Shown: piece after piece, positions 1 to 64,000 of the stretch | Layout of the letters: every line of letters begins with the position of its first letter | Numbering within the stretch: position 1 is the stretch's first letter | Assembly: GCA_025450195.1 (NCBI GenBank) | Contig: JANWHW010000012.1 | Span: 1-64,000 of the forward strand | Direction of reading: 5' to 3' | Source: Solirubrobacterales bacterium | Lineage (GTDB): Bacteria; Actinomycetota; Thermoleophilia; Solirubrobacterales; 70-9 | DNA length: 64,000 nt | Notes under the pieces: model-generated | Databases searched by the model: none | Told to the model about the DNA's origin: nothing | What the model saw: the letters and a program-made list of their open reading frames with translations, nothing else | Made by a program: the position numbers and the translations under genes

Positions 1-1710
1 AACAAGATGGACCGCACCGGCGCCGACTTCTTCAACGCGGTCGAGACGATGAAGGACAGGCTCGGGGCGCACCCGCTCCCGATCCAGCTGCCGATCGGCC
101 AGGAGGCCGAGTTCATCGGCGTCGTCGACCTGATTGAGATGAAGGCGCTGATCTGGAAAGACGAGTTGGGGACCGAGTTCGAGATACTCGAGATACCGGC
201 CGACCTCGTCGACCAGGCCGAGGAATACCGGACCCAGCTGATCGAGGCCTGCGCCGACTACGACGACGAGCTGATGGAGGCCTACCTCGGCGAGGAGGAG
301 ATCCCGCACGAGCGGATTGCCAAGTCGCTGCACCGTGCCTGCCTCGATACCAAGGTGACCCCCGTCCTCTGTGGTTCCTCCTTCAAGAACAAGGGCGTGC
401 AGCCGCTGCTCGATGCGGTGGTCGAGCTGCTGCCCTCGCCGCTCGAGGTTCCGCCGGTCACTGGCCTGATTCCAGCCGGCAAGGGCGAAGACGAGCCGAC
501 TGAGGCAGAGCGCCCCGCCGACGACAATGGACCCTTCGCCGCGCTCGCCTTCAAGATCATGACCGACCCCTACGTCGGCAAACTCACTTACTTCCGCGTC
601 TACTCGGGCAAGCTCGAGGCGGGCGGCCGCGTCCTCAACGTGAAAACGGGCAAGACCGAGCGGATTGGGCGACTGCTGATGATGCACGCCAACAGCCGCG
701 AGGAGATCGAGGAGGTCTACTCGGGCGACATCTGTGCCGGCGTCGGTCTTAAGGAAACGAGCACCGGCGACACGCTGGCCGCGCCCGACGCGCCGATCGC
801 GCTGGAGAGCATTGAATTCCCAGAGACGGTGATCGCGGTGGCGATCGAGCCGAAAACCAAAGCCGACCAGGAGAAGATGGGAGCCGCCCTGCAGCGCCTT
901 GGAGAGGAGGACCCGACTTTCCGGATCGAATCCGACGAGGAAACCGGGCAGACGCTGATCCACGGGATGGGCGAGCTCCACCTCGAGGTGATCGTCGACC
1001 GCATGCTGCGCGAGTTCAAAGTCGACGCCAACGTCGGCAAGCCCCAGGTTGCCTACCGCGAGACGATCCGCAAGGACGTCAAGAAGGTCGAGGCGCGCTT
1101 CGTCCGCCAGACCGGCGGTCGCGGCCAGTTCGGCCACGTTGTGATCAACGCCGAGCCGGCGCCCGGCGAGGGTTTCGAGTTCATCAACAAGATCAAGGGC
1201 GGCACCATTCCCGGCGAATACATCGGCCCTGCCGAACAGGGGATGAGGGAGGCGCTCGAGAACGGCGTCAAGGCCGGCTACCCGATGGTCGACGTCAAGG
1301 TCGAACTGATCGACGGTTCTTTCCACGACGTCGACTCATCGGAGATGGCCTTCAAAATCGCCGGCTCGATGGCGATCCAGGAGGCAGCGCGCAAGGCCGA
1401 CCCGGTTCTGCTCGAGCCGGTGATGTCGGTCGAGGTGGTCACCCCCGAGGATTTCCTGGGAGATGTGATCGGCGACCTCTCCCGTCGCCGCGGCAAGGTC
1501 CAGGGCCAAGAGCAGAGGGGGAATGCGCTTGCCGTGCAGGCCTTCGTCCCGCTGGGAGAGATGTTTGGCTACGCGACCGACCTACGTTCTTCGACTCAGG
1601 GCCGAGCCACCTACACGATGCAGTTCGAGCGTTATGAGGAGGTCCCGTCGAACATCGCCGAAGAGATTGTTGAGCACCGGTCGGGCGAGCCGGTGGGCGC
1701 AACCTCATGA
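1..1710 (+). CDS. fusA: Elongation factor G, C-terminal portion (5' truncated by window edge)
   Basis: In-frame from base 1 ([11 protein letters not shown]...), EF-G domains II-V, followed by tuf. Confidence 0.97.
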
Positions 1711-1874
1711 AGGCGCATGCCATGCACATTCACGTGCGGAGCTGCTGCACGATCGTTCCAGCTATATTTCCGAGGTTCGCCCGCAGGCAACAGCATCTTG
1801 GCTGCTGCCAGGCAATAACACCTAATCAGCCAACGCAGACAGAACACAACTTCGAAAGGTAGAGCGGAGAAGCG

Positions 1875-3059
<1,185 letters not shown>

Positions 3060-3070
3060 TAAGCAACACC

Positions 3071-3092
3071 AGGGCGGGCGAGAGCCCGCCCT
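3071..3092 (+). terminator. Hairpin downstream of tuf
   Basis: Perfect 9-bp stem agggcgggc-gaga-gcccgccct with GNRA-type loop, 12 nt after the tuf stop; no long T-tract. Confidence 0.6.
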
Positions 3093-3217
3093 ATCGCTGC
3101 CTGGGGCGGCGAGACAACTGCAAAGCACATACGACCGGGGCGGCGCCCCATAAAGGGGCGGGCGCCCCTTCCGCGCGGTAAGGACCGCGTGATTAGGAAA
3201 GAGAAGAGCTTCGAACA

Positions 3218-3538
3218 GTGGCGACGATAGCGGCACAAAAGATCAGAATCCGACTGAAGGCGTACGACCACGACGCCATAGATCGGGCTGCCCGCGAGAT
3301 CGTCGAGACCGCTGAGCGAACCGGAGCCAGGGTGTCGGGGCCGGTCCCCTTGCCGACTGAGAAAAGCGTCTACTGCGTGATCCGCTCTCCGTTCAAGGAC
3401 AAGGACTCGCGCGAGCACTTCGAGATTCGGACCCACAAGCGGCTGATCGACATCCTCCAGCCGTCACCAAAAACCGTCGACTCGCTGCAGAGGCTGGACT
3501 CGCTGCCGGCGGGTGTCGACATCGAGATCAGGCTTTAG
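3218..3538 (+). CDS. rpsJ: 30S ribosomal protein S10
   Basis: [15 protein letters not shown]... [26 protein letters not shown] start. Confidence 0.97.
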
Positions 3539-3545
3539 GCGCGGC

Positions 3546-4175
3546 ATGGCGGCGATCCTCGGCAAGAAGCTTGGCATGACGCAGGTCTTCCTCGAGGATG
3601 GCACCGTGGTTCCGGTGACCGTGGTCGAGGCCGGCCCATGCAAGGTGACGGCGGTCCGCGATGTCGAGCGCGACGGCTATGCCGCCGTGCAGCTCGCCTT
3701 CGGGGAAGTGGGAGAGGGCAAGCTGAGCAAGGCGGAGCTGGGTCATCTCAGCAAGGCAGGCGCTTCGCCAATGCGCCACCTCGTCGAGTTTCGGGACGAG
3801 GACCTCGGCTCCGAGGATGGGCCCAAGGTGGGGGACGACGTCACCGTCGAGTCTTTTGAGCCCGGGCAGAAGGTCAAGGTTGCCGGCATCTCGATTGGCA
3901 AGGGCTTTCAGGGCGGCATCAAGCGCCACAACTTCAGCCGTGGACCGGTGACCCACGGCTCCCACAATGTGAGGGCGCCGGGCTCGATTGGCGCTAGCGC
4001 CTTTCCTGCGCGTGTCTTCAAAGGCATGCGCATGCCGGGCCAGATGGGCAACAAGCGGACTACCCAGAAGGGCCTCGAGGTCACCAGAGTCGATGTCGAG
4101 CGCAACCTACTTCTGCTCAAGGGCTCGATTCCGGGATCGCGCAACTCCGTGGTCGAGGTGAGGACCGATGGCTAA
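3546..4175 (+). CDS. rplC: 50S ribosomal protein L3
   Basis: [14 protein letters not shown]...; [31 protein letters not shown]. Confidence 0.97.
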
Positions 4176-4779
4176 GGCACCGGTGCTGGGGAAGACGACG
4201 AAAGCGGATCTCCCGCAGGAGCTTTTTGCGGAGCCATTCCATCACTCGCTGGTCTACGAGACAGCCCGGGCCGATCTGGCCTCGCGGCGGCGTGGCACCG
4301 CATCGACTCTGACCAGAGGCGAGGTTTCGATGACCGGCGCGAAGGCATGGAGGCAAAAGGGGAGCGGACGCGCTCGAGCCGGCACCTTGGGCGTGCCCAG
4401 CCGCTACGGCGGCGGCGTGGCCTTTGGCCCGAAGCCGCGTCACTACAACCTGAAGGTCAATCGCAAGGCTCGCCGCAAAGCGATGCGGGCAGCGCTTTCG
4501 GTTCACGCCGAGCGCGGCAGCGTGGCAATTCTCGACGCCGGCGCATTCGAGGCGCCATCCACCAAGGCGGCCGCCGCGACGCTAAAGAAATGGGGGGCAA
4601 GGCTGCCGACCCTTTTGGTGCTGGAGGCCGAGGAGACCGCCGTATTGAAGAGCTTCCGGAACATCCCCCGCGTCACCGTTGTCGAGGTCGGCGCGGTCGC
4701 CGTGGCTGACGTCATCGGTGCCGCCTCCATTGCCATTTCCGAGGGTGCGCTGGAGAAGCTTCGGGAGAGGCTGAGCTGA
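4168..4779 (+). CDS. rplD: 50S ribosomal protein L4
   Basis: QKGSGRARAGTLGVPSRYGGGVAFGPKPRHY motif; overlaps rplC end. Confidence 0.96.
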   Translation: MAKAPVLGKTTKADLPQELFAEPFHHSLVYETARADLASRRRGTASTLTRGEVSMTGAKAWRQKGSGRARAGTLGVPSRYGGGVAFGPKPRHYNLKVNRKARRKAMRAALSVHAERGSVAILDAGAFEAPSTKAAAATLKKWGARLPTLLVLEAEETAVLKSFRNIPRVTVVEVGAVAVADVIGAASIAISEGALEKLRERLS

Positions 4780-5072
4780 TGGACGCGCGCACCGTGATCA
4801 TTCGCCCGGTCGTCTCGGAGAAGAGCTACGCGCTGATGGGCGAGGGCACGTACACGTTTCGGGTCGACGATCGCGCCCACAAGACGCAGATCGCTGCTGC
4901 TGTTGAAGAGATCTTCAGTGTCGACGTCGCTGGGGTGCGCACCTCCAAGGTGCGGGCGAAGCCCAAGCGCCGAGGCCTGCACCAGGGCAAGACGCGGAGT
5001 TGGAAGAAGGCCGTTGTCCAGCTTGCGCCTGGGGAGCGAATCGAGCTGTTCGAGGGCGCAGAGACGGCATAG
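4779..5072 (+). CDS. rplW: 50S ribosomal protein L23
   Basis: [14 protein letters not shown]...[22 protein letters not shown]. Confidence 0.96.
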
Positions 5073-5082
5073 GGACAAGCAG

Positions 5083-5928
5083 ATGCCAAACCGCAAAACA
5101 AAGCCAACCAGCCCAGGGCGCCGCTTCGCGACCTACCCGCTGCGCGAGCCGCTCACGGCGTCCAAGCCGGAACGCAAGCTGACCAAAGGCCTGCGCAAGT
5201 CGGGCGGGCGGAACGCCAACGGAAGGATCACGGCTCGTCATCGCGGCGGCGGCGCGAAGCGCCGCTATCGCCGGATCGACTTCAAGCGCCTCAAGGACGG
5301 TGTCCCCGGCAAGGTGGCCACGATCGAGTACGACCCGAATCGCAGTTGCTACATCGCCTTGCTCCACTACGCCGACGGCGAGAAGAGCTACATCCTCGCT
5401 CCGGCGGGGCTGGGCGTTGGCGATCAGGTCAAGTCCGGCTCAGATGCCGACATCAGGCCCGGAAACGCATTGGCACTGGGGGGCATGCCGACCGGCACGA
5501 TCGTGCACAACGTCGAGTTGGTGCCCGGCCAGGGCGGCAAGCTGGGGCGTGCGGCGGGAACCGCGATCCAGCTCGTCGCCAAGGAGGGCGAGATGGTCAC
5601 GCTGCGCTTGCCGTCTTCGGAGATGCGACTGGTTCGCGCCGAGTGTCGCGCCACCGTTGGGTCGCTCTCCAACCCAGAGCACCAGAACCTGAAGGTCGGT
5701 AAGGCCGGGCGCAGCCGCCACAAGGGGCGTAGGCCTCAGACCCGGGGAGTGGCAATGAACCCGGTTGACCATCCCCATGGTGGCGGCGAGGCTCACCACA
5801 CCCCTGGCGGGCATCCGGTGACGCCCTGGGGCAAACCGACGCTTGGTTACCGGACTCGCAAGAAGGGCAAGCAGTCCGACCGCTACATAGTGCGCGGACG
5901 CCGGCGCGGAAAGAAAAAGAGCCGGTAG
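5083..5928 (+). CDS. rplB: 50S ribosomal protein L2
   Basis: [36 protein letters not shown]; start trimmed to [14 protein letters not shown]. Confidence 0.97.
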
Positions 5929-5999
5929 ATAGCGATGACTCCTCCCAACACAGCACACCTCAGCCGGCTGCAAACCGGCGCTGGAAGGAGCCATCGCTG

Positions 6000-6275
6000 A
6001 TGGGTCGCTCCACGAAAAAGGGGCCATGGGTGGAAGCAGCGCTGATGAAGCGCATCTCGGCGATGAACGAGTCCGGCCAGAAGCAGATGGTGAAGACCTG
6101 GTCACGCGCCTCGACGGTCTTCCCCGAGATGGTCGGTCACACGATCGCTGTCCACGATGGCCGCAAGCACGTGCCCGTGTTCATCTCGGAGTCGATGGTT
6201 GGCCACAAGCTGGGCGAGTTCGCTCCCACTCGAACTTTCCGCTCCCACTCGGGCACCGGCAAGGGGGCTGAGTAG
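6000..6275 (+). CDS. rpsS: 30S ribosomal protein S19
   Basis: [35 protein letters not shown]. Confidence 0.97.
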
Positions 6276-6277
6276 CG

Positions 6278-6814
6278 ATGGCCGACGAGCAAGAGAAAAA
6301 AGACGCGAAGAAACCCGCTGCGAAAAAACCCCCCACTCGAAAAGCGGCGGAGAAAAAACGTGCTGCGACGAAAGCCCAGGCGAAAAAACCTGCTGAGAAA
6401 GCCGCGACCAAGAAGGAAGCTGTCAAACAGCCTGCCCCGAGCGCCAAGAAAGAGGCCCGAAAGCCCGCGCCGATCGTGGTGCGAGCAAGCTCTCGATATG
6501 TTCGGGTGGCGCCCCGCAAGGCGCGACTCATCGCCGATCAGGTGCGCGGCTTGCACATCGATAAGGCTCGTGCCCTCCTCGAGTTCTCGCCTCGCGGCGC
6601 GGCTCAAGACATCCGGAAGCTGATGGAGTCCGCCGCCGCCAATGCTGAAAACAACCACGACCTCGTTGCCGATGAGATGCGAATCGCCGAGATCACCGTC
6701 GACGAAGGACCGACCCTGAAGCGCTACCGCCCCAGGGCGCAGGGCCGTGCAACCCCCATCCACAAGCGGACCAGCCACATTGCCGTGGCCCTGAGCCCCG
6801 AGGAGGATTTCTAA
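6278..6814 (+). CDS. rplV: 50S ribosomal protein L22 with Lys/Ala-rich N-terminal extension
   Basis: Core [21 protein letters not shown]...[10 protein letters not shown] preceded by ~65 aa [17 protein letters not shown]... Confidence 0.95.
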
Positions 6815-7500
6815 TGGGACAGAAGATCCATCCCGGAGGCTTTCGGGTCGGCTACATCCACGACTGGAAGTCAAACTGGTTCGATGAGAAGGGCTTTGCG
6901 GACGTCCTTCAGGAGGACCTGCAGATCCGCAGCCACATCGAAGGCAAGCTCGGCCACGCTGCCCTGTCGTCGATCACGATCGAGCGACGCGGCGAGGTCT
7001 CGGTGGACATTCACACTGCCCGCCCGGGCATCGTGATCGGCAAGTCGGGCAGTGAAGTGGACGCCCTGCGCAAGGACCTTCACAAGCTCACCGGCAAGCC
7101 CGTCAAGGTGAACATCCGCGAGGTGAAACGGCCCGAGCTCGATGCAAAACTGGTCGCCCAGTCGATTGCCGAGCAGCTCCAGAGCCGGGTCGCCTTCCGG
7201 CGTGCGATGAAACGCGCCCTGACGTCGGCGATGCGCTCCGGCGCCAAGGGCGTCAAGGTCCAGGTCTCCGGTCGCCTCGGGGGCGCTGAGATGGCCCGCA
7301 CCGAAGGCTATTCGGATGGGCGGGTGCCCCTTCACACATTGCGGGCCAATATCGACTATGGCTTCTATGAGGCGCGCACGACCGCGGGCCGGATCGGCGT
7401 CAAGTGCTGGATCAACAAGGGTGAGGTCATGCCTGAAGGGTTCCGGTCCGACCTGGCGGGCGGCGATGGTGACCCCCAAGGCAGCGGGGGCGGTTCCTGA
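6814..7500 (+). CDS. rpsC: 30S ribosomal protein S3
   Basis: [24 protein letters not shown] domain [20 protein letters not shown]. Confidence 0.97.
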
Positions 7501-7505
7501 TGTTG

Positions 7506-7919
7506 ATGCCCAAGCGGGTCAAATACCGCAAGCAGATGCGCGGCCGGATGCGCGGCTACACGAAGGGCGGCAGCAACGTCGCCTTTGGCGAGTACGGGCT
7601 GAAGGCCCTGGATCGCGCCTGGGTGACCAACCGTCAGATCGAGGCCGCGCGTGTAGCGATGACCCGCAAGATCAAACGCGGCGGCAAGGTCTGGATCAAC
7701 ATCTTCCCCGACAAGCCGTACACCAAGAAGGCGGCGGAGACCCGAATGGGCTCCGGCAAGGGAAACCCCGAGGGCTGGGTTGCGGTCGTCAAGCCGGGCA
7801 AGGTCATGTTCGAGCTGGCCGGTGTGCCCGAGGAGCTCGCCCGCGAGGCGCTGCGCCTGGCAGGCCACAAGCTGCCAATGAAGACCAGGTTCGTGATGCG
7901 CGAGGGTGTGGAGTCCTGA
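7506..7919 (+). CDS. rplP: 50S ribosomal protein L16
   Basis: [35 protein letters not shown]. Confidence 0.97.
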
Positions 7920-8134
7920 TGAAGGGGAGCGAGACCCATGACCTCAAAGACGCGGAGCTGATGGCGAAGCTAGTCGAGGCGAAGGAAGAGGCCTTCAACC
8001 TTCGCTTCCGCCACGCCACCGGCGAGCTGGAGAACACGTCTCGTCTTGGGGCGACGAAGAAAGACGTGGCAAGGCTGCTGACCGTTGCCCGTGAGCGGGG
8101 GATAGACGTTGAGAGAGAGCTGAAGCGCCGATGA
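7919..8134 (+). CDS. rpmC: 50S ribosomal protein L29
   Basis: [50 protein letters not shown]; start overlaps rplP stop. Confidence 0.93.
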
Positions 8135-8805
8135 CTGACAACGAGACGAAAAAAGACAAGACGACCGAGGAGACTCCGGTGCAGGACGAGGACACCCAGT
8201 CCGCGGGTACTGACGCGGAGGAGGCAACCTCGCCCTCGGACGATGCCTCAGGCGACGATGCCACCTCCACGCCACCCGCGTCAGATGCGTCTGAGGATGA
8301 GGCTCCGGCTGCCGACGATGCTTCGGCGCCCAAGGCTGAGGCTAGTCCTGAGGATGAGCTGCCCTGGAAGGAGAAGCGAAGGCTGGAACGGTCGAGGCGG
8401 CCGCATGAGCCAAGTCCCCAGCGGAGTACTGAGGAGAGGCAGGCCGAACGGCGCGAGGCGCGCAAGTCGAAGGCGGCTCTGCGGCGCAAGCAGCGGACTG
8501 CTGCCAGGGCGAACAAAGGAGAGGCCGGGACCGGTACGCCACCCGCCGAGCGCACCGCCAACGCTGCCAAGGTTCGTCAGGGAGTCGTCGTATCCGACAA
8601 GGGGGAGAAGTCGATCACGGTGCGGATCGACATTGTTCGCCGCCACCCGACCTACGAGAAGGTCGTGCGCAGCTCTCGCACTCTGCATGCCCACGATGAG
8701 CAGAACGAGGCGAACAAGGGGGACATCGTGCGGGTGGTCGAGACCCGGCCATTGTCAAAGACCAAGCGCTGGCGCCTGGTCGACGTGATCGAGAAGGCCA
8801 GGTAG
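8131..8805 (+). CDS. rpsQ: 30S ribosomal protein S17 with long acidic/basic N-terminal extension
   Basis: C-terminal S17 core [75 protein letters not shown]; ~145 aa N-terminal extension. Confidence 0.93.
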
Positions 8806-8812
8806 GGACGGC

Positions 8813-9184
8813 ATGATCCAGCAGGAGTCAAGACTGAAAGTCGCCGATAACTCGGGGGCGCGAGAGATCCTCTGCATACGGGTCAAGGGGGGCTCACACC
8901 GGCGCTACGCCGGGGTGGGCGACGTGATCACGGCCACCGTCAAGCAGGCAAGCCCGCAGGGTGGCGTCCGCAAGGGCGAGGTCGTGCAAGCCGTCGTGGT
9001 GCGCACACGCAAGCAGCTCGGCCGCTCGGACGGCACCTACATCTCCTTCGATGAGAACGCCGCTGTGCTGATTGACCCGGCAAGCAACAACCCTCGGGGG
9101 ACCCGGATCTTTGGCCCGGTTGCTCGCGAGCTGCGCGACCGCAACTTCATGAAAATCGTTTCGCTGGCGCCGGAGGTCCTCTGA
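8813..9184 (+). CDS. rplN: 50S ribosomal protein L14
   Basis: [37 protein letters not shown]. Confidence 0.97.
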
Positions 9185-9257
9185 GCCATGCGGAGCGAGC
9201 GTGCATATCTGGTTCTGCGCGAGCGGAGCACTGGCGAAGGCATTGGTGATTAGGGCC

Positions 9258-9623
9258 ATGAGCAAGAGGATGCGCATTAAGACTGACGACGAGGTGGTCG
9301 TCATCAGCGGCAAGGACGCCGGCAAGGTTGGGCGCGTAATTCGCACCGAGCCGAAGAAGAACCGAGTCTACGTCGGGGGAGTCAACCTGGCTAAGCACAA
9401 TAAGCGTGCAGGTCAGAGACAGGCGCCATCGTCCTCTGTCGGTGCGGCAAGCCAAGACAGATCCCGCCAAGATGCCGGCATCATCAGCTGGGAGGCGGCG
9501 ATCCACGTCTCCAATGTGATGCTGCTCGACCCCAAAGACAGCAAGCCAACTCGGATCAGTGTGCGTCGCGACAAAGGCGGCAAGCGAGTGCGATTCGCAA
9601 AGCGCAGCGGGGAAGCGATCTGA
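9258..9623 (+). CDS. rplX: 50S ribosomal protein L24
   Basis: [46 protein letters not shown] (KOW). Confidence 0.95.
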
Positions 9624-10447
9624 TGGAGGCGGCCACGGTCCAAGCGCAGACCGCGCCGCCACCGCGCCTGCGCGAGCGCTACGAGCAGGAGGTCCTGCCT
9701 GCGCTGACGCAGAAATTCGGCTACTCCTCGTCGATGCAGGTGCCCCGCTTGGTCAAGATCACGCTCAACATGGGCCTCGGCGAGGCCAAGCAGGACGCCA
9801 AGCAGATGGAGGCAGCGCAGAAGCAGCTGGCGACGATTGCCGGTCAGTATCCGAATGTGCGACGGGCTCGCAAGTCGATCGCATCCTTCAAGGTTCGCGA
9901 GGGAATGCCGGTTGGTATCTCGGTGACCCTGAGGCGAGCGAGGATGTGGGAGTTCCTCGACCGGCTTTGCTCGATCGCCGTGCCGCGGATTCGCGACTTC
10001 CGGGGCCTCAACCCCCGCTCCTTCGATGGCCGTGGCAACTACTCGATGGGGGTCCGCGAGCAGCTGATCTTCCCGGAGATCGACTACGACTCGATCGACC
10101 AGGTGCGGGGGCTCGACGTGACCATTACGACAACGGCCCAAACCGATGTCGAGGCCTTCGAGCTGCTTTTGGGCTTGGGGATGCCATTCGCCAAAGACGG
10201 CAGGCCGGGCGAGGCCGACCGTAAGGCGGAGGCCGAGGAAGAGCGGCAGAAGGAGGAGGCCCGCCTCCGGGCGGAGGCCGAGCAGGCAGCGCTCGAGCAG
10301 TTGAAGGAGGAGAACCCCGAGGCATACGCAAAGCCCGAGACCCCCGACGAGGAGAGCGAAGGGGATGCTGAGGGCGAGGAAGACACCGAGGGCGACAAGG
10401 ACGAGGCCGAGAGTTCGGCTGGTGAGGAGAAATCAGAGGATGGCTAA
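9623..10447 (+). CDS. rplE: 50S ribosomal protein L5 with acidic C-terminal extension
   Basis: L5 core [14 protein letters not shown]... [39 protein letters not shown] then ~80 aa Glu/Asp-rich tail. Confidence 0.95.
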
Positions 10448-10625
10448 GACTTCGCAGAAGGTAAAGCAGCGCCGCAAAGCCAAGTTCAAATCACGCGAAT
10501 ACAATCGTTGTCGCCGTTGTGGCAGGCCACGCGGCTATTACCGCAAGTTCGGTCTCTGCCGGATATGTCTGCGCGGGGCAGCTCACGAGGGCTACGTCCC
10601 CGGCATGACGAAGTCGAGCTGGTAG
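10440..10625 (+). CDS. rpsN: 30S ribosomal protein S14 type Z (zinc-binding)
   Basis: 61 aa with [22 protein letters not shown]; overlaps rplE 3' end. Confidence 0.95.
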
Positions 10626-10640
10626 AGGCACCCTGGAGCC

Positions 10641-11036
10641 ATGCTTACCGACCCCATTGCCGACTATCTGACCCGGATTCGCAACGCGCTTGGCTCCGGC
10701 CATGACGTGGTGGAGATCCCTGCTTCGCGATTGAAGGTGGAGATGTCCAGGATCCTCAAAGAACAGGGCTACATCCGCGATTTCAGCCGCGAGTCCGCCA
10801 CGGTCGGCGAGGCGATCAAGATCCGGCTCAAGTACACGGAGGATCAGCGCCCTGTGATTGCCGGCCTGGAGCGTATCTCGCGCCCGGGGCGCCGCCGCTA
10901 TGTCGATCACAAGCAGGTTCCCCGCGTTCACGGGGGGACCGGCACGGCGATCATCAGCACGTCGGCTGGGGTGATGACTGGCCACGAAGCAAAGGCAAAG
11001 GGAGTCGGTGGCGAGGTTGTCGCCTACGTTTGGTGA
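10641..11036 (+). CDS. rpsH: 30S ribosomal protein S8
   Basis: MLTDPIADYLTRIRNAL...STSAGVMTGHEAKAKGVGGEVVAYVW. Confidence 0.97.
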   Translation: MLTDPIADYLTRIRNALGSGHDVVEIPASRLKVEMSRILKEQGYIRDFSRESATVGEAIKIRLKYTEDQRPVIAGLERISRPGRRRYVDHKQVPRVHGGTGTAIISTSAGVMTGHEAKAKGVGGEVVAYVW

Positions 11037-11039
11037 ACG

Positions 11040-11573
11040 ATGAGCAGGATCGGAAGAAAGCCCGTCGTTGTGCCTGAGGCCGTCACGGTCGAGATCGAGC
11101 CTGGACGCGTCGCCGTCAAGGGCCCCAAGGGGGAGCTGACCCAGCGCGTCTCGGCCGATATGAAGGTCGAGCAGGCCGATGGAGCGGTTACCGTCCAGCG
11201 CCCGACGGATCGAGGCGAGCACCGCGCCCTGCATGGGTTGACTCGCAGCCTGATCGCGAACATGGTCGAAGGGGTCACCGAGGGCTTTGAGAAGCGCCTC
11301 GAGATTCAGGGAGTCGGCTACCGAGCCCAGCTCAAAGGCTCCAAGCTCGAGCTGGCCCTGGGCTATTCGCATCCGGTCTCCATCGACCCTCCAGAGGGGA
11401 TTGACTTCGAGGTTCCGCAGCCGACCGAGATCATCGTGCGCGGGATCGACAAGCAGCTCGTGGGCCAGATAGCAGCCGACATCCGCAAGCGCCGGCCGCC
11501 GGAGCCTTACAAGGGCAAGGGCATCCGCTATCGCGACGAGCACGTGATGCGAAAGGTGGGCAAGCGCGCCTGA
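11040..11573 (+). CDS. rplF: 50S ribosomal protein L6
   Basis: [15 protein letters not shown]...[19 protein letters not shown]. Confidence 0.97.
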
Positions 11574-11926
11574 TGGCTGCCCCAACTAAGAGAGAAAGCC
11601 GCCTGCGCCGGCGCCGCCGCGTCCGCTCCAGGGTCTCCGGGACCCAGGAGAGGCCGCGCCTGTCTGTTTTCCGCTCGAACCGAGGCATCTTCGCTCAGCT
11701 CGTCGACGACCGCGCGGGACACACTTTGGCGGCCGTGAACTGGATTGAGCCGGAGCTGCGCAAGCTGGGGACGAAAGAGCGCGCGAAGCGCTCTGGGGAA
11801 CTGCTGGCCGAGCGTGCCAAGGCCGCCGGCATCGAGAGTTGCGTGTTCGACCGTGGCGGCTACAAGTACCACGGCCGGGTCAAGGCTCTAGCCGAAGGCG
11901 CCCGTGAGGGAGGGTTGAGCTTCTAA
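11573..11926 (+). CDS. rplR: 50S ribosomal protein L18
   Basis: [20 protein letters not shown]...[26 protein letters not shown]. Confidence 0.96.
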
Positions 11927-11947
11927 CCGCTACGGTGAGCGACCGCC

Positions 11948-13006
11948 ATGAAGGGAATGGACACAACACACGTCGAGACGGTGAGCCCGCGGGGCCTCGA
12001 TCTCCAGGAGCGAGTGATCGAGATCAATCGCGTTGCCAAAGTCGTCAAGGGCGGGCGGCGATTCTCGTTCACGGCGCTGGTCGCCGTCGGCGACGAAGAG
12101 GGCGTGGTCGGGATTGGCTACGGCAAGGCTCGCGAGGTGCCGCTGGCAATTCAGAAGGCCGTTGAGAACGCCCGCAAGGACCTGATTCGCGTGCCCAAAT
12201 ACGGCCAGACGCTGACGCACAAGATCATCGGTCGCTTTGGGGCGGGGCACGTCGTCCTGCGGCCGGCCAGCCCCGGTACGGGAGTGATCGCCGGAGGCGG
12301 AGTTCGAGCGGTGCTCGAGCTCGGTGGCGTGCGGGACGTGCTGACCAAGAGCATCGGCACTCAGAACCCGATCAACTTGGTGAAGGCGACGATGGACGGC
12401 TTGATCAGGCTGCGTCGCCCCGAGGAGATCGCCGAGCTGCGCGGGTTGACCGTCGCCCAGGTGCTTGGAGTCGAGAAGGCCAAGGGCGCGACGGAGACCA
12501 TCGCCGCAGAAGGAGATCCGTCAGCTGCCCAGCCCGCGGGTCCTGACGCCGCAGGGGACGCGAGCGAGTCCTCGCCGGCGGGTCCTGACGCGGCAGGGGA
12601 CTCACCACCCCCTCCGGTAGCTAAAGCTTCCTCGGGGGCGGTGCCTCCTACCGCGCCACCCGCCGGAGAGGCCGATGCCGCGACAGCTGAACAGGCACCG
12701 GCCCCCGAAGCTGCCGTTGAGGAGAAAGCTGAGGAGCCCAGCTCCGTGCCACTCGCCGGAGAGGCCGATGCCGCGGCAGCTGAGGGAACTCCAGCCGCGG
12801 AGGAGGCTCCAGCGGTAGAGACACAAGCGGTAGAGGTCCCTGTTGCCGAGGCTCCGGCACCCGAGGCGGAGACGCCCGCCGCTGAGGAGGCTGTGGCTGC
12901 TGAGTCGGAGGTGCCTGCCGAGGAGCCAAAAGCTGAGGAGTCGCCGGTCGCTGAGGAGAAAGCTCCCGAGGGGGAGGCTAAGCCTGAGGAGAGCGAGCCG
13001 TCGTGA
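11948..13006 (+). CDS. rpsE: 30S ribosomal protein S5 with ~170 aa Pro/Ala/Glu-rich C-terminal extension
   Basis: S5 core [38 protein letters not shown]..; extension from ~aa 185. Confidence 0.95.
12575..12666. repeat. Copy A of ~92-bp palindromic-ended repeat, within the rpsE coding extension
   Basis: ccggcgggt...acccgccgg ends; 33-bp exact core ccccctccggtagctaaagcttcctcgggggcg shared with 20255-20347. Confidence 0.85.
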
Positions 13007-13182
13007 GCGCGCTGACCATCAAGCAGGTGCGGTCTGCCAATGGGGCAAATCCCAGCCAGAAAGCCACGCTTAGCGCGCTTGGCCTGGGACGGATTGGGAA
13101 GGCGGTGGAGCGCAAGGACTCGCCGCAGCTGCAGGGACAGATCCGGGTCGTTTCGCACTTGGTTCAGGTTGACGGTGGCTGA
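13003..13182 (+). CDS. rpmD: 50S ribosomal protein L30
   Basis: GTG start overlapping the rpsE stop; translation [59 protein letters not shown]; not in the supplied ORF track. Confidence 0.9.
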
Positions 13183-13702
13183 GCCAGAGGCGAAAGCCAA
13201 AGACGCCGCAGCACCGACCGAGCGCTCCCAGGAGATTGGCCTTCATAACCTGAAGCCGAAGCCGGGGTCCCGCAAGCCGCGCAAGCGGATCGGGCGTGGC
13301 GAGGGCAGCACCGGCAAGACTTCGGGCCGCGGCCACAAGGGGGCCGGCTCTCGCTCGGGCTCGAAGCGCAAGGCGGGCTATGAGGGCGGGCAGAACCCGA
13401 TTCACATGCGGATGCGAAAGCTGCGCGGCCCGCACATGAAGAAGTCGATGCCGTTTGAGCGGTTTCGAACCAAGACGCAACCCGTGAACGTCGGCGACCT
13501 CGAGGATCGTTTCGATGCCGGTGCGGAGGTGACGCTGGAGTCCCTGAGGGAAAAGGGCCTCGCCAAGCGCTCCCATCCGGTCAAGATTCTCGCCAGCGGC
13601 GATATCTCGAAGGAGCTCGCGGTCCACGCACACGCCTTTAGCGAGGCCGCCAAGCAGAAGATCGAGGCGGCCGGCGGTTCCTGCCACACTCTGGAGTCGT
13701 AA
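13175..13702 (+). CDS. rplO: 50S ribosomal protein L15
   Basis: IGLHNLKPKPGSRKPRKRIGRGEGSTGKTSGRGHKGAGSRSG. Confidence 0.95.
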   Translation: MAEPEAKAKDAAAPTERSQEIGLHNLKPKPGSRKPRKRIGRGEGSTGKTSGRGHKGAGSRSGSKRKAGYEGGQNPIHMRMRKLRGPHMKKSMPFERFRTKTQPVNVGDLEDRFDAGAEVTLESLREKGLAKRSHPVKILASGDISKELAVHAHAFSEAAKQKIEAAGGSCHTLES

Positions 13703-14970
13703 TGCTGAGGACCATCGCGAATGCCTTCAGCGTCCCCGAAATTCGCAGGAAGCTCGCCTTCACGGCGGCGATGCTGCTGCTCTACCGGCTTGGTTCCTTC
13801 ATACCGGCCCCCGGGGTCGACACCGACGCGGTCAAGGACCTTTCAAACAACTTCGGTGGCGACAATATCCTCGGCTTCCTCAGCCTCTTCTCCGGTGGCG
13901 CGCTGGAACGGCTCTCGCTTTTCGCGCTGGGGATCATGCCCTACATCACCGCATCGATCATCTTGCAGCTGCTGACGGTGGTCATACCCTCGCTGGAGAA
14001 GCTCCAGAAAGAAGGCGAGGTCGGCCAGCAGAAGATCACCCAGTACACGCGCTACCTCACCGTCGGGCTCGCCTTCGCACAGTCCTGGGGCTTCGTCCTC
14101 CTCTTCAGCTCCTTCGGCGACAAAGCCGGGACCGACGCACTCAGTCTTACCGGTCCCAAAATCCTGCTAACCGTGATCTGCCTTACGGCCGGCTGCACGC
14201 TTGTGATGTGGATGGGTGAGCTGATCACCCAGCGAGGGATCGGCAACGGCATCTCCCTGATGATCTTCGCCTCGATCGTCTCGGGCCTGCCAACCGGGAT
14301 CCAGGCTTGGTGGAGCAATCCCGATCAGGTTTTCGTGGTGATGATGCCCTTCGTGGCGCTGGCCGTGATCGTGGCGATCGTCTTCGTCCAGGAGGGCCAG
14401 CGCAGGATTCCCGTCCAGTACGCGAAACGCATGGTGGGTCGCAAAATGACAGCGGGAGGGTCGACCTACCTGCCGCTGAGGGTCAACATGGCCGGAGTCA
14501 TCCCGGTTATCTTCGCCGCGTCGATCATGGCGTTCCCCCCGACTATCGGCCAGCTGCTCAACACCCCGGCCGCGCTGGATTTCGCCGCCTTCTTCAGCCC
14601 CAATAGCTGGGCCTATGTGGCTGGCGAGGTGTTCTTCATCATCATCTTCACCTACTTCTATACGGCGGTCACCTTCAATCCGGTCGAGCAGGCCGACAAC
14701 CTGAGGAAATACGGCGGGTTCATCCCAGGTGTGCGGCCCGGGAGGCCAACCGCCGAATACCTGGACCGGATCCTTTCGAGGCTGACCTTCCCTGGCGCTC
14801 TTTATCTCGGTGCGGTGGCGGCGCTGCCGACAATCCTGATTAGCCAGACCTCGGCCAACTTCTATTTCGGCGGCACCTCGATCCTGATCGTGGTTGGCGT
14901 CGCCCTGGAAACGGTCAAGCAGCTCGAGGCGCAGCTGATGATGCGCAACTACGAGGGCTTCCTCAAATAG
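13702..14970 (+). CDS. secY: Protein translocase subunit SecY
   Basis: Multi-TM, LSLFSGGALERLSLFALGIMPYITASIILQLL. Confidence 0.97.
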   Translation: MLRTIANAFSVPEIRRKLAFTAAMLLLYRLGSFIPAPGVDTDAVKDLSNNFGGDNILGFLSLFSGGALERLSLFALGIMPYITASIILQLLTVVIPSLEKLQKEGEVGQQKITQYTRYLTVGLAFAQSWGFVLLFSSFGDKAGTDALSLTGPKILLTVICLTAGCTLVMWMGELITQRGIGNGISLMIFASIVSGLPTGIQAWWSNPDQVFVVMMPFVALAVIVAIVFVQEGQRRIPVQYAKRMVGRKMTAGGSTYLPLRVNMAGVIPVIFAASIMAFPPTIGQLLNTPAALDFAAFFSPNSWAYVAGEVFFIIIFTYFYTAVTFNPVEQADNLRKYGGFIPGVRPGRPTAEYLDRILSRLTFPGALYLGAVAALPTILISQTSANFYFGGTSILIVVGVALETVKQLEAQLMMRNYEGFLK

Positions 14971-14980
14971 CCGTCGGCCG

Positions 14981-15661
14981 ATGTCGGGGTTGAACCTAGT
15001 GCTGCTGGGCCCGCCGGGCTCCGGCAAGGGGACGCAGGGCGAGCGGCTGCAGGAAGACCTGCGGCTTCCCTACTACGCGACCGGGGACATCCTGCGGGCG
15101 GCGGTGCGCGACGAAACCGAGCTTGGGCGCACGGCCAAGGAGTACATGGACCGGGGCGATTTGGTGCCCGATGACGTGATCGTTGGGGCAATCGGCGAGA
15201 GGCTCGCCTTGCCCGAGGCGGCCGATGGCTTCATCCTGGATGGATTCCCTCGCACCGTTCCGCAAGCCGAGGCCCTCGCCGCCGCTCTGTCCGCACTCGG
15301 CAAGGGGCTGACCACTGTCCTCTTGGTTGACGTCGACGATGGCGAGGTCATGAAGCGATTGGGAGGCCGGCGCACCTGCGCCGAGAACGGCCATGTCTTC
15401 CATATCGAGTTCAACCCGCCACAACAGGACGGCGTTTGCGACGTCGACGGCAGCACCCTGATCGTTCGCGACGACGACAAGCCCGATGTGATCGGTCGTC
15501 GGCTCGATCAGTACCACGAGAAGACCGAGCCGCTCATCGCCTTCTATGACCACCAGAGCCTGCTGCGGCGTGTTGACGGTTCCGCCGCTCCGGAGGAGGT
15601 CGCGACAGAGATCCATCGCATGCTCGCCACTCTGAAGCTGGAAGGCGACGAGGCTCTCTAG
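14981..15661 (+). CDS. adk: Adenylate kinase
   Basis: LVLLGPPGSGKGTQGERL...DGFPRTVPQAEAL. Confidence 0.97.
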   Translation: MSGLNLVLLGPPGSGKGTQGERLQEDLRLPYYATGDILRAAVRDETELGRTAKEYMDRGDLVPDDVIVGAIGERLALPEAADGFILDGFPRTVPQAEALAAALSALGKGLTTVLLVDVDDGEVMKRLGGRRTCAENGHVFHIEFNPPQQDGVCDVDGSTLIVRDDDKPDVIGRRLDQYHEKTEPLIAFYDHQSLLRRVDGSAAPEEVATEIHRMLATLKLEGDEAL

Positions 15662-15693
15662 GTGGCCAGCGAAGGACCCTGCGTGCGTACCGG

Positions 15694-16452
15694 ATGATTA
15701 TCCGCAAGACCCCTGAGCAGATTGAGAAGATGGCTGCGGCCGGTCGGATTCTGACTCGCTGCCTGCAGATGCTTGCCACCAAGGTGCGGGCCGGCGTGAC
15801 GACGGCGGAGCTCGACGAAGCTGCCGAGAAGTTCATCCGCTCGCAGGGTGCCGAGCCCGCCTTCAAGGGGTATCGGGGATTCCCGGGCTCGATTTGTGCG
15901 TCCCCGAACTCCCTGGTGGTTCACGGCATCCCAGGGCCCTATGAGTTGAAGCGCGGTGATGTCATCTCGATTGACGTCGGTGTCATCAACGAGGGTTGGG
16001 TGGCGGATGCGGCGATTACGGTTCCGGTGGGCAAGGTCGACCCCGAGGCCGACAAGCTGCTTGAGGTGACGAGGGCCGCGCTGTTTGCCGGTGCGGAGCA
16101 GGTGCAGTCGGGCAATCACCTCGGCGATGTCTCCTCTGCGATCCAGCGAGCGGTCGAGGACGAGGGCCTCTCGATCATCCGCACGCTCGTCGGGCACGGG
16201 ATCGGCCGCGAGATGCACGAGGACCCGCAGGTCCCCAACTTCGGAGAGCCCGGCAAGGGCCCTCTGCTCGAGGAGGGAACGGTGCTTGCGATCGAGCCGA
16301 TGGTCAACGTCGGCGGTCCTCTGGTGCGAATGGGCGACGACGGGTGGGCCGTGTACTCCGAGGATGGGTCGCTGGCCGCGCACTTCGAGTTCACGGTTGC
16401 CGTCACGCCCGAGGGCCCGCGGATCCTTACCCCCTGGCACGAAGACGATTAG
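15694..16452 (+). CDS. map: Methionine aminopeptidase type I
   Basis: MIIRKTPEQIEKMAAAGRI...ISIDVGVINEGWVADAAITVPVG...GHGIGREMHEDPQVPNF. Confidence 0.96.
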   Translation: MIIRKTPEQIEKMAAAGRILTRCLQMLATKVRAGVTTAELDEAAEKFIRSQGAEPAFKGYRGFPGSICASPNSLVVHGIPGPYELKRGDVISIDVGVINEGWVADAAITVPVGKVDPEADKLLEVTRAALFAGAEQVQSGNHLGDVSSAIQRAVEDEGLSIIRTLVGHGIGREMHEDPQVPNFGEPGKGPLLEEGTVLAIEPMVNVGGPLVRMGDDGWAVYSEDGSLAAHFEFTVAVTPEGPRILTPWHEDD

Positions 16453-16493
16453 GGCGCTTGGCCCCGCGAGGCGAAAGCTTCAGAATTAGCTGA

Positions 16494-17189
16494 ATGGGGG
16501 CCGATCGCTGGACTGAGGTCGATGACTATGTAAGTCGCCTGCTGGCGCCGCATGATGAGGCGCTGGAGGCGGCATTGAGGGCGAGCGGCGAAGCCGGGCT
16601 GCCCGAGATTCAGGTTTCGCCGCCGCAGGGTCAGCTGTTGACCTTGCTCGCACGGTCTCTTGGGGCGAAAGCGATTCTCGAGTTCGGGACGTTGGGCGGC
16701 TACAGCACGATCTGGCTGGGCAGAGGGCTGGCGGAGGGGGGACGCCTGATCACTCTGGAGGCGGACCCCGACTACGCTGAGGTCGCCCGCGGGAACATCG
16801 ACCGGGCCGGCTTGGCCGGGGTCGTGGACCTGCGGGTCGGGCAAGCCCTCGACGTGCTGCCGGGGCTGGAGGCCGAGGGCGTCGGACCGTTCGATCTCAC
16901 GTTCATCGATGCCGACAAGGCCCATACGCCCGAGTACTTCGCCTGGGCCCTCGAGCACGCTCGCCCCGGCGGCCTGATCGTCGCCGACAACGTTGTGCGC
17001 GACGGTGCCCTGGTCGATCTCGAGGATTTGAGCCCCACAATTGAGGCGCAGCGACGTTTCCATGAGATGCTGGCCATCGAGCCACGGGTCGATGCGACGA
17101 CCATCCAGACGGTTGGGAGCAAGGGATACGACGGTTTCACGATTGTCTTGGTCGGCGGAGCAGCGGCCTCAACCGGCTCTGACGCCTGA
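16494..17189 (+). CDS. SAM-dependent O-methyltransferase (catechol/caffeoyl-CoA OMT family)
   Basis: [47 protein letters not shown]. Confidence 0.9.
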
Positions 17190-17243
17190 GGCACGCATCG
17201 AGGCGACGGCCCTCGAACGCGGTGCCCTGCTATCTTTCCCGGT

Positions 17244-17263
17244 CGGCCCGATGGGCTGTTTTT
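17244..17263 (+). terminator. Candidate intrinsic terminator between the O-methyltransferase and rpmJ
   Basis: cggccc-gat-gggctg stem followed by TTTTT. Confidence 0.5.
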
Positions 17264-17322
17264 GCCTGCTGCCCGACTCCTGGGGCATGCCGGAGACCTG
17301 TTGTCAGAACGAAACCGGAGCA

Positions 17323-17436
17323 ATGAAGGTTCGAGCTTCCGTAAAGCCGATGTGCGAAAAGTGCAAGGTCATCCGCCGCAACGGCGCGGTCTTGGTGATC
17401 TGCCAGAACCCACGACACAAGCAGCGGCAGGGATAG
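17323..17436 (+). CDS. rpmJ: 50S ribosomal protein L36 (zinc-type)
   Basis: [37 protein letters not shown]. Confidence 0.96.
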
Positions 17437-17439
17437 CGC

Positions 17440-17823
17440 GTGGCACGGATCGCGGGGATCAACATTCCGGTTGGCAAGCGGGTTGAAATCGGCCTTACCT
17501 ACATCTTCGGCATTGGCCGCTCGACCGCGCAGCAGATCCTGGCGCAGACCAAAATCGATCCCAACACTCTGGTCAAAGATCTGACCGAGGATGAGGTTGT
17601 GCGCTTGCGCGAGGCGGTGGAGCAGCACGAGGTTGAGGGAGACCTGCGCCGCGAGCGCTCCCAGGACGTCAAACGGCTGATGGAGATCGGCTCTTACCGA
17701 GGGCTGAGGCACCGGCGCGGCTTGCCCGTCCGGGGCCAGCGGACTAAGACCAACGCGCGCGGCCGCAAGGGTCCGCGCCGAATGAGCGTAGCCGGCAAGC
17801 GCAAAGCTCCGGGGCCCAGGTAG
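17440..17823 (+). CDS. rpsM: 30S ribosomal protein S13
   Basis: [25 protein letters not shown]...[22 protein letters not shown]. Confidence 0.97.
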
Positions 17824-17832
17824 AGAGCCGAG

Positions 17833-18234
17833 ATGGCAGCAGCAAAAAAACCCTCCAAAGGGCGCCCCCGGCGCCGTGTAAAGAAGAACATTGCCTACGG
17901 ACAGGCGCACATCAAGACGTCCTTCAACACCACGATCGTCACCCTGACCGACACTCAGGGCAACGTGATCGCCTGGGAGTCTGCCGGGTCGGCCGGCTTC
18001 AAAGGATCACGCAAGTCGACTCCGTTTGCCGCGCAGGTCACCGCCGATGCGGCGGCCAAGAAAGGCATGGAACACGGCCTCGAAAAGGTGGAGGTCTTCG
18101 CCAAGGGCGCCGGCTCAGGACGCGAGACCGCGATTCGCTCCCTGCAGGCGGCCGGCCTTGACGTAACCACCGTCAAGGACGTTTCGCCGCAGGCCCACAA
18201 TGGCTGCCGCCCCAAGAAGCGGCGGAGGGTCTGA
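17833..18234 (+). CDS. rpsK: 30S ribosomal protein S11
   Basis: [44 protein letters not shown]. Confidence 0.97.
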
Positions 18235-18854
18235 TGGCTCGCGATACTTCTCCCCAGTGCAAGCAGTGTCGCCGCGAGGGGCAGAAGCTGTTCCTCAAGG
18301 GTGCACGCTGCTTTACGGACAAGTGCGGGGTGGAGCGGCGCTCCTACCCGCCGGGCGAGCACGGTCGCGGTCGCATGCGCCAGTCGGAGTACCGCGTGCA
18401 GCTGCGCGAGAAGCAGAAGACAAGGCGCTACTACCAGGTGCTGGAGAAGCAGTTCCGCGCCTACTACGAGAAGGCATCTCGCCAAGACGGCGTTACGGGA
18501 GAGAATCTGCTGCGACTCCTCGAGTCGCGTTTCGACAATGTCTTGGTGCGGCTCGGCTTTGCCGCGTCGCGGCGCCAGGCGCGCCAGCTGATCCGCCACG
18601 GCCACTGGCAGATCAACGGCCGTCGTGTTGACGTTCCGTCCTTTCAGGTACGGCCCGAGGATGTGATCTCGATCAAGTCCGGATCTGCCGCCACCGACAC
18701 GATCCGCGCTGCAACAGAGCTTATTTCGACCGTGCCGGCCTGGCTTCAGGCCGACCATGACTCCCTGACCGCCAAGGTCCTGCGCTACCCAGAGCGCGCG
18801 GAGATCTCGGCGCCGGTTCAGGAGCAGCTGATTGTCGAGCTGTACTCCAAGTAA
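18234..18854 (+). CDS. rpsD: 30S ribosomal protein S4 (Cys-rich, zinc-type)
   Basis: [23 protein letters not shown]; S4 domain [31 protein letters not shown]. Confidence 0.96.
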   Translation: [206 protein letters not shown]

Positions 18855-18889
18855 CCGGCAAATTCCTACACACGCATACCAAGGAACCC

Positions 18890-19864
18890 ATGACCACTGA
18901 TTTTCAGGTCCCTCGCATAACCTCAGAGAAGGCGGATGATCGCCAGGGCGTGTTCACCATAGAGCCCCTTGACAAGGGCTTTGGCTACACGTTCGGGAAC
19001 AGCCTCCGCCGTGTCCTGCTTTCCTCGCTAGGCGGCGCTGCGGTAACGAGCGTTCGCATCGAGGGCGTCTCGCACGAGTTCTCGAGCGTCCCCGGCGTCA
19101 AGGAGGACGTCACCGACATCGTGCTCAACTTGAAGGAGCTCGTCGTTCGCATGCACACCGATGCCGACGAGGTCGAGGCGCCACTGGTGGCCACCGGCCC
19201 AGGCGAGGTCAAGGCAAAGGACATCGATCTTCCCTCCGGCGTGGAGATCCTCAACCCCGATGCGCCGATCGCGACGCTCGAGAAAAAAACCAAGCTCGAG
19301 GTATATCTGACGATTGGACGTGGCCGAGGCTACTCGCCCGCGGAAGAGAACAAGGCGGACGATCAGCCGATCGGCGTCATTCCGATCGATTCGATCTTCT
19401 CGCCGATTCGCCGTGCCTCCTACGCCGTGTCGACTGCCCGAGTCGGTCAGCGAACGGACTTCGACAAATTGAACCTCGAGCTGGAGACCGATGGCTCGCT
19501 TGAGCCGGGGGCGGCGCTGCGCGAGGCGTCCGAGCTCCTGATCAAGACTCTGGCCATCTTCACTGACGCCGACCGGGTCGAGGAGCTGACTGCCCGCGAG
19601 CAGGTTGCCCTTCCGACCGATGGGCTGGCAAGCCACGGTGCCGACGGTGCAAGCAGCAACGGTCTCGACGAGATCCTGATCGAGGAGCTGGAGTTAGGTG
19701 TTCGCTCCTACAACTGCCTGAAGCGAGCGGGGGTGCAGACGGTCGGCGATCTGGTTCGCAAGACGCGGTCCGAGCTGAACGCGATCCCCAATTTCGGCCA
19801 GAAGTCGATCGAGGAAGTCATCGAGACCCTGCACTCTCGCGGCCTGGACCTTCGGCAGGACTAA
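18890..19864 (+). CDS. rpoA: RNA polymerase alpha subunit
   Basis: FTIEPLDKGFGYTFGNSLRRVLLSSLGGAAVTSVRI; C-terminal HhH LELGVRSYNCLKRAGVQTVGDLV. Confidence 0.97.
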   Translation: MTTDFQVPRITSEKADDRQGVFTIEPLDKGFGYTFGNSLRRVLLSSLGGAAVTSVRIEGVSHEFSSVPGVKEDVTDIVLNLKELVVRMHTDADEVEAPLVATGPGEVKAKDIDLPSGVEILNPDAPIATLEKKTKLEVYLTIGRGRGYSPAEENKADDQPIGVIPIDSIFSPIRRASYAVSTARVGQRTDFDKLNLELETDGSLEPGAALREASELLIKTLAIFTDADRVEELTAREQVALPTDGLASHGADGASSNGLDEILIEELELGVRSYNCLKRAGVQTVGDLVRKTRSELNAIPNFGQKSIEEVIETLHSRGLDLRQD

Positions 19865-19891
19865 GGAAGCGGCCGGGGCGGGAAGGAATCG

Positions 19892-20245
19892 ATGCGCCAC
19901 CGCAAGAAGCGCAACAAGCTAAGCCGCGATTCCGCGCATCGAGAGGCGCTGCTTGCGAATCTCTCCAAGCAGTTGATCGAGCATGAGCGAATCAAGACCA
20001 GCCAGGCGAAGGCCAAGGCGGTCAAGCCCGAGGTCGAGCAGCTGATCACACTCGCGAAGCGAGGCGACCTGCACGCCCGCCGCCAGGCGTTGGCGGCCCT
20101 GCACAACGACAAATTCATCGTGCACAAGCTGTTCGAGGAGGTTGCTCCGCGCTACGGGGAGCGGCCTGGCGGGTACACCCGCATCGTCAAGTTGGGTCCG
20201 AGGAAGTCGGACTCGACTGAGATGGTCTACCTCGAGCTGGTCTAG
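19892..20245 (+). CDS. rplQ: 50S ribosomal protein L17
   Basis: MRHRKKRNKLSRDSAHREALLANL...RPGGYTRIVKLGPRKSDSTEMVYLELV. Confidence 0.97.
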   Translation: MRHRKKRNKLSRDSAHREALLANLSKQLIEHERIKTSQAKAKAVKPEVEQLITLAKRGDLHARRQALAALHNDKFIVHKLFEEVAPRYGERPGGYTRIVKLGPRKSDSTEMVYLELV

Positions 20246-20254
20246 CCGCACTGG

Positions 20255-20347
20255 CTGGCGGGTCCTGTCGCCGCAGGGGACCCACCGCCCCCTCCGGTAG
20301 CTAAAGCTTCCTCGGGGGCGATCGCCCCCTACGGCGCCACCCGCCAG
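20255..20347. repeat. Copy B of ~92-bp palindromic-ended repeat between convergent rplQ and truA
   Basis: ctggcgggt...acccgccag 9-bp inverted ends; ~89% identical to 12575-12666. Confidence 0.85.
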
Positions 20348-20384
20348 ACAGACGGGAGATCGACTCAATGCAAGCCAGCTGGGG

Positions 20385-21119
20385 TCAGTCGTAGCTGACG
20401 GACTCCAAATACAGGCCGTGGGGTGGAGCTGTCTCGCCGGCCGCGGAGCGGGGGGCGCCCTTGAGGAGTTGTGCGAAGTCCTCGACCGTGCGGCGGCCGG
20501 TGCAGACTTCGAGCATGGTGCCGACCAAGACGCGGACCATGTTGCGCATGAAAGCGTCAGCCGCGATTTGGAACGAGCCGATGTCGCCGTCCCAGCTCCA
20601 GCCGGCTGCGAAGACGTTGCGCTCGAAGCGGACGTGATCGCTTTGGGTCGGCGTGAAGGCGGTGAAATCGTGTGTGCCGAGAAGGGCATCCGCACAGTCG
20701 TCGAGGGCGGCGCGGTCTAGAGCGTGTGGCCACCAGAGTGCGCGGCCTCGCTCGAATGGGCTGGGCGCTCGGGTGGCAAGTACGCGGTAGCGATAGGTGC
20801 GGGAAGTCGCATTGCGTCGCGCGTCGAACCGGTCGTCCACCGGGGCCGCGGCAGTGACGGCGATGTCGTCGGGGGCGAGGGCGTTGAGGCTGCGTGCCAG
20901 GTCGACCGGGACGGCGACCGAAGTCGCGAAGCTCGCCACCTGTCCGCGAGCGTGGACGCCGGTATCGGTTCGTCCGGCAACGGTTAGCTCGACCGGTTCC
21001 CTCAGCACTGTCGATAGCGCGGCCTCCAGCTCACCCTGCACGGTTCTCAGCCCCGGCTGCTTCGCCCAGCCCCGGAAGCCCGAGCCGTCATATTCGATAT
21101 CCAGGCGAACGGTTGCCAC
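20385..21119 (-). CDS. truA: tRNA pseudouridine synthase A
   Basis: VATVRLDIEYDGSGFRGWAKQPGLRTVQGELEAAL...VAGRTDTGVHARGQVASF; GTG start chosen. Confidence 0.95.
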   Translation of the reverse strand: MATVRLDIEYDGSGFRGWAKQPGLRTVQGELEAALSTVLREPVELTVAGRTDTGVHARGQVASFATSVAVPVDLARSLNALAPDDIAVTAAAPVDDRFDARRNATSRTYRYRVLATRAPSPFERGRALWWPHALDRAALDDCADALLGTHDFTAFTPTQSDHVRFERNVFAAGWSWDGDIGSFQIAADAFMRNMVRVLVGTMLEVCTGRRTVEDFAQLLKGAPRSAAGETAPPHGLYLESVSYD

Positions 21120-21182
21120 GCCGAGCAGTATGTAGAGGCGGCGCCCACGCCGCCGCCGCCCTTCGACCCTAAAATCGAGCGT

Positions 21183-25263
<4,081 letters not shown>

Positions 25264-25315
25264 TCAGGTGCCTGAGAGTAGCGCCCGCCGCTGACCGAGC
25301 CGAGTGAGATAATCC

Positions 25316-26575
25316 ATGTTTATGGGAAAGGTCGTCGACATCGACTCGACTTCTCGCCGCAAGCGAGGCAAAGGCCGGAAACGTCCTTCTAAGACCGCTC
25401 TCGTCCTGGGCGGCGGTGGCTTCACCGGTGGGGTCTATGAGATTGGTGCCCTCCGCGCACTGGATCTGCTCGCGGTCAACAGCACCGTCAACGAATTTGA
25501 CATCTACGTCGGCACGAGCGCCGGCTCTTTCGTGGCCTCGATGCTCGCCAACGGGGTAACCCCCGACGAGATGATGCAGGTGATCAACCGGCGCATTCCT
25601 TCTGAGCTCGAGGACCTCGACCTGGGCAAGGTCCTCAAACCCAACTACCTCGGTTTTGCCCAGAAGGCGGCGATGTTGCCATTGCGGACCCTCGAGTTGG
25701 CGCGCAGTCTGGTGCGGATGGGGGAGTTCTCAGCGATGGATGTCGGCGTCGGGTTGGCCGAGGCGCTGCCAACTGGCTTCTACTCGGGCGACGGGATCGC
25801 CAACTACGTCCAAGCGGCGCTCTCTGAAGACGGTCGGGTCGATGACTTCCGACTGCTCGACCGTGAGCTGTACCTGACCGCGACCGACCTCGATACCTGC
25901 GAGCGGATCGTTTTTGGCGAGGAGGGCTGGTCCGATGTGCCGATCTCGAAGGCGATCCAGTGCTCGACCGCGCTGCCGATTGTCTATAAGCCAGTCGACC
26001 TGAAGGGGCGGCAGTTGATCGACGGCGGCGTGCGCTCGACCACCAATGTCGATGTAGCGGTCGAGAAGGGCGCCAAGTTCATCATCGTCGTCAACCCGCT
26101 CGTCCCTTTCGTCAACGATTTCGAGAAGACGATTCCGACAATCTTCGGCACCCGCGTGCGCCGCGTCTCCGACATGGGCCTGCCGGCGATCGCGAACCAG
26201 ACCTTCCGGCTGATCGCTCATGCACGCCTGCACCAGGCGGTCGAGCAGTGGCAGGAGAAGTACCCGGACGTCGACATCATCTTGGTCGAGCCCGAGCCCA
26301 ACGACGAGCTGATGTTCGGAACGCCGATCATGGACTACTCGCGCCGGCTCAAGATTGGACAGCACGGGTTCGAGTCGGTCACGGCGACTCTCGCCAAGGA
26401 CTACGAGCGTTACAAGGAGATAGCCGAGCGCCACGGCCTCGAGATCTCCCAGCGCCGGGTGCGCCGCGTCGTCGAGCGGGCGGCCGAAGAGGAGCCCGAG
26501 CAGAGCTCAGCCTGGCGCCGTGTTCTCGAGCAGACTACGTCGGCTCTGCTGCGCCAGTCCGGCGAGGCCTCCTAG
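25316..26575 (+). CDS. Patatin-like phospholipase
   Basis: LVLGGGGFTGGVYEIGAL, GTSAGS, DGGVRSTTNVDVA. Confidence 0.93.
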   Translation: MFMGKVVDIDSTSRRKRGKGRKRPSKTALVLGGGGFTGGVYEIGALRALDLLAVNSTVNEFDIYVGTSAGSFVASMLANGVTPDEMMQVINRRIPSELEDLDLGKVLKPNYLGFAQKAAMLPLRTLELARSLVRMGEFSAMDVGVGLAEALPTGFYSGDGIANYVQAALSEDGRVDDFRLLDRELYLTATDLDTCERIVFGEEGWSDVPISKAIQCSTALPIVYKPVDLKGRQLIDGGVRSTTNVDVAVEKGAKFIIVVNPLVPFVNDFEKTIPTIFGTRVRRVSDMGLPAIANQTFRLIAHARLHQAVEQWQEKYPDVDIILVEPEPNDELMFGTPIMDYSRRLKIGQHGFESVTATLAKDYERYKEIAERHGLEISQRRVRRVVERAAEEEPEQSSAWRRVLEQTTSALLRQSGEAS

Positions 26576-26623
26576 TCACAGATCCCTTTGGCCCATCTGA
26601 CTTCGTCGATAGCTGGGCGCTGC

Positions 26624-26770
26624 GGGGAGTCGGTTGGTCCCCCTGGTGAATGTCGCCGAAGGCGGCGAAATGCAATCTGTCTTCTGCGCGGCGAAGCCGC
26701 GCACCTCATTTGGAGCTAAGCGCGAAGCGCGTGCGACTCAATTCACCCAGGGGGACCAACCGACTTCCCC
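26624..26770. repeat. Long inverted-repeat element with three internal hairpins
   Basis: Arms 26624-26651 and 26741-26770 (~28 of 30 aligned, two single-base indels); inner hairpins gtcgcc-gaa-ggcggc, tgcgcggc-gaa-gccgcgca, gcgc-gaa-gcgc. Confidence 0.85.
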
Positions 26771-26777
26771 TTGTGGT

Positions 26778-28559
26778 TCAGCCTGCGTAGAGCTTCTCTA
26801 TCTCCTGCTCGTGCTTGGCGGTGACGACGGCGCGCTTCACCTTCAACGTCGGCGTCAACTCGCCGCCCTCCTGGGAGAGATCGCGCCCGAGGATCGTGAT
26901 CTTCTTGACCTGCTCGACGCGCGCAAACTTCTCGTTGATCTTGGCGACGTGATCTTCGATGCTCTGGTGAATCTCGTCGTTGAGAGCAAGCTGCTCCGGA
27001 TCCTCCGGTAGGCCGTGATCTTTGGCGTAGGCGACCGCTTCTTCTGGGTCGAGGGTGACCAGCGCCACCAGATAGGGCCTGCGGTCTCCGATCACCACGC
27101 ACTGCGAGACAAGCGGGTGCTGCTTGATTTCGTTCTCGAGGTTCGCCGGGGTGATGTTCTTGCCACCGGCCGTGATGATGATGTCCTTCTTGCGGCCGGT
27201 GATCTTGATGAAGCCGTCTGGGTCCATCTCCCCGATGTCACCGGTGTGCAGCCAACCATCGACGATCGTCTCGCGGGTTGCCTCCTCGTTCTTGTAGTAA
27301 CCCTGGAAGACGTTCGGCCCCTTGACGAGGATCTCGCCATCCTCGGCGATCTTCACCTGGCAACCGGGGAAGGGCTTGCCGATCGTGCCGATCTTGAAGT
27401 CGTCGGGGGTGGAGATCGTCGCCGCGGTTGAGGTCTCGGTCATTCCCCAGCCCTCGAGTACGAGCACTCCGGCTGCGTCGAAGAAGCGCAGGATGTCGGG
27501 GTTGATCGGCGCTGCGCCTGAGACCGCGAGGCGAAGCTTGCCGCCGAACAGGCCACGAATCTTCGAGAGCACCTGCTTGTCGGCGAAGGCGTATTGCTTG
27601 CGCAACAGGAAGCCAGGCTCTTTACCTGCCCGTTCCACCTCCCGCATCTTGCCGCCGACCCGCATCGACCAGTTGAAGATCGCCTTTTTGAGGCCGCCGG
27701 CTTTTTCAACGCCGCTGGTGGCCATCGTGTAGATCTTCTCGAAGATTCGCGGCACCGATGGGAAATAGGTGGGTTTCAGTTCAGCGAGGTTCGGCATGAT
27801 CTTGAGCGGGTCTCGCTCCCAGTAGGCGAGCGTCGCGCCCAGGTCGAAGCTTCCAAGCTGGATCAGCAGGGCAAAGGAGTGGGCGAGCGGGAGGTAGAGG
27901 TAGGTGACGTCTTCCTCTTCGATGACGCTGGTCTCGTTGACCATGTTGAGCATCGCCCGGTAATTGCCGTGGGTGATGACGCAGCCCTTGGGTGGGCCGG
28001 TCGTCCCCGACGTGTAGATGAAGGTGCAGACGTCCTCCGGCGTAACGGCGCTCCAGCGCTTCTCCCACTCGGAGGCGTCACCAGCCGCTCCCTTGCTGGC
28101 GAGGTCGTCGAGGGACGTCGTGTCGTCGCTCGAGCCCGTCATCAGGACGATGTGCTCGAGCAGCGGAAGCCGGTCGCGGACCTTGCGGATCTTCTCCAGT
28201 TGCTCGTCGTCCTCGACCATGACCACCTTGGCGTCGGAGTTCTCCAGTACGTACTGGCACTCCTCGGGGGAATTCGTCTGGTAGATCGGGACGACGGTCG
28301 CTCCGATCGAGAGGGCGGCGAAGTCGCAGTAGGTCCACTCGGGGCGCGTGTTGGCGAGAATCGACACCTTGTCGCCCTTCGCGACGCCCAGTGCCATCAA
28401 CCCCAGTGCAAGGGAGCGGACGGTGTCACGAACCTCGTCGAAGCTTCGCGTAATCCACCCATCGCCCTCCTTGTAGCGGATCGCAGGCGCGCCGCCGTAC
28501 ATCTCCGCGGCACGCGGCAACAGGTCCGCGAGGGTGGCGGAATGGGTTCCCCGTTCCAT
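26778..28559 (-). CDS. Long-chain acyl-CoA synthetase (AMP-binding)
   Basis: FIYTSGTTGPPKGCVITHGNY; GWGMTETSTAATIS; DGWLHTGDIGEMDPDGFIKITGRKKD. Confidence 0.95.
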   Translation of the reverse strand: MERGTHSATLADLLPRAAEMYGGAPAIRYKEGDGWITRSFDEVRDTVRSLALGLMALGVAKGDKVSILANTRPEWTYCDFAALSIGATVVPIYQTNSPEECQYVLENSDAKVVMVEDDEQLEKIRKVRDRLPLLEHIVLMTGSSDDTTSLDDLASKGAAGDASEWEKRWSAVTPEDVCTFIYTSGTTGPPKGCVITHGNYRAMLNMVNETSVIEEEDVTYLYLPLAHSFALLIQLGSFDLGATLAYWERDPLKIMPNLAELKPTYFPSVPRIFEKIYTMATSGVEKAGGLKKAIFNWSMRVGGKMREVERAGKEPGFLLRKQYAFADKQVLSKIRGLFGGKLRLAVSGAAPINPDILRFFDAAGVLVLEGWGMTETSTAATISTPDDFKIGTIGKPFPGCQVKIAEDGEILVKGPNVFQGYYKNEEATRETIVDGWLHTGDIGEMDPDGFIKITGRKKDIIITAGGKNITPANLENEIKQHPLVSQCVVIGDRRPYLVALVTLDPEEAVAYAKDHGLPEDPEQLALNDEIHQSIEDHVAKINEKFARVEQVKKITILGRDLSQEGGELTPTLKVKRAVVTAKHEQEIEKLYAG

Positions 28560-28616
28560 CGCGGGGGAGTCTAGTTAACGCCTGACACCTCGTGCCGGTC
28601 GCGTGTTAGGGCTCTG

Positions 28617-28802
28617 CTAGGCGGCTTGAGCCGGCTGTTCCTCCGGTGGGCTCGATGACTGTCGCAGCGAAGACCGAAACAGCGATTTGTCGATACGGCC
28701 ATGGAAGATCGGGATGCCCATCTCCACGCATTTGCCGATCACCTCCTGCTGCTTCATGTGAAGCTCATCGGCCAGCTCGGACGGGGTCAGGTGATTGGCC
28801 AC
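28617..28802 (-). CDS. Small protein resembling an IF-2 N-terminal-type helical domain
   Basis: 61 aa LTPSELADELHMKQQEVIGKCVEMGIPIFHG; sigma70-like promoter TTGACA-N16-TAAATA upstream on the minus strand. Confidence 0.6.
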   Translation of the reverse strand: MANHLTPSELADELHMKQQEVIGKCVEMGIPIFHGRIDKSLFRSSLRQSSSPPEEQPAQAA

Positions 28803-28838
28803 TGGGGACCTCCCGGTAGGTGAAATCGAGTAGACGAA

Positions 28839-28866
28839 TATTTACCTCTGAGGGCGGACGTGTCAA
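28839..28866 (-). promoter_or_regulatory. Housekeeping-type promoter for the 61-aa gene
   Basis: Minus strand: TTGACA (28861-28866) N16 TAAATA (28839-28844). Confidence 0.5.
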
Positions 28867-28942
28867 TGCCTACGGTCGATCCGTCCCGGCGATCCCTGCA
28901 TGCTGCGCCGATCGCAGGCTTGGGGCGAGCCATAATGCTTCG

Positions 28943-29668
28943 GTGTCCGAAGCCGCAGCAACGCCAATCCCTCGTCGTGGCCGGCTCTGGGTGGTCGTGC
29001 TTCTCGCTCTTGCCGTGGGAGTTCTCAGCTACGCGATCGTCAACATCTCGACCCAGAAGGCCGGGCGGGAAGTCGTCCAGGTAGCCGGCATCGGCGAAAC
29101 GCAGGAGGTCTTCGGCGGGGTTCCGCAGGAAGGCGATCGGGTCGGGTCCGCCGATGCTCCAGTCTCGATCCAGGTTTTCAACGACCTCCAGTGCTCGAGC
29201 TGCCGCGCCGGCTTTTTGGCCCCGATCCCCGACCTTGTCGAAGACTACGTCCGGCCCGGCGACGTGAAGCTTTTGCTGCGCCACTACTCGGTTGCGCGGA
29301 ACGCGTTGGAGCTCGGCTTCTTTGCGGCTGAGGCAGCTGCTCAGCAGGGCTATGGCTGGCAGTACACCTACCTGTTCTTCCACAACCAGGACGAGGCGGA
29401 GCGGTTTGGGATCGACGAAGAGTTCCTGGAAACTCTGGCCGGCTCGATCGGAGAACTCGACGTTGGCGAGTGGCACAGGTACCTCGAGGACGAGAGCGGC
29501 CCCGACGGAGCCATCACCTCGACGCTCGAGGGCTATGAAGAGCTGGGCACCGAGCTTGGGATACGCGCCCGGCCCGCGGCGATCGTAAACGGCCCGCGGG
29601 GCACCCGCATCCTCCAGGACGACCCGAGCCTCGGGCAGATCGAACGCGCAATCGAGGCCGTGCGGTGA
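28943..29668 (+). CDS. DsbA-like thiol oxidoreductase, membrane-anchored
   Basis: N-terminal TM; VSIQVFNDLQCSSCRAGFLAPIP (CxxC thioredoxin fold); GTG start inferred. Confidence 0.82.
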   Translation: MSEAAATPIPRRGRLWVVVLLALAVGVLSYAIVNISTQKAGREVVQVAGIGETQEVFGGVPQEGDRVGSADAPVSIQVFNDLQCSSCRAGFLAPIPDLVEDYVRPGDVKLLLRHYSVARNALELGFFAAEAAAQQGYGWQYTYLFFHNQDEAERFGIDEEFLETLAGSIGELDVGEWHRYLEDESGPDGAITSTLEGYEELGTELGIRARPAAIVNGPRGTRILQDDPSLGQIERAIEAVR

Positions 29669-29726
29669 AGAGCGGGCTCTGAAGCGTTCTCTCTTCGTCG
29701 CGGCTGATGCGGTTTAAGCTCAACGT

Positions 29727-30299
29727 ATGAGCAAGATGCCGGTTTCTCCCCTGGGAGCGGCAATACGGGTCGGGCTCATCGCCGGACTTGCGATGTTGCT
29801 GCTTGACCCGCCATCGCTCACGCGGGTGAATGGACTGCTGGTGCTGCTGGTGGGGGTCGTCGCGTTCGTGCTGATTACCGCCTGGCTAACGGTGATGCTG
29901 ATTGGCGACGAGATCCCCGAGCAGCAGTTCCGCCGGATCGCCGATCGCAGCGAGATGCTTTCCGAGCTGCCGCCGACCGAAGCGCAGCCGAGCGCGTTCG
30001 ACGAACTGGTGATCTCCGCCATCGACGACCTGCCGGAGGAATTGCTCGAAGTTGTCGAGGAGATCCCGATTCTCGTTTCCCACCGCGGCCACGAGCACCG
30101 TGCCTACGGCCACTACATTGGCGACACCGTCGCTCGAGACAACTACCGAGACCACATCGTCATCTACCAGGACACGCTCGAGCGTGACTTCGGCCACGAC
30201 CCCGAACTGCTGCGGGCGCAGGTTGAGCGCACGGTTCGCCACGAGATCGCCCACCACCTCGGCTGGGGTGAGCGTGGCGTTCGCGACCTCGGACTCTGA
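29727..30299 (+). CDS. Membrane-anchored zincin-type metallopeptidase family protein
   Basis: N-terminal TMs; VERTVRHEIAHHLGWGERGVRDLGL (HExxH). Confidence 0.75.
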   Translation: MSKMPVSPLGAAIRVGLIAGLAMLLLDPPSLTRVNGLLVLLVGVVAFVLITAWLTVMLIGDEIPEQQFRRIADRSEMLSELPPTEAQPSAFDELVISAIDDLPEELLEVVEEIPILVSHRGHEHRAYGHYIGDTVARDNYRDHIVIYQDTLERDFGHDPELLRAQVERTVRHEIAHHLGWGERGVRDLGL

Positions 30300-30340
30300 C
30301 GGCCCGCGGCTGAGAAGCGGCGGGGTTGGAGATGCAAATA

Positions 30341-30414
30341 TCGGGGCGCCCGGATTTGAACCGGGGACCTCACCGACCCGAACGGTGCGCGCTACCAGGC
30401 TGCGCCACGCCCCG
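30341..30414 (-). tRNA. tRNA-Pro (anticodon CGG)
   Basis: Reverse complement CGGGGCGTGGCGCAGCCTGGTAGCGCGCACCGTTCGGGTCGGTGAGGTCCCCGGTTCAAATCCGGGCGCCCCGA folds as a cloverleaf; CCA not encoded. Confidence 0.95.
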
Positions 30415-30504
30415 AAGTGGGCCGATTATCTCAGAGCGATCGTCAGTGGGGGTTGAGGGGCGAGCGCCGCTACTTTGGCTCCCGCGCCGGTTCCAGACTG
30501 TGCC

Positions 30505-31593
30505 ATGACCCGAAAGATTGCCCTCATCGCAGCGATTCTGACGATCGTGGCTGCCGCTTCAGCCAGGGCCGAGGGATTGGCGCCACCGGGTTTCGTGGGT
30601 ATCTCTCCACAGTCGGGGCCTTCGGAGTCCGACTACGGTCTGATGGAGAGGGCTGGTCTGACCAGCTTACGGCTGCCGCTCAACTGGTCCCATGTGGAGG
30701 AGTTCAGCCCCTATGCCGCTGAACCGGACTGGTCGGGCTTCGATCGCGGCGTGGAGTTGGCCGCGATCTATGGGATGCGGGTGTTCCCCTTCGTCTCGAG
30801 CACACCCACATGGGTGGCGTCTGAGTTTCGGCAAGAACCCGCGGATGGCTATTGGCAACGCCAAGGGTGGACGACCTTCCTGGGGCGAGCCGTGCGCCGC
30901 TATGGCGTGAACGGCATCTTCTGGCAGAAGCACCCCGACCTGCCGTATCTACCGGTCGAGGCGTGGGAGATATGGAACGAGCCGAACATCGTCACCTTTG
31001 GGACCGTCGACCCAGGGCGCTTTGCCCGGCTGATCCGGGTTTCGGGACGGGTCCTGAGACGAAACGACCCCGGCGCAAAGCTGATCATGGGCGGGCTGTT
31101 CGGACGCCCGCTGCAAGTGCCTCCGAACATGCAATCCGGGGAGTTTCTCTCCCGCGTCTACCGGGCGCGCCAGGTGAAGAAGTGGTTTGACGGCGTTGCG
31201 CTTCACCCTTACGTTTCCAACGCCGCGGCCATGCGTGGGCAGATCCGCAACCTCCGCCGGGTGATGCGGGTCCACAATGACGCCAGGACGTCCCTCTACG
31301 TCACCGAGATGGGCTGGGGCTCCGACAGCTTCGAGTCGCGATGGGAGCGAGGCCTGAGCGGTCAGGCCGAAGAGTTGGACCGGGCCTTCTCGATGCTTGC
31401 CAACCACCGCCGAGCCTGGCGAATTGGGGGCGTTTGGTGGTTCTCCTGGGCAGACGCATCCAGCGCCTGTCAGTTCTGCGACTCGGCGGGCCTGCTCACC
31501 GAGGCGCGTGAGGCAAAGCCCGCCTGGTACCGCTTCAACGCTTGGACCGGCGGCGACGCGGAAGCCGTGCCGCGTGCTGCTCTGGGCGATTGA
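30505..31593 (+). CDS. Secreted glycoside hydrolase-like TIM-barrel protein
   Basis: Signal peptide; GLTSLRLPLNWSHVEE, EAWEIWNEPN, LYVTEMGWGS. Confidence 0.8.
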   Translation: MTRKIALIAAILTIVAAASARAEGLAPPGFVGISPQSGPSESDYGLMERAGLTSLRLPLNWSHVEEFSPYAAEPDWSGFDRGVELAAIYGMRVFPFVSSTPTWVASEFRQEPADGYWQRQGWTTFLGRAVRRYGVNGIFWQKHPDLPYLPVEAWEIWNEPNIVTFGTVDPGRFARLIRVSGRVLRRNDPGAKLIMGGLFGRPLQVPPNMQSGEFLSRVYRARQVKKWFDGVALHPYVSNAAAMRGQIRNLRRVMRVHNDARTSLYVTEMGWGSDSFESRWERGLSGQAEELDRAFSMLANHRRAWRIGGVWWFSWADASSACQFCDSAGLLTEAREAKPAWYRFNAWTGGDAEAVPRAALGD

Positions 31594-31654
31594 CCCGTTC
31601 GACTCGCGGGTAGGAGATCTGCGAACCCCGCGAATACGACGAACGGAGGAAGTT

Positions 31655-32161
31655 ATGGAGGTTGCCTCCAGCAAGGGAATCTTCGATAGCGCCAACCTGG
31701 AGGCCCGCGAGCACGTGGTTGACCTGCTCCGCAGGGCCTACTGGATGGAGATCGAGACCGTGATGAGCTATCTGGCGGCGTCCACCAACCTGGACGGCGT
31801 GCGGGCGCAGGAGATCAAGGAGTCGCTGGCCGAAGACGTCGAGGAGGAGCTGAGCCATGCGAAGCGCTTTGCGGCGCGGATCAAGGAGCTCTACGGCGTG
31901 GTCCCGGGCTCCGAAGACTTTGCGGCCGAGCAGTCCTTCCTGCAACCCCCCGAGGAGCAGACCGACACAGTTCACGTGATCAGGGGCGTGATCAAGGCAG
32001 AGACCGGGGCAATCGAGCACTACACCCGGATCGTCGAGGTCACCGACCAGGTGGACCCTGTTACCCAGGACATGGCGATTGAGATCCTCCACGACGAGCA
32101 GGCCCATCGCCGCCTCTTCGAGGGATTCCTTCGCGAGTACGAGGTCGAAGGCATCTCCTGA
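31655..32161 (+). CDS. Ferritin-like/bacterioferritin-family protein
   Basis: Repeated ExxH helices: EEELSHAKRFAARIKELYG ... EILHDEQAHRRLFEGFL; SD ggagga upstream. Confidence 0.82.
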   Translation: MEVASSKGIFDSANLEAREHVVDLLRRAYWMEIETVMSYLAASTNLDGVRAQEIKESLAEDVEEELSHAKRFAARIKELYGVVPGSEDFAAEQSFLQPPEEQTDTVHVIRGVIKAETGAIEHYTRIVEVTDQVDPVTQDMAIEILHDEQAHRRLFEGFLREYEVEGIS

Positions 32162-32212
32162 GTTGACGGCCCACTTCGGGCTGCAATCAATGCCGGTCGC
32201 GCTGGGGAAATC

Positions 32213-33082
32213 ATGGATTTGATGCGACCTGCGCGCGCCTTTGACCGGCTTCAGCAGCGCCATCGCGCCCTGGCGCTCCCAATGGCGGTCGGCAAGAAGT
32301 TCCATGACGATCAGGGCGGCAACCTGAGTGCGCTGATCGCCTACCGCGCCTTCTTCTCGCTATTCCCGCTGCTGCTATTGCTGACCACGATCGTCGGCTA
32401 CGTGCTCGCCGGCGATCCAGAGCGCCGCCGCTCGGCTGTCGACTCAGTTCTTGCACAGCTCCCGGCGATCGGCGAGCAGATACAGGTGCGCTCCCTGCAA
32501 GGGAGCGGTGTAGCCCTTGCCGTCGGAATCGTCGGGTCGCTGTGGGCGGGGCTCGGCGTGGTGCTCGCCGCGCAGGAAGCTCTCAACAGCGTTTGGGGAG
32601 CCAAGCAAGGCAAGGGCCCCGGCTTCCTTGCCTCACGCCTGCGCTCACTCGCCCTCCTGGCGGCGCTCGGCACGCTGGCGCTCCTCTCCACCGCCGTATC
32701 GGGCCTGGTTGGGGGCGGGGTATTGGCTGGGATATGGGGGGTAGGGGTCTCGCTTGCGCTCAACGTGCTCGTCTTTGGCGCGCTTTTTGTCCTGCTGACG
32801 AGCGTCCCGGTCGCGATGCGGGTGCTTCTCCCCGGGATTGTCGTCGCGGCGGTTGGGTGGGCTGTGCTGCAGGTCGTCGGCGGCTACTTCGTTTCCCATC
32901 AGATTCGCGACGCCGGGCCTGCCTATGGCACATTCGCTCTCGTCCTCGGTCTCTTGGTCTGGGTCCAGATCGGAGCCATGCTCACGGTCCTCAGCGCTGA
33001 GCTGAACGTCGTGTGCGAGCGAGGTCTATGGCCGCGCAGTTTGTTGCGGGCGCCAACGGGTAGAGGGGGAAAGCGCAAATAG
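32213..33082 (+). CDS. YihY/BrkB-family membrane protein
   Basis: DDQGGNLSALIAYRAFFSLFPLLLLLTTIVGYVL; multi-TM. Confidence 0.9.
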   Translation: MDLMRPARAFDRLQQRHRALALPMAVGKKFHDDQGGNLSALIAYRAFFSLFPLLLLLTTIVGYVLAGDPERRRSAVDSVLAQLPAIGEQIQVRSLQGSGVALAVGIVGSLWAGLGVVLAAQEALNSVWGAKQGKGPGFLASRLRSLALLAALGTLALLSTAVSGLVGGGVLAGIWGVGVSLALNVLVFGALFVLLTSVPVAMRVLLPGIVVAAVGWAVLQVVGGYFVSHQIRDAGPAYGTFALVLGLLVWVQIGAMLTVLSAELNVVCERGLWPRSLLRAPTGRGGKRK

Positions 33083-33192
33083 GCCCACCGGCCCGAATTC
33101 CCAGCGGCTTTCACCGGGGATTTCCTACCTGGTTTCCGCTTGGGTGAAAAGACCGACCGTTCCCCCACGGAGAGGCGATTTGGCCGGTGGGC
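33083..33192. repeat. 11-bp perfect inverted repeat bounding a 110-bp potentially structured intergenic region
   Basis: gcccaccggcc (33083-33093) / ggccggtgggc (33182-33192); nested tttcacc/ggtgaaa. Confidence 0.7.
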
Positions 33193-33229
33193 ATAACCCA
33201 CAGCTCACGCCATGACGAGGAGGACTTCA

Positions 33230-33277
33230 ATGTCTGACCAGCCGCAGGACAGGGTAGGGATGAGGAATCAGCCATGA
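33230..33277 (+). CDS. Putative 15-aa upstream ORF (MSDQPQDRVGMRNQP)
   Basis: ATG preceded by gaggagg; stop overlaps the next ATG as ATGA. Confidence 0.4.
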   Translation: MSDQPQDRVGMRNQP

Positions 33278-33510
33278 CCATCGCCGGAGCGATTTTCCTG
33301 ATCGCTGTGGGGGCGATCCTGCGATATGCGACCAACCTCCACGTCGAGGGGGTCAGCATCGACACCGTCGGTCTGATCCTGATGATCGCCGGCGTTGCGG
33401 GTCTGATCCTCTCCTTCTTCCAAGAGGCGATCTGGTCTGAGCGCGCCCGTCGTCGCGAATCGGTGGCGATCGAAGAACGCGGCGAACTGCCACCACCCCC
33501 ACGGTACTAG
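33274..33510 (+). CDS. Small two-TM protein (DUF6458-like)
   Basis: MTIAGAIFLIAVGAILRYATNLHVEGVSIDTVGLILMIAGVAGLILSFF. Confidence 0.7.
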   Translation: MTIAGAIFLIAVGAILRYATNLHVEGVSIDTVGLILMIAGVAGLILSFFQEAIWSERARRRESVAIEERGELPPPPRY

Positions 33511-33556
33511 CGCGAAACGAACGACAAGAAGAGGCAAAAGAGGGAAGGAACCCGCC

Positions 33557-33790
33557 TCAGCCGTGACGAACGACCATCGGCTGGAAGGCTTTCCACCAGC
33601 CTTCGTCCAGCACCGCGTGTTTGACGAGCTCCAGAGGAAAACCCTCCTCGTTCTGCAGCTCGTAGGTGATGACCGATGGCTGGGTTACCTCGTGATCGAT
33701 TGCGACTATGTGGGCGATCAGCACGTAGGGCGGGCGGCTCAGCCAGCGCTCGCCGGGGCGTGGGACTGACTGCGTGTCGATCATGGGCAT
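33557..33790 (-). CDS. Hypothetical protein, candidate SigB-type regulon member
   Basis: 77 aa ORF with GTTTTG-N14-GGGTAC immediately upstream. Confidence 0.6.
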   Translation of the reverse strand: MPMIDTQSVPRPGERWLSRPPYVLIAHIVAIDHEVTQPSVITYELQNEEGFPLELVKHAVLDEGWWKAFQPMVVRHG

Positions 33791-33793
33791 TCA

Positions 33794-33819
33794 GTACCCT
33801 GGCCCGGTAGTCGCAAAAC
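33794..33819 (-). promoter_or_regulatory. SigB/SigF-type promoter motif
   Basis: Minus strand GTTTTG (33814-33819) N14 GGGTAC (33794-33799). Confidence 0.6.
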
Positions 33820-33830
33820 GGCTTGGATCG

Positions 33831-33878
33831 CACTCCGGGGTGGACTTGTGGTGTCATTCCGGGGTGGACTTGTGGTGT
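33831..33878 (+). repeat. Two tandem 24-bp repeats
   Basis: cactccggggtggacttgtggtgt / cattccggggtggacttgtggtgt (23/24 identical). Confidence 0.9.
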
Positions 33879-33970
33879 GGCGGGCGGTACTGTCTTTTGA
33901 GTAGTGATCGGGAAAGGGTGACCGTGCGGGTCGTTCTCGAACTTGGGATTCGCTACCAGCTGGGAGGCCA

Positions 33971-35782
33971 ATGGCCTGGATAGAGATATCGGCAGTTGCA
34001 CTAGCCGCCCTTGCCGTGGTTTTGGCGGCGATGCTTGCCCGCGAGAGGAAGACCCGGCGGCGCTTTCGGATCCTGGCCGACGTGGCGGCTGCCTCTGATG
34101 CCGGTGGTTCGCTCGAGGACGCCTTCGATGCGATCTGCGGAATCTTGGTCCCCGAGTTCGCTGATTTCTGCATGATCGATGTGATCGCCGACGACGGTGT
34201 TCGCCGTGCCGCCGTGCGCGTCGCAGCGGGTGGTGGAGAGGGCGCGGAGGAGCGCCTTGCGGCGCGGCAACCTTCGATCCCCGAGAACATGCTTGCCGAT
34301 GACGGCAGCCGATCTGCCCTGGCGCCGCGGTTCTTCGAGCGGATATCAGAGGAGGACTTGCGCGCGCTGGCTCACGATGCCGACGACCTGCGTTTCCTGA
34401 AGGACCTCGGAGTGAAGTCGGCGGTCACCGTGGCGCTGAAGGCGAGAGAAAGGCTCACCGGTGCGCTCACGTTGGGCGTCGCCTGGTCGGGGCGCAGATA
34501 TCGTCGCGAGGATGCCCGCTTCGCCTGGATCCTCTCTGGCAGGGTTGCGCTGGCGCTCGACAACGCTGGGCTGTTCTCAGACCTCGAGCGTGCCGAGCGC
34601 GCCCGAGCGGAGATCGCAGACACATTGCAGCGTGGTCTGCGCCCGCCGCCGCTGCCCCATATCCCAGGCTGGTCGATCGCTGCGATGTACCAGCCCGCTG
34701 GGGCTGAGAACGAGGTGGGAGGCGATTTCTACGACGCCTTCCGCGTTCCGGGCGGTTGGATGCTCGCGGTTGGAGACGTAACAGGCCGTGGCGCCCGCGC
34801 TGCCTCGATAACGGCCGTAGCCCGCTACACGCTGCGCACCGCGGCGGCACTGACCGGTGACCCTGTCTTGGCTCTGGCAACCCTTAACCGGGCGCTTCTA
34901 TCCCGCGGCGATTCGGCGCTCTGCAGTCTCGTTGCATTGGTATTGAGCGAGGACCCCGATCAGCCAGTGCGCTTGGCGGTGGCCGGCCACCCCCCGCCGC
35001 TACTCGTCGACGGCGAATCGGTTGTCGAGACCACCGGCGTGGGCCCGGTGCTTGGTGCCTTTTCCAGCGGACACTGGGAGGTCGTGCAGTTCCCCCTCGG
35101 GTTGGGGCAGCAGCTGGCGATCGTCACCGACGGAATCACAGAGGCGCAGGGTGGGGCCGGCCGTTTCGGCGAGGAGCGCCTGCGGGCCGAGCTACGCGGT
35201 GTCGGCGACCCAGCATTGGTCATGCGTCGTCTCGAATCGGCGCTCAACTCCTTCGCCGATGGTAGGCATGACGACGACGTCGCGATCCTGGCGCTCACCC
35301 GGAACTCCGGCGACGCCTTGGAAGATGCCCAACCTGCTTTGACGGAGGCAGCTGTCTCCGCACCCGGTCTTGATGGCGAGAAAGAGCACGCCGTCTTGGT
35401 TAAGCGCCTCTATGAGGCCTTCAACCGCCGCGATTCGGACGGGATTGCCGCCGTGTGCGACGAGAAGATGGAGTTCTTCCCAATCGTCACCGCCGAAGCT
35501 GTCGGCCGCGCCGAGCCATATGTGGGGCCGACCGGTCTGCGCGATTATCTGTCTGACGCAGCCAAGGTCTGGGAAGAGCTCCTGATCACCCCCAGCCAGA
35601 TCGAGCAGCGGGGGGATCGTCTTCTGGTTCGCGGGCGCGTCTATGCGCGCAGCCGCGAGCTGGGCATCAGGGACATGCCGGTGGCCTGGATCTGGGAGGT
35701 GCGCCACGGCGGCTTTGTGCGCGGCGAGGTCTTCCCTGACCTCGAGCACGCGTTCGAGTGCTTCTCCGCCGTATCGATATAA
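33971..35782 (+). CDS. Membrane-anchored GAF-SpoIIE (PP2C) phosphatase with C-terminal SnoaL/NTF2-like domain
   Basis: N-terminal TM; GAENEVGGDFYDAFRVPGGWMLAVGDVTGRGARAAS; C-term LVKRLYEAFNRRDSDGIAAVCDEKMEFFP. Confidence 0.88.
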   Translation: MAWIEISAVALAALAVVLAAMLARERKTRRRFRILADVAAASDAGGSLEDAFDAICGILVPEFADFCMIDVIADDGVRRAAVRVAAGGGEGAEERLAARQPSIPENMLADDGSRSALAPRFFERISEEDLRALAHDADDLRFLKDLGVKSAVTVALKARERLTGALTLGVAWSGRRYRREDARFAWILSGRVALALDNAGLFSDLERAERARAEIADTLQRGLRPPPLPHIPGWSIAAMYQPAGAENEVGGDFYDAFRVPGGWMLAVGDVTGRGARAASITAVARYTLRTAAALTGDPVLALATLNRALLSRGDSALCSLVALVLSEDPDQPVRLAVAGHPPPLLVDGESVVETTGVGPVLGAFSSGHWEVVQFPLGLGQQLAIVTDGITEAQGGAGRFGEERLRAELRGVGDPALVMRRLESALNSFADGRHDDDVAILALTRNSGDALEDAQPALTEAAVSAPGLDGEKEHAVLVKRLYEAFNRRDSDGIAAVCDEKMEFFPIVTAEAVGRAEPYVGPTGLRDYLSDAAKVWEELLITPSQIEQRGDRLLVRGRVYARSRELGIRDMPVAWIWEVRHGGFVRGEVFPDLEHAFECFSAVSI

Positions 35783-35810
35783 GCGCCGGGCGTTGGGCGA
35801 GCGTTCTGCT

Positions 35811-36182
35811 TCAGCCGCGCAATTCGGCCAGCGCCAAGTCGCGATGCTCGTGCATCGAGATCGACGAGTCGACGCCTGTGATCTTCAGCAGCCGCTTGAC
35901 CTGGTGGTTATTGCAACAGAGAACGAGCCGGCCCCCGCCGTTCTCGCCCCCGCTGCGATCGATTTGCTGCCAGGTCCGCACGATCAGCGCGATGCCGGTG
36001 GAGTCGATGAATTCGCACTCCGATAGGTCCAATATCACCGCCGAATCGCCGCCAGCAAGTACCGCCTCGAGTTGCTGTTCGAGCTCCGGCGCGGTGTTCA
36101 TATCGAGCTCGCCGCGCACTGTGAAGGCCTGAATCCCGCCCTCCAGCCCTTCGCTTTTTACCTCGAATGGGGTTGGATTCAC
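35811..36182 (-). CDS. Anti-sigma factor antagonist (STAS domain)
   Basis: FTVRGELDMNTAPELEQQLEAVLAGGDSAVILDLSECEFIDSTGIALIVR. Confidence 0.92.
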   Translation of the reverse strand: MNPTPFEVKSEGLEGGIQAFTVRGELDMNTAPELEQQLEAVLAGGDSAVILDLSECEFIDSTGIALIVRTWQQIDRSGGENGGGRLVLCCNNHQVKRLLKITGVDSSISMHEHRDLALAELRG

Positions 36183-36272
36183 GAGATCGATGCTACCCGA
36201 CCACTATCGGCCGACGCAGTTGCCGTGAGAGGCGTAACCCAGTGGTCACCCAGCTTGGTCGACACTGCGGTG

Positions 36273-36299
36273 GTTTTGGCTCGCCACCGCTCGGGGTAG
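36273..36299 (+). promoter_or_regulatory. SigB/SigF-type promoter motif upstream of the anti-sigma kinase gene
   Basis: GTTTTG (36273-36278) N15 GGGTAG (36294-36299). Confidence 0.5.
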
Positions 36300-36360
36300 T
36301 GGGGCGATGCTCGAAGTATCCTCCCGTGCCGCAGGAACGAAGCTCTAGAGGTTTGGGTCT

Positions 36361-37203
36361 ATGCCAAAAAGCTCGACGATCACCCAGAAGCCCAGAGGGC
36401 TCCAGATGACCCTCCCGGCCAAGGCGGAGAATGTCGTGATCGTCCGTCACGCTTTGGCGGGCCTAGCGGTTGAGATCGGCATGGACGAAGCCGGCGTTGC
36501 CGATCTGAAGACGGTGGTGACCGAGGCGTGCATGAACGTCGCGGTCCACGCATACCAGGGGCAGCCGGGATCCTTGAGCGTTGACGCAAAGCCCGACGAA
36601 GATGGCCTGACTGTCGTCGTCCGCGACGAGGGAAGCGGGATTCGTCCCCAGGCTGACGCCGATCGGCCCAGCCTGCGTCTTGGGCTTTCGCTGATCGCGG
36701 CGTTATCGAGCAGCTTTGCGATCTCAGGGGGGTTGCACCGGGGCACGGAAGTGACGATGCGCATACCCCTGCGAGGGGGAGGCGAAAATGGCAAGAGCGA
36801 TCCTGTGACTATGGAGCCGGTCACGTCGGGGGCAACGGAGTTGGTAACGGACCAGCCTGAGCTGCTGGGTCCCGTGCTGGCACGAGTTGTTGGCGCCCTG
36901 GCCGCGCGGCGGGACCTTTCGGTCGACCGGGTCTCGGATGCCGTTCTCGTCACCGATGCGATTGCCGCCGCGGCGCCCTCGCGCTTTTCCGATGGGCGGG
37001 TGCGTCTCGGCCTCGAGGACTTCGAGGGTGGGATCGAGCTTCGGATGGGGCCGATGAAGCCGGGTGCGGCGACGGAGATCCGCAAAGAGCTGGAAGTTCC
37101 AGATGTTGGCGGGTCGCTGGAGGCGCTCGCTGACGAACTAACGGTCGATCAGTCTGCCGATGGCGAGTACGTGATCATTCGCTTTGCTGCTCCTGGTCTT
37201 TGA
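36361..37203 (+). CDS. RsbW-like anti-sigma factor kinase with extra C-terminal domain
   Basis: TEACMNVAVHAYQG (N-box), VVRDEGSGIRP (G1), LRLGLSLIAALSSSF; ~115 aa extra C-terminus. Confidence 0.85.
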   Translation: MPKSSTITQKPRGLQMTLPAKAENVVIVRHALAGLAVEIGMDEAGVADLKTVVTEACMNVAVHAYQGQPGSLSVDAKPDEDGLTVVVRDEGSGIRPQADADRPSLRLGLSLIAALSSSFAISGGLHRGTEVTMRIPLRGGGENGKSDPVTMEPVTSGATELVTDQPELLGPVLARVVGALAARRDLSVDRVSDAVLVTDAIAAAAPSRFSDGRVRLGLEDFEGGIELRMGPMKPGAATEIRKELEVPDVGGSLEALADELTVDQSADGEYVIIRFAAPGL

Positions 37204-37987
37204 TCTGCTCGCGGATGCGCGCTAGGGCGCGACGCAGAATGCGTGAGACGTGCATCTGGGAGTGGCCGATTTGCTCCGCGATTTGAGACTGGGTCATGTC
37301 CTCGGCAAAACGCAGCCGCAGTACTAGACGCTCTCGCTCGTCGAGATATGGAAGCACGGCATCTAGCGCGACCCTTCCCTCCACCAGCTCATAGCCTTCG
37401 TCCTCGGTGCCGATCCAATCGGCGGGTGTCGCTTCATCCGGTTCCTCCCCGTTTGCTGGGCGGTCGAGGGAGAGTGGCCTTCGGTTGTGACTTGCCTCCA
37501 TCACTTCGAGGACGTCGGTTTGCTCCAGCCCCAGGTTCTCGGCGATCTCGCCGACCGACGGCGGCCGCTGCAGTTCCTTGGTCAGCTCGCCGATGGCTTT
37601 GTCGACTTGAGCCATCTGATCGTGAAGGCCACGCGGCACCCGGACGGTCCAGACGCGATCGCGAAAGTGACGCTTCAGCTCGCCAAGGATCGTTGGCGAG
37701 GCGAAGGCGGTGAATGGGATGCCACGCTCGGGGTCGAAGCGGTCGATGGCGTTGAGAAGCCCAAGGCTGGCAACCTGGAGCAGATCGTCGAAAGACTCAC
37801 TGGCCCCTCGGTAGCGGAGGGCAAGACGCTTCGCAAACGGCAGGTGGCGCTGGACTAGCTCCTCCCGGATGGCAGGGTCGCGATCGCGGACGAACTTTTG
37901 CCACAGCTCCGATTCGGCAGCGAAGTGCTCAGTGGCTTCCGGGGGCGGAAGCGCACCACTCTCCTCTGTGTTCCGATCCGTTGCCAT
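37175..37987 (-). CDS. RNA polymerase sigma factor, SigB/SigF/SigG family
   Basis: Region 2 SFDDLLQVASLGLLNAIDRFDPERGIPFTAFASPTILGELKRHFRD; region 4 LRFAEDMTQSQIAEQIGHSQMHVSRILRRAL; start reassigned to MATDRN. Confidence 0.93.
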   Translation of the reverse strand: MATDRNTEESGALPPPEATEHFAAESELWQKFVRDRDPAIREELVQRHLPFAKRLALRYRGASESFDDLLQVASLGLLNAIDRFDPERGIPFTAFASPTILGELKRHFRDRVWTVRVPRGLHDQMAQVDKAIGELTKELQRPPSVGEIAENLGLEQTDVLEVMEASHNRRPLSLDRPANGEEPDEATPADWIGTEDEGYELVEGRVALDAVLPYLDERERLVLRLRFAEDMTQSQIAEQIGHSQMHVSRILRRALARIREQIKDQEQQSE

Positions 37988-38083
37988 CGCTGTAACGCCG
38001 AGGTATTCCTTCGATCCGACGCCGCCTTGAGCCTCCGACGGACCGTGCAGCGTTCCACAATCCAACCTACCGGAAGGCTCTTC

Positions 38084-38109
38084 GTACCCCTCTTGAGCGA
38101 TTGCGAAAC
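38084..38109 (-). promoter_or_regulatory. SigB/SigF-type promoter motif upstream of the sigma factor gene
   Basis: Minus strand GTTTCG (38104-38109) N14 GGGTAC (38084-38089). Confidence 0.6.
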
Positions 38110-38120
38110 CGCACTCGTTC

Positions 38121-38146
38121 GTTGCCTGGGTGGGGGCAGCGGGTAG
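38121..38146 (+). promoter_or_regulatory. Possible SigB/SigF-type promoter upstream of sod
   Basis: GTTGCC (38121-38126) N14 GGGTAG (38141-38146); -35 imperfect. Confidence 0.4.
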
Positions 38147-38207
38147 CTGAAGCGGTGTGGCGGTTAGGCTCTCGCCCGAACTTCCAATCGATACAAGGAG
38201 ATCCCAG

Positions 38208-38807
38208 ATGGCTTTCTCGGTTCCCGACCTTCCATATGCGTACGACGCGCTCGAGCCGCATATTGACGAGGCGACGATGCGGGTCCACCACGACAAGCAC
38301 CACCAGGCTTACGTCGACAAAGCGAATGCGGCGCTGGAGGGGACCGAGTGGGCGGATCGCGACGTCGAGGAGGTTCTTCGCAACCTCTCCAGCCTGCCTG
38401 AGGACAAGCAGGGGCCGGTTCGCAACAACGGCGGCGGTCATTACAACCACAGCCTCTTCTGGCAGATGCTCGGCCCGGATGGTGGCGGTGCTCCGAGCGG
38501 CGATCTGGGAGCCGCGATCGATGAGACCTTTGGCTCCTTCGATTCCTTCAAGGAGGAGTTCAAGAACGCAGGGATCGCCCGCTTCGGATCCGGCTGGGCC
38601 TGGCTGGTCAAGGGCGATTCCGGCCTGGCGGTTGTTTCCACGCCGAACCAGGACTCACCGGTCTCCGACGGCAGCGTGCCGCTGCTCGGCTGCGACGTCT
38701 GGGAGCACGCCTACTACTTGAAGTACCAAAACAAGCGTCCGGACTACATCGACGCCTTCTGGAACGCGGTCAACTGGGACTACGTGGCGGAGAGGTTCGC
38801 CGGATAG
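38208..38807 (+). CDS. sodA: Superoxide dismutase (Fe/Mn)
   Basis: [66 protein letters not shown]. Confidence 0.96.
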
Positions 38808-40457
38808 CTAGACCGTCGCTGCCGGCTGCGCGGCCTTGGGCAGGTCGCGCGGTTCGGCGCCCTCCTTGGGAGGCACTGTGCTCATCGCGTGCTCGGCGAG
38901 GGCCGTAATCGTCAGGCTGGGGTTGACGCCGACGTTTGCCGGCACGGCAGCGCCGTCGCAGACCAGCAGGTTCTCGTAGCCGAAGACCCGCTGGTTGGCG
39001 TCCACGACGCCGTCCTCGGGGCCGTGCCCAATCACCGCGCCACCGAGGATGTGAGCGGTGGTCGGGATGTTCATCATCGCCTCGGTCAAGGCGCTCTGGG
39101 CGACTCCGCCGGTTCGCTTTGCCAGCCAATCCGCTGCTTCGTTTGCGACCGGAATGAAGGTCGGATTGGGGCGCTCGGGATCCTGCTCGGTTTGCAGGCG
39201 CACGTCGCCGGAGCGCTTCAGCTTTGGTCGCAGCGCGATCGCGTTGTCGAGCGTTTGCATCACCAGCACGATGATCGTGCGGCGCGACCAGCCCTTCGGC
39301 CACATCACCTTGGCGAACCTCACCGGATGACGGACGATCTGCGCCAGCAGCTTCAACGGGCGGGTCGCGCGGGTGCCATCCCCGACCATGAGCGTGTAGA
39401 GGGTGTTCATCGAATCGCCGGCCTCGCCGTAGGTGACGGTCTCGATGTGAGTGTGTGGGTCGGGGTAGATGCTGGACGTGATCGCAACCCGCTTGGTCAG
39501 GTCCTCCGGATAGTCCTCGGGAACGGTCACCGCGAGGATGCTCTCGCTGTTGGTGCGGACGAGCTCACCGAGCCTCGCGGAGATGCCCGGCAGGGAGCCT
39601 CCCAGGCGGCAGCGCTGCAGCAGCTTGTTCGTGCCAAGCGGCCCTGCCGCGACGACAACGCCCCGCGCGGTCATCGTGCGCCGGCCGCGACCGCGCAGGA
39701 TGCCGGAACGTTCGCTGCTCACCGCGTATCCGTTGCTGCCGTCGCCTCCTTCCAGTGGGCGAATGTCGGTCACCGTGCGCTCGGCGATCACCTCGACACC
39801 GCTGTGCTCGGCCAGCCACAGGTAGTTCTTGACCAAGGTGTTCTTGGCCCCGTGAGGGCAGCCCACCATGCAGCGCCCGCACTGCATGCAACCGGTTCGG
39901 TCTGGCCCGGCGCCTTCGAAGAAGGGATCGGGCACGGTTTTGCCGGGATTGTCGAGGTAGACCCCGATTGGAGTCTTGCGATAGGTGTCGCCGACGCCAA
40001 GCTCCTCGCCCAGCTCGCGCAGCAGCTGGTCGGCCGGGTCGTCGTTTTCGTGGACGACCACCCCGAGCATCCTCTGTGCGGTCTCGTAGTGCGGGGCCAG
40101 CGTCTGCTCCCAATCCTCGAGGTCGGCCCACTGAGGGTCTTCGAAGAACTGGGAAGGGGGTACGTAGAGCGTGTTCGCGTAGCCGAGGCTGCCGCCGCCC
40201 ACGCCGCTCCCGCTGACCACGACGATGTCTTTGAAGGTGCTGAGCCTGAAGATGCCCTGCATTCCAATCCGTGGCGCCCAGAAATAGCGCCGCGTGTTCC
40301 AGGTGGAGTCGGGGAAGTCCTTGTCGGCGAAGCGCTTGCCGCACTCCAGCACCGCGACGCTGTAGCCCTTTTCCGCCAGCCGCAGGGCAGAGACAGAGCC
40401 TCCGAACCCCGATCCCACGACGATCCAGTCGAAGTCAAATCCGGCCCGCGCACTCAT
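38808..40457 (-). CDS. GMC-family FAD oxidoreductase (cholesterol oxidase-like)
   Basis: WIVVGSGFGGSVSALRLAEKGYSVAVLECG; CMQCGRCMVGCPHGAKNT; C-term VCDGAAVPANVGVNPSLTITALAEH. Confidence 0.9.
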   Translation of the reverse strand: MSARAGFDFDWIVVGSGFGGSVSALRLAEKGYSVAVLECGKRFADKDFPDSTWNTRRYFWAPRIGMQGIFRLSTFKDIVVVSGSGVGGGSLGYANTLYVPPSQFFEDPQWADLEDWEQTLAPHYETAQRMLGVVVHENDDPADQLLRELGEELGVGDTYRKTPIGVYLDNPGKTVPDPFFEGAGPDRTGCMQCGRCMVGCPHGAKNTLVKNYLWLAEHSGVEVIAERTVTDIRPLEGGDGSNGYAVSSERSGILRGRGRRTMTARGVVVAAGPLGTNKLLQRCRLGGSLPGISARLGELVRTNSESILAVTVPEDYPEDLTKRVAITSSIYPDPHTHIETVTYGEAGDSMNTLYTLMVGDGTRATRPLKLLAQIVRHPVRFAKVMWPKGWSRRTIIVLVMQTLDNAIALRPKLKRSGDVRLQTEQDPERPNPTFIPVANEAADWLAKRTGGVAQSALTEAMMNIPTTAHILGGAVIGHGPEDGVVDANQRVFGYENLLVCDGAAVPANVGVNPSLTITALAEHAMSTVPPKEGAEPRDLPKAAQPAATV

Positions 40458-40479
40458 AGTGGACCGCTCGTAGCTGCTT

Positions 40480-40671
40480 TCAAGCTTCGTCAGGCTCGAG
40501 CGGCCGGAAGTCGGAAGTGCGCGCGCCGCAAACGGGGCAAAACCAGTCCTTGGGAATCTCCTCGAAGGGAGTGCCTGGTGGGATGCCCCCGTCCGGATCG
40601 CCGATCGCGGGGTCGTAGATGAACCCGCAGCTCTCGCAGATCCAAAGCGTCGCTTCCTTGGTCGCGGTCAT
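40480..40671 (-). CDS. Rubredoxin
   Basis: [46 protein letters not shown]. Confidence 0.92.
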
Positions 40672-40689
40672 GCCTGAAGCTTAGGGAAC

Positions 40690-41256
40690 TTAGCTGTCGC
40701 TGAAGTTGACCGAGACCGGCTCACGCTCGGCAGCGTCCTCGATCTCGAAGAACTCGCGAGCGGTGAAGTTGCCCTGATTGGCGATGACCGAGCCTGGGAA
40801 CTGTTCGATGTCGGTGTTGTAGGACTGCACGTTGGAGTTGTAGATCCGTCGTGAGGCCTGGATCTCGTCCTCGAGCTCGGAGAGGTTGCGACTCAGCTGC
40901 TGGAAGTTCTCGGTGGCGCGGAGCTCGGGGTAGTTCTCGGCAACCGCTTTGACGTCGGCCAGGGCCTGGGTCAGCTGCTGCTCGGCCTTGGCGGTTTCCT
41001 CGACGCTCTGCGCCTGCATCGCCGCGGCCCGCGCCTGCGTCGTTTTTTCGAAGGTCTGGCTCTCATGTGCCGCGTAGCCCTTGACCGTCTCCACGAGATT
41101 GGGGACCAGATCGTGGCGGCGCTTCAACTGTACGTCGATGCCGCTCCAGGACTCCTCAATGCGGTTGCGCGCGGCGATAAAGGAGTTGCGCTTCGCGATC
41201 CAGTAGATGACCCCGATCACGATGATTACGCCGATCACTATGAGGGCGATGGTCAT
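40690..41256 (-). CDS. lemA: LemA family protein
   Basis: SFIAARNRIEESWSGIDVQLKRRHDLVPNLVETVKGYAAHE. Confidence 0.93.
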   Translation of the reverse strand: MTIALIVIGVIIVIGVIYWIAKRNSFIAARNRIEESWSGIDVQLKRRHDLVPNLVETVKGYAAHESQTFEKTTQARAAAMQAQSVEETAKAEQQLTQALADVKAVAENYPELRATENFQQLSRNLSELEDEIQASRRIYNSNVQSYNTDIEQFPGSVIANQGNFTAREFFEIEDAAEREPVSVNFSDS

Positions 41257-41303
41257 GAGCCCATCCTACTGCCCCCGGTGGGCACCTGCATAAGATCGCT
41301 GTC

Positions 41304-41975
41304 ATGGGCGCAAAGCAGGAAGCATCTGAATGGCTGGAGGCTGTCCAGGCCTACGGTGAGCGCAACGGCTTGCAGTACGAGCCGGTTGGCGGGATCAACC
41401 CCAAGGATGGGCCGGTGGCGCTCTGCGTCGGGGGCACGAACAGGCTCACCGGGCAGCTGGTTGAGGGGTTTTGGGGCTCATCCTGCGATGCCGACGAGAA
41501 GGAAACAGGTGGGCTGTTCGCAAAGGCAGTTCTTCCTGGCGCGATTCTCGCCAAGGCTCACATGCCTGACCTGGCGAAGGTGGTGCCCGCCTTCAACGTC
41601 GAGTCGATCGAGGGTCACGAGGCCGTCACGCAGCGCTTTGCCCGCAAGGTCGAGTTCGAGTCGATCGACTTCAACCGTCGCTTCATTGCGACCGTGCCCA
41701 GTGAGTACGACCCGGTTTCGCTGCGCGAGCTCTTCAGCCCGGGCTTCCTCGAGTGGACAACGACGATGACCGGCGAGATCGACTTCGGCATCAATGACCG
41801 CCAGCTCTGGTTCATGTGGCAGCTTCGGGAGCGCTCTGGGGCCGAGCTGAAGGAGGCGCTGCGCAACGCGGGCCAGCTCTTCAAACGGCTACAGGCTGAG
41901 ATGGACGAGAGCGGAATCCACATCTACCCGCCGGGGCCCTGGCACGCCGGGCTGGAGCCCTTCCCGGACGCCTGA
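41304..41975 (+). CDS. Conserved hypothetical protein
   Basis: Long ORF with coherent start and downstream hairpin; family not recognised. Confidence 0.7.
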   Translation: MGAKQEASEWLEAVQAYGERNGLQYEPVGGINPKDGPVALCVGGTNRLTGQLVEGFWGSSCDADEKETGGLFAKAVLPGAILAKAHMPDLAKVVPAFNVESIEGHEAVTQRFARKVEFESIDFNRRFIATVPSEYDPVSLRELFSPGFLEWTTTMTGEIDFGINDRQLWFMWQLRERSGAELKEALRNAGQLFKRLQAEMDESGIHIYPPGPWHAGLEPFPDA

Positions 41976-41987
41976 CCCTGGACGCTT

Positions 41988-42020
41988 GCTCCCTTTCCAT
42001 CCGATGAATGGAAAAGGAGC
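41988..42020 (+). terminator. Hairpin after 41304..41975
   Basis: gctccctttccat-ccgatga-atggaaaaggagc, 13-bp stem with one G-T. Confidence 0.55.
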
Positions 42021-42025
42021 ACCAG

Positions 42026-42067
42026 CGCACCAGATCCTCCAGCGGTGCGACGTCCCCGTCCATCGAG
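42026..42067. repeat. bioF-derived fragment (42 bp, one mismatch to 51896-51937)
   Basis: cgcaccagAtcctccagcggtgcgacgtccccgtccatcgag; minus strand encodes [13 protein letters not shown] as in BioF. Confidence 0.9.
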
Positions 42068-42071
42068 TGGG

Positions 42072-42713
42072 TCAGGAGGGGTAGTCGGAGTCGCCTGGGA
42101 GGACGACTCGGTGCTCGTCCGGTGTGCCGATCACCTTGGGCAGGATCGGCTGCACCTCGCGGTTGCGGTGCGCTTCGATTGCCTCCATGGATGTCTTGAA
42201 GGGCAGCAGAGACTCAAGTTGCTTGACCGTTGGGAAGGCGAGAGCCAGATCACCAGCCGCCTGCGCTGCCAGCGCTGCCTTGGGCTCGAACCAGCCGGCC
42301 TCGACCGTCTCGACCCCGTCCGGCTGGGGCGGCGAGTGGGCGGGGGCGAGGGCAAGGAAGAACCAGGCGTCAAAGCGCCTCGAGACGACCTCCGGCGTGA
42401 TCCAGCGCGAGAACAGGATCAGCTCCTCCTCGGCAGGCAGCTCGATCGCGGCCTCCTCGGCCAGCTCCCGCACCGCACAGGCCCGGTAGCCGGCCTCGCT
42501 GTCTCCGTCCTCTGGGTCCACGGAGCCTCCAGGGAAGACCCAAACGCCCGGCATGAAATTGGCGTTTTCGGTTCGCTTCAGCAGCAGGACCTCCAGCGAC
42601 CGCTCGGCGTGCTCTCCGCCTCGGCGCAGCAGCACAACGGAGGCCGCCGGCCGCGGCACCGCCGGCTCGCCTAGGTTGGGAGCCTCAGCCGGTCCACGCT
42701 GTCTCTCGCCCAT
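42072..42713 (-). CDS. NUDIX hydrolase
   Basis: VWVFPGGSVDPEDGDSEAGYRACAVRELAEEAAIEL. Confidence 0.88.
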   Translation of the reverse strand: MGERQRGPAEAPNLGEPAVPRPAASVVLLRRGGEHAERSLEVLLLKRTENANFMPGVWVFPGGSVDPEDGDSEAGYRACAVRELAEEAAIELPAEEELILFSRWITPEVVSRRFDAWFFLALAPAHSPPQPDGVETVEAGWFEPKAALAAQAAGDLALAFPTVKQLESLLPFKTSMEAIEAHRNREVQPILPKVIGTPDEHRVVLPGDSDYPS

Positions 42714-42731
42714 CTGCCCACCTTATAGGCG

Positions 42732-43934
42732 CTAGTCAAGGGCGCGGTTGCGGTCGTGGCGAACCCAAGTGCGGTGGGCGAGCCAGGCAAGAAGAGCAAT
42801 GAGGGCAAGCGGGGCGACGATCGCCAACCCGATCACGGTGATGCCGGCCGCGATGCCGAGGATGTGACCGGCGTCATCGACGGCGTCCTGCACTCCCCAG
42901 CTGCCGGTGTCGCTTTCTCCTCCGTTATCCGCCGTACCGGTCTCGATCCGCAGAGAGACATGCGAGAGGTTGGCGCGGCGCTGGAGCGTTGTGAGGCGGG
43001 ATCGCAATGCAGCGACTCGGAGGCGCTCCCGACGCAGCTGGGCCTCGACGGCCTCGCGCTCTGCATCGGTGTCGGCGCTCGCGAGCTGGGCGAGCAGTCC
43101 TTCGACCTTGGCCTCTGCGTCCTGAAGGCGCTCGCCGACGCTGATGGTTGGCGCGGTGATGTCCTGGGTCGACTCGTGCCGAGAGCGAACTTCCGCGATC
43201 TCCGAGAAGGAGGCAAGCGCGTCGCCGAGCTTGGCGGTTGGGATCAGGAGATCGAACGTCGCTCCTGCCTCTCCGCTGTCGCCGTCGCGGATCGAGGAGC
43301 GCAGGACGATGCCGTCGTAGCTGTGAACGGTTTCGAAGACCTGGGCGGCGTCATCGCGAACCTCGGAGGGATCGGTGCCGAGCACGAGCTGCGCCGAGCG
43401 CTCGATGGCGCGCCTTTCGGCTTGTGACGCATACGGCCCGGATGCGGTGGTCCGCCCGGACGCTGCGGAGGTGGCAGACAACCGGGGAAGTGGCTCCGAA
43501 AATTCCTCGACGGGCGCCGATAGCTCTGCGGAGCGGTCCAGCTCTGCGGAGCCTCCTCCCTGCCCTGCCGCAGCGCCGGCCGGGGCGGGAACCGCGGTGC
43601 CGGTTGGAGCGGAATCGGATGGACGAGAAGTCGTCGCGGTGCTCTGCGAGCTTGGATCGCTTTCGGTAACGGCGACGATCGCTGTCGCTGCGGCGATCGC
43701 GAGCACGGCGCAGGCGCCGGCTGGGGCGAGAAAGCGGCGGGGCTCGATGCGGAGCCTTTCCCCCAGGCGAAGGCGCTTTGAAATACGGCCGCTCGCGGAG
43801 TCGCCCTCCCCGCGGTGTTGTGGGAACCCGGCGTCGGCGCGCGCGTCCAGCTCGGCTACGAAGTCGGGTTGCGGCGCAGGCCGCAGCGTTTGCAGTGCGG
43901 TAATGAGATCGATGTCATCCCTATGCGACTCCAT
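42732..43934 (-). CDS. DUF4349-like membrane protein
   Basis: Central TM, conserved long domain with coiled coil [46 protein letters not shown] and C-terminal TM. Confidence 0.78.
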   Translation of the reverse strand: MESHRDDIDLITALQTLRPAPQPDFVAELDARADAGFPQHRGEGDSASGRISKRLRLGERLRIEPRRFLAPAGACAVLAIAAATAIVAVTESDPSSQSTATTSRPSDSAPTGTAVPAPAGAAAGQGGGSAELDRSAELSAPVEEFSEPLPRLSATSAASGRTTASGPYASQAERRAIERSAQLVLGTDPSEVRDDAAQVFETVHSYDGIVLRSSIRDGDSGEAGATFDLLIPTAKLGDALASFSEIAEVRSRHESTQDITAPTISVGERLQDAEAKVEGLLAQLASADTDAEREAVEAQLRRERLRVAALRSRLTTLQRRANLSHVSLRIETGTADNGGESDTGSWGVQDAVDDAGHILGIAAGITVIGLAIVAPLALIALLAWLAHRTWVRHDRNRALD

Positions 43935-44457
43935 TGCACGCCTCCCTCAACTTGCTGATGGCTCGATGCAGCTTGGTCCCGGTGTTTGACTCGGTGATCC
44001 CGAGCACGCGGGCGATCTCGGAATTGGAGAGCCCGGCGAAGAACTTCAGGGCGATCAGCTCCCGCTCGCGCGCGCCGAGCTCCCCGAGCGCGCCCGAAAC
44101 GATCAGGCGGAGCTCGCTCTGCTCCGTCGGATGAACCGTGGCGAGGCTTGCCGAATCCACGGGATCAGCGGCGAGGGTCGCCTGCCTGCCACGCCTCCGT
44201 AGCTCATCCAACGCAGCATTGCGGGCGATCCCGAACAACCAGGCGCGTGCGCTGCCACGCTGGGGATCGAAGTGCGAGCGCTTGCGATAGGCCCGCTCGA
44301 AAGCGGCGGCGGTGACGTCCTCGGCAGCGGCGCGATCGCGGAGGAGTCCGGCCGCGTAGGCATAGACGTCGTCGCGGCTGGAGCGATAGAGCTCGTCGAA
44401 TGCGACCCCGGCCTCCCGGGGGGTCTCTTCAGCCGGTGCGACCAAGGCCTGATTCAT
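43921..44457 (-). CDS. ECF-type sigma-70 factor
   Basis: AAEDVTAAAFERAYRKRSHFDPQRGSARAWLFGIARNAALDELRRR; LKFFAGLSNSEIARVLGITESNTGTKLHRAISKLR. Confidence 0.92.
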   Translation of the reverse strand: MNQALVAPAEETPREAGVAFDELYRSSRDDVYAYAAGLLRDRAAAEDVTAAAFERAYRKRSHFDPQRGSARAWLFGIARNAALDELRRRGRQATLAADPVDSASLATVHPTEQSELRLIVSGALGELGARERELIALKFFAGLSNSEIARVLGITESNTGTKLHRAISKLREACNGVA

Positions 44458-44501
44458 GCCCCTACTACGAGCGGGGCGGGGGTTCGTCACATCCGGCCGG
44501 C

Positions 44502-45827
44502 TCAGGCGGCCTGTGGCATTCGACCCAGATCCTCATCTTGGCTTGGCGCGCGGGCAGTGGCTGCGGCGATCGACTCCATTGTGATCTCGACCAGGCGGCG
44601 CAGGTCGCTTTCGGAGATCGACAGGGGTGGCATGAGGACGACGACATCGCCAAGGGGTCGGATGATCGCACCGCGCCGGCGTGCCTCCAGGGTCACCCGA
44701 TGCCCCATTCTCAGCGCTGGGTCGTGCTCACCGAGGTCGATCCCCACCATGAAGCCCCGACTGCGCACCTCGGTGACCTGCGGCATGCCTTCGACCGTCT
44801 CCAGCAGCTGAGCGAGCAGCTCGATCTTCGGTTGCAGGCGGGCGATGCTTTGGTCGGACTCGAAGGCGTCGAGGCTCGCGAGGGCCGCCGCGCAGGCAAG
44901 AGGGTTGCCCGTATAGGTGTGGCCATGGAAGAAGGTTCGCTGCTCCTCAGGCGCGCCGAGAAAGCCCTCATAGATCCGCTCGGTCGCCATGGTTGCGGCG
45001 AGCGGCATGTAGCCCCCGGTCAAGCCCTTGGCGAGGCAGAGCAGGTCGGGAGCCACGTCCTCCTGTTCACAGGCAAACATCGTCCCGGTGCGGCCGAATC
45101 CGGTTGCGACCTCGTCGCAGATCAGCAGCACTCCGAAGCGGTCGCAGAGCTCGCGCACCGCGCGCAGGTAGCCGGGAGGGTGGACGATCATTCCGGCGGC
45201 GCCCTGAACCAGCGGCTCGACGATCACCGCGGCCACCTCTTCCTCGTGGGTGGAGAGGATGCGGCTGAGATGCTCCACGTCGCCGGGCTCGGCGGCGTGC
45301 GTCTCAAAGAGCAGGGGCCGGAAGGTCGTGTGGAAGAGGTCAATGCCCCCGACCGAGACCGAGCCGATCGTGTCGCCGTGGTAGGCATCGCGCAGGTGGA
45401 CGAAGGAGGTTCGCCGAACGTGTTGCCCCCCTCGTTGACGCTGGTACTGGAAAGCCATCTTCAGCGCGACCTCGGTGGCGGTCGAGCCGGAGTCTGAGTA
45501 GAAGACCCTGGAGAGCCCCGGCGGAGCGAGGTCGACCAGCCGGGCGGCCAGCTCCGCGGCGCCCGGATGGGAGAGGCCGAGCATGGTGGAGTGCGCAACC
45601 TTGTCGAGCTGGTCGCTCAGGGCTCGATCGATGCCGGGATGGCGATGGCCGTGCACGTTGCACCACAGCGAGGAGACCCCGTCGAGGTAGCGATTGCCGT
45701 CGTTGGCAATCAAGTAGGAACCCTTTGCCCGCTCGATCACGAGCATCTCTTCCTCGCGCCAGGTCTGCTGCTGCGTGAACGGGTGCCAGAGGTGATCGCG
45801 GTCGAGCTGTGCGTGGTCCACCGGCAT
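44502..45827 (-). CDS. bioA: Adenosylmethionine-8-amino-7-oxononanoate aminotransferase
   Basis: DHLWHPFTQQQTW; GVSSLWCNVHGHRHP; DEVATGFGRTGTMFACEQEDVAPDLLCLAKGLTGGYMPLAAT. Confidence 0.95.
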   Translation of the reverse strand: MPVDHAQLDRDHLWHPFTQQQTWREEEMLVIERAKGSYLIANDGNRYLDGVSSLWCNVHGHRHPGIDRALSDQLDKVAHSTMLGLSHPGAAELAARLVDLAPPGLSRVFYSDSGSTATEVALKMAFQYQRQRGGQHVRRTSFVHLRDAYHGDTIGSVSVGGIDLFHTTFRPLLFETHAAEPGDVEHLSRILSTHEEEVAAVIVEPLVQGAAGMIVHPPGYLRAVRELCDRFGVLLICDEVATGFGRTGTMFACEQEDVAPDLLCLAKGLTGGYMPLAATMATERIYEGFLGAPEEQRTFFHGHTYTGNPLACAAALASLDAFESDQSIARLQPKIELLAQLLETVEGMPQVTEVRSRGFMVGIDLGEHDPALRMGHRVTLEARRRGAIIRPLGDVVVLMPPLSISESDLRRLVEITMESIAAATARAPSQDEDLGRMPQAA

Positions 45828-45945
45828 CGCGATTCGACACTAGCTTCGGCTCCGGCGGCAACCCGTGGTTGGACTCGCGGCAAGCGGGGTAAGAAGCGTG
45901 CGGCTTCGCACAGACCTCTACATCAATACCTGTAACCATTTTCCA

Positions 45946-47043
45946 ATGGCTGAGCTGGGAGCAACACCCAAGGTTCCGAAGCTGCGCCGTAAAGCGTTGC
46001 ATTCCGTCCGATCGTTGTTCACGCCGCTGCTCCCCGACGACTACCTGGAACTGATCAACCCGCTCTGGTCGACGCGCGAGCTGCGTGGGCGGATCGAGCG
46101 GATCGACCATGAGACGCTCGATGCGGCGACTGTTCTGATCCGGCCGGGGTTCGAGTGGCCTGGACACCGGCCGGGGCAGTACCTGCGGATAGGAGTCGTG
46201 GTCGACGGGGTACACCACTGGCGTGCCTACTCGCTCACCTCGGAGCCGGAGCGTCCCGACGGCTGCATCAGCATCACTCCGAAACTGGTCGAAGCCGGCA
46301 AGGTCTCGCCCTACTTCGTCCACGGTGCCAGGCCCGGCGACGTCGTCCGCCTTGGCGGGGTCGAAGGCATGTTTGTCCTTCCAGACCCGCTGCCGGAGAA
46401 GCCTCTCTTCATCAGCGCCGGCAGCGGAATCACCCCGATCATGAGCATGATCCGCAGCTTGCACCGGGCCGACGCACTCGGCGACGCGGTCCACCTGCAC
46501 TCGGCGCGCAGCGCTGAGGACGTGATCTTCGCCGACGCCCTCAGCCAGATCGACTTCGCCCACGAGGGCTACAAGCTGGACCTGCGGCTGACCGGCGAGC
46601 AGGGCAGGATTGCGCCTGGAGATCTTGACCGGCTCTGTCCCGACTGGCGCGAGCGACACGCCTTCCTCTCTGGCCCGGCCGGGATGCTCGACGCGCTGAG
46701 CGAGCACTGGCAGCGCGAGGGCGATCGCGAGCTGCTCCACATGGAGCGCTTCCAACCCGTGATTGGGGGGGAGGAAGGCGAGGGAGACGGCGGCACGGTG
46801 CGCTTCACCCGCAGCGGGGTGGAGGCACGCTGTGAGAGCGGCACGCCGATCCTCGTCGGCGGCGAGCAGGCGGGAGCGACACTCCCTTTCGGCTGCCGGA
46901 TGGGCATTTGCCACACCTGCGTCGGCAAGCTCTGCAGGGGCGAGGTCCGCGACCTGCGCACCGGCCGCGTCCACGGCAGCGAGGGGGAGATGGTCCGGAC
47001 CTGCGTCAACGCCCCTGAGGGACCGATCGAGATCGCGCTTTGA
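45946..47043 (+). CDS. Ferredoxin reductase with C-terminal 2Fe-2S domain (desaturase electron-transfer partner)
   Basis: GQYLRIGVVVDG..RAYSLTSEP; ISAGSGITPIMSMIRSL; CRMGICHTCVGKLCRG. Confidence 0.92.
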   Translation: MAELGATPKVPKLRRKALHSVRSLFTPLLPDDYLELINPLWSTRELRGRIERIDHETLDAATVLIRPGFEWPGHRPGQYLRIGVVVDGVHHWRAYSLTSEPERPDGCISITPKLVEAGKVSPYFVHGARPGDVVRLGGVEGMFVLPDPLPEKPLFISAGSGITPIMSMIRSLHRADALGDAVHLHSARSAEDVIFADALSQIDFAHEGYKLDLRLTGEQGRIAPGDLDRLCPDWRERHAFLSGPAGMLDALSEHWQREGDRELLHMERFQPVIGGEEGEGDGGTVRFTRSGVEARCESGTPILVGGEQAGATLPFGCRMGICHTCVGKLCRGEVRDLRTGRVHGSEGEMVRTCVNAPEGPIEIAL

Positions 47044-47062
47044 AACTTACGAAAGGGAGACA

Positions 47063-48304
47063 ATGAACGCAATGACCACAACCGCCGAGCCGGTGAGCCC
47101 GCTCGCACACCTCTCGGCCGAGCAGCTCGACGAGCTGGCGCGGGAGTTTGACGCGATCCGCGATCGCGTGGCCGCCGACCTCGGGGAACGCGATCGTCGC
47201 TACATCGAGAGCATGATCGCGATGCAGCGACGCCTCGCCGTGGGCGGCCGGATGGCTCTGCTCTTTGCCCGTCATCGCCCCGCCCAGGCTGCCGGAGCCA
47301 CGGCGCTCTCGATGGCGAAGATCCTCGAGAACATGGAGATCGGCCACAACGTCTTGCACGGGCAGTGGGACTGGATGAACGATCCCCGCATCAACTCCTC
47401 GACCTGGGACTGGGACACGGCCTCGACCGCCGAGGCCTGGAAGCACTCCCACAACTACGTCCACCACACCTTCACCAACATCCTCGGCAAGGACAAGGAC
47501 CTCGGCTACGAGATCATGCGGATCGACCCCCAGCAGAAATGGCATCCGGTCTACCTCCTGCAGCCGCTCTACAACCTGCTGCTGATGGCCTTCTTCGAGT
47601 GGGGGGTTGCCGTCCATGACCTCGACTTCGAGGCGATCCGCAGCGGCCGCAAGTCAAAAGCGCAGATCAAGCGAGAGCTGGCCGGGATCCGCGACAAGGC
47701 AAAGAGCCAGATCATCAAGGACTACCTCGCCTGGCCGCTGCTCAGCGCTCTGGCAACGGCGGCTCTGGACGGCGCCCTCGAGGCGCGCCGCCCCGGCCGG
47801 CGGCGGGGCCGAGCCGGGCGGATCGTCCGGCGCGCCCTATCCGGCGGCGGAGCTTCCTTCCGCTCCGCGGCCGCCGCCAACGCCTCGGCCAACATCGTCC
47901 GCAACATCTGGGCCTACGCGATCATCTTCTGCGGCCACTTTCCCGACCAGACCTACACCTTCACCCAGGAGGAGGTCGAGGACGAGAGCCCGGGCGGCTG
48001 GTACGTGCGTCAGCTCGCCGGCGCGGCAAACATCGAGGGCAGTCCGCTCTTCCACGTCGCCAGCGGGAATCTTGGCTATCAGGTTGAGCACCACCTCTTC
48101 CCCGACCTGCCCAGCACCCGCTACGCCGAGATTGCCCCTCAGGTGAAACAGGTCTGCGAGCGTTACGGCCTACCCTACAACAGCGGCCCCTTCAGCCAGC
48201 AGCTGGGGATGGTGCAGAGGACGATCCTGCGCCTCGCCTTTCCCGGGGGCAGCCAGCGTCCCAAGCCAGGGCCCTACCGCGGGGAGGACCATCCGGTCCT
48301 GTGA
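47063..48304 (+). CDS. Fatty acid desaturase (DesA3-like)
   Basis: His boxes GHNVLHGQWDW, HSHNYVHHTFTN, YQVEHHLFPDLP; follows its reductase. Confidence 0.92.
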   Translation: MNAMTTTAEPVSPLAHLSAEQLDELAREFDAIRDRVAADLGERDRRYIESMIAMQRRLAVGGRMALLFARHRPAQAAGATALSMAKILENMEIGHNVLHGQWDWMNDPRINSSTWDWDTASTAEAWKHSHNYVHHTFTNILGKDKDLGYEIMRIDPQQKWHPVYLLQPLYNLLLMAFFEWGVAVHDLDFEAIRSGRKSKAQIKRELAGIRDKAKSQIIKDYLAWPLLSALATAALDGALEARRPGRRRGRAGRIVRRALSGGGASFRSAAAANASANIVRNIWAYAIIFCGHFPDQTYTFTQEEVEDESPGGWYVRQLAGAANIEGSPLFHVASGNLGYQVEHHLFPDLPSTRYAEIAPQVKQVCERYGLPYNSGPFSQQLGMVQRTILRLAFPGGSQRPKPGPYRGEDHPVL

Positions 48305-48320
48305 TATCCATCACAGGTAC

Positions 48321-48344
48321 AACTATTTCGTTCGCGCAATAGTT
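48321..48344. promoter_or_regulatory. Candidate MarR operator
   Basis: Inverted repeat aactatt-N10-aatagtt upstream of the MarR gene. Confidence 0.45.
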
Positions 48345-48366
48345 TCACTTATGCAAATATTTGGGC

Positions 48367-48906
48367 ATGCAAGCGAGCGAGATCGCGGTGGTCATCGACG
48401 AGGCGCTTGGGTCTGAAGCGAGTCCCGAGGCCCAGGAAACGGCGGCGCGTCTCAGCGCCCTGGTGCGGCACCTGTTCCTCTACGACCGGGGCAACCTGCT
48501 GCGCTTGATCGAGGAGAGCGGCCTCACCACCACCCAGTGCAAGGCACTGCTGGAGCTGGGTGGGCTCGGTCAAGTGGCTGAGCCACGGCAGGTGAGCGAG
48601 CTGGCGGAGACCTTCGGCGTTTCGGCTCCCTCGATGAGCAGGGCCGTCGACGCTCTCGTCAAGGAGCGCCTCGCCACCCGGGTCGAGGACCCCGACGATC
48701 GCCGGGTGCGCCGCATCGCGATCACCGAGAAGGGCAAGAAGCTGGTCGACACGCTGGTCATGGTGCGCCAGGCCGGGATGGAAGCGTTCACTGCGACGCT
48801 CAGCGCAGCGCAGCGTCGCAAGCTCGATGCCGCTGTGGACTCGCTCATGGACAGGGACGACATCGCCCAGGCCTATGAGCACCTGAAAGAGGTCGGGCTC
48901 TCGTGA
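48367..48906 (+). CDS. MarR-family transcriptional regulator
   Basis: winged helix VSELAETFGVSAPSMSRAVDALVKERLATRVEDPDDRRVRRIAITEKG. Confidence 0.93.
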   Translation: MQASEIAVVIDEALGSEASPEAQETAARLSALVRHLFLYDRGNLLRLIEESGLTTTQCKALLELGGLGQVAEPRQVSELAETFGVSAPSMSRAVDALVKERLATRVEDPDDRRVRRIAITEKGKKLVDTLVMVRQAGMEAFTATLSAAQRRKLDAAVDSLMDRDDIAQAYEHLKEVGLS

Positions 48907-50525
48907 CGCGTTACCGCCACCTGATCACCGACGAGAACCGCAAGTGGTGGACGCTCGGAGCGATGTGCTTCGCGCTGTTCATGATCATGCTCGACAACAC
49001 GGTCGTGAACGTCGCCCTGCCCTCGATCCAACGCGACCTCGGAGCTTCGATCTCCGAGCTCGAGTGGACGATCAACGGTTACACGCTGTCCTTCGCGGTG
49101 CTGCTGGCGACGGGCGGCCGGCTGGGAGACATCTTCGGCCGGCGCCGCATGTTCCTCTTCGGCGTGGTCATCTTTGCCCTCTCTTCCGCAACGGCCGGCT
49201 TCGCGGCCAGCTCCACCGACCTCGTCATCAGCCGCGTCGTCCAGGGCGTCGGTGCGGCGTTGATGATGCCGGCGACGCTGTCGATCGTCACCGATGCTTT
49301 CCCCGCTCACGAGCGCGGCAAGGCGATGGGGACCTGGGCCGGCGTCTCGGCGCTGGCGCTTGCGGTTGGCCCCGTGCTTGGCGGGTTCCTCGCCGAGCAC
49401 GTCAGCTGGCGGGCGATCTTCTACCTCAACATCCCGGTTGCCGTGGGTGCCGTGCTCGCCTCGCTGTTCGCGGTGCGGGAGTCGCGCGACCGGACGGTAG
49501 GCCGCGAGGTCGATTACCCCGGTGTGGTGGTGCTGACCGCATCGCTGACGGGGCTGATCCTCGCGCTGGTTGAGGGCAACAGCTGGGGCTGGGGATCGAC
49601 TGAGATCGTCGCGCTGCTGGTCGGGGCAGGGATCGGAATGGTCGCCTTCGTCGCGATCGAGCTCAGGGTCAAGGTGCCGATGGTCGAATTCCGCTTCTTC
49701 TCCGATCGCAACTTCCTTGGCGCGGTGGTCGTCGCCCTGATCGTTTCCTTTTCGATGCTGGGCGTCTTCTTCTTCCTCGCCCTCTACATGCAGGACGTCC
49801 TGGCTTACTCGCCGCTCGAGGCAGGGGTTCGGTTCCTGCCTTCAACCCTGATGATCGTCATCCTGGCGCCGGTTGCCGGTCGCCTGGCGGACCGCTTCGG
49901 ACCGCGCTGGCTGATCGCCGCGGGGCTCGCGATCGTCGCCGCATCTCTGTACAGCTTCAGCGGCATTGCCGTCGATTCCAGCTACGGCGATCTGTTGCCC
50001 GGCTTCATGCTGCTGGGCGCCGGGATTGCGCTGACGATGTCGCCGATGACCAGCGCCGCGATGAATGCGGTCGCGGTCGAGAAGGCGGGAATTGCCTCGG
50101 GCGTTCTCTCGACCTTCCGGATGGTCGGCGGCAGCCTCGGCGTCGCCGTTACCGGGGCGATCTTTCAGGGCTTGATCAGGTCCCAGCTGGATATAGAGCT
50201 GGCTGGCTCGGGAGTGACGGCTGCCCAGAGATCGGAACTTGCCCACCAGTTCGGTGGTGGCTCCGTGGAAATGCTGCACGGAATGGCCCCCGCTCAGGCC
50301 AAGCAGGTCATCGCCGCGAGTCAGGAGGCCTTCGTCTACGCGCTCGGTCATGCGATGACCGTGTCTGCCGCGGTGGCTTTGGCCGGCGCCCTGATCGGCG
50401 CGATCGCGATTCGGGCGAAGCAGCGCCCGCTTAGTGGGGGAGCCATGGAGGCGGCGCTCAGCCCCGGCGGCTCCGACGTAGCCGCCCAGGAGGCCGTTGC
50501 CGCTGGAGAGCCGGTCCGCAGCTAG
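48903..50525 (+). CDS. DHA2/EmrB-QacA family MFS transporter
   Basis: MIMLDNTVVNVALPSIQRDL; multi-TM; ATGxx overlap with marR. Confidence 0.94.
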   Translation: MTRYRHLITDENRKWWTLGAMCFALFMIMLDNTVVNVALPSIQRDLGASISELEWTINGYTLSFAVLLATGGRLGDIFGRRRMFLFGVVIFALSSATAGFAASSTDLVISRVVQGVGAALMMPATLSIVTDAFPAHERGKAMGTWAGVSALALAVGPVLGGFLAEHVSWRAIFYLNIPVAVGAVLASLFAVRESRDRTVGREVDYPGVVVLTASLTGLILALVEGNSWGWGSTEIVALLVGAGIGMVAFVAIELRVKVPMVEFRFFSDRNFLGAVVVALIVSFSMLGVFFFLALYMQDVLAYSPLEAGVRFLPSTLMIVILAPVAGRLADRFGPRWLIAAGLAIVAASLYSFSGIAVDSSYGDLLPGFMLLGAGIALTMSPMTSAAMNAVAVEKAGIASGVLSTFRMVGGSLGVAVTGAIFQGLIRSQLDIELAGSGVTAAQRSELAHQFGGGSVEMLHGMAPAQAKQVIAASQEAFVYALGHAMTVSAAVALAGALIGAIAIRAKQRPLSGGAMEAALSPGGSDVAAQEAVAAGEPVRS

Positions 50526-50564
50526 CCCGCGCCGAGCTCACCGACTCGAGCCTCGATGCGATCG

Positions 50565-51254
50565 TCATAGACCGAGCGGCAGGCTCGGCCAACTCGTCGG
50601 ATCCTCGAGGTTGAGATGTGGAAGCGTTTTGACGTCGACCTCGCCAAGGGAAGCGATCGTGTCGCGGTTCGATTCCTCGATCTGACTTGGCTGGTCCGGC
50701 CAGGGGGTGAGGACGACTGCGACGACCTCGAGCCCAGCGGACCTGGCCGCCTCGATCGTCAACAGCGTGTGGTTGATCGTCCCCAGTCCGGGAGATGCGG
50801 CAATCACCAGCGGCAAACCCAGATCGAGGGCGAGATCCCGAACCAAGTAGGGCTGGTCGACTTTGTCACTCATAGGAGTACGAACTCGACTCGCGAGGGG
50901 AACCAGCAACCCACCGACCCCCTCGCAGACGAGCACGTCACCGCCTGCGGCAGCCTCGGCGGCGGCGGTCCGCAGCCGCTCGGGCTCGATCATCTCGCCG
51001 GCCATCTCGGCGGCGAGATGAGGCGATGCGGGAGGCCGATAGCGGTAGGGCGCAATCTCTGCATCGCTTTGCGAGGAGCCGGCGGCACGACGCAGTAGGG
51101 CGTGGTCGGCCTCCCCTGGATCGTCAAGGCCGGTCACCGCCGGCTTGAAGACGGTGACCTTTCGTCCTGCCGTGCTCAGCGTGTTGGCGATGGCCGCCGC
51201 GACCACGCTCTTACCGACCTCCGTACCGGTTCCGGTGACGAAGACTCCCCGCAA
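50565..51254 (-). CDS. bioD: Dethiobiotin synthetase
   Basis: GVFVTGTGTEVGKSVVAAAIANTL; TTG start inferred. Confidence 0.93.
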   Translation of the reverse strand: MRGVFVTGTGTEVGKSVVAAAIANTLSTAGRKVTVFKPAVTGLDDPGEADHALLRRAAGSSQSDAEIAPYRYRPPASPHLAAEMAGEMIEPERLRTAAAEAAAGGDVLVCEGVGGLLVPLASRVRTPMSDKVDQPYLVRDLALDLGLPLVIAASPGLGTINHTLLTIEAARSAGLEVVAVVLTPWPDQPSQIEESNRDTIASLGEVDVKTLPHLNLEDPTSWPSLPLGL

Positions 51255-51261
51255 CGCCGGC

Positions 51262-52461
51262 TCAGGCAGCCATGAGCTCAGTCGACGCTGGAGTCGAGGA
51301 GACGATCCCAAGCTCGCGAGCTGTTTCGCCGATGACCTTTGCCGCACCCAGCAATCCCTCGGAGCGGTGCGTTGACATCACGGTGAAGCGCAGGCGCGAG
51401 GAGCCCTCGGGCACAGTGGGAGGGCGGATTCCCTGCGCGAAGACGCCCCGTTCCAGGGCCCGCTCGCACAGTTCCATCGTGCGCGCCGCGCTGCCGACCA
51501 TCACCGGGACGATCTGCGTCTGGCCCCCGCCCACGGCAAGGCCCTCGGCCGAGAGCGCCTTTCGCAGTACCGTCGCGTTGGCGCGCAGCTGATCCACCCT
51601 GTGGGGATGGGATTCCAGCAACTCCAGCGCCGCCAGGGCCGCGGCGGCGGAGGGGGGGGATGGGGCAGTGGAGAAGATGAAGGAGCGAGCCGTGTTGATG
51701 AGGTAGTCGACGATCTCGCCATTTGCGCAGATATAGGCACCGTAGGACCCGAGTGCCTTGCCGAGCGTGCCGACGACGACGTCGACTTCGCCGCTCAGCC
51801 CCGCCGCGGCGACCGCGCCGCGCCCGCCTGGTCCCATTGCGCCGGTTGCGTGCGCCTCGTCGACCATCAGCCGGCAGTCGTGGTGACGAGCGAGTCGCAC
51901 CAGGTCCTCCAGCGGTGCGACGTCCCCGTCCATCGAGAAGACGCTGTCGGTGACGATCAGCGAGCCGCGCCCTTTGGCTTCTCGCAGACCCCAGGCGAGG
52001 TGCTCGACGTCACGATGGCGATAGACGAAGGTCTCGGCCCTGGAGAGCCGGCAGCCGTCGACGATGCTGGCGTGGTTCAGCTCGTCGGAGAAGACGACCT
52101 CTCCTTGGCGGGCGAGCGCTGCGATCGTCCCGCTGTTGGCGAGGTATCCGGAGCCGAATAGGAGCGCCCGCTCATAGCCCTTGAACTCCGCGAGGCGCTC
52201 CTCGAGTTGCTGGTGAGGCTTCATGTTGCCTGAGATCAGCCGCGAGGCGCCGGCGCCGGCGCCCCACCGCATGGCGGCCTCCGCGGCGGCGGTTCGGACT
52301 CGCGGATGGTCGGCCAAGCCGAGGTAGTTGTTGGAGCAGAGCAGCAGCACCGGGTTGCCGTCGAGCAGCACTCGGGGGCCCTGCGGGCCGCTCACCAGGC
52401 GCAATCGCCGGTGGAGCCCCTTGCCTCGAAGCTCCTCCAAGCGGTCGCCGATGTCGGTCAT
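51262..52461 (-). CDS. bioF: 8-amino-7-oxononanoate synthase
   Basis: [46 protein letters not shown]. Confidence 0.95.
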
Positions 52462-53588
52462 GCGGCCTCTGATTCCGGGTACGGGGGAGGCTTCTTCGTC
52501 TTCTTGATGACCCGAAGCTGAGTGGAGGGATCCCAGAAGTTGGCCTCATTCTGGTGATCGATCAGCTCGTCCATCGGCGTCTCGGGCGTGTCTCCGTCCA
52601 GCCATCCCGAACGGTTGTCAGGCCGGGGGTTGCTGCCGTTGTCGGTCTGGCGGGCCACGTTCAGGCCCAGCTCCTCGAACATCGCCCGGTCCTCCTCAGG
52701 CTCGGCGCCGAGGGTGGTGAGGAAGTTGCCCATCATCACTCCGTTGAGGCCGGCCTTGACGGCGAGCGGCTGTAGGTCGCCGAGGTTCTCGACTCGGCCA
52801 CCGCAGAGGCGGAATAGAGCTCCGGGGATGATCAAGCGGAAGATCGCGACCCACTTGACGACCTCCCAGGCGTCCATCAGTGGCCGATCGCCGAACTTGG
52901 TCCCCTCGCGCGGGTTGAGCAGGTTGATCGGCACCGATGTTGGATTTAGCTCGGAAAGCTCGAAGGCCATCTCGACCCGTTGCCGTGGCGACTCGCCGAG
53001 ATTGAGGATCCCGCCGACGCAGGTCTCCAGCCCGGCCTCCTTGACCGCCTCGATCGTTCGCAGCCGGCCCTCGTAGCGAACCGTGCTCGAGACCTCCGGG
53101 TAATAGGAGCGCGATGACTCGACGTTATGGTGGACGCGCTGGATCCCGACCTCGCGAAGCTGCTTGGCCCGTTCGGTCGACATGTGGCCGATCGACGCGC
53201 AGCGCTTCAGGTTCGTGTGCTCGGAGACCAGCTTCGCCCCGTCGAGGATCTTCTGGAAGTCGCGCTTCGACAGCCCTTGCCCCTGGGTGACCATGCAGAA
53301 GCGATGCGCCCCGGCGGCCTCAGCGGCTTTGGCGTGTTCGAGGATCTGCTCGGGCTCCATCATCGCGTGCATCGGCGTGTCGGCCTCGGCGTAGCGCGAT
53401 TGGGCGCAGAAGCCGCAGTCCTCCGCGCAGCCGCCCGACTTGGCATTGACCAGCGAGCACATGTCGGTGGAGTCGCCGAAGTTCTCCCGGCGCACCTTCC
53501 AGGCGCGCTCGACCAGGTCGCCGATCTCCTGGTGGTCGGTCAGCTCGCCGAGCGACTGGGCCTCATCGAACGAAATAAGGGAGGACAT
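52458..53588 (-). CDS. bioB: Biotin synthase
   Basis: NAKSGGCAEDCGFCAQSRYAEADTP; overlaps bioF by ATGA. Confidence 0.97.
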   Translation of the reverse strand: MSSLISFDEAQSLGELTDHQEIGDLVERAWKVRRENFGDSTDMCSLVNAKSGGCAEDCGFCAQSRYAEADTPMHAMMEPEQILEHAKAAEAAGAHRFCMVTQGQGLSKRDFQKILDGAKLVSEHTNLKRCASIGHMSTERAKQLREVGIQRVHHNVESSRSYYPEVSSTVRYEGRLRTIEAVKEAGLETCVGGILNLGESPRQRVEMAFELSELNPTSVPINLLNPREGTKFGDRPLMDAWEVVKWVAIFRLIIPGALFRLCGGRVENLGDLQPLAVKAGLNGVMMGNFLTTLGAEPEEDRAMFEELGLNVARQTDNGSNPRPDNRSGWLDGDTPETPMDELIDHQNEANFWDPSTQLRVIKKTKKPPPYPESEAA

Positions 53589-53666
53589 CCGGGCGCAAGG
53601 CTAGGTCTCGGCCCGGACGGCTGCGCTGGATACGGGGGGTTTCTTCGACCCTCGTAACATCGGCAA

Positions 53667-54791
53667 GTGATGACGATTGTGGCCGGGAAGAAGCGGATCG
53701 CGGCGGTGGCTCTGCTTGGCCTTGCGATGGCGGCCTTTGCCTTTGGAGTGGCACTTGGCGACACCGCCGAGCCGGAGCCCAGTGTGGCCAGCCGGCTGAC
53801 GCTGCGGCAGCTCTCTGGCCAGCGAGTCGTGGTTGGCTTTCCCGGCGTCGAGGCGCCGGCTGCGGTGGTGCGGATGATTCGGGCGGGGGATGTCGCCGGC
53901 GTGATTCTCTTCGCTGACAATCTCCCGAGCCGTTCCGCGGGGCGCCGCCTGATTGGCAGCCTGCAGGCGGTTCCCCGCCCACCGGGGCTTCGCGACCCGC
54001 TGCTGGTGATGATCGATCAAGAGGGCGGCTTGGTGAAGCGGATTGGAGGCGCTCCGACCGCCTCCGCGCGCGAAATGGGCTCGCTCGGTGCCGCCTTCAG
54101 CCGTGAGCAGGGCGGCCGCACCGCCGCCAACCTGCGCAACGTCGGCGTCAACGTCGACCTGGCGCCGGTCTTGGATGTCGCTCGCCCCGGCGGCACGATC
54201 GCCGACACCGATCGCGGCTTCGGCGCGACCCCCGCGCGGGTCGCCGCGACCGCCGTTCCATTTGCCCAAGCGCTTCAAGCCGGGGGTGTCGCCGCAACCG
54301 CCAAGCACTTTCCGGGACTTGGCTCGGCGAGGCTCAACACCGATTTTGCCGTGCAGCGAATCGGCCTCTCGAAGGCGGAGCTGCGGCGAGTCGACGAGCT
54401 CCCCTACCGCAGCTTCATCGCGACCGGTGGCGAGATGGTGATGCTGGGCACCGCGATCTATCCGGCCTTCTCACCCAAGCCTGCCGCCTTTGCCCGTCCG
54501 ATCGCGACTGGGGAGCTGCGATCTCGGCTCGGCTTCGAAGGCGTTTCGATCACCGATGCGCTCGGCAGCGTCGCGGTGCGCGATTTCGGCGGCCCCGCCA
54601 AGGCCGGTCTCGCGGCGGCAGGCGCCGGAGTCGACCTACTTCTCTTCATCGACTATCAGGCTGGCGCCAGAGCCCAGAGCGCTTTGCTGCTCCGCCTCCG
54701 ATCCACCCCGCTTGCCCGTGCGCCCTCCGAGGCCTCGGCCGGCCGGGTCCTTCGCCTCCGCCACCGGCTCGGCTCAGGGCAGGATCCTTAA
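53667..54791 (+). CDS. Glycoside hydrolase family 3 (NagZ-like) protein
   Basis: LLVMIDQEGGLVKRIGGAPT; ATAKHFPGLGSARLNTD; GVSITDALGSVAV. Confidence 0.88.
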   Translation: MMTIVAGKKRIAAVALLGLAMAAFAFGVALGDTAEPEPSVASRLTLRQLSGQRVVVGFPGVEAPAAVVRMIRAGDVAGVILFADNLPSRSAGRRLIGSLQAVPRPPGLRDPLLVMIDQEGGLVKRIGGAPTASAREMGSLGAAFSREQGGRTAANLRNVGVNVDLAPVLDVARPGGTIADTDRGFGATPARVAATAVPFAQALQAGGVAATAKHFPGLGSARLNTDFAVQRIGLSKAELRRVDELPYRSFIATGGEMVMLGTAIYPAFSPKPAAFARPIATGELRSRLGFEGVSITDALGSVAVRDFGGPAKAGLAAAGAGVDLLLFIDYQAGARAQSALLLRLRSTPLARAPSEASAGRVLRLRHRLGSGQDP

Positions 54792-56251
54792 GCGTCACTC
54801 AAGGCAGAGAGCCGCACTGCGTCCCGGCCAGCGGCCTTCGCCCCATACATCGCGGCATCGGCGTCTGCCATCACCGACTCGAGGTCGGCCTGCGAGCCGG
54901 CTCCGAACATCGCGATTCCAATGCTGGCGGTGATCGGCGGCACGCCCTCCTTGTGCGGCACGTGCTCGCGGATTCCGGTGGCAATCGCCTCGGCGACGCC
55001 CTGCGCCTCGGTCGCATCGCAGCGCGGCAGCACGATCGCGAACTCATCGCCGCCAAGCCGGGCAAGAACGTCCGTCTCCCGCATCCGTCCCTGCAGCACA
55101 TCGGCGATCTCCTCGATCACCCGATCGCCGATCGAGTGCCCCAGGGTGTCGTTTACCTGCTTGAAGTTGTCGAGATCGAGCATCAAGAGCGCCCCGCTGA
55201 CCCGATCGCGTTGGCTGCGAGCCAACTCGGTCCGAAGGTCCTCCTCGAAACGCCTCCGGTTCTTGAGCCCGGTGAGGGGGTCCTGGCTCACTTCCCGCTG
55301 GAGCTCCTGCACCTGCTCATTGCGGCTCCAGATCACAACCAGCGCACCGAGTAGGGCAGCAAGCAAGACGCCGAAGACGGCGATCAGCAGAGGTAGACCG
55401 ATCCCTGGTCGGCTGGGATCGCGGATCACCAGCATCCAGGTGCGGTCCGCAACCTTGATCGGGGCGCTGGCGGGATCGTCGAGCGCCTCCGTGGCACCTG
55501 CGATCGCCTCGCCCTGCTCTTGCAACTGCACCTCGACCGTGGGTGACACGGCGGCCGTTGTCACCGCCGCCAGGTCATCGATCCGGAAGGCCCCGGCCGC
55601 GAAGCCGATCAACGCCCCCTGGCGCTCGGCGGGGGTTGCCGTAGGAGCCCGGTCGCGATAAACCGGCAGGTAGACGTTGATGCCGGACCCCCCAGTCAGC
55701 AGTGGCAACGCCGGCGTTGCCACTGGCTTGCCGCTTCTGCCTGCGCGGTGCAGGTAGGGGGCGCGGATTGGATCCGAGCTGACGTCGTAACCCAGGGGTG
55801 GCGATGCACCGACTTGGTTTTCGGCGGCTGCGGCGTCGACGACTGGGAAGTGAACGGGACGGCCTCCGGCCCGGCGCGGCTGCCCGCCCAGCCCCCTTTC
55901 GGTGATCGGGAAGGCCCGTTCGAGCTCGAAGCGACGTCGCTCGGCGTTCGGGACCCGCTGCACGAAGGCCGTGCCGTTCAGCGCTCCTTGGTCCAGCAGC
56001 GGGGCGGCAATCAGGTCGAACTCATGCGCGCTGATGTTGCCCGTCGATTGGTAGAAGGCCACAGCGCTCGCAAGCTGCCCGACCGAAAGCTCCGTGACCG
56101 CCTCGGCTTGACGTGCCGCCCGTACTGCCTGTTCACGCTGCAGGCGGTGGAAGTTGTCGTAGTCGTTGGCGCGGACTGCCAGCGCGACGGCGATGGAGCC
56201 GGTCGCGACGAGAAAGACGGCGACCAGCCCGAGCCAGAAGCGCAGTCGCAT
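54788..56251 (-). CDS. CHASE-domain diguanylate cyclase (GGDEF)
   Basis: SQDPLTGLKNRRRFEEDL; ARLGGDEFAIVL; extracellular CHASE-like region between TMs; start approximate. Confidence 0.88.
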   Translation of the reverse strand: MRLRFWLGLVAVFLVATGSIAVALAVRANDYDNFHRLQREQAVRAARQAEAVTELSVGQLASAVAFYQSTGNISAHEFDLIAAPLLDQGALNGTAFVQRVPNAERRRFELERAFPITERGLGGQPRRAGGRPVHFPVVDAAAAENQVGASPPLGYDVSSDPIRAPYLHRAGRSGKPVATPALPLLTGGSGINVYLPVYRDRAPTATPAERQGALIGFAAGAFRIDDLAAVTTAAVSPTVEVQLQEQGEAIAGATEALDDPASAPIKVADRTWMLVIRDPSRPGIGLPLLIAVFGVLLAALLGALVVIWSRNEQVQELQREVSQDPLTGLKNRRRFEEDLRTELARSQRDRVSGALLMLDLDNFKQVNDTLGHSIGDRVIEEIADVLQGRMRETDVLARLGGDEFAIVLPRCDATEAQGVAEAIATGIREHVPHKEGVPPITASIGIAMFGAGSQADLESVMADADAAMYGAKAAGRDAVRLSALSDA

Positions 56252-56298
56252 GGCGCTACTGTCGGACCTCGAGACACTCGCTTGAGGATTGCTTACCT

Positions 56299-56934
56299 TC
56301 ACTCGACCGGGACTGCAGTTAGCGACTCCCACAGGTAGAGGGAGGCGAGGCTGCGGTTGGGGCGCCAGGGCTCGCCGATCTCGAGGACGCGCTCAGGGGT
56401 CGGCATCTCCTCGAGCCCGTACTCGATCTGCACGGCTTTGCGGATACCCAAATCGCCGCCGGAGAGAATGTCTGGCCGTTCGAGGTGAAATAGCAGGAAC
56501 ATCTCGGCGGTCCACTGGCCCAGTCCGCGCACGGCGACGATCTCCTCGATCACTTCCTCATCGGAGAGCTCGCCGAATCGGTCCAGCTCCAGTTCGCCGC
56601 CGATCACATGGGCGGCAAGGTCTCGGATGTATTCGACCTTGCGACCGGAGAGCCCGGCGTCGCGGAGGTCTTTCTCGCTTGCCGCCAGAAGCTGCTCGGG
56701 CGTCGGCGTCTGCCCACCGAAGAGATCGATGACCCGCCCGTAGATCGTCCGGGCCGCTTTGGTAGAGAGCTGTTGGCCGACGATCGCCCGCAGCAGGGCC
56801 CCGTAAGCATCGGCGGGTCGCTCCTCGCTGCGCCGCTTCAATCGGGTCGCGATGTCGATTTTGCCGACCCGCTCGATCAACGCTGCCATCGTCGGGTCAG
56901 TGGCGGCCAGCTTTCGCCGTGCGGCGGCGCTCAT
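56299..56934 (-). CDS. DNA-3-methyladenine glycosylase II / HhH-GPD
   Basis: LLRAIVGQQLSTKAARTIYGRV; AVRGLGQWTAEMFLLFHLERPDILSGGDLGIRKAV. Confidence 0.92.
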   Translation of the reverse strand: MSAAARRKLAATDPTMAALIERVGKIDIATRLKRRSEERPADAYGALLRAIVGQQLSTKAARTIYGRVIDLFGGQTPTPEQLLAASEKDLRDAGLSGRKVEYIRDLAAHVIGGELELDRFGELSDEEVIEEIVAVRGLGQWTAEMFLLFHLERPDILSGGDLGIRKAVQIEYGLEEMPTPERVLEIGEPWRPNRSLASLYLWESLTAVPVE

Positions 56935-56950
56935 ATGAGCGAGGTGCGCT

Positions 56951-57757
56951 TCATCGCCCCGTCCACTTGGGCTTGCGCTTCTCGGCGAATGCGCGGATTC
57001 CCTCGCGTAGGTCCTCCGAGGAAAAGCAGGACTCGCGCAGCGCGATCAGCGCCCCCTCCTGCTGGCTGGTCAGCACCGCGTTCTGATTGAGCACTTCGAT
57101 CGCCCGTTTGTTGCCGCGAGTCGAAAGCGGAGCATTGGCGGCGATCGAGGCAGCCAGCTCGACAGAGGCATCCTCCAGTGCCTCATCCTCGACCACTTCG
57201 TGTACCAGCCCTATCGCTTCGGCGCGAGGTGCCTCGAAGCTGCGCCCGGTCAGGAACAGCTCCTTTGTTCGTGCCAATCCCACCGTGTCGAGGAACCTGC
57301 GAAGTCCGGTATGCCCATAGACCAAGCCGAGCTTGGCGGGCGGCATGCCGAGGCGCGCCCCCGCTGCGCAAATGCGCAGATCGCAGGTGATCGCCAGCTC
57401 AAGGCCGCCGCCGAGACAGTGGCCGTTGATTGCCGCAACCGTGGGCCAGGGGTGATTCGCGAGCGCCTCGATTGCGTTGTGAAACGGATGGGCCACTAGC
57501 GCCTCGGCATCGCGCTCGAAGGTGTCGGATGGGATCGAGGCGATGTCGTAGCCGGCCGAGAACACCGGTGGCGCCCCTGTGACCAGCACGCAGCGAGTCT
57601 CGATGTTGTGGTCAAGTTGCCGCAGGACCTCGGCGAGCCCATCGAGGATCTCGTGGTCGAGGGCGTTGCGCCGATCCGGATTCGAGATGCGAATCCGGGC
57701 GACCGCCTCGGCCGGTTCGTCGAGCAGGAGCTTGCCGCCGGCGAGCTGTTGCCCCAC
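56951..57757 (-). CDS. Enoyl-CoA hydratase/isomerase family
   Basis: NRRNALDHEIL; ANHPWPTVAAINGHCLGGGLELAITCDLRI. Confidence 0.93.
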   Translation of the reverse strand: MGQQLAGGKLLLDEPAEAVARIRISNPDRRNALDHEILDGLAEVLRQLDHNIETRCVLVTGAPPVFSAGYDIASIPSDTFERDAEALVAHPFHNAIEALANHPWPTVAAINGHCLGGGLELAITCDLRICAAGARLGMPPAKLGLVYGHTGLRRFLDTVGLARTKELFLTGRSFEAPRAEAIGLVHEVVEDEALEDASVELAASIAANAPLSTRGNKRAIEVLNQNAVLTSQQEGALIALRESCFSSEDLREGIRAFAEKRKPKWTGR

Positions 57758-57765
57758 CGTGCCGT

Positions 57766-57978
57766 TTACTCCAACACCACGAGGACGTCACCTTCGCTGA
57801 CCGCCTGTCCCTCCTCGCAGAGGATTTCCTTCACGGTCCCATCGTCCTCGGCCTCGACCGGGATCTCCATCTTCATTGACTCGAGGATGACGACGGTGTC
57901 GCCATCCTCGACCTTGTCGCCGACCGCCACCTCGATTTTCCAGATGTTGCCGGTGATGTGCGCCTCAATGTCCGCCAT
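57766..57978 (-). CDS. Stand-alone biotinyl/lipoyl carrier protein
   Basis: 70 aa MADIEAHITGNIWKIEVAVGDKVEDGDTVVILESMKMEIPVEAEDDGTVKEIL. Confidence 0.92.
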   Translation of the reverse strand: MADIEAHITGNIWKIEVAVGDKVEDGDTVVILESMKMEIPVEAEDDGTVKEILCEEGQAVSEGDVLVVLE

Positions 57979-58024
57979 GGGCCGGGACAATAGCCGTGCG
58001 TGAAGGCGGAGAGAGTGAGAGACG

Positions 58025-58735
58025 ATGTCTAGTGAGGCGGCGGGCTCTTCGCTCGCCGTGATCGTCGCCGCTCGCGACGAGGCCGATCGGATCGGCGCCA
58101 CCCTTGCGGCCCTGCGCGAGGCTCTTCCCGGCGCTGCGCTCTGGGTTGCCGATGATGCCTCGACTGACGGCACCGCCGAGGCGGCAATGGCCGCGGGAGC
58201 CCAGGTGGTCAGCCGCGGGCGACCTCACGGCAAGGGCGCCAACATGACCGCCGCGGCTGAGGCGGCGCTCAGCGTCGAGCCGCCGCCGTCCCTGGTCCTC
58301 CTCTGTGACGGGGACCTTGGCGCCTCGGCCGGCCGGCTCCCTCCCTTGACCGAAGCTGTGGAGCGAGGGGAGTGTGACCTCGCGGTTGCCGCTTTCAGCC
58401 GCCGCCTAGGCGGCGGCTTCGGCGTCGCGCTCGGCTTCGCTCGCTGGGCGATACGCCGGTGCTGTGGGCTGCAGACCAAGGCTCCGATCTCGGGTCAGCG
58501 AGCGATGCGAGTCGAGGTGCTTCGCGCGACGCTCCCCTTCGCTCGCGGCTATGGAATGGAGGTCGGGATGACGGTCGACGCGGTTCGCGGCGGCTACGCG
58601 GTGCGCGAGTACGAGGTCGACCTGGAGCACCGCGCCACCGGCAAGACGCCGGCCGGATTCCTCCACCGGGCTCGCCAGCTGACCGATTTTGCTCGCGTCT
58701 ATCTTTCCCGTCGGAGGAAAGATCGCAATTTATGA
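58025..58735 (+). CDS. Family 2 glycosyltransferase
   Basis: LAVIVAARDEADRIGATLAAL; LWVADDASTDGTAEAA; LLCDGDLG. Confidence 0.88.
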   Translation: MSSEAAGSSLAVIVAARDEADRIGATLAALREALPGAALWVADDASTDGTAEAAMAAGAQVVSRGRPHGKGANMTAAAEAALSVEPPPSLVLLCDGDLGASAGRLPPLTEAVERGECDLAVAAFSRRLGGGFGVALGFARWAIRRCCGLQTKAPISGQRAMRVEVLRATLPFARGYGMEVGMTVDAVRGGYAVREYEVDLEHRATGKTPAGFLHRARQLTDFARVYLSRRRKDRNL

Positions 58736-60204
58736 TCCTTGCAATCGACCAGGGGACGACCGGAACGACCTGCCTTGTCTTCGATGAGGCCGGACAGATC
58801 GCCGGTCGGGCCTACTCGGAGTTCGAGCAGCACTTCCCGCGGCCCGGCTGGGTCGAGCACGACGCCGCCGAAATCTGGGAGGTGACGCGGCGAGTCGCGA
58901 TCCACGCGATCGCCGATGCCGGCATCCAGGGAGCGGAGCTGGAGGGGATCGGGATCACCAATCAGCGTGAGACCGTGGTTGCCTGGGATCCGGCGAGCGG
59001 TGAGCCGGTACATCGGGCACTGGTCTGGCAGGACCGCCGCACCGCTGAGCGCTGCGACGAGCTGCGCGCAGAGGGTCGTGAGGCGCTGGTACGCGAACGC
59101 ACCGGCCTCGTCCTCGATCCCTATTTCTCCGGGACCAAGATCGAGTGGCTGTTGCAAAACGCGGACGACGCCGATCGTGCCGTATTCGGCACGATCGACT
59201 CCTGGCTCCTCTTCAAGCTGACCGGTCGTCACGCGACGGATTACACGAATGCATCGCGGACGATGCTGTTCGACATTCGCCGCCTGGTCTGGGACGAGGA
59301 GCTCTGCGCGATGCTGGGCATTCGGCCGGAGCGCTTGCCCGAGCCGCTGCCTTCCGCGCACGTCTATGGCACGACGACCGAGTTCGGTGGCGAGGTGCCC
59401 GTCGCCGGGATTGCCGGCGATCAGCAGGCGGCCCTCTTTGGCCAGGCCTGTCACAGCCCCGGGATGGCGAAGAACACCTACGGGACGGGCAGCTTCGTCC
59501 TGCTCAATACCGGCACGATCGCCCCCGACCCCGCGGAGGGCCTGCTGACCACCGTCGCCTGCGGAGGTCGGGAGGAGGCTGCCTACGCCTTGGAGGCCTC
59601 GATCTTCGTCACCGGCGCCGCGGTGCAGTGGCTGCGCGACGGCCTCGGGATCCTCGGCGAGGCGGGGGAGAGCGAGGCGATGGCCGCTTCGCTTGATGGA
59701 AACGACGGCGTCTATTTCGTACCGGCGCTGACCGGGCTTGGCTCGCCGTACTGGGATCCCTACGCCCGGGGCACGATCGTTGGCCTCACCCGTGGCAGCG
59801 GCCGCGAGCACATGGCGCGTGCCGCGCTCGAGGCGATCGCCTACCAAACGGTCGATGCCGTGCGGGCGCAGGAGGCCGCCTCGGGAAACCGGCTGGCGGA
59901 GCTGAAGGCCGATGGTGGGGCTGTCGCGAATCGCTGGTTGATGCAGTTCCAGGCCAGTGTGCTTGGCGCACCGGTGATCGTGCCGGAGGTCGCCGAGACG
60001 ACAGCGCTTGGGGCCGCCTATTTGGCTGGGATCGCCACGGGCCGCTGGGGCATCGATCAGGTGGGGGAGATGTGGCGTGAGGCGGCGCGCTATGAGCCGG
60101 CGATGGGCGAGGACGAGCGCGAGTCGCTGCTGGGCGAGTGGCGGCGTGCTGTGGAGCGAGCAAAGGGCTGGGCCCGTCCGGAGGACTTCGATCCGGCCAC
60201 GTAA
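58732..60204 (+). CDS. glpK: Glycerol kinase
   Basis: MILAIDQGTTGTTCLVFDEAGQ; GITNQRETVVAWD; GIAGDQQAALFGQAC. Confidence 0.95.
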   Translation: MILAIDQGTTGTTCLVFDEAGQIAGRAYSEFEQHFPRPGWVEHDAAEIWEVTRRVAIHAIADAGIQGAELEGIGITNQRETVVAWDPASGEPVHRALVWQDRRTAERCDELRAEGREALVRERTGLVLDPYFSGTKIEWLLQNADDADRAVFGTIDSWLLFKLTGRHATDYTNASRTMLFDIRRLVWDEELCAMLGIRPERLPEPLPSAHVYGTTTEFGGEVPVAGIAGDQQAALFGQACHSPGMAKNTYGTGSFVLLNTGTIAPDPAEGLLTTVACGGREEAAYALEASIFVTGAAVQWLRDGLGILGEAGESEAMAASLDGNDGVYFVPALTGLGSPYWDPYARGTIVGLTRGSGREHMARAALEAIAYQTVDAVRAQEAASGNRLAELKADGGAVANRWLMQFQASVLGAPVIVPEVAETTALGAAYLAGIATGRWGIDQVGEMWREAARYEPAMGEDERESLLGEWRRAVERAKGWARPEDFDPAT

Positions 60205-60231
60205 CCGAGGAGCAGGCGAGGGGTAGGCAGC

Positions 60232-60256
60232 AGCGACGGCCCGTCGGGCCGTCGCT
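60232..60256 (+). promoter_or_regulatory. Perfect 11-bp stem hairpin directly upstream of plsC
   Basis: agcgacggccc-gtc-gggccgtcgct ending 3 nt before ATG 60260. Confidence 0.7.
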
Positions 60257-60259
60257 CCC

Positions 60260-61033
60260 ATGCCAGAGATGAAGCCACAGGTCTATAAGGACGAACGTCC
60301 CGCCGAGTACTTCGACCGGTTCCACGCGGCGGCGCGCAAGGGCGTCGGTTGGACCTACCCGCTGGTGCGCCTCATCCTCACCCTGCCGACGCTGCTGATC
60401 TACCGGCTGCGTGCGATCGGCGTCAAGAACGTGCCCAAATCCGGGCCGCTGCTGCTTGCCCCCAATCACTTCAGCCAGATGGACCACTTCTTCATCGGCC
60501 TCTACCTACGCCGCCACGTTCGCTTCATGGCCAAATCCCAAATGTTCGGGCCGCCTGTCCTCTCCTACATCTACAAGCACGGCGGCGTGTTCCCGGTCCG
60601 TCGCGGCCATCACGACGAGGAGGCGTTCAAGACCGCCTACACGATCCTCGACCAGGGCGGGATGGTGCTGGTCTATGCCGAGGGCGGCCGCTCGCGCAGC
60701 CGCAATCTTGGCGAGCCGAAGCCGGGGATCGGCCGGATCGCTTTGGAGGCTGGCGTGCCGGTCGTACCGGTCGCGATCCACGGCTCGGCTGGGGTGCGCA
60801 GCTGGAAGCGGCTTCGCTTTCCGAAGGTGACTGTGCAGTTCGGCGAGCCACTCAGCTTCCCCGCAGATGATCACCCCAGCCGGGAGCACCAGATGGAAGT
60901 GGCGACCGAGATCTTCGACCAGGTGCGTGCGATGTACACGGCGCTGGAGGAACAGGGACGCCGTAACGTGATCCGCGCTCTGCGCGACGGCTTGCCGGCT
61001 CCCGAGTCGAGTAAGACCTCGCCCGAGAGCTAG
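60260..61033 (+). CDS. plsC: 1-acyl-sn-glycerol-3-phosphate acyltransferase
   Basis: LLLAPNHFSQMDHFFIGLYL (NHxxxxD); VYAEGGRSRSRNLGEPKPGIGRIAL. Confidence 0.92.
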   Translation: MPEMKPQVYKDERPAEYFDRFHAAARKGVGWTYPLVRLILTLPTLLIYRLRAIGVKNVPKSGPLLLAPNHFSQMDHFFIGLYLRRHVRFMAKSQMFGPPVLSYIYKHGGVFPVRRGHHDEEAFKTAYTILDQGGMVLVYAEGGRSRSRNLGEPKPGIGRIALEAGVPVVPVAIHGSAGVRSWKRLRFPKVTVQFGEPLSFPADDHPSREHQMEVATEIFDQVRAMYTALEEQGRRNVIRALRDGLPAPESSKTSPES

Positions 61034-61095
61034 ATGTAGTTACTCAACACGTTGTTTCATTGCCTCGCACCCCCGGTGGAGCGAGTGATCAGTTG

Positions 61096-61113
61096 ATGAC
61101 CCCATAGGGTCAT
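61096..61113. terminator. Hairpin between convergent plsC and the MBL gene
   Basis: atgaccc-cata-gggtcat. Confidence 0.5.
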
Positions 61114-61158
61114 AAAGTGCGCAGTCGACGCGTTGCCTAGGGCGCGGGACGATGGTGT

Positions 61159-62070
61159 TTACTCGTAGCGGCTCTCGAGCTCTGCGTAGAACTCGGGATC
61201 GTGGCCCGGCGTGACGATCGCGTCGGGAAACTGTTTGCGGAAGAGCTTCAGCTCTTGCAGGGACCGGCGGTAGTTATGGGCGTCGAACGGACGGGGGTTC
61301 AGTGGTGCGTCGCCCTCGAGCTGTCCCCTTGTGTGAGTGGCGTCGCCGCCGATCACGAAGTCGTGCTCGCGCAGGTGTGCGATCACCGACATGTGGCCGG
61401 CGCTGTGGCCGGGCGTGTAGGCGAGGCGAATGGAGCCGTCGCCAAAGAGGTCGAAGCTGCGGCCAAAGGTCGCGTAGGAGTCGATGGTTCCGCGGTCGAA
61501 GTCGATCGTGCGGTAGTCGAAGGCATAGTCGAAATGGGCACGCCGGTAGCCATTGATGGTGGGCCGGGGCCCGCTGGCGGCCGCGGTCCACTCGGGCTCG
61601 CTGACGATGAAGGTCGATTGAGGGAACTCGGAGATCGCGGAGCTGTGGTCGAGGTGCAGGTGGGTCATCACCACGACCGGGATCTCGCCGGGGTCGAGGC
61701 CGCGTTTACGTAGCTGCGCAGGTACGTCGGCTCCGGGCTCGAGCGCTGGCCTGCCGATACGCGCGCCCAGCCTGCCGAAGTTCTCGTGCCCGTCGGTGGC
61801 GATCGAGGGGTGAAGGCCGGTGTCGACGAGGATTGCCCCGGCGCTTGGGTGTCGGATCAGAAAGGCGGGGACCGGCACGATCGTCTCCGGCTCGCCGGTG
61901 AGGAGCGCGCGCAACACCTTCAGCGTCTCAAAGCGGCCCCCCGGGCGCTCCATCAGCGGCAGCGGCCAGTTGACGTGCCCGGCGATGATCGGTTCGACCG
62001 TCACTGTGGCCCCAGGCGTGCCCCCGGCCAGCGGCTCGTGCAGCGGTTTCGCCTCCACGCGCACCTTCAT
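61159..62070 (-). CDS. Metallo-beta-lactamase-fold hydrolase, N-acyl homoserine lactonase-like
   Basis: VVMTHLHLDHSSAISEFP (HxHxDH); YTPGHSAGHMSVI; IGGDATH. Confidence 0.87.
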   Translation of the reverse strand: MKVRVEAKPLHEPLAGGTPGATVTVEPIIAGHVNWPLPLMERPGGRFETLKVLRALLTGEPETIVPVPAFLIRHPSAGAILVDTGLHPSIATDGHENFGRLGARIGRPALEPGADVPAQLRKRGLDPGEIPVVVMTHLHLDHSSAISEFPQSTFIVSEPEWTAAASGPRPTINGYRRAHFDYAFDYRTIDFDRGTIDSYATFGRSFDLFGDGSIRLAYTPGHSAGHMSVIAHLREHDFVIGGDATHTRGQLEGDAPLNPRPFDAHNYRRSLQELKLFRKQFPDAIVTPGHDPEFYAELESRYE

Positions 62071-62115
62071 TGGGAGCAGGTTATGGCAGCGGGGCGTCTA
62101 TAGGCTTCGCCCGCA

Positions 62116-62973
62116 ATGGCCGGTGACTCGCACTCGCAGATCTTCAAGCCTGGCCTGCTCGAGGGGCAGGTGTGCCTGGTTTCCGGCGCCGGCAGTGGGC
62201 TGGGCCGGGAGACTGCGCTGGAGCTGGCCCGCCTGGGCGCCGTCGTGATCGGCTGCGGGCGCCGCGAGGAGCCGCTGGTGGAGACATCGACTTTGGCCGA
62301 GGGCCTGGCGGGCTCCTTCGAGTACGAGACAGTCGACATCCGCGACGAGGAGGCGGTCGATCGATTCTTCGACAGCCTGCTGGAGCGGCACGGACGGCTA
62401 GACACGTTGGTCAACAACGCTGGCGGCCAATTCCTCGCCCCCGCTGAGTCGATCAGCCCGAAAGGCTTTCGCACCGTGATCGAGCTGAACGTGCAGGGAA
62501 CCTGGCTGATGACCCACGCGGCGGCGACCAAGGCCTTCATCCCGCAGGGCGGCGGCAAGGTGCTCAGCGTGACGCTCTCGCCCCATCATGGGATGCCGGG
62601 AATGGTCCACTCCGGCGCCGCCCGCGCCGCGGTCGAGAACATGATGCGAACGCTGGCGATCGAGTGGGCGCGGTTCGGGATAAAGACCTGCGCGCTGGCG
62701 GCCGGCCAATTCGCTACCGAGACGCTGATGACCAAGTACCCCCAAGTCGTGATCGACAACCTGGAGCGTTCGATCCCGATCGGCCGCGCCGGCCGAGCCG
62801 AGGAGATGGCCTGGCTTGTGGCCTACCTGGCTTCGCCGGCGGGTGACTTCTTCTCCGGCACGACGATCACGATCGACGGCGCCCGCGACAACTGGGCCGG
62901 GCCCTGGCCGCCGGAAGCGATCACCGGGGAGGGCGGCGAGCCCGTTGCCGAGGAGCGCCGGCCGAAGGGCTGA
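62116..62973 (+). CDS. Short-chain dehydrogenase/reductase
   Basis: GQVCLVSGAGSGLGRETALELARLGA; LVNNAGGQFLAP. Confidence 0.93.
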   Translation: MAGDSHSQIFKPGLLEGQVCLVSGAGSGLGRETALELARLGAVVIGCGRREEPLVETSTLAEGLAGSFEYETVDIRDEEAVDRFFDSLLERHGRLDTLVNNAGGQFLAPAESISPKGFRTVIELNVQGTWLMTHAAATKAFIPQGGGKVLSVTLSPHHGMPGMVHSGAARAAVENMMRTLAIEWARFGIKTCALAAGQFATETLMTKYPQVVIDNLERSIPIGRAGRAEEMAWLVAYLASPAGDFFSGTTITIDGARDNWAGPWPPEAITGEGGEPVAEERRPKG

Positions 62974-62989
62974 CGCCTAGAGGTATGCC

Positions 62990-63433
62990 CTACTTGCGGG
63001 GCTCGAGGATGACCATGGGGATTTCGCGTCCCCTGCTGCGAGCCTGGTAGTCCTCGTAGCCGCTGTAGGCCTTGACCGCCTTCGGCCAGAGGCGCTGACG
63101 CTCCTCCGCGGTGGCGACCTTAGCGTGGACCAGTCGCTTCTCAGAGCCAATCTGCGCGGTCGTGTCCGGATTGGCGACGAGGTTGTGGTACCAGGCCGGG
63201 TGTTTGGGGAAGCCTCCCTTTGAGGCGACGATGACGACATCTTCGCCATCGTCGATGTAGAGCAGCGGCGAGGTGCGCTTGGTGCCGCTCTTCGCCCCGA
63301 CATGGTCGAGCAAGAGAATTTTGCCTTTCGGCAGGCCAGGGATATTTTGCCCAAGGCGGCCGCCGCTCGCCTTGTAGAGAAGCGTATGCAGACCCATGAA
63401 GCGACGGGTGACAGGCCAAATCCGATCCGCCAC
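62990..63433 (-). CDS. Deazaflavin (F420)-dependent nitroreductase-family (DDN) protein
   Basis: LLLDHVGAKSGTKRTSPLLYIDDGEDVVIVASKGGFPKHPAWYHNLVANP. Confidence 0.9.
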   Translation of the reverse strand: MADRIWPVTRRFMGLHTLLYKASGGRLGQNIPGLPKGKILLLDHVGAKSGTKRTSPLLYIDDGEDVVIVASKGGFPKHPAWYHNLVANPDTTAQIGSEKRLVHAKVATAEERQRLWPKAVKAYSGYEDYQARSRGREIPMVILEPRK

Positions 63434-63469
63434 CTCCAGGTAGCGGATGTTCGGCCTGTCCCCTGTCGC
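63401..63469. repeat. 17-bp inverted repeat at the 5' end of the DDN gene
   Basis: gcgacgggtgacaggcc (63401-63417) / ggcctgtcccctgtcgc (63453-63469), 15/17 paired; inner atccgc/gcggat. Confidence 0.75.
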
Positions 63470-63477
63470 TTTGGAGC

Positions 63478-64000
63478 TCAGGTGTACATCCCCCCGAACA
63501 TGCCGCCGGTTACGTTGAGTACCTGGCCATGCATGTAGTTGGCAAGCGGTGAGGCCAAGAACAGAACCGGTCCGGAGGCCTCGGTTGGCGTGGCGGGACG
63601 GCCAAGCGGGATGATCGCTGAGGCCATCGCCCGCATCTGCTCGGGGATGCCGAGCTCGATTTTCTCGCCGGAGGGAGCGGTCATCTCGCCGCCCTCCTCT
63701 TTGGCCGCGGTGAGGCGCGTTTCAACGAAGCCGAAGGCGACCGCGTTGACGTTGATCTTGAACTGGCCCCACTCCTTGGCGAGAGTTTTGGTCAAGCCGA
63801 CGACGCCGGCCTTGGCGGCCGAGTAGTTGACCTGGCCGGCGTTGCCCATCGTCCCCGAGGTTGAAGAGATGTTGATCAGCTTGCGGAAGACCTCTTTGTC
63901 TTCGCCGCGCTCCGCCTTGGCGGCCTCGCGCCAGTGCGGGGCCATCGCCCGCGCGACGCGGAAGGGAACGACGGTGTGGATTTCGAGCATTGCCTGGAAC
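63478..64000 (-). CDS. Short-chain dehydrogenase/reductase (FabG-like), 5' end outside window
   Basis: INISSTSGTMGNAGQVNYSAAKAGVVGLTKTLAKEWG; reading frame reaches window edge. Confidence 0.9.
   Translation of the reverse strand, partial: FQAMLEIHTVVPFRVARAMAPHWREAAKAERGEDKEVFRKLINISSTSGTMGNAGQVNYSAAKAGVVGLTKTLAKEWGQFKINVNAVAFGFVETRLTAAKEEGGEMTAPSGEKIELGIPEQMRAMASAIIPLGRPATPTEASGPVLFLASPLANYMHGQVLNVTGGMFGGMYT

What the first reader, a model, noticed from the sequence alone, without database searches (positions are those of the whole stretch)
12575..12666. Palindromic-ended repeat incorporated in frame into the ribosomal protein S5 gene
The 92-bp block in the rpsE C-terminal extension matches an intergenic block at 20255-20347 at ~89%, with a 33-bp exact core. 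The 9-bp terminal arms are ccggcgggt/acccgccgg in rpsE and ctggcgggt/acccgccag in the intergenic copy. The base-pair change at position 2 (C-G to T-A) is compensatory, which is what selection on, or copying of, a palindrome would leave. This suggests a dispersed mobile or palindromic element that is read as protein ([22 protein letters not shown]) in an essential ribosomal gene. I could not search for further genomic copies.
Basis: partly seen in the sequence, partly recalled or inferred. Interest (0 to 1): 0.75.

Follow-up and report, generated by a model that had tools for sequence, protein, structure and literature searches.

The report
Protein-coding hairpin repeats in soil Actinobacteria
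A roughly 90-base hairpin repeat, scattered about 30 times through this soil bacterium's genome and present in many relatives, sits in the same reading frame inside essential genes such as that of ribosomal protein S5, and in related species the same spots hold hairpins with different middles.

Summary
The rpsE block (unit 12578-12663) and the intergenic block (20258-20344) are two of about 30 copies in the 2.18 Mb genome. I found a third in the window, in rpsQ (8203-8279). Carriers are mostly uncultured Solirubrobacterales; none was found in about 195 genomes from other orders of the class.

All copies share two end boxes, GCGGGTCCTGTC and GCCACCCGC. Between them lies a copy-specific stem and one of several loop classes. 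Just over half lie inside predicted genes, nearly always in one codon phase (AGPV...PPAG when forward), in linkers or tails of nusA, dnaX, ftsZ, nuoC, grpE, rpsI, rplJ and others.

Across 87 cross-species pairs at corresponding sites, flanks are 68-95% alike but centres are no more alike than random foreign copies, while each centre usually has a close match elsewhere in its own genome. Stem mismatches are A.C on the box strand, so the complementary strand is the one that folds.

This works like the Rickettsia palindromic elements but lies in another phylum, with no recognisable mobiliser: no RAYT/Y1 gene, no reverse transcriptase in most carriers, no bona fide integron integrase. Whether centres are exchanged or the sites are re-invaded is open.

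The parts
12578..12663 (+). Full palindromic element, loop class A (GGTAGCTAAAGCTTCC), in frame in rpsE; encodes [29 protein letters not shown]
12575..12577 (+). Copy-specific 3-nt outer arm (CCG), pairing with 12664-12666
12664..12666 (+). Copy-specific 3-nt outer arm (CGG)
11948..13006 (+). rpsE (ribosomal protein S5) host ORF with a long Ala/Glu/Pro-rich C-terminal tail
12536..12559 (+). Partial second left end (GCGGGTCCTGACGCCGCAGGGGAC) upstream in the same tail
   Evidence: families D3 and D4
12744..12783 (+). Partial right end plus right flank, a 40-nt direct repeat of 12651-12690 at 93%
   Evidence: family D8
20258..20344 (+). Full palindromic element, class A, between rplQ and truA, starting 12 nt after the rplQ stop codon
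8203..8279 (+). Diverged element, class B-like, in frame in the N-terminal extension of rpsQ (S17); the same slot in G002 holds a class E element

Best explanation
The block is a copy of a family of short (usually 65-95 bp) non-autonomous palindromic elements spread through genomes of Solirubrobacterales (Thermoleophilia). Shown: each copy has a fixed left box GCGGGTCCTGTC and right box GCCACCCGC that pair with each other, then a copy-specific self-complementary stem, then one of several conserved loops. Copies lie 7-30 nt after stop codons or in one codon phase inside genes, mostly in linkers and disordered tails of housekeeping proteins, including S5. Corresponding places are occupied in related species by elements with different centres that resemble other copies of the same genome. 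Stem mismatches are A.C on the box strand, meaning G.T or G.U on the complementary strand, whatever the local gene orientation. Inferred: the elements are or were mobile; the form that mattered for spreading was the folded complementary strand, as ssDNA or RNA; insertion favours the centre of small palindromes or hairpins; copies in genes survive only when they add whole codons without a stop. Inferred and uncertain: existing sites are repeatedly overwritten by the locally dominant element, by conversion or exchange through the shared end boxes or by renewed insertion.
For: Copy number: 41 matches in G000, about 25 full length. Family by end boxes: 17 of 61 relatives, 16 of 299 genomes of the class, all in this order; the reversed-pattern control gave 1 hit in total. 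Named carriers are all MAGs labelled Solirubrobacterales, Thermoleophilia or Actinobacteria/Actinomycetota. Hairpin: z about -5 to -6. Outer pairing 88/91/68% against 42/53/42%. Coding: of 137 copies, 50 lie in predicted genes forward (48 in one frame) and 22 in reverse (17 in the matching phase); length is 2 mod 3 in 63 of 72 gene copies but 26 of 65 intergenic ones. Hosts: nusA, rpsQ, grpE, dnaX, rpsE, lhr-type helicase, nuoC, rpsI, two acyltransferase E2 genes, pyrK-pyrD fusion, ftsZ, rplJ; rpsA and guaA in relatives. Empty/filled: nuoC has a clean 29-codon gain in G000 against G005 and G023. Turnover: 87 pairs, centre identity 0.63 against 0.61 for random foreign copies; best same-genome match usually 0.8-1.0. 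Extreme case guaA: left flanks 95% identical, class A against class B. Strand: A.C 148 against G.U 16; distinct contexts 82 against 16, p = 7e-12; singletons 48 against 16, p = 8e-5; complementary strand folds better in 120 of 132.
Against: No mobilising enzyme was found, no target-site duplication shown and no insertion event observed. Most genomes are MAGs. The copies are related, so mismatch and frame counts are not independent and p-values are only indicative. The 25-nt outer flanks favour the opposite strand, which one folded molecule does not explain. Paired sites are not always the same nucleotide: in rplQ-truA the copies start 12 nt (G000) and about 44 nt (G047) after the stop codon. 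Gene calls were home-made; at least the guaA copies were misfiled as intergenic, and the grpE and ftsZ N-terminal copies of G000 were also filed as intergenic.
Confidence: 0.72

Rival explanations
1. Recurrent independent insertion: a hairpin-targeting element repeatedly lands at the same few tolerated places (terminator regions, linkers, tails) and older copies are lost, so corresponding sites carry different centres without any exchange.
For: rplQ-truA copies of G000 and G047 lie in the same intergenic region at different offsets. The nuoC copy of G000 has different adjacent flanks from those of G001 and G002. guaA is unoccupied in G012, G023 and G042. Immediate flanks are palindromic.
Against: In guaA the three copies sit exactly 30 nt after the start codon with alignable flanks yet differ in class. 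The rpsE copies of G001 and G002 share flanks on both sides but not the centre.
Confidence: 0.4
2. Cassette exchange: sites are old and fixed; the stretch between the end boxes is replaced by gene conversion or site-specific recombination between copies of the same genome.
For: End boxes are conserved to the base while centres are copy- and genome-specific. The G001 rpsE centre is nearly identical to that of the G001 ftsZ copy.
Against: No recombinase linked; 12-bp and 9-bp ends are short for homologous recombination; some sites differ in outer flank as well.
Confidence: 0.35
3. A stationary structured RNA or terminator family kept by selection, with compensatory point mutation and no mobility.
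For: Many intergenic copies start 7-30 nt after a stop codon, more often in gene orientation, 42 against 20.
Against: The folding strand is the one opposite to the mRNA in most of these copies. About half the copies are inside genes. Loop classes switch at the same site. No Rfam match.
Confidence: 0.08
4. Chance similarity of low-complexity Ala/Pro/Gly coding sequence.
For: The S5 tail is compositionally simple.
Against: Zero expected chance matches of the core, non-coding copies, reversed-pattern control near zero, fixed end boxes.
Confidence: 0.01

Closest known systems
Rickettsia palindromic elements (RPE; Ogata et al. 2000, described in PMC10969869 and PMC3733652)
   Same: Short palindromic repeats found in intergenic regions and in frame inside functional genes, several families, no known mobiliser in the element.
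   Different: Different phylum and unrelated host lineage; here one pair of end boxes is shared by all loop classes, centres turn over at conserved sites, and the complementary strand is the one that folds. I know of no such comparison for RPE.
REP/BIME elements with RAYT transposases (GTAG and CGTC families, PMC3733652)
   Same: Short hairpin repeats in many copies; strand-specific single-stranded recognition.
   Different: Longer; no terminal GTAG or CGTC tag; carriers have no Y1 transposase.
MITEs (reviewed in PMC10969869)
   Same: Short, non-autonomous, inverted ends, in-frame fusions known.
   Different: Nearly the whole element is one hairpin; no target-site duplication and no parent transposon seen.
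Integron attC sites (from general knowledge)
   Same: Short conserved ends, highly variable self-complementary middle, folded bottom strand is the active form.
   Different: No GTTRRRY-type box, no cassette arrays seen, no integron integrase above its cut-off.

Membership tests
Rickettsia palindromic elements | Palindromic repeat inserted in frame in protein-coding genes as well as between genes | tested here: met
Rickettsia palindromic elements | Sequence homology to RPE families | not tested
   No RPE sequence was compared; the only carriers named by the genome-wide pattern scan were Actinomycetota MAGs
REP/RAYT | RAYT (Y1, PF01797) transposase in the carrier genome | tested here: not met
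   0 of the 17 genomes with the full-length pattern has a Y1 match; MAGs are incomplete
REP/RAYT | GTAG or CGTC tag at one end of the hairpin | tested here: not met
   Ends are GCGGGTCCTGTC and GCCACCCGC
MITE | Terminal inverted repeats | tested here: met
   GCGGGT/ACCCGC in the selected copies
MITE | Target-site duplication | tested here: inconclusive
   nuoC empty sites show a net gain of 29 codons; no direct repeat seen, junction ambiguous by 1-2 nt
MITE | Parent transposon with the same ends | tested here: not met
   Left-box hits in G000, G047 and G049 lie in the short elements or are solitary remnants; no long version found, though the flanking genes of the remnants were not annotated
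Retroelement-mobilised RNA | Reverse transcriptase in the genome | tested here: not met
   RVT_1 absent from G000, G001, G012, G045, G047, G049; present in G002 and G023
Integron attC | Integron integrase | tested here: not met
   Only sub-cut-off matches; all 14 control genomes also ring below the cut-off
Integron attC | Structured bottom strand with conserved ends and variable centre | tested here: met
   resemblance only
Known Rfam RNA | Match above gathering score | tested here: not met

The most novel reading that the evidence does not exclude
The end boxes mark permanent docking sites in essential genes and gene ends, and a yet unknown machinery exchanges the hairpin between them genome-wide through a folded complementary-strand intermediate, so that each species homogenises its sites to its own hairpin and rewrites the same protein segments in frame.
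Probability: 0.28. Interest if true: 0.88.

Novelty: new variant of a known kind. Interest (0 to 1): 0.66.

Why it matters
In-frame coding palindromes are described for Rickettsia (PMC10969869, PMC3733652). This is an independent case in Actinomycetota with far more comparative material: the same sites in several species, two loop classes switched at flanks up to 95% alike, and a strand-specific mismatch signature. That makes testable how such elements spread (single-stranded DNA or RNA, and which strand), whether they are exchanged at fixed sites, and how insertions rewrite tails and linkers of ribosomal proteins, DnaX, NusA, FtsZ and NuoC without killing the cell.

Tried and rejected
RAYT/Y1 transposase, reverse transcriptase and integron integrase as mobilisers: absent, patchy, or no better than ordinary tyrosine recombinases. 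Long autonomous version sharing the ends: not seen. Plasmid, phage or viral carriers: no match. Known RNA family: none. A Pfam scan of host proteins failed on a malformed input and was not repeated; host names rest on my reading of the translations. The outer stems as part of one folded molecule with the inner stem: doubtful, because the two favour opposite strands. Target-site duplication from the rplQ-truA and guaA empty sites: flanks too diverged. The 2002 RPE paper was not held.

Full report
What was checked. The conserved unit is slightly shorter than stated (12578-12663 and 20258-20344); the outer three base pairs belong to a copy-specific pairing zone. A third, diverged copy lies in rpsQ at 8203-8279.

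How many and where. The own genome has about 25 full copies of this loop class and several partial ones, plus a few of another class with the same ends. A pattern made from the two end boxes finds the family in 17 of 61 relatives and in 16 of 299 genomes of the class, all within this order; the control pattern gave one hit. Carriers include other families of the order (G037, G225, G252; G296 is weak because its control also rang). Named records with the class A core are all MAGs labelled Solirubrobacterales, Thermoleophilia or Actinobacteria/Actinomycetota. Viral, phage and plasmid collections gave nothing.

Anatomy. Ends GCGGGTCCTGTC and GCCACCCGC pair. Inside them is a stem whose sequence differs between copies but stays complementary (for example GATGGGGTGC/GACACCCCATC against GGGTCGGGGC/GACCCCGACCC in G047), then a loop of class A (GGTAGCTAAAGCTTCC), B (TCCTCGCAAGCTGCGGGCG), C, D, E or F. 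Outside the boxes, positions 1-3 pair in 88, 91 and 68% of copies against 42, 53 and 42% when flanks are mismatched between copies. Several copies have much longer palindromic flanks, for example 16 bp in L032.

In genes. Translating the host ORFs shows the element in the reading frame AGPV...PPAG in NusA, S17, DnaX, S5, an Lhr-type helicase, NuoC, S9, two E2 acyltransferases, a PyrK-PyrD fusion, L10 and the N-terminal regions of GrpE and FtsZ, and in S1 and GuaA of relatives. Identification of these hosts rests on my reading of the sequences. With a simple codon-usage gene caller, 50 copies lie forward in genes (48 in one frame) and 22 in reverse (17 in the matching phase). Gene copies have lengths of 2 mod 3 in 63 of 72 cases, intergenic ones in 26 of 65. 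In class A the other two forward frames contain stops (TAG, TAA), so purifying selection alone could explain the frame. Intergenic copies typically start 7-30 nt after a stop codon.

S5 itself. Relatives outside the genus have variable Ala/Glu-rich S5 tails without the element, so the element landed in an already dispensable extension. All three genomes of the genus carry one in this tail: class A in G000, class B in G001, and a 47-bp form without a loop in G002. G001 and G002 share the flanking sequence on both sides.

Turnover of centres. BLAST of the flanks gave 87 pairs of corresponding sites in different genomes. Flank identity is mostly 68-95%, yet centre identity averages 0.63, like random copies of different genomes (0.61), while the best match within the same genome is usually 0.8-1.0. 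In guaA, G045 and G047 have 95% and 87% identical flanks but class A and class B centres at the same distance from the start codon. Some pairs are only the same region, not the same base (rplQ-truA), so the list mixes inherited and re-invaded sites.

Strand signature. When arms are aligned without favouring wobble pairs, isolated mismatches in the inner stem on the box strand are A.C 148 times and G.U 16 times; distinct sequence contexts 82 against 16, singletons 48 against 16. The direction is the same in forward, reverse and intergenic copies, and in every loop class except D. The complementary strand folds better in 120 of 132 copies. Because G.T is also tolerated in DNA, this does not separate RNA from single-stranded DNA, but it says that the complementary strand was the folded form. 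For forward gene copies that is not the mRNA strand, which argues against a function in the host message. The outer flanks show the opposite preference, which I cannot explain; a native terminator or target hairpin is one possibility.

Insertion footprint. In nuoC, genomes G005 and G023 read PDPPEGLPEIES and ADPGDGSLPAIDS where G000 reads ADPS-element-EGLPEIDS: a net gain of 29 codons at the centre of CCCTC/GAGGG. No direct repeat is visible. This is one case.

Mobiliser. Y1/RAYT, reverse transcriptase and integron integrase do not fit. Solitary box ends are remnants, not ends of a longer transposon that I could see.

Comparison. The phenomenon matches Rickettsia palindromic elements (PMC10969869, PMC3733652). 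It is not a REP/RAYT family by the two tests made. The organisation recalls integron attC sites only by analogy. I found no paper on such repeats in Solirubrobacterales in the held library.

Verdict. A real, dispersed, protein-coding palindromic family: well supported. Past mobility: well supported indirectly. Mechanism of spread and of centre turnover: open, with re-insertion and exchange about equally likely.

Noticed in passing
window 8203-8279: Diverged third copy in the N-terminal extension of rpsQ, in frame; the same slot in G002 holds a class E element.
   Followed up: yes
window 12536-12559 and 12744-12783: Partial left and right ends around the rpsE copy, suggesting earlier insertions or local duplications in the S5 tail.
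   Followed up: partly
L272, L273, L275 (nuoC of G041, G044, G010): The same NuoC loop carries other in-frame insertions without the end boxes, up to about 90 codons, so this loop is an insertion hot spot.
   Followed up: no
L323 (G047:C54, around position 1487): A left box followed about 100 nt later by what reads as a class A element in the opposite orientation, apparently in one coding tail.
   Followed up: no
L113, L121, L124 and others (G001): 35-nt box pairs ending in CCACCACCCGC that continue into a longer hairpin (GCTGCGGGGGCGGCTG...), possibly another loop class of the family.
   Followed up: no
window 42026-42067 and 51896-51937: 42-bp direct repeat, 98% identical, 9.9 kb apart.
   Followed up: no
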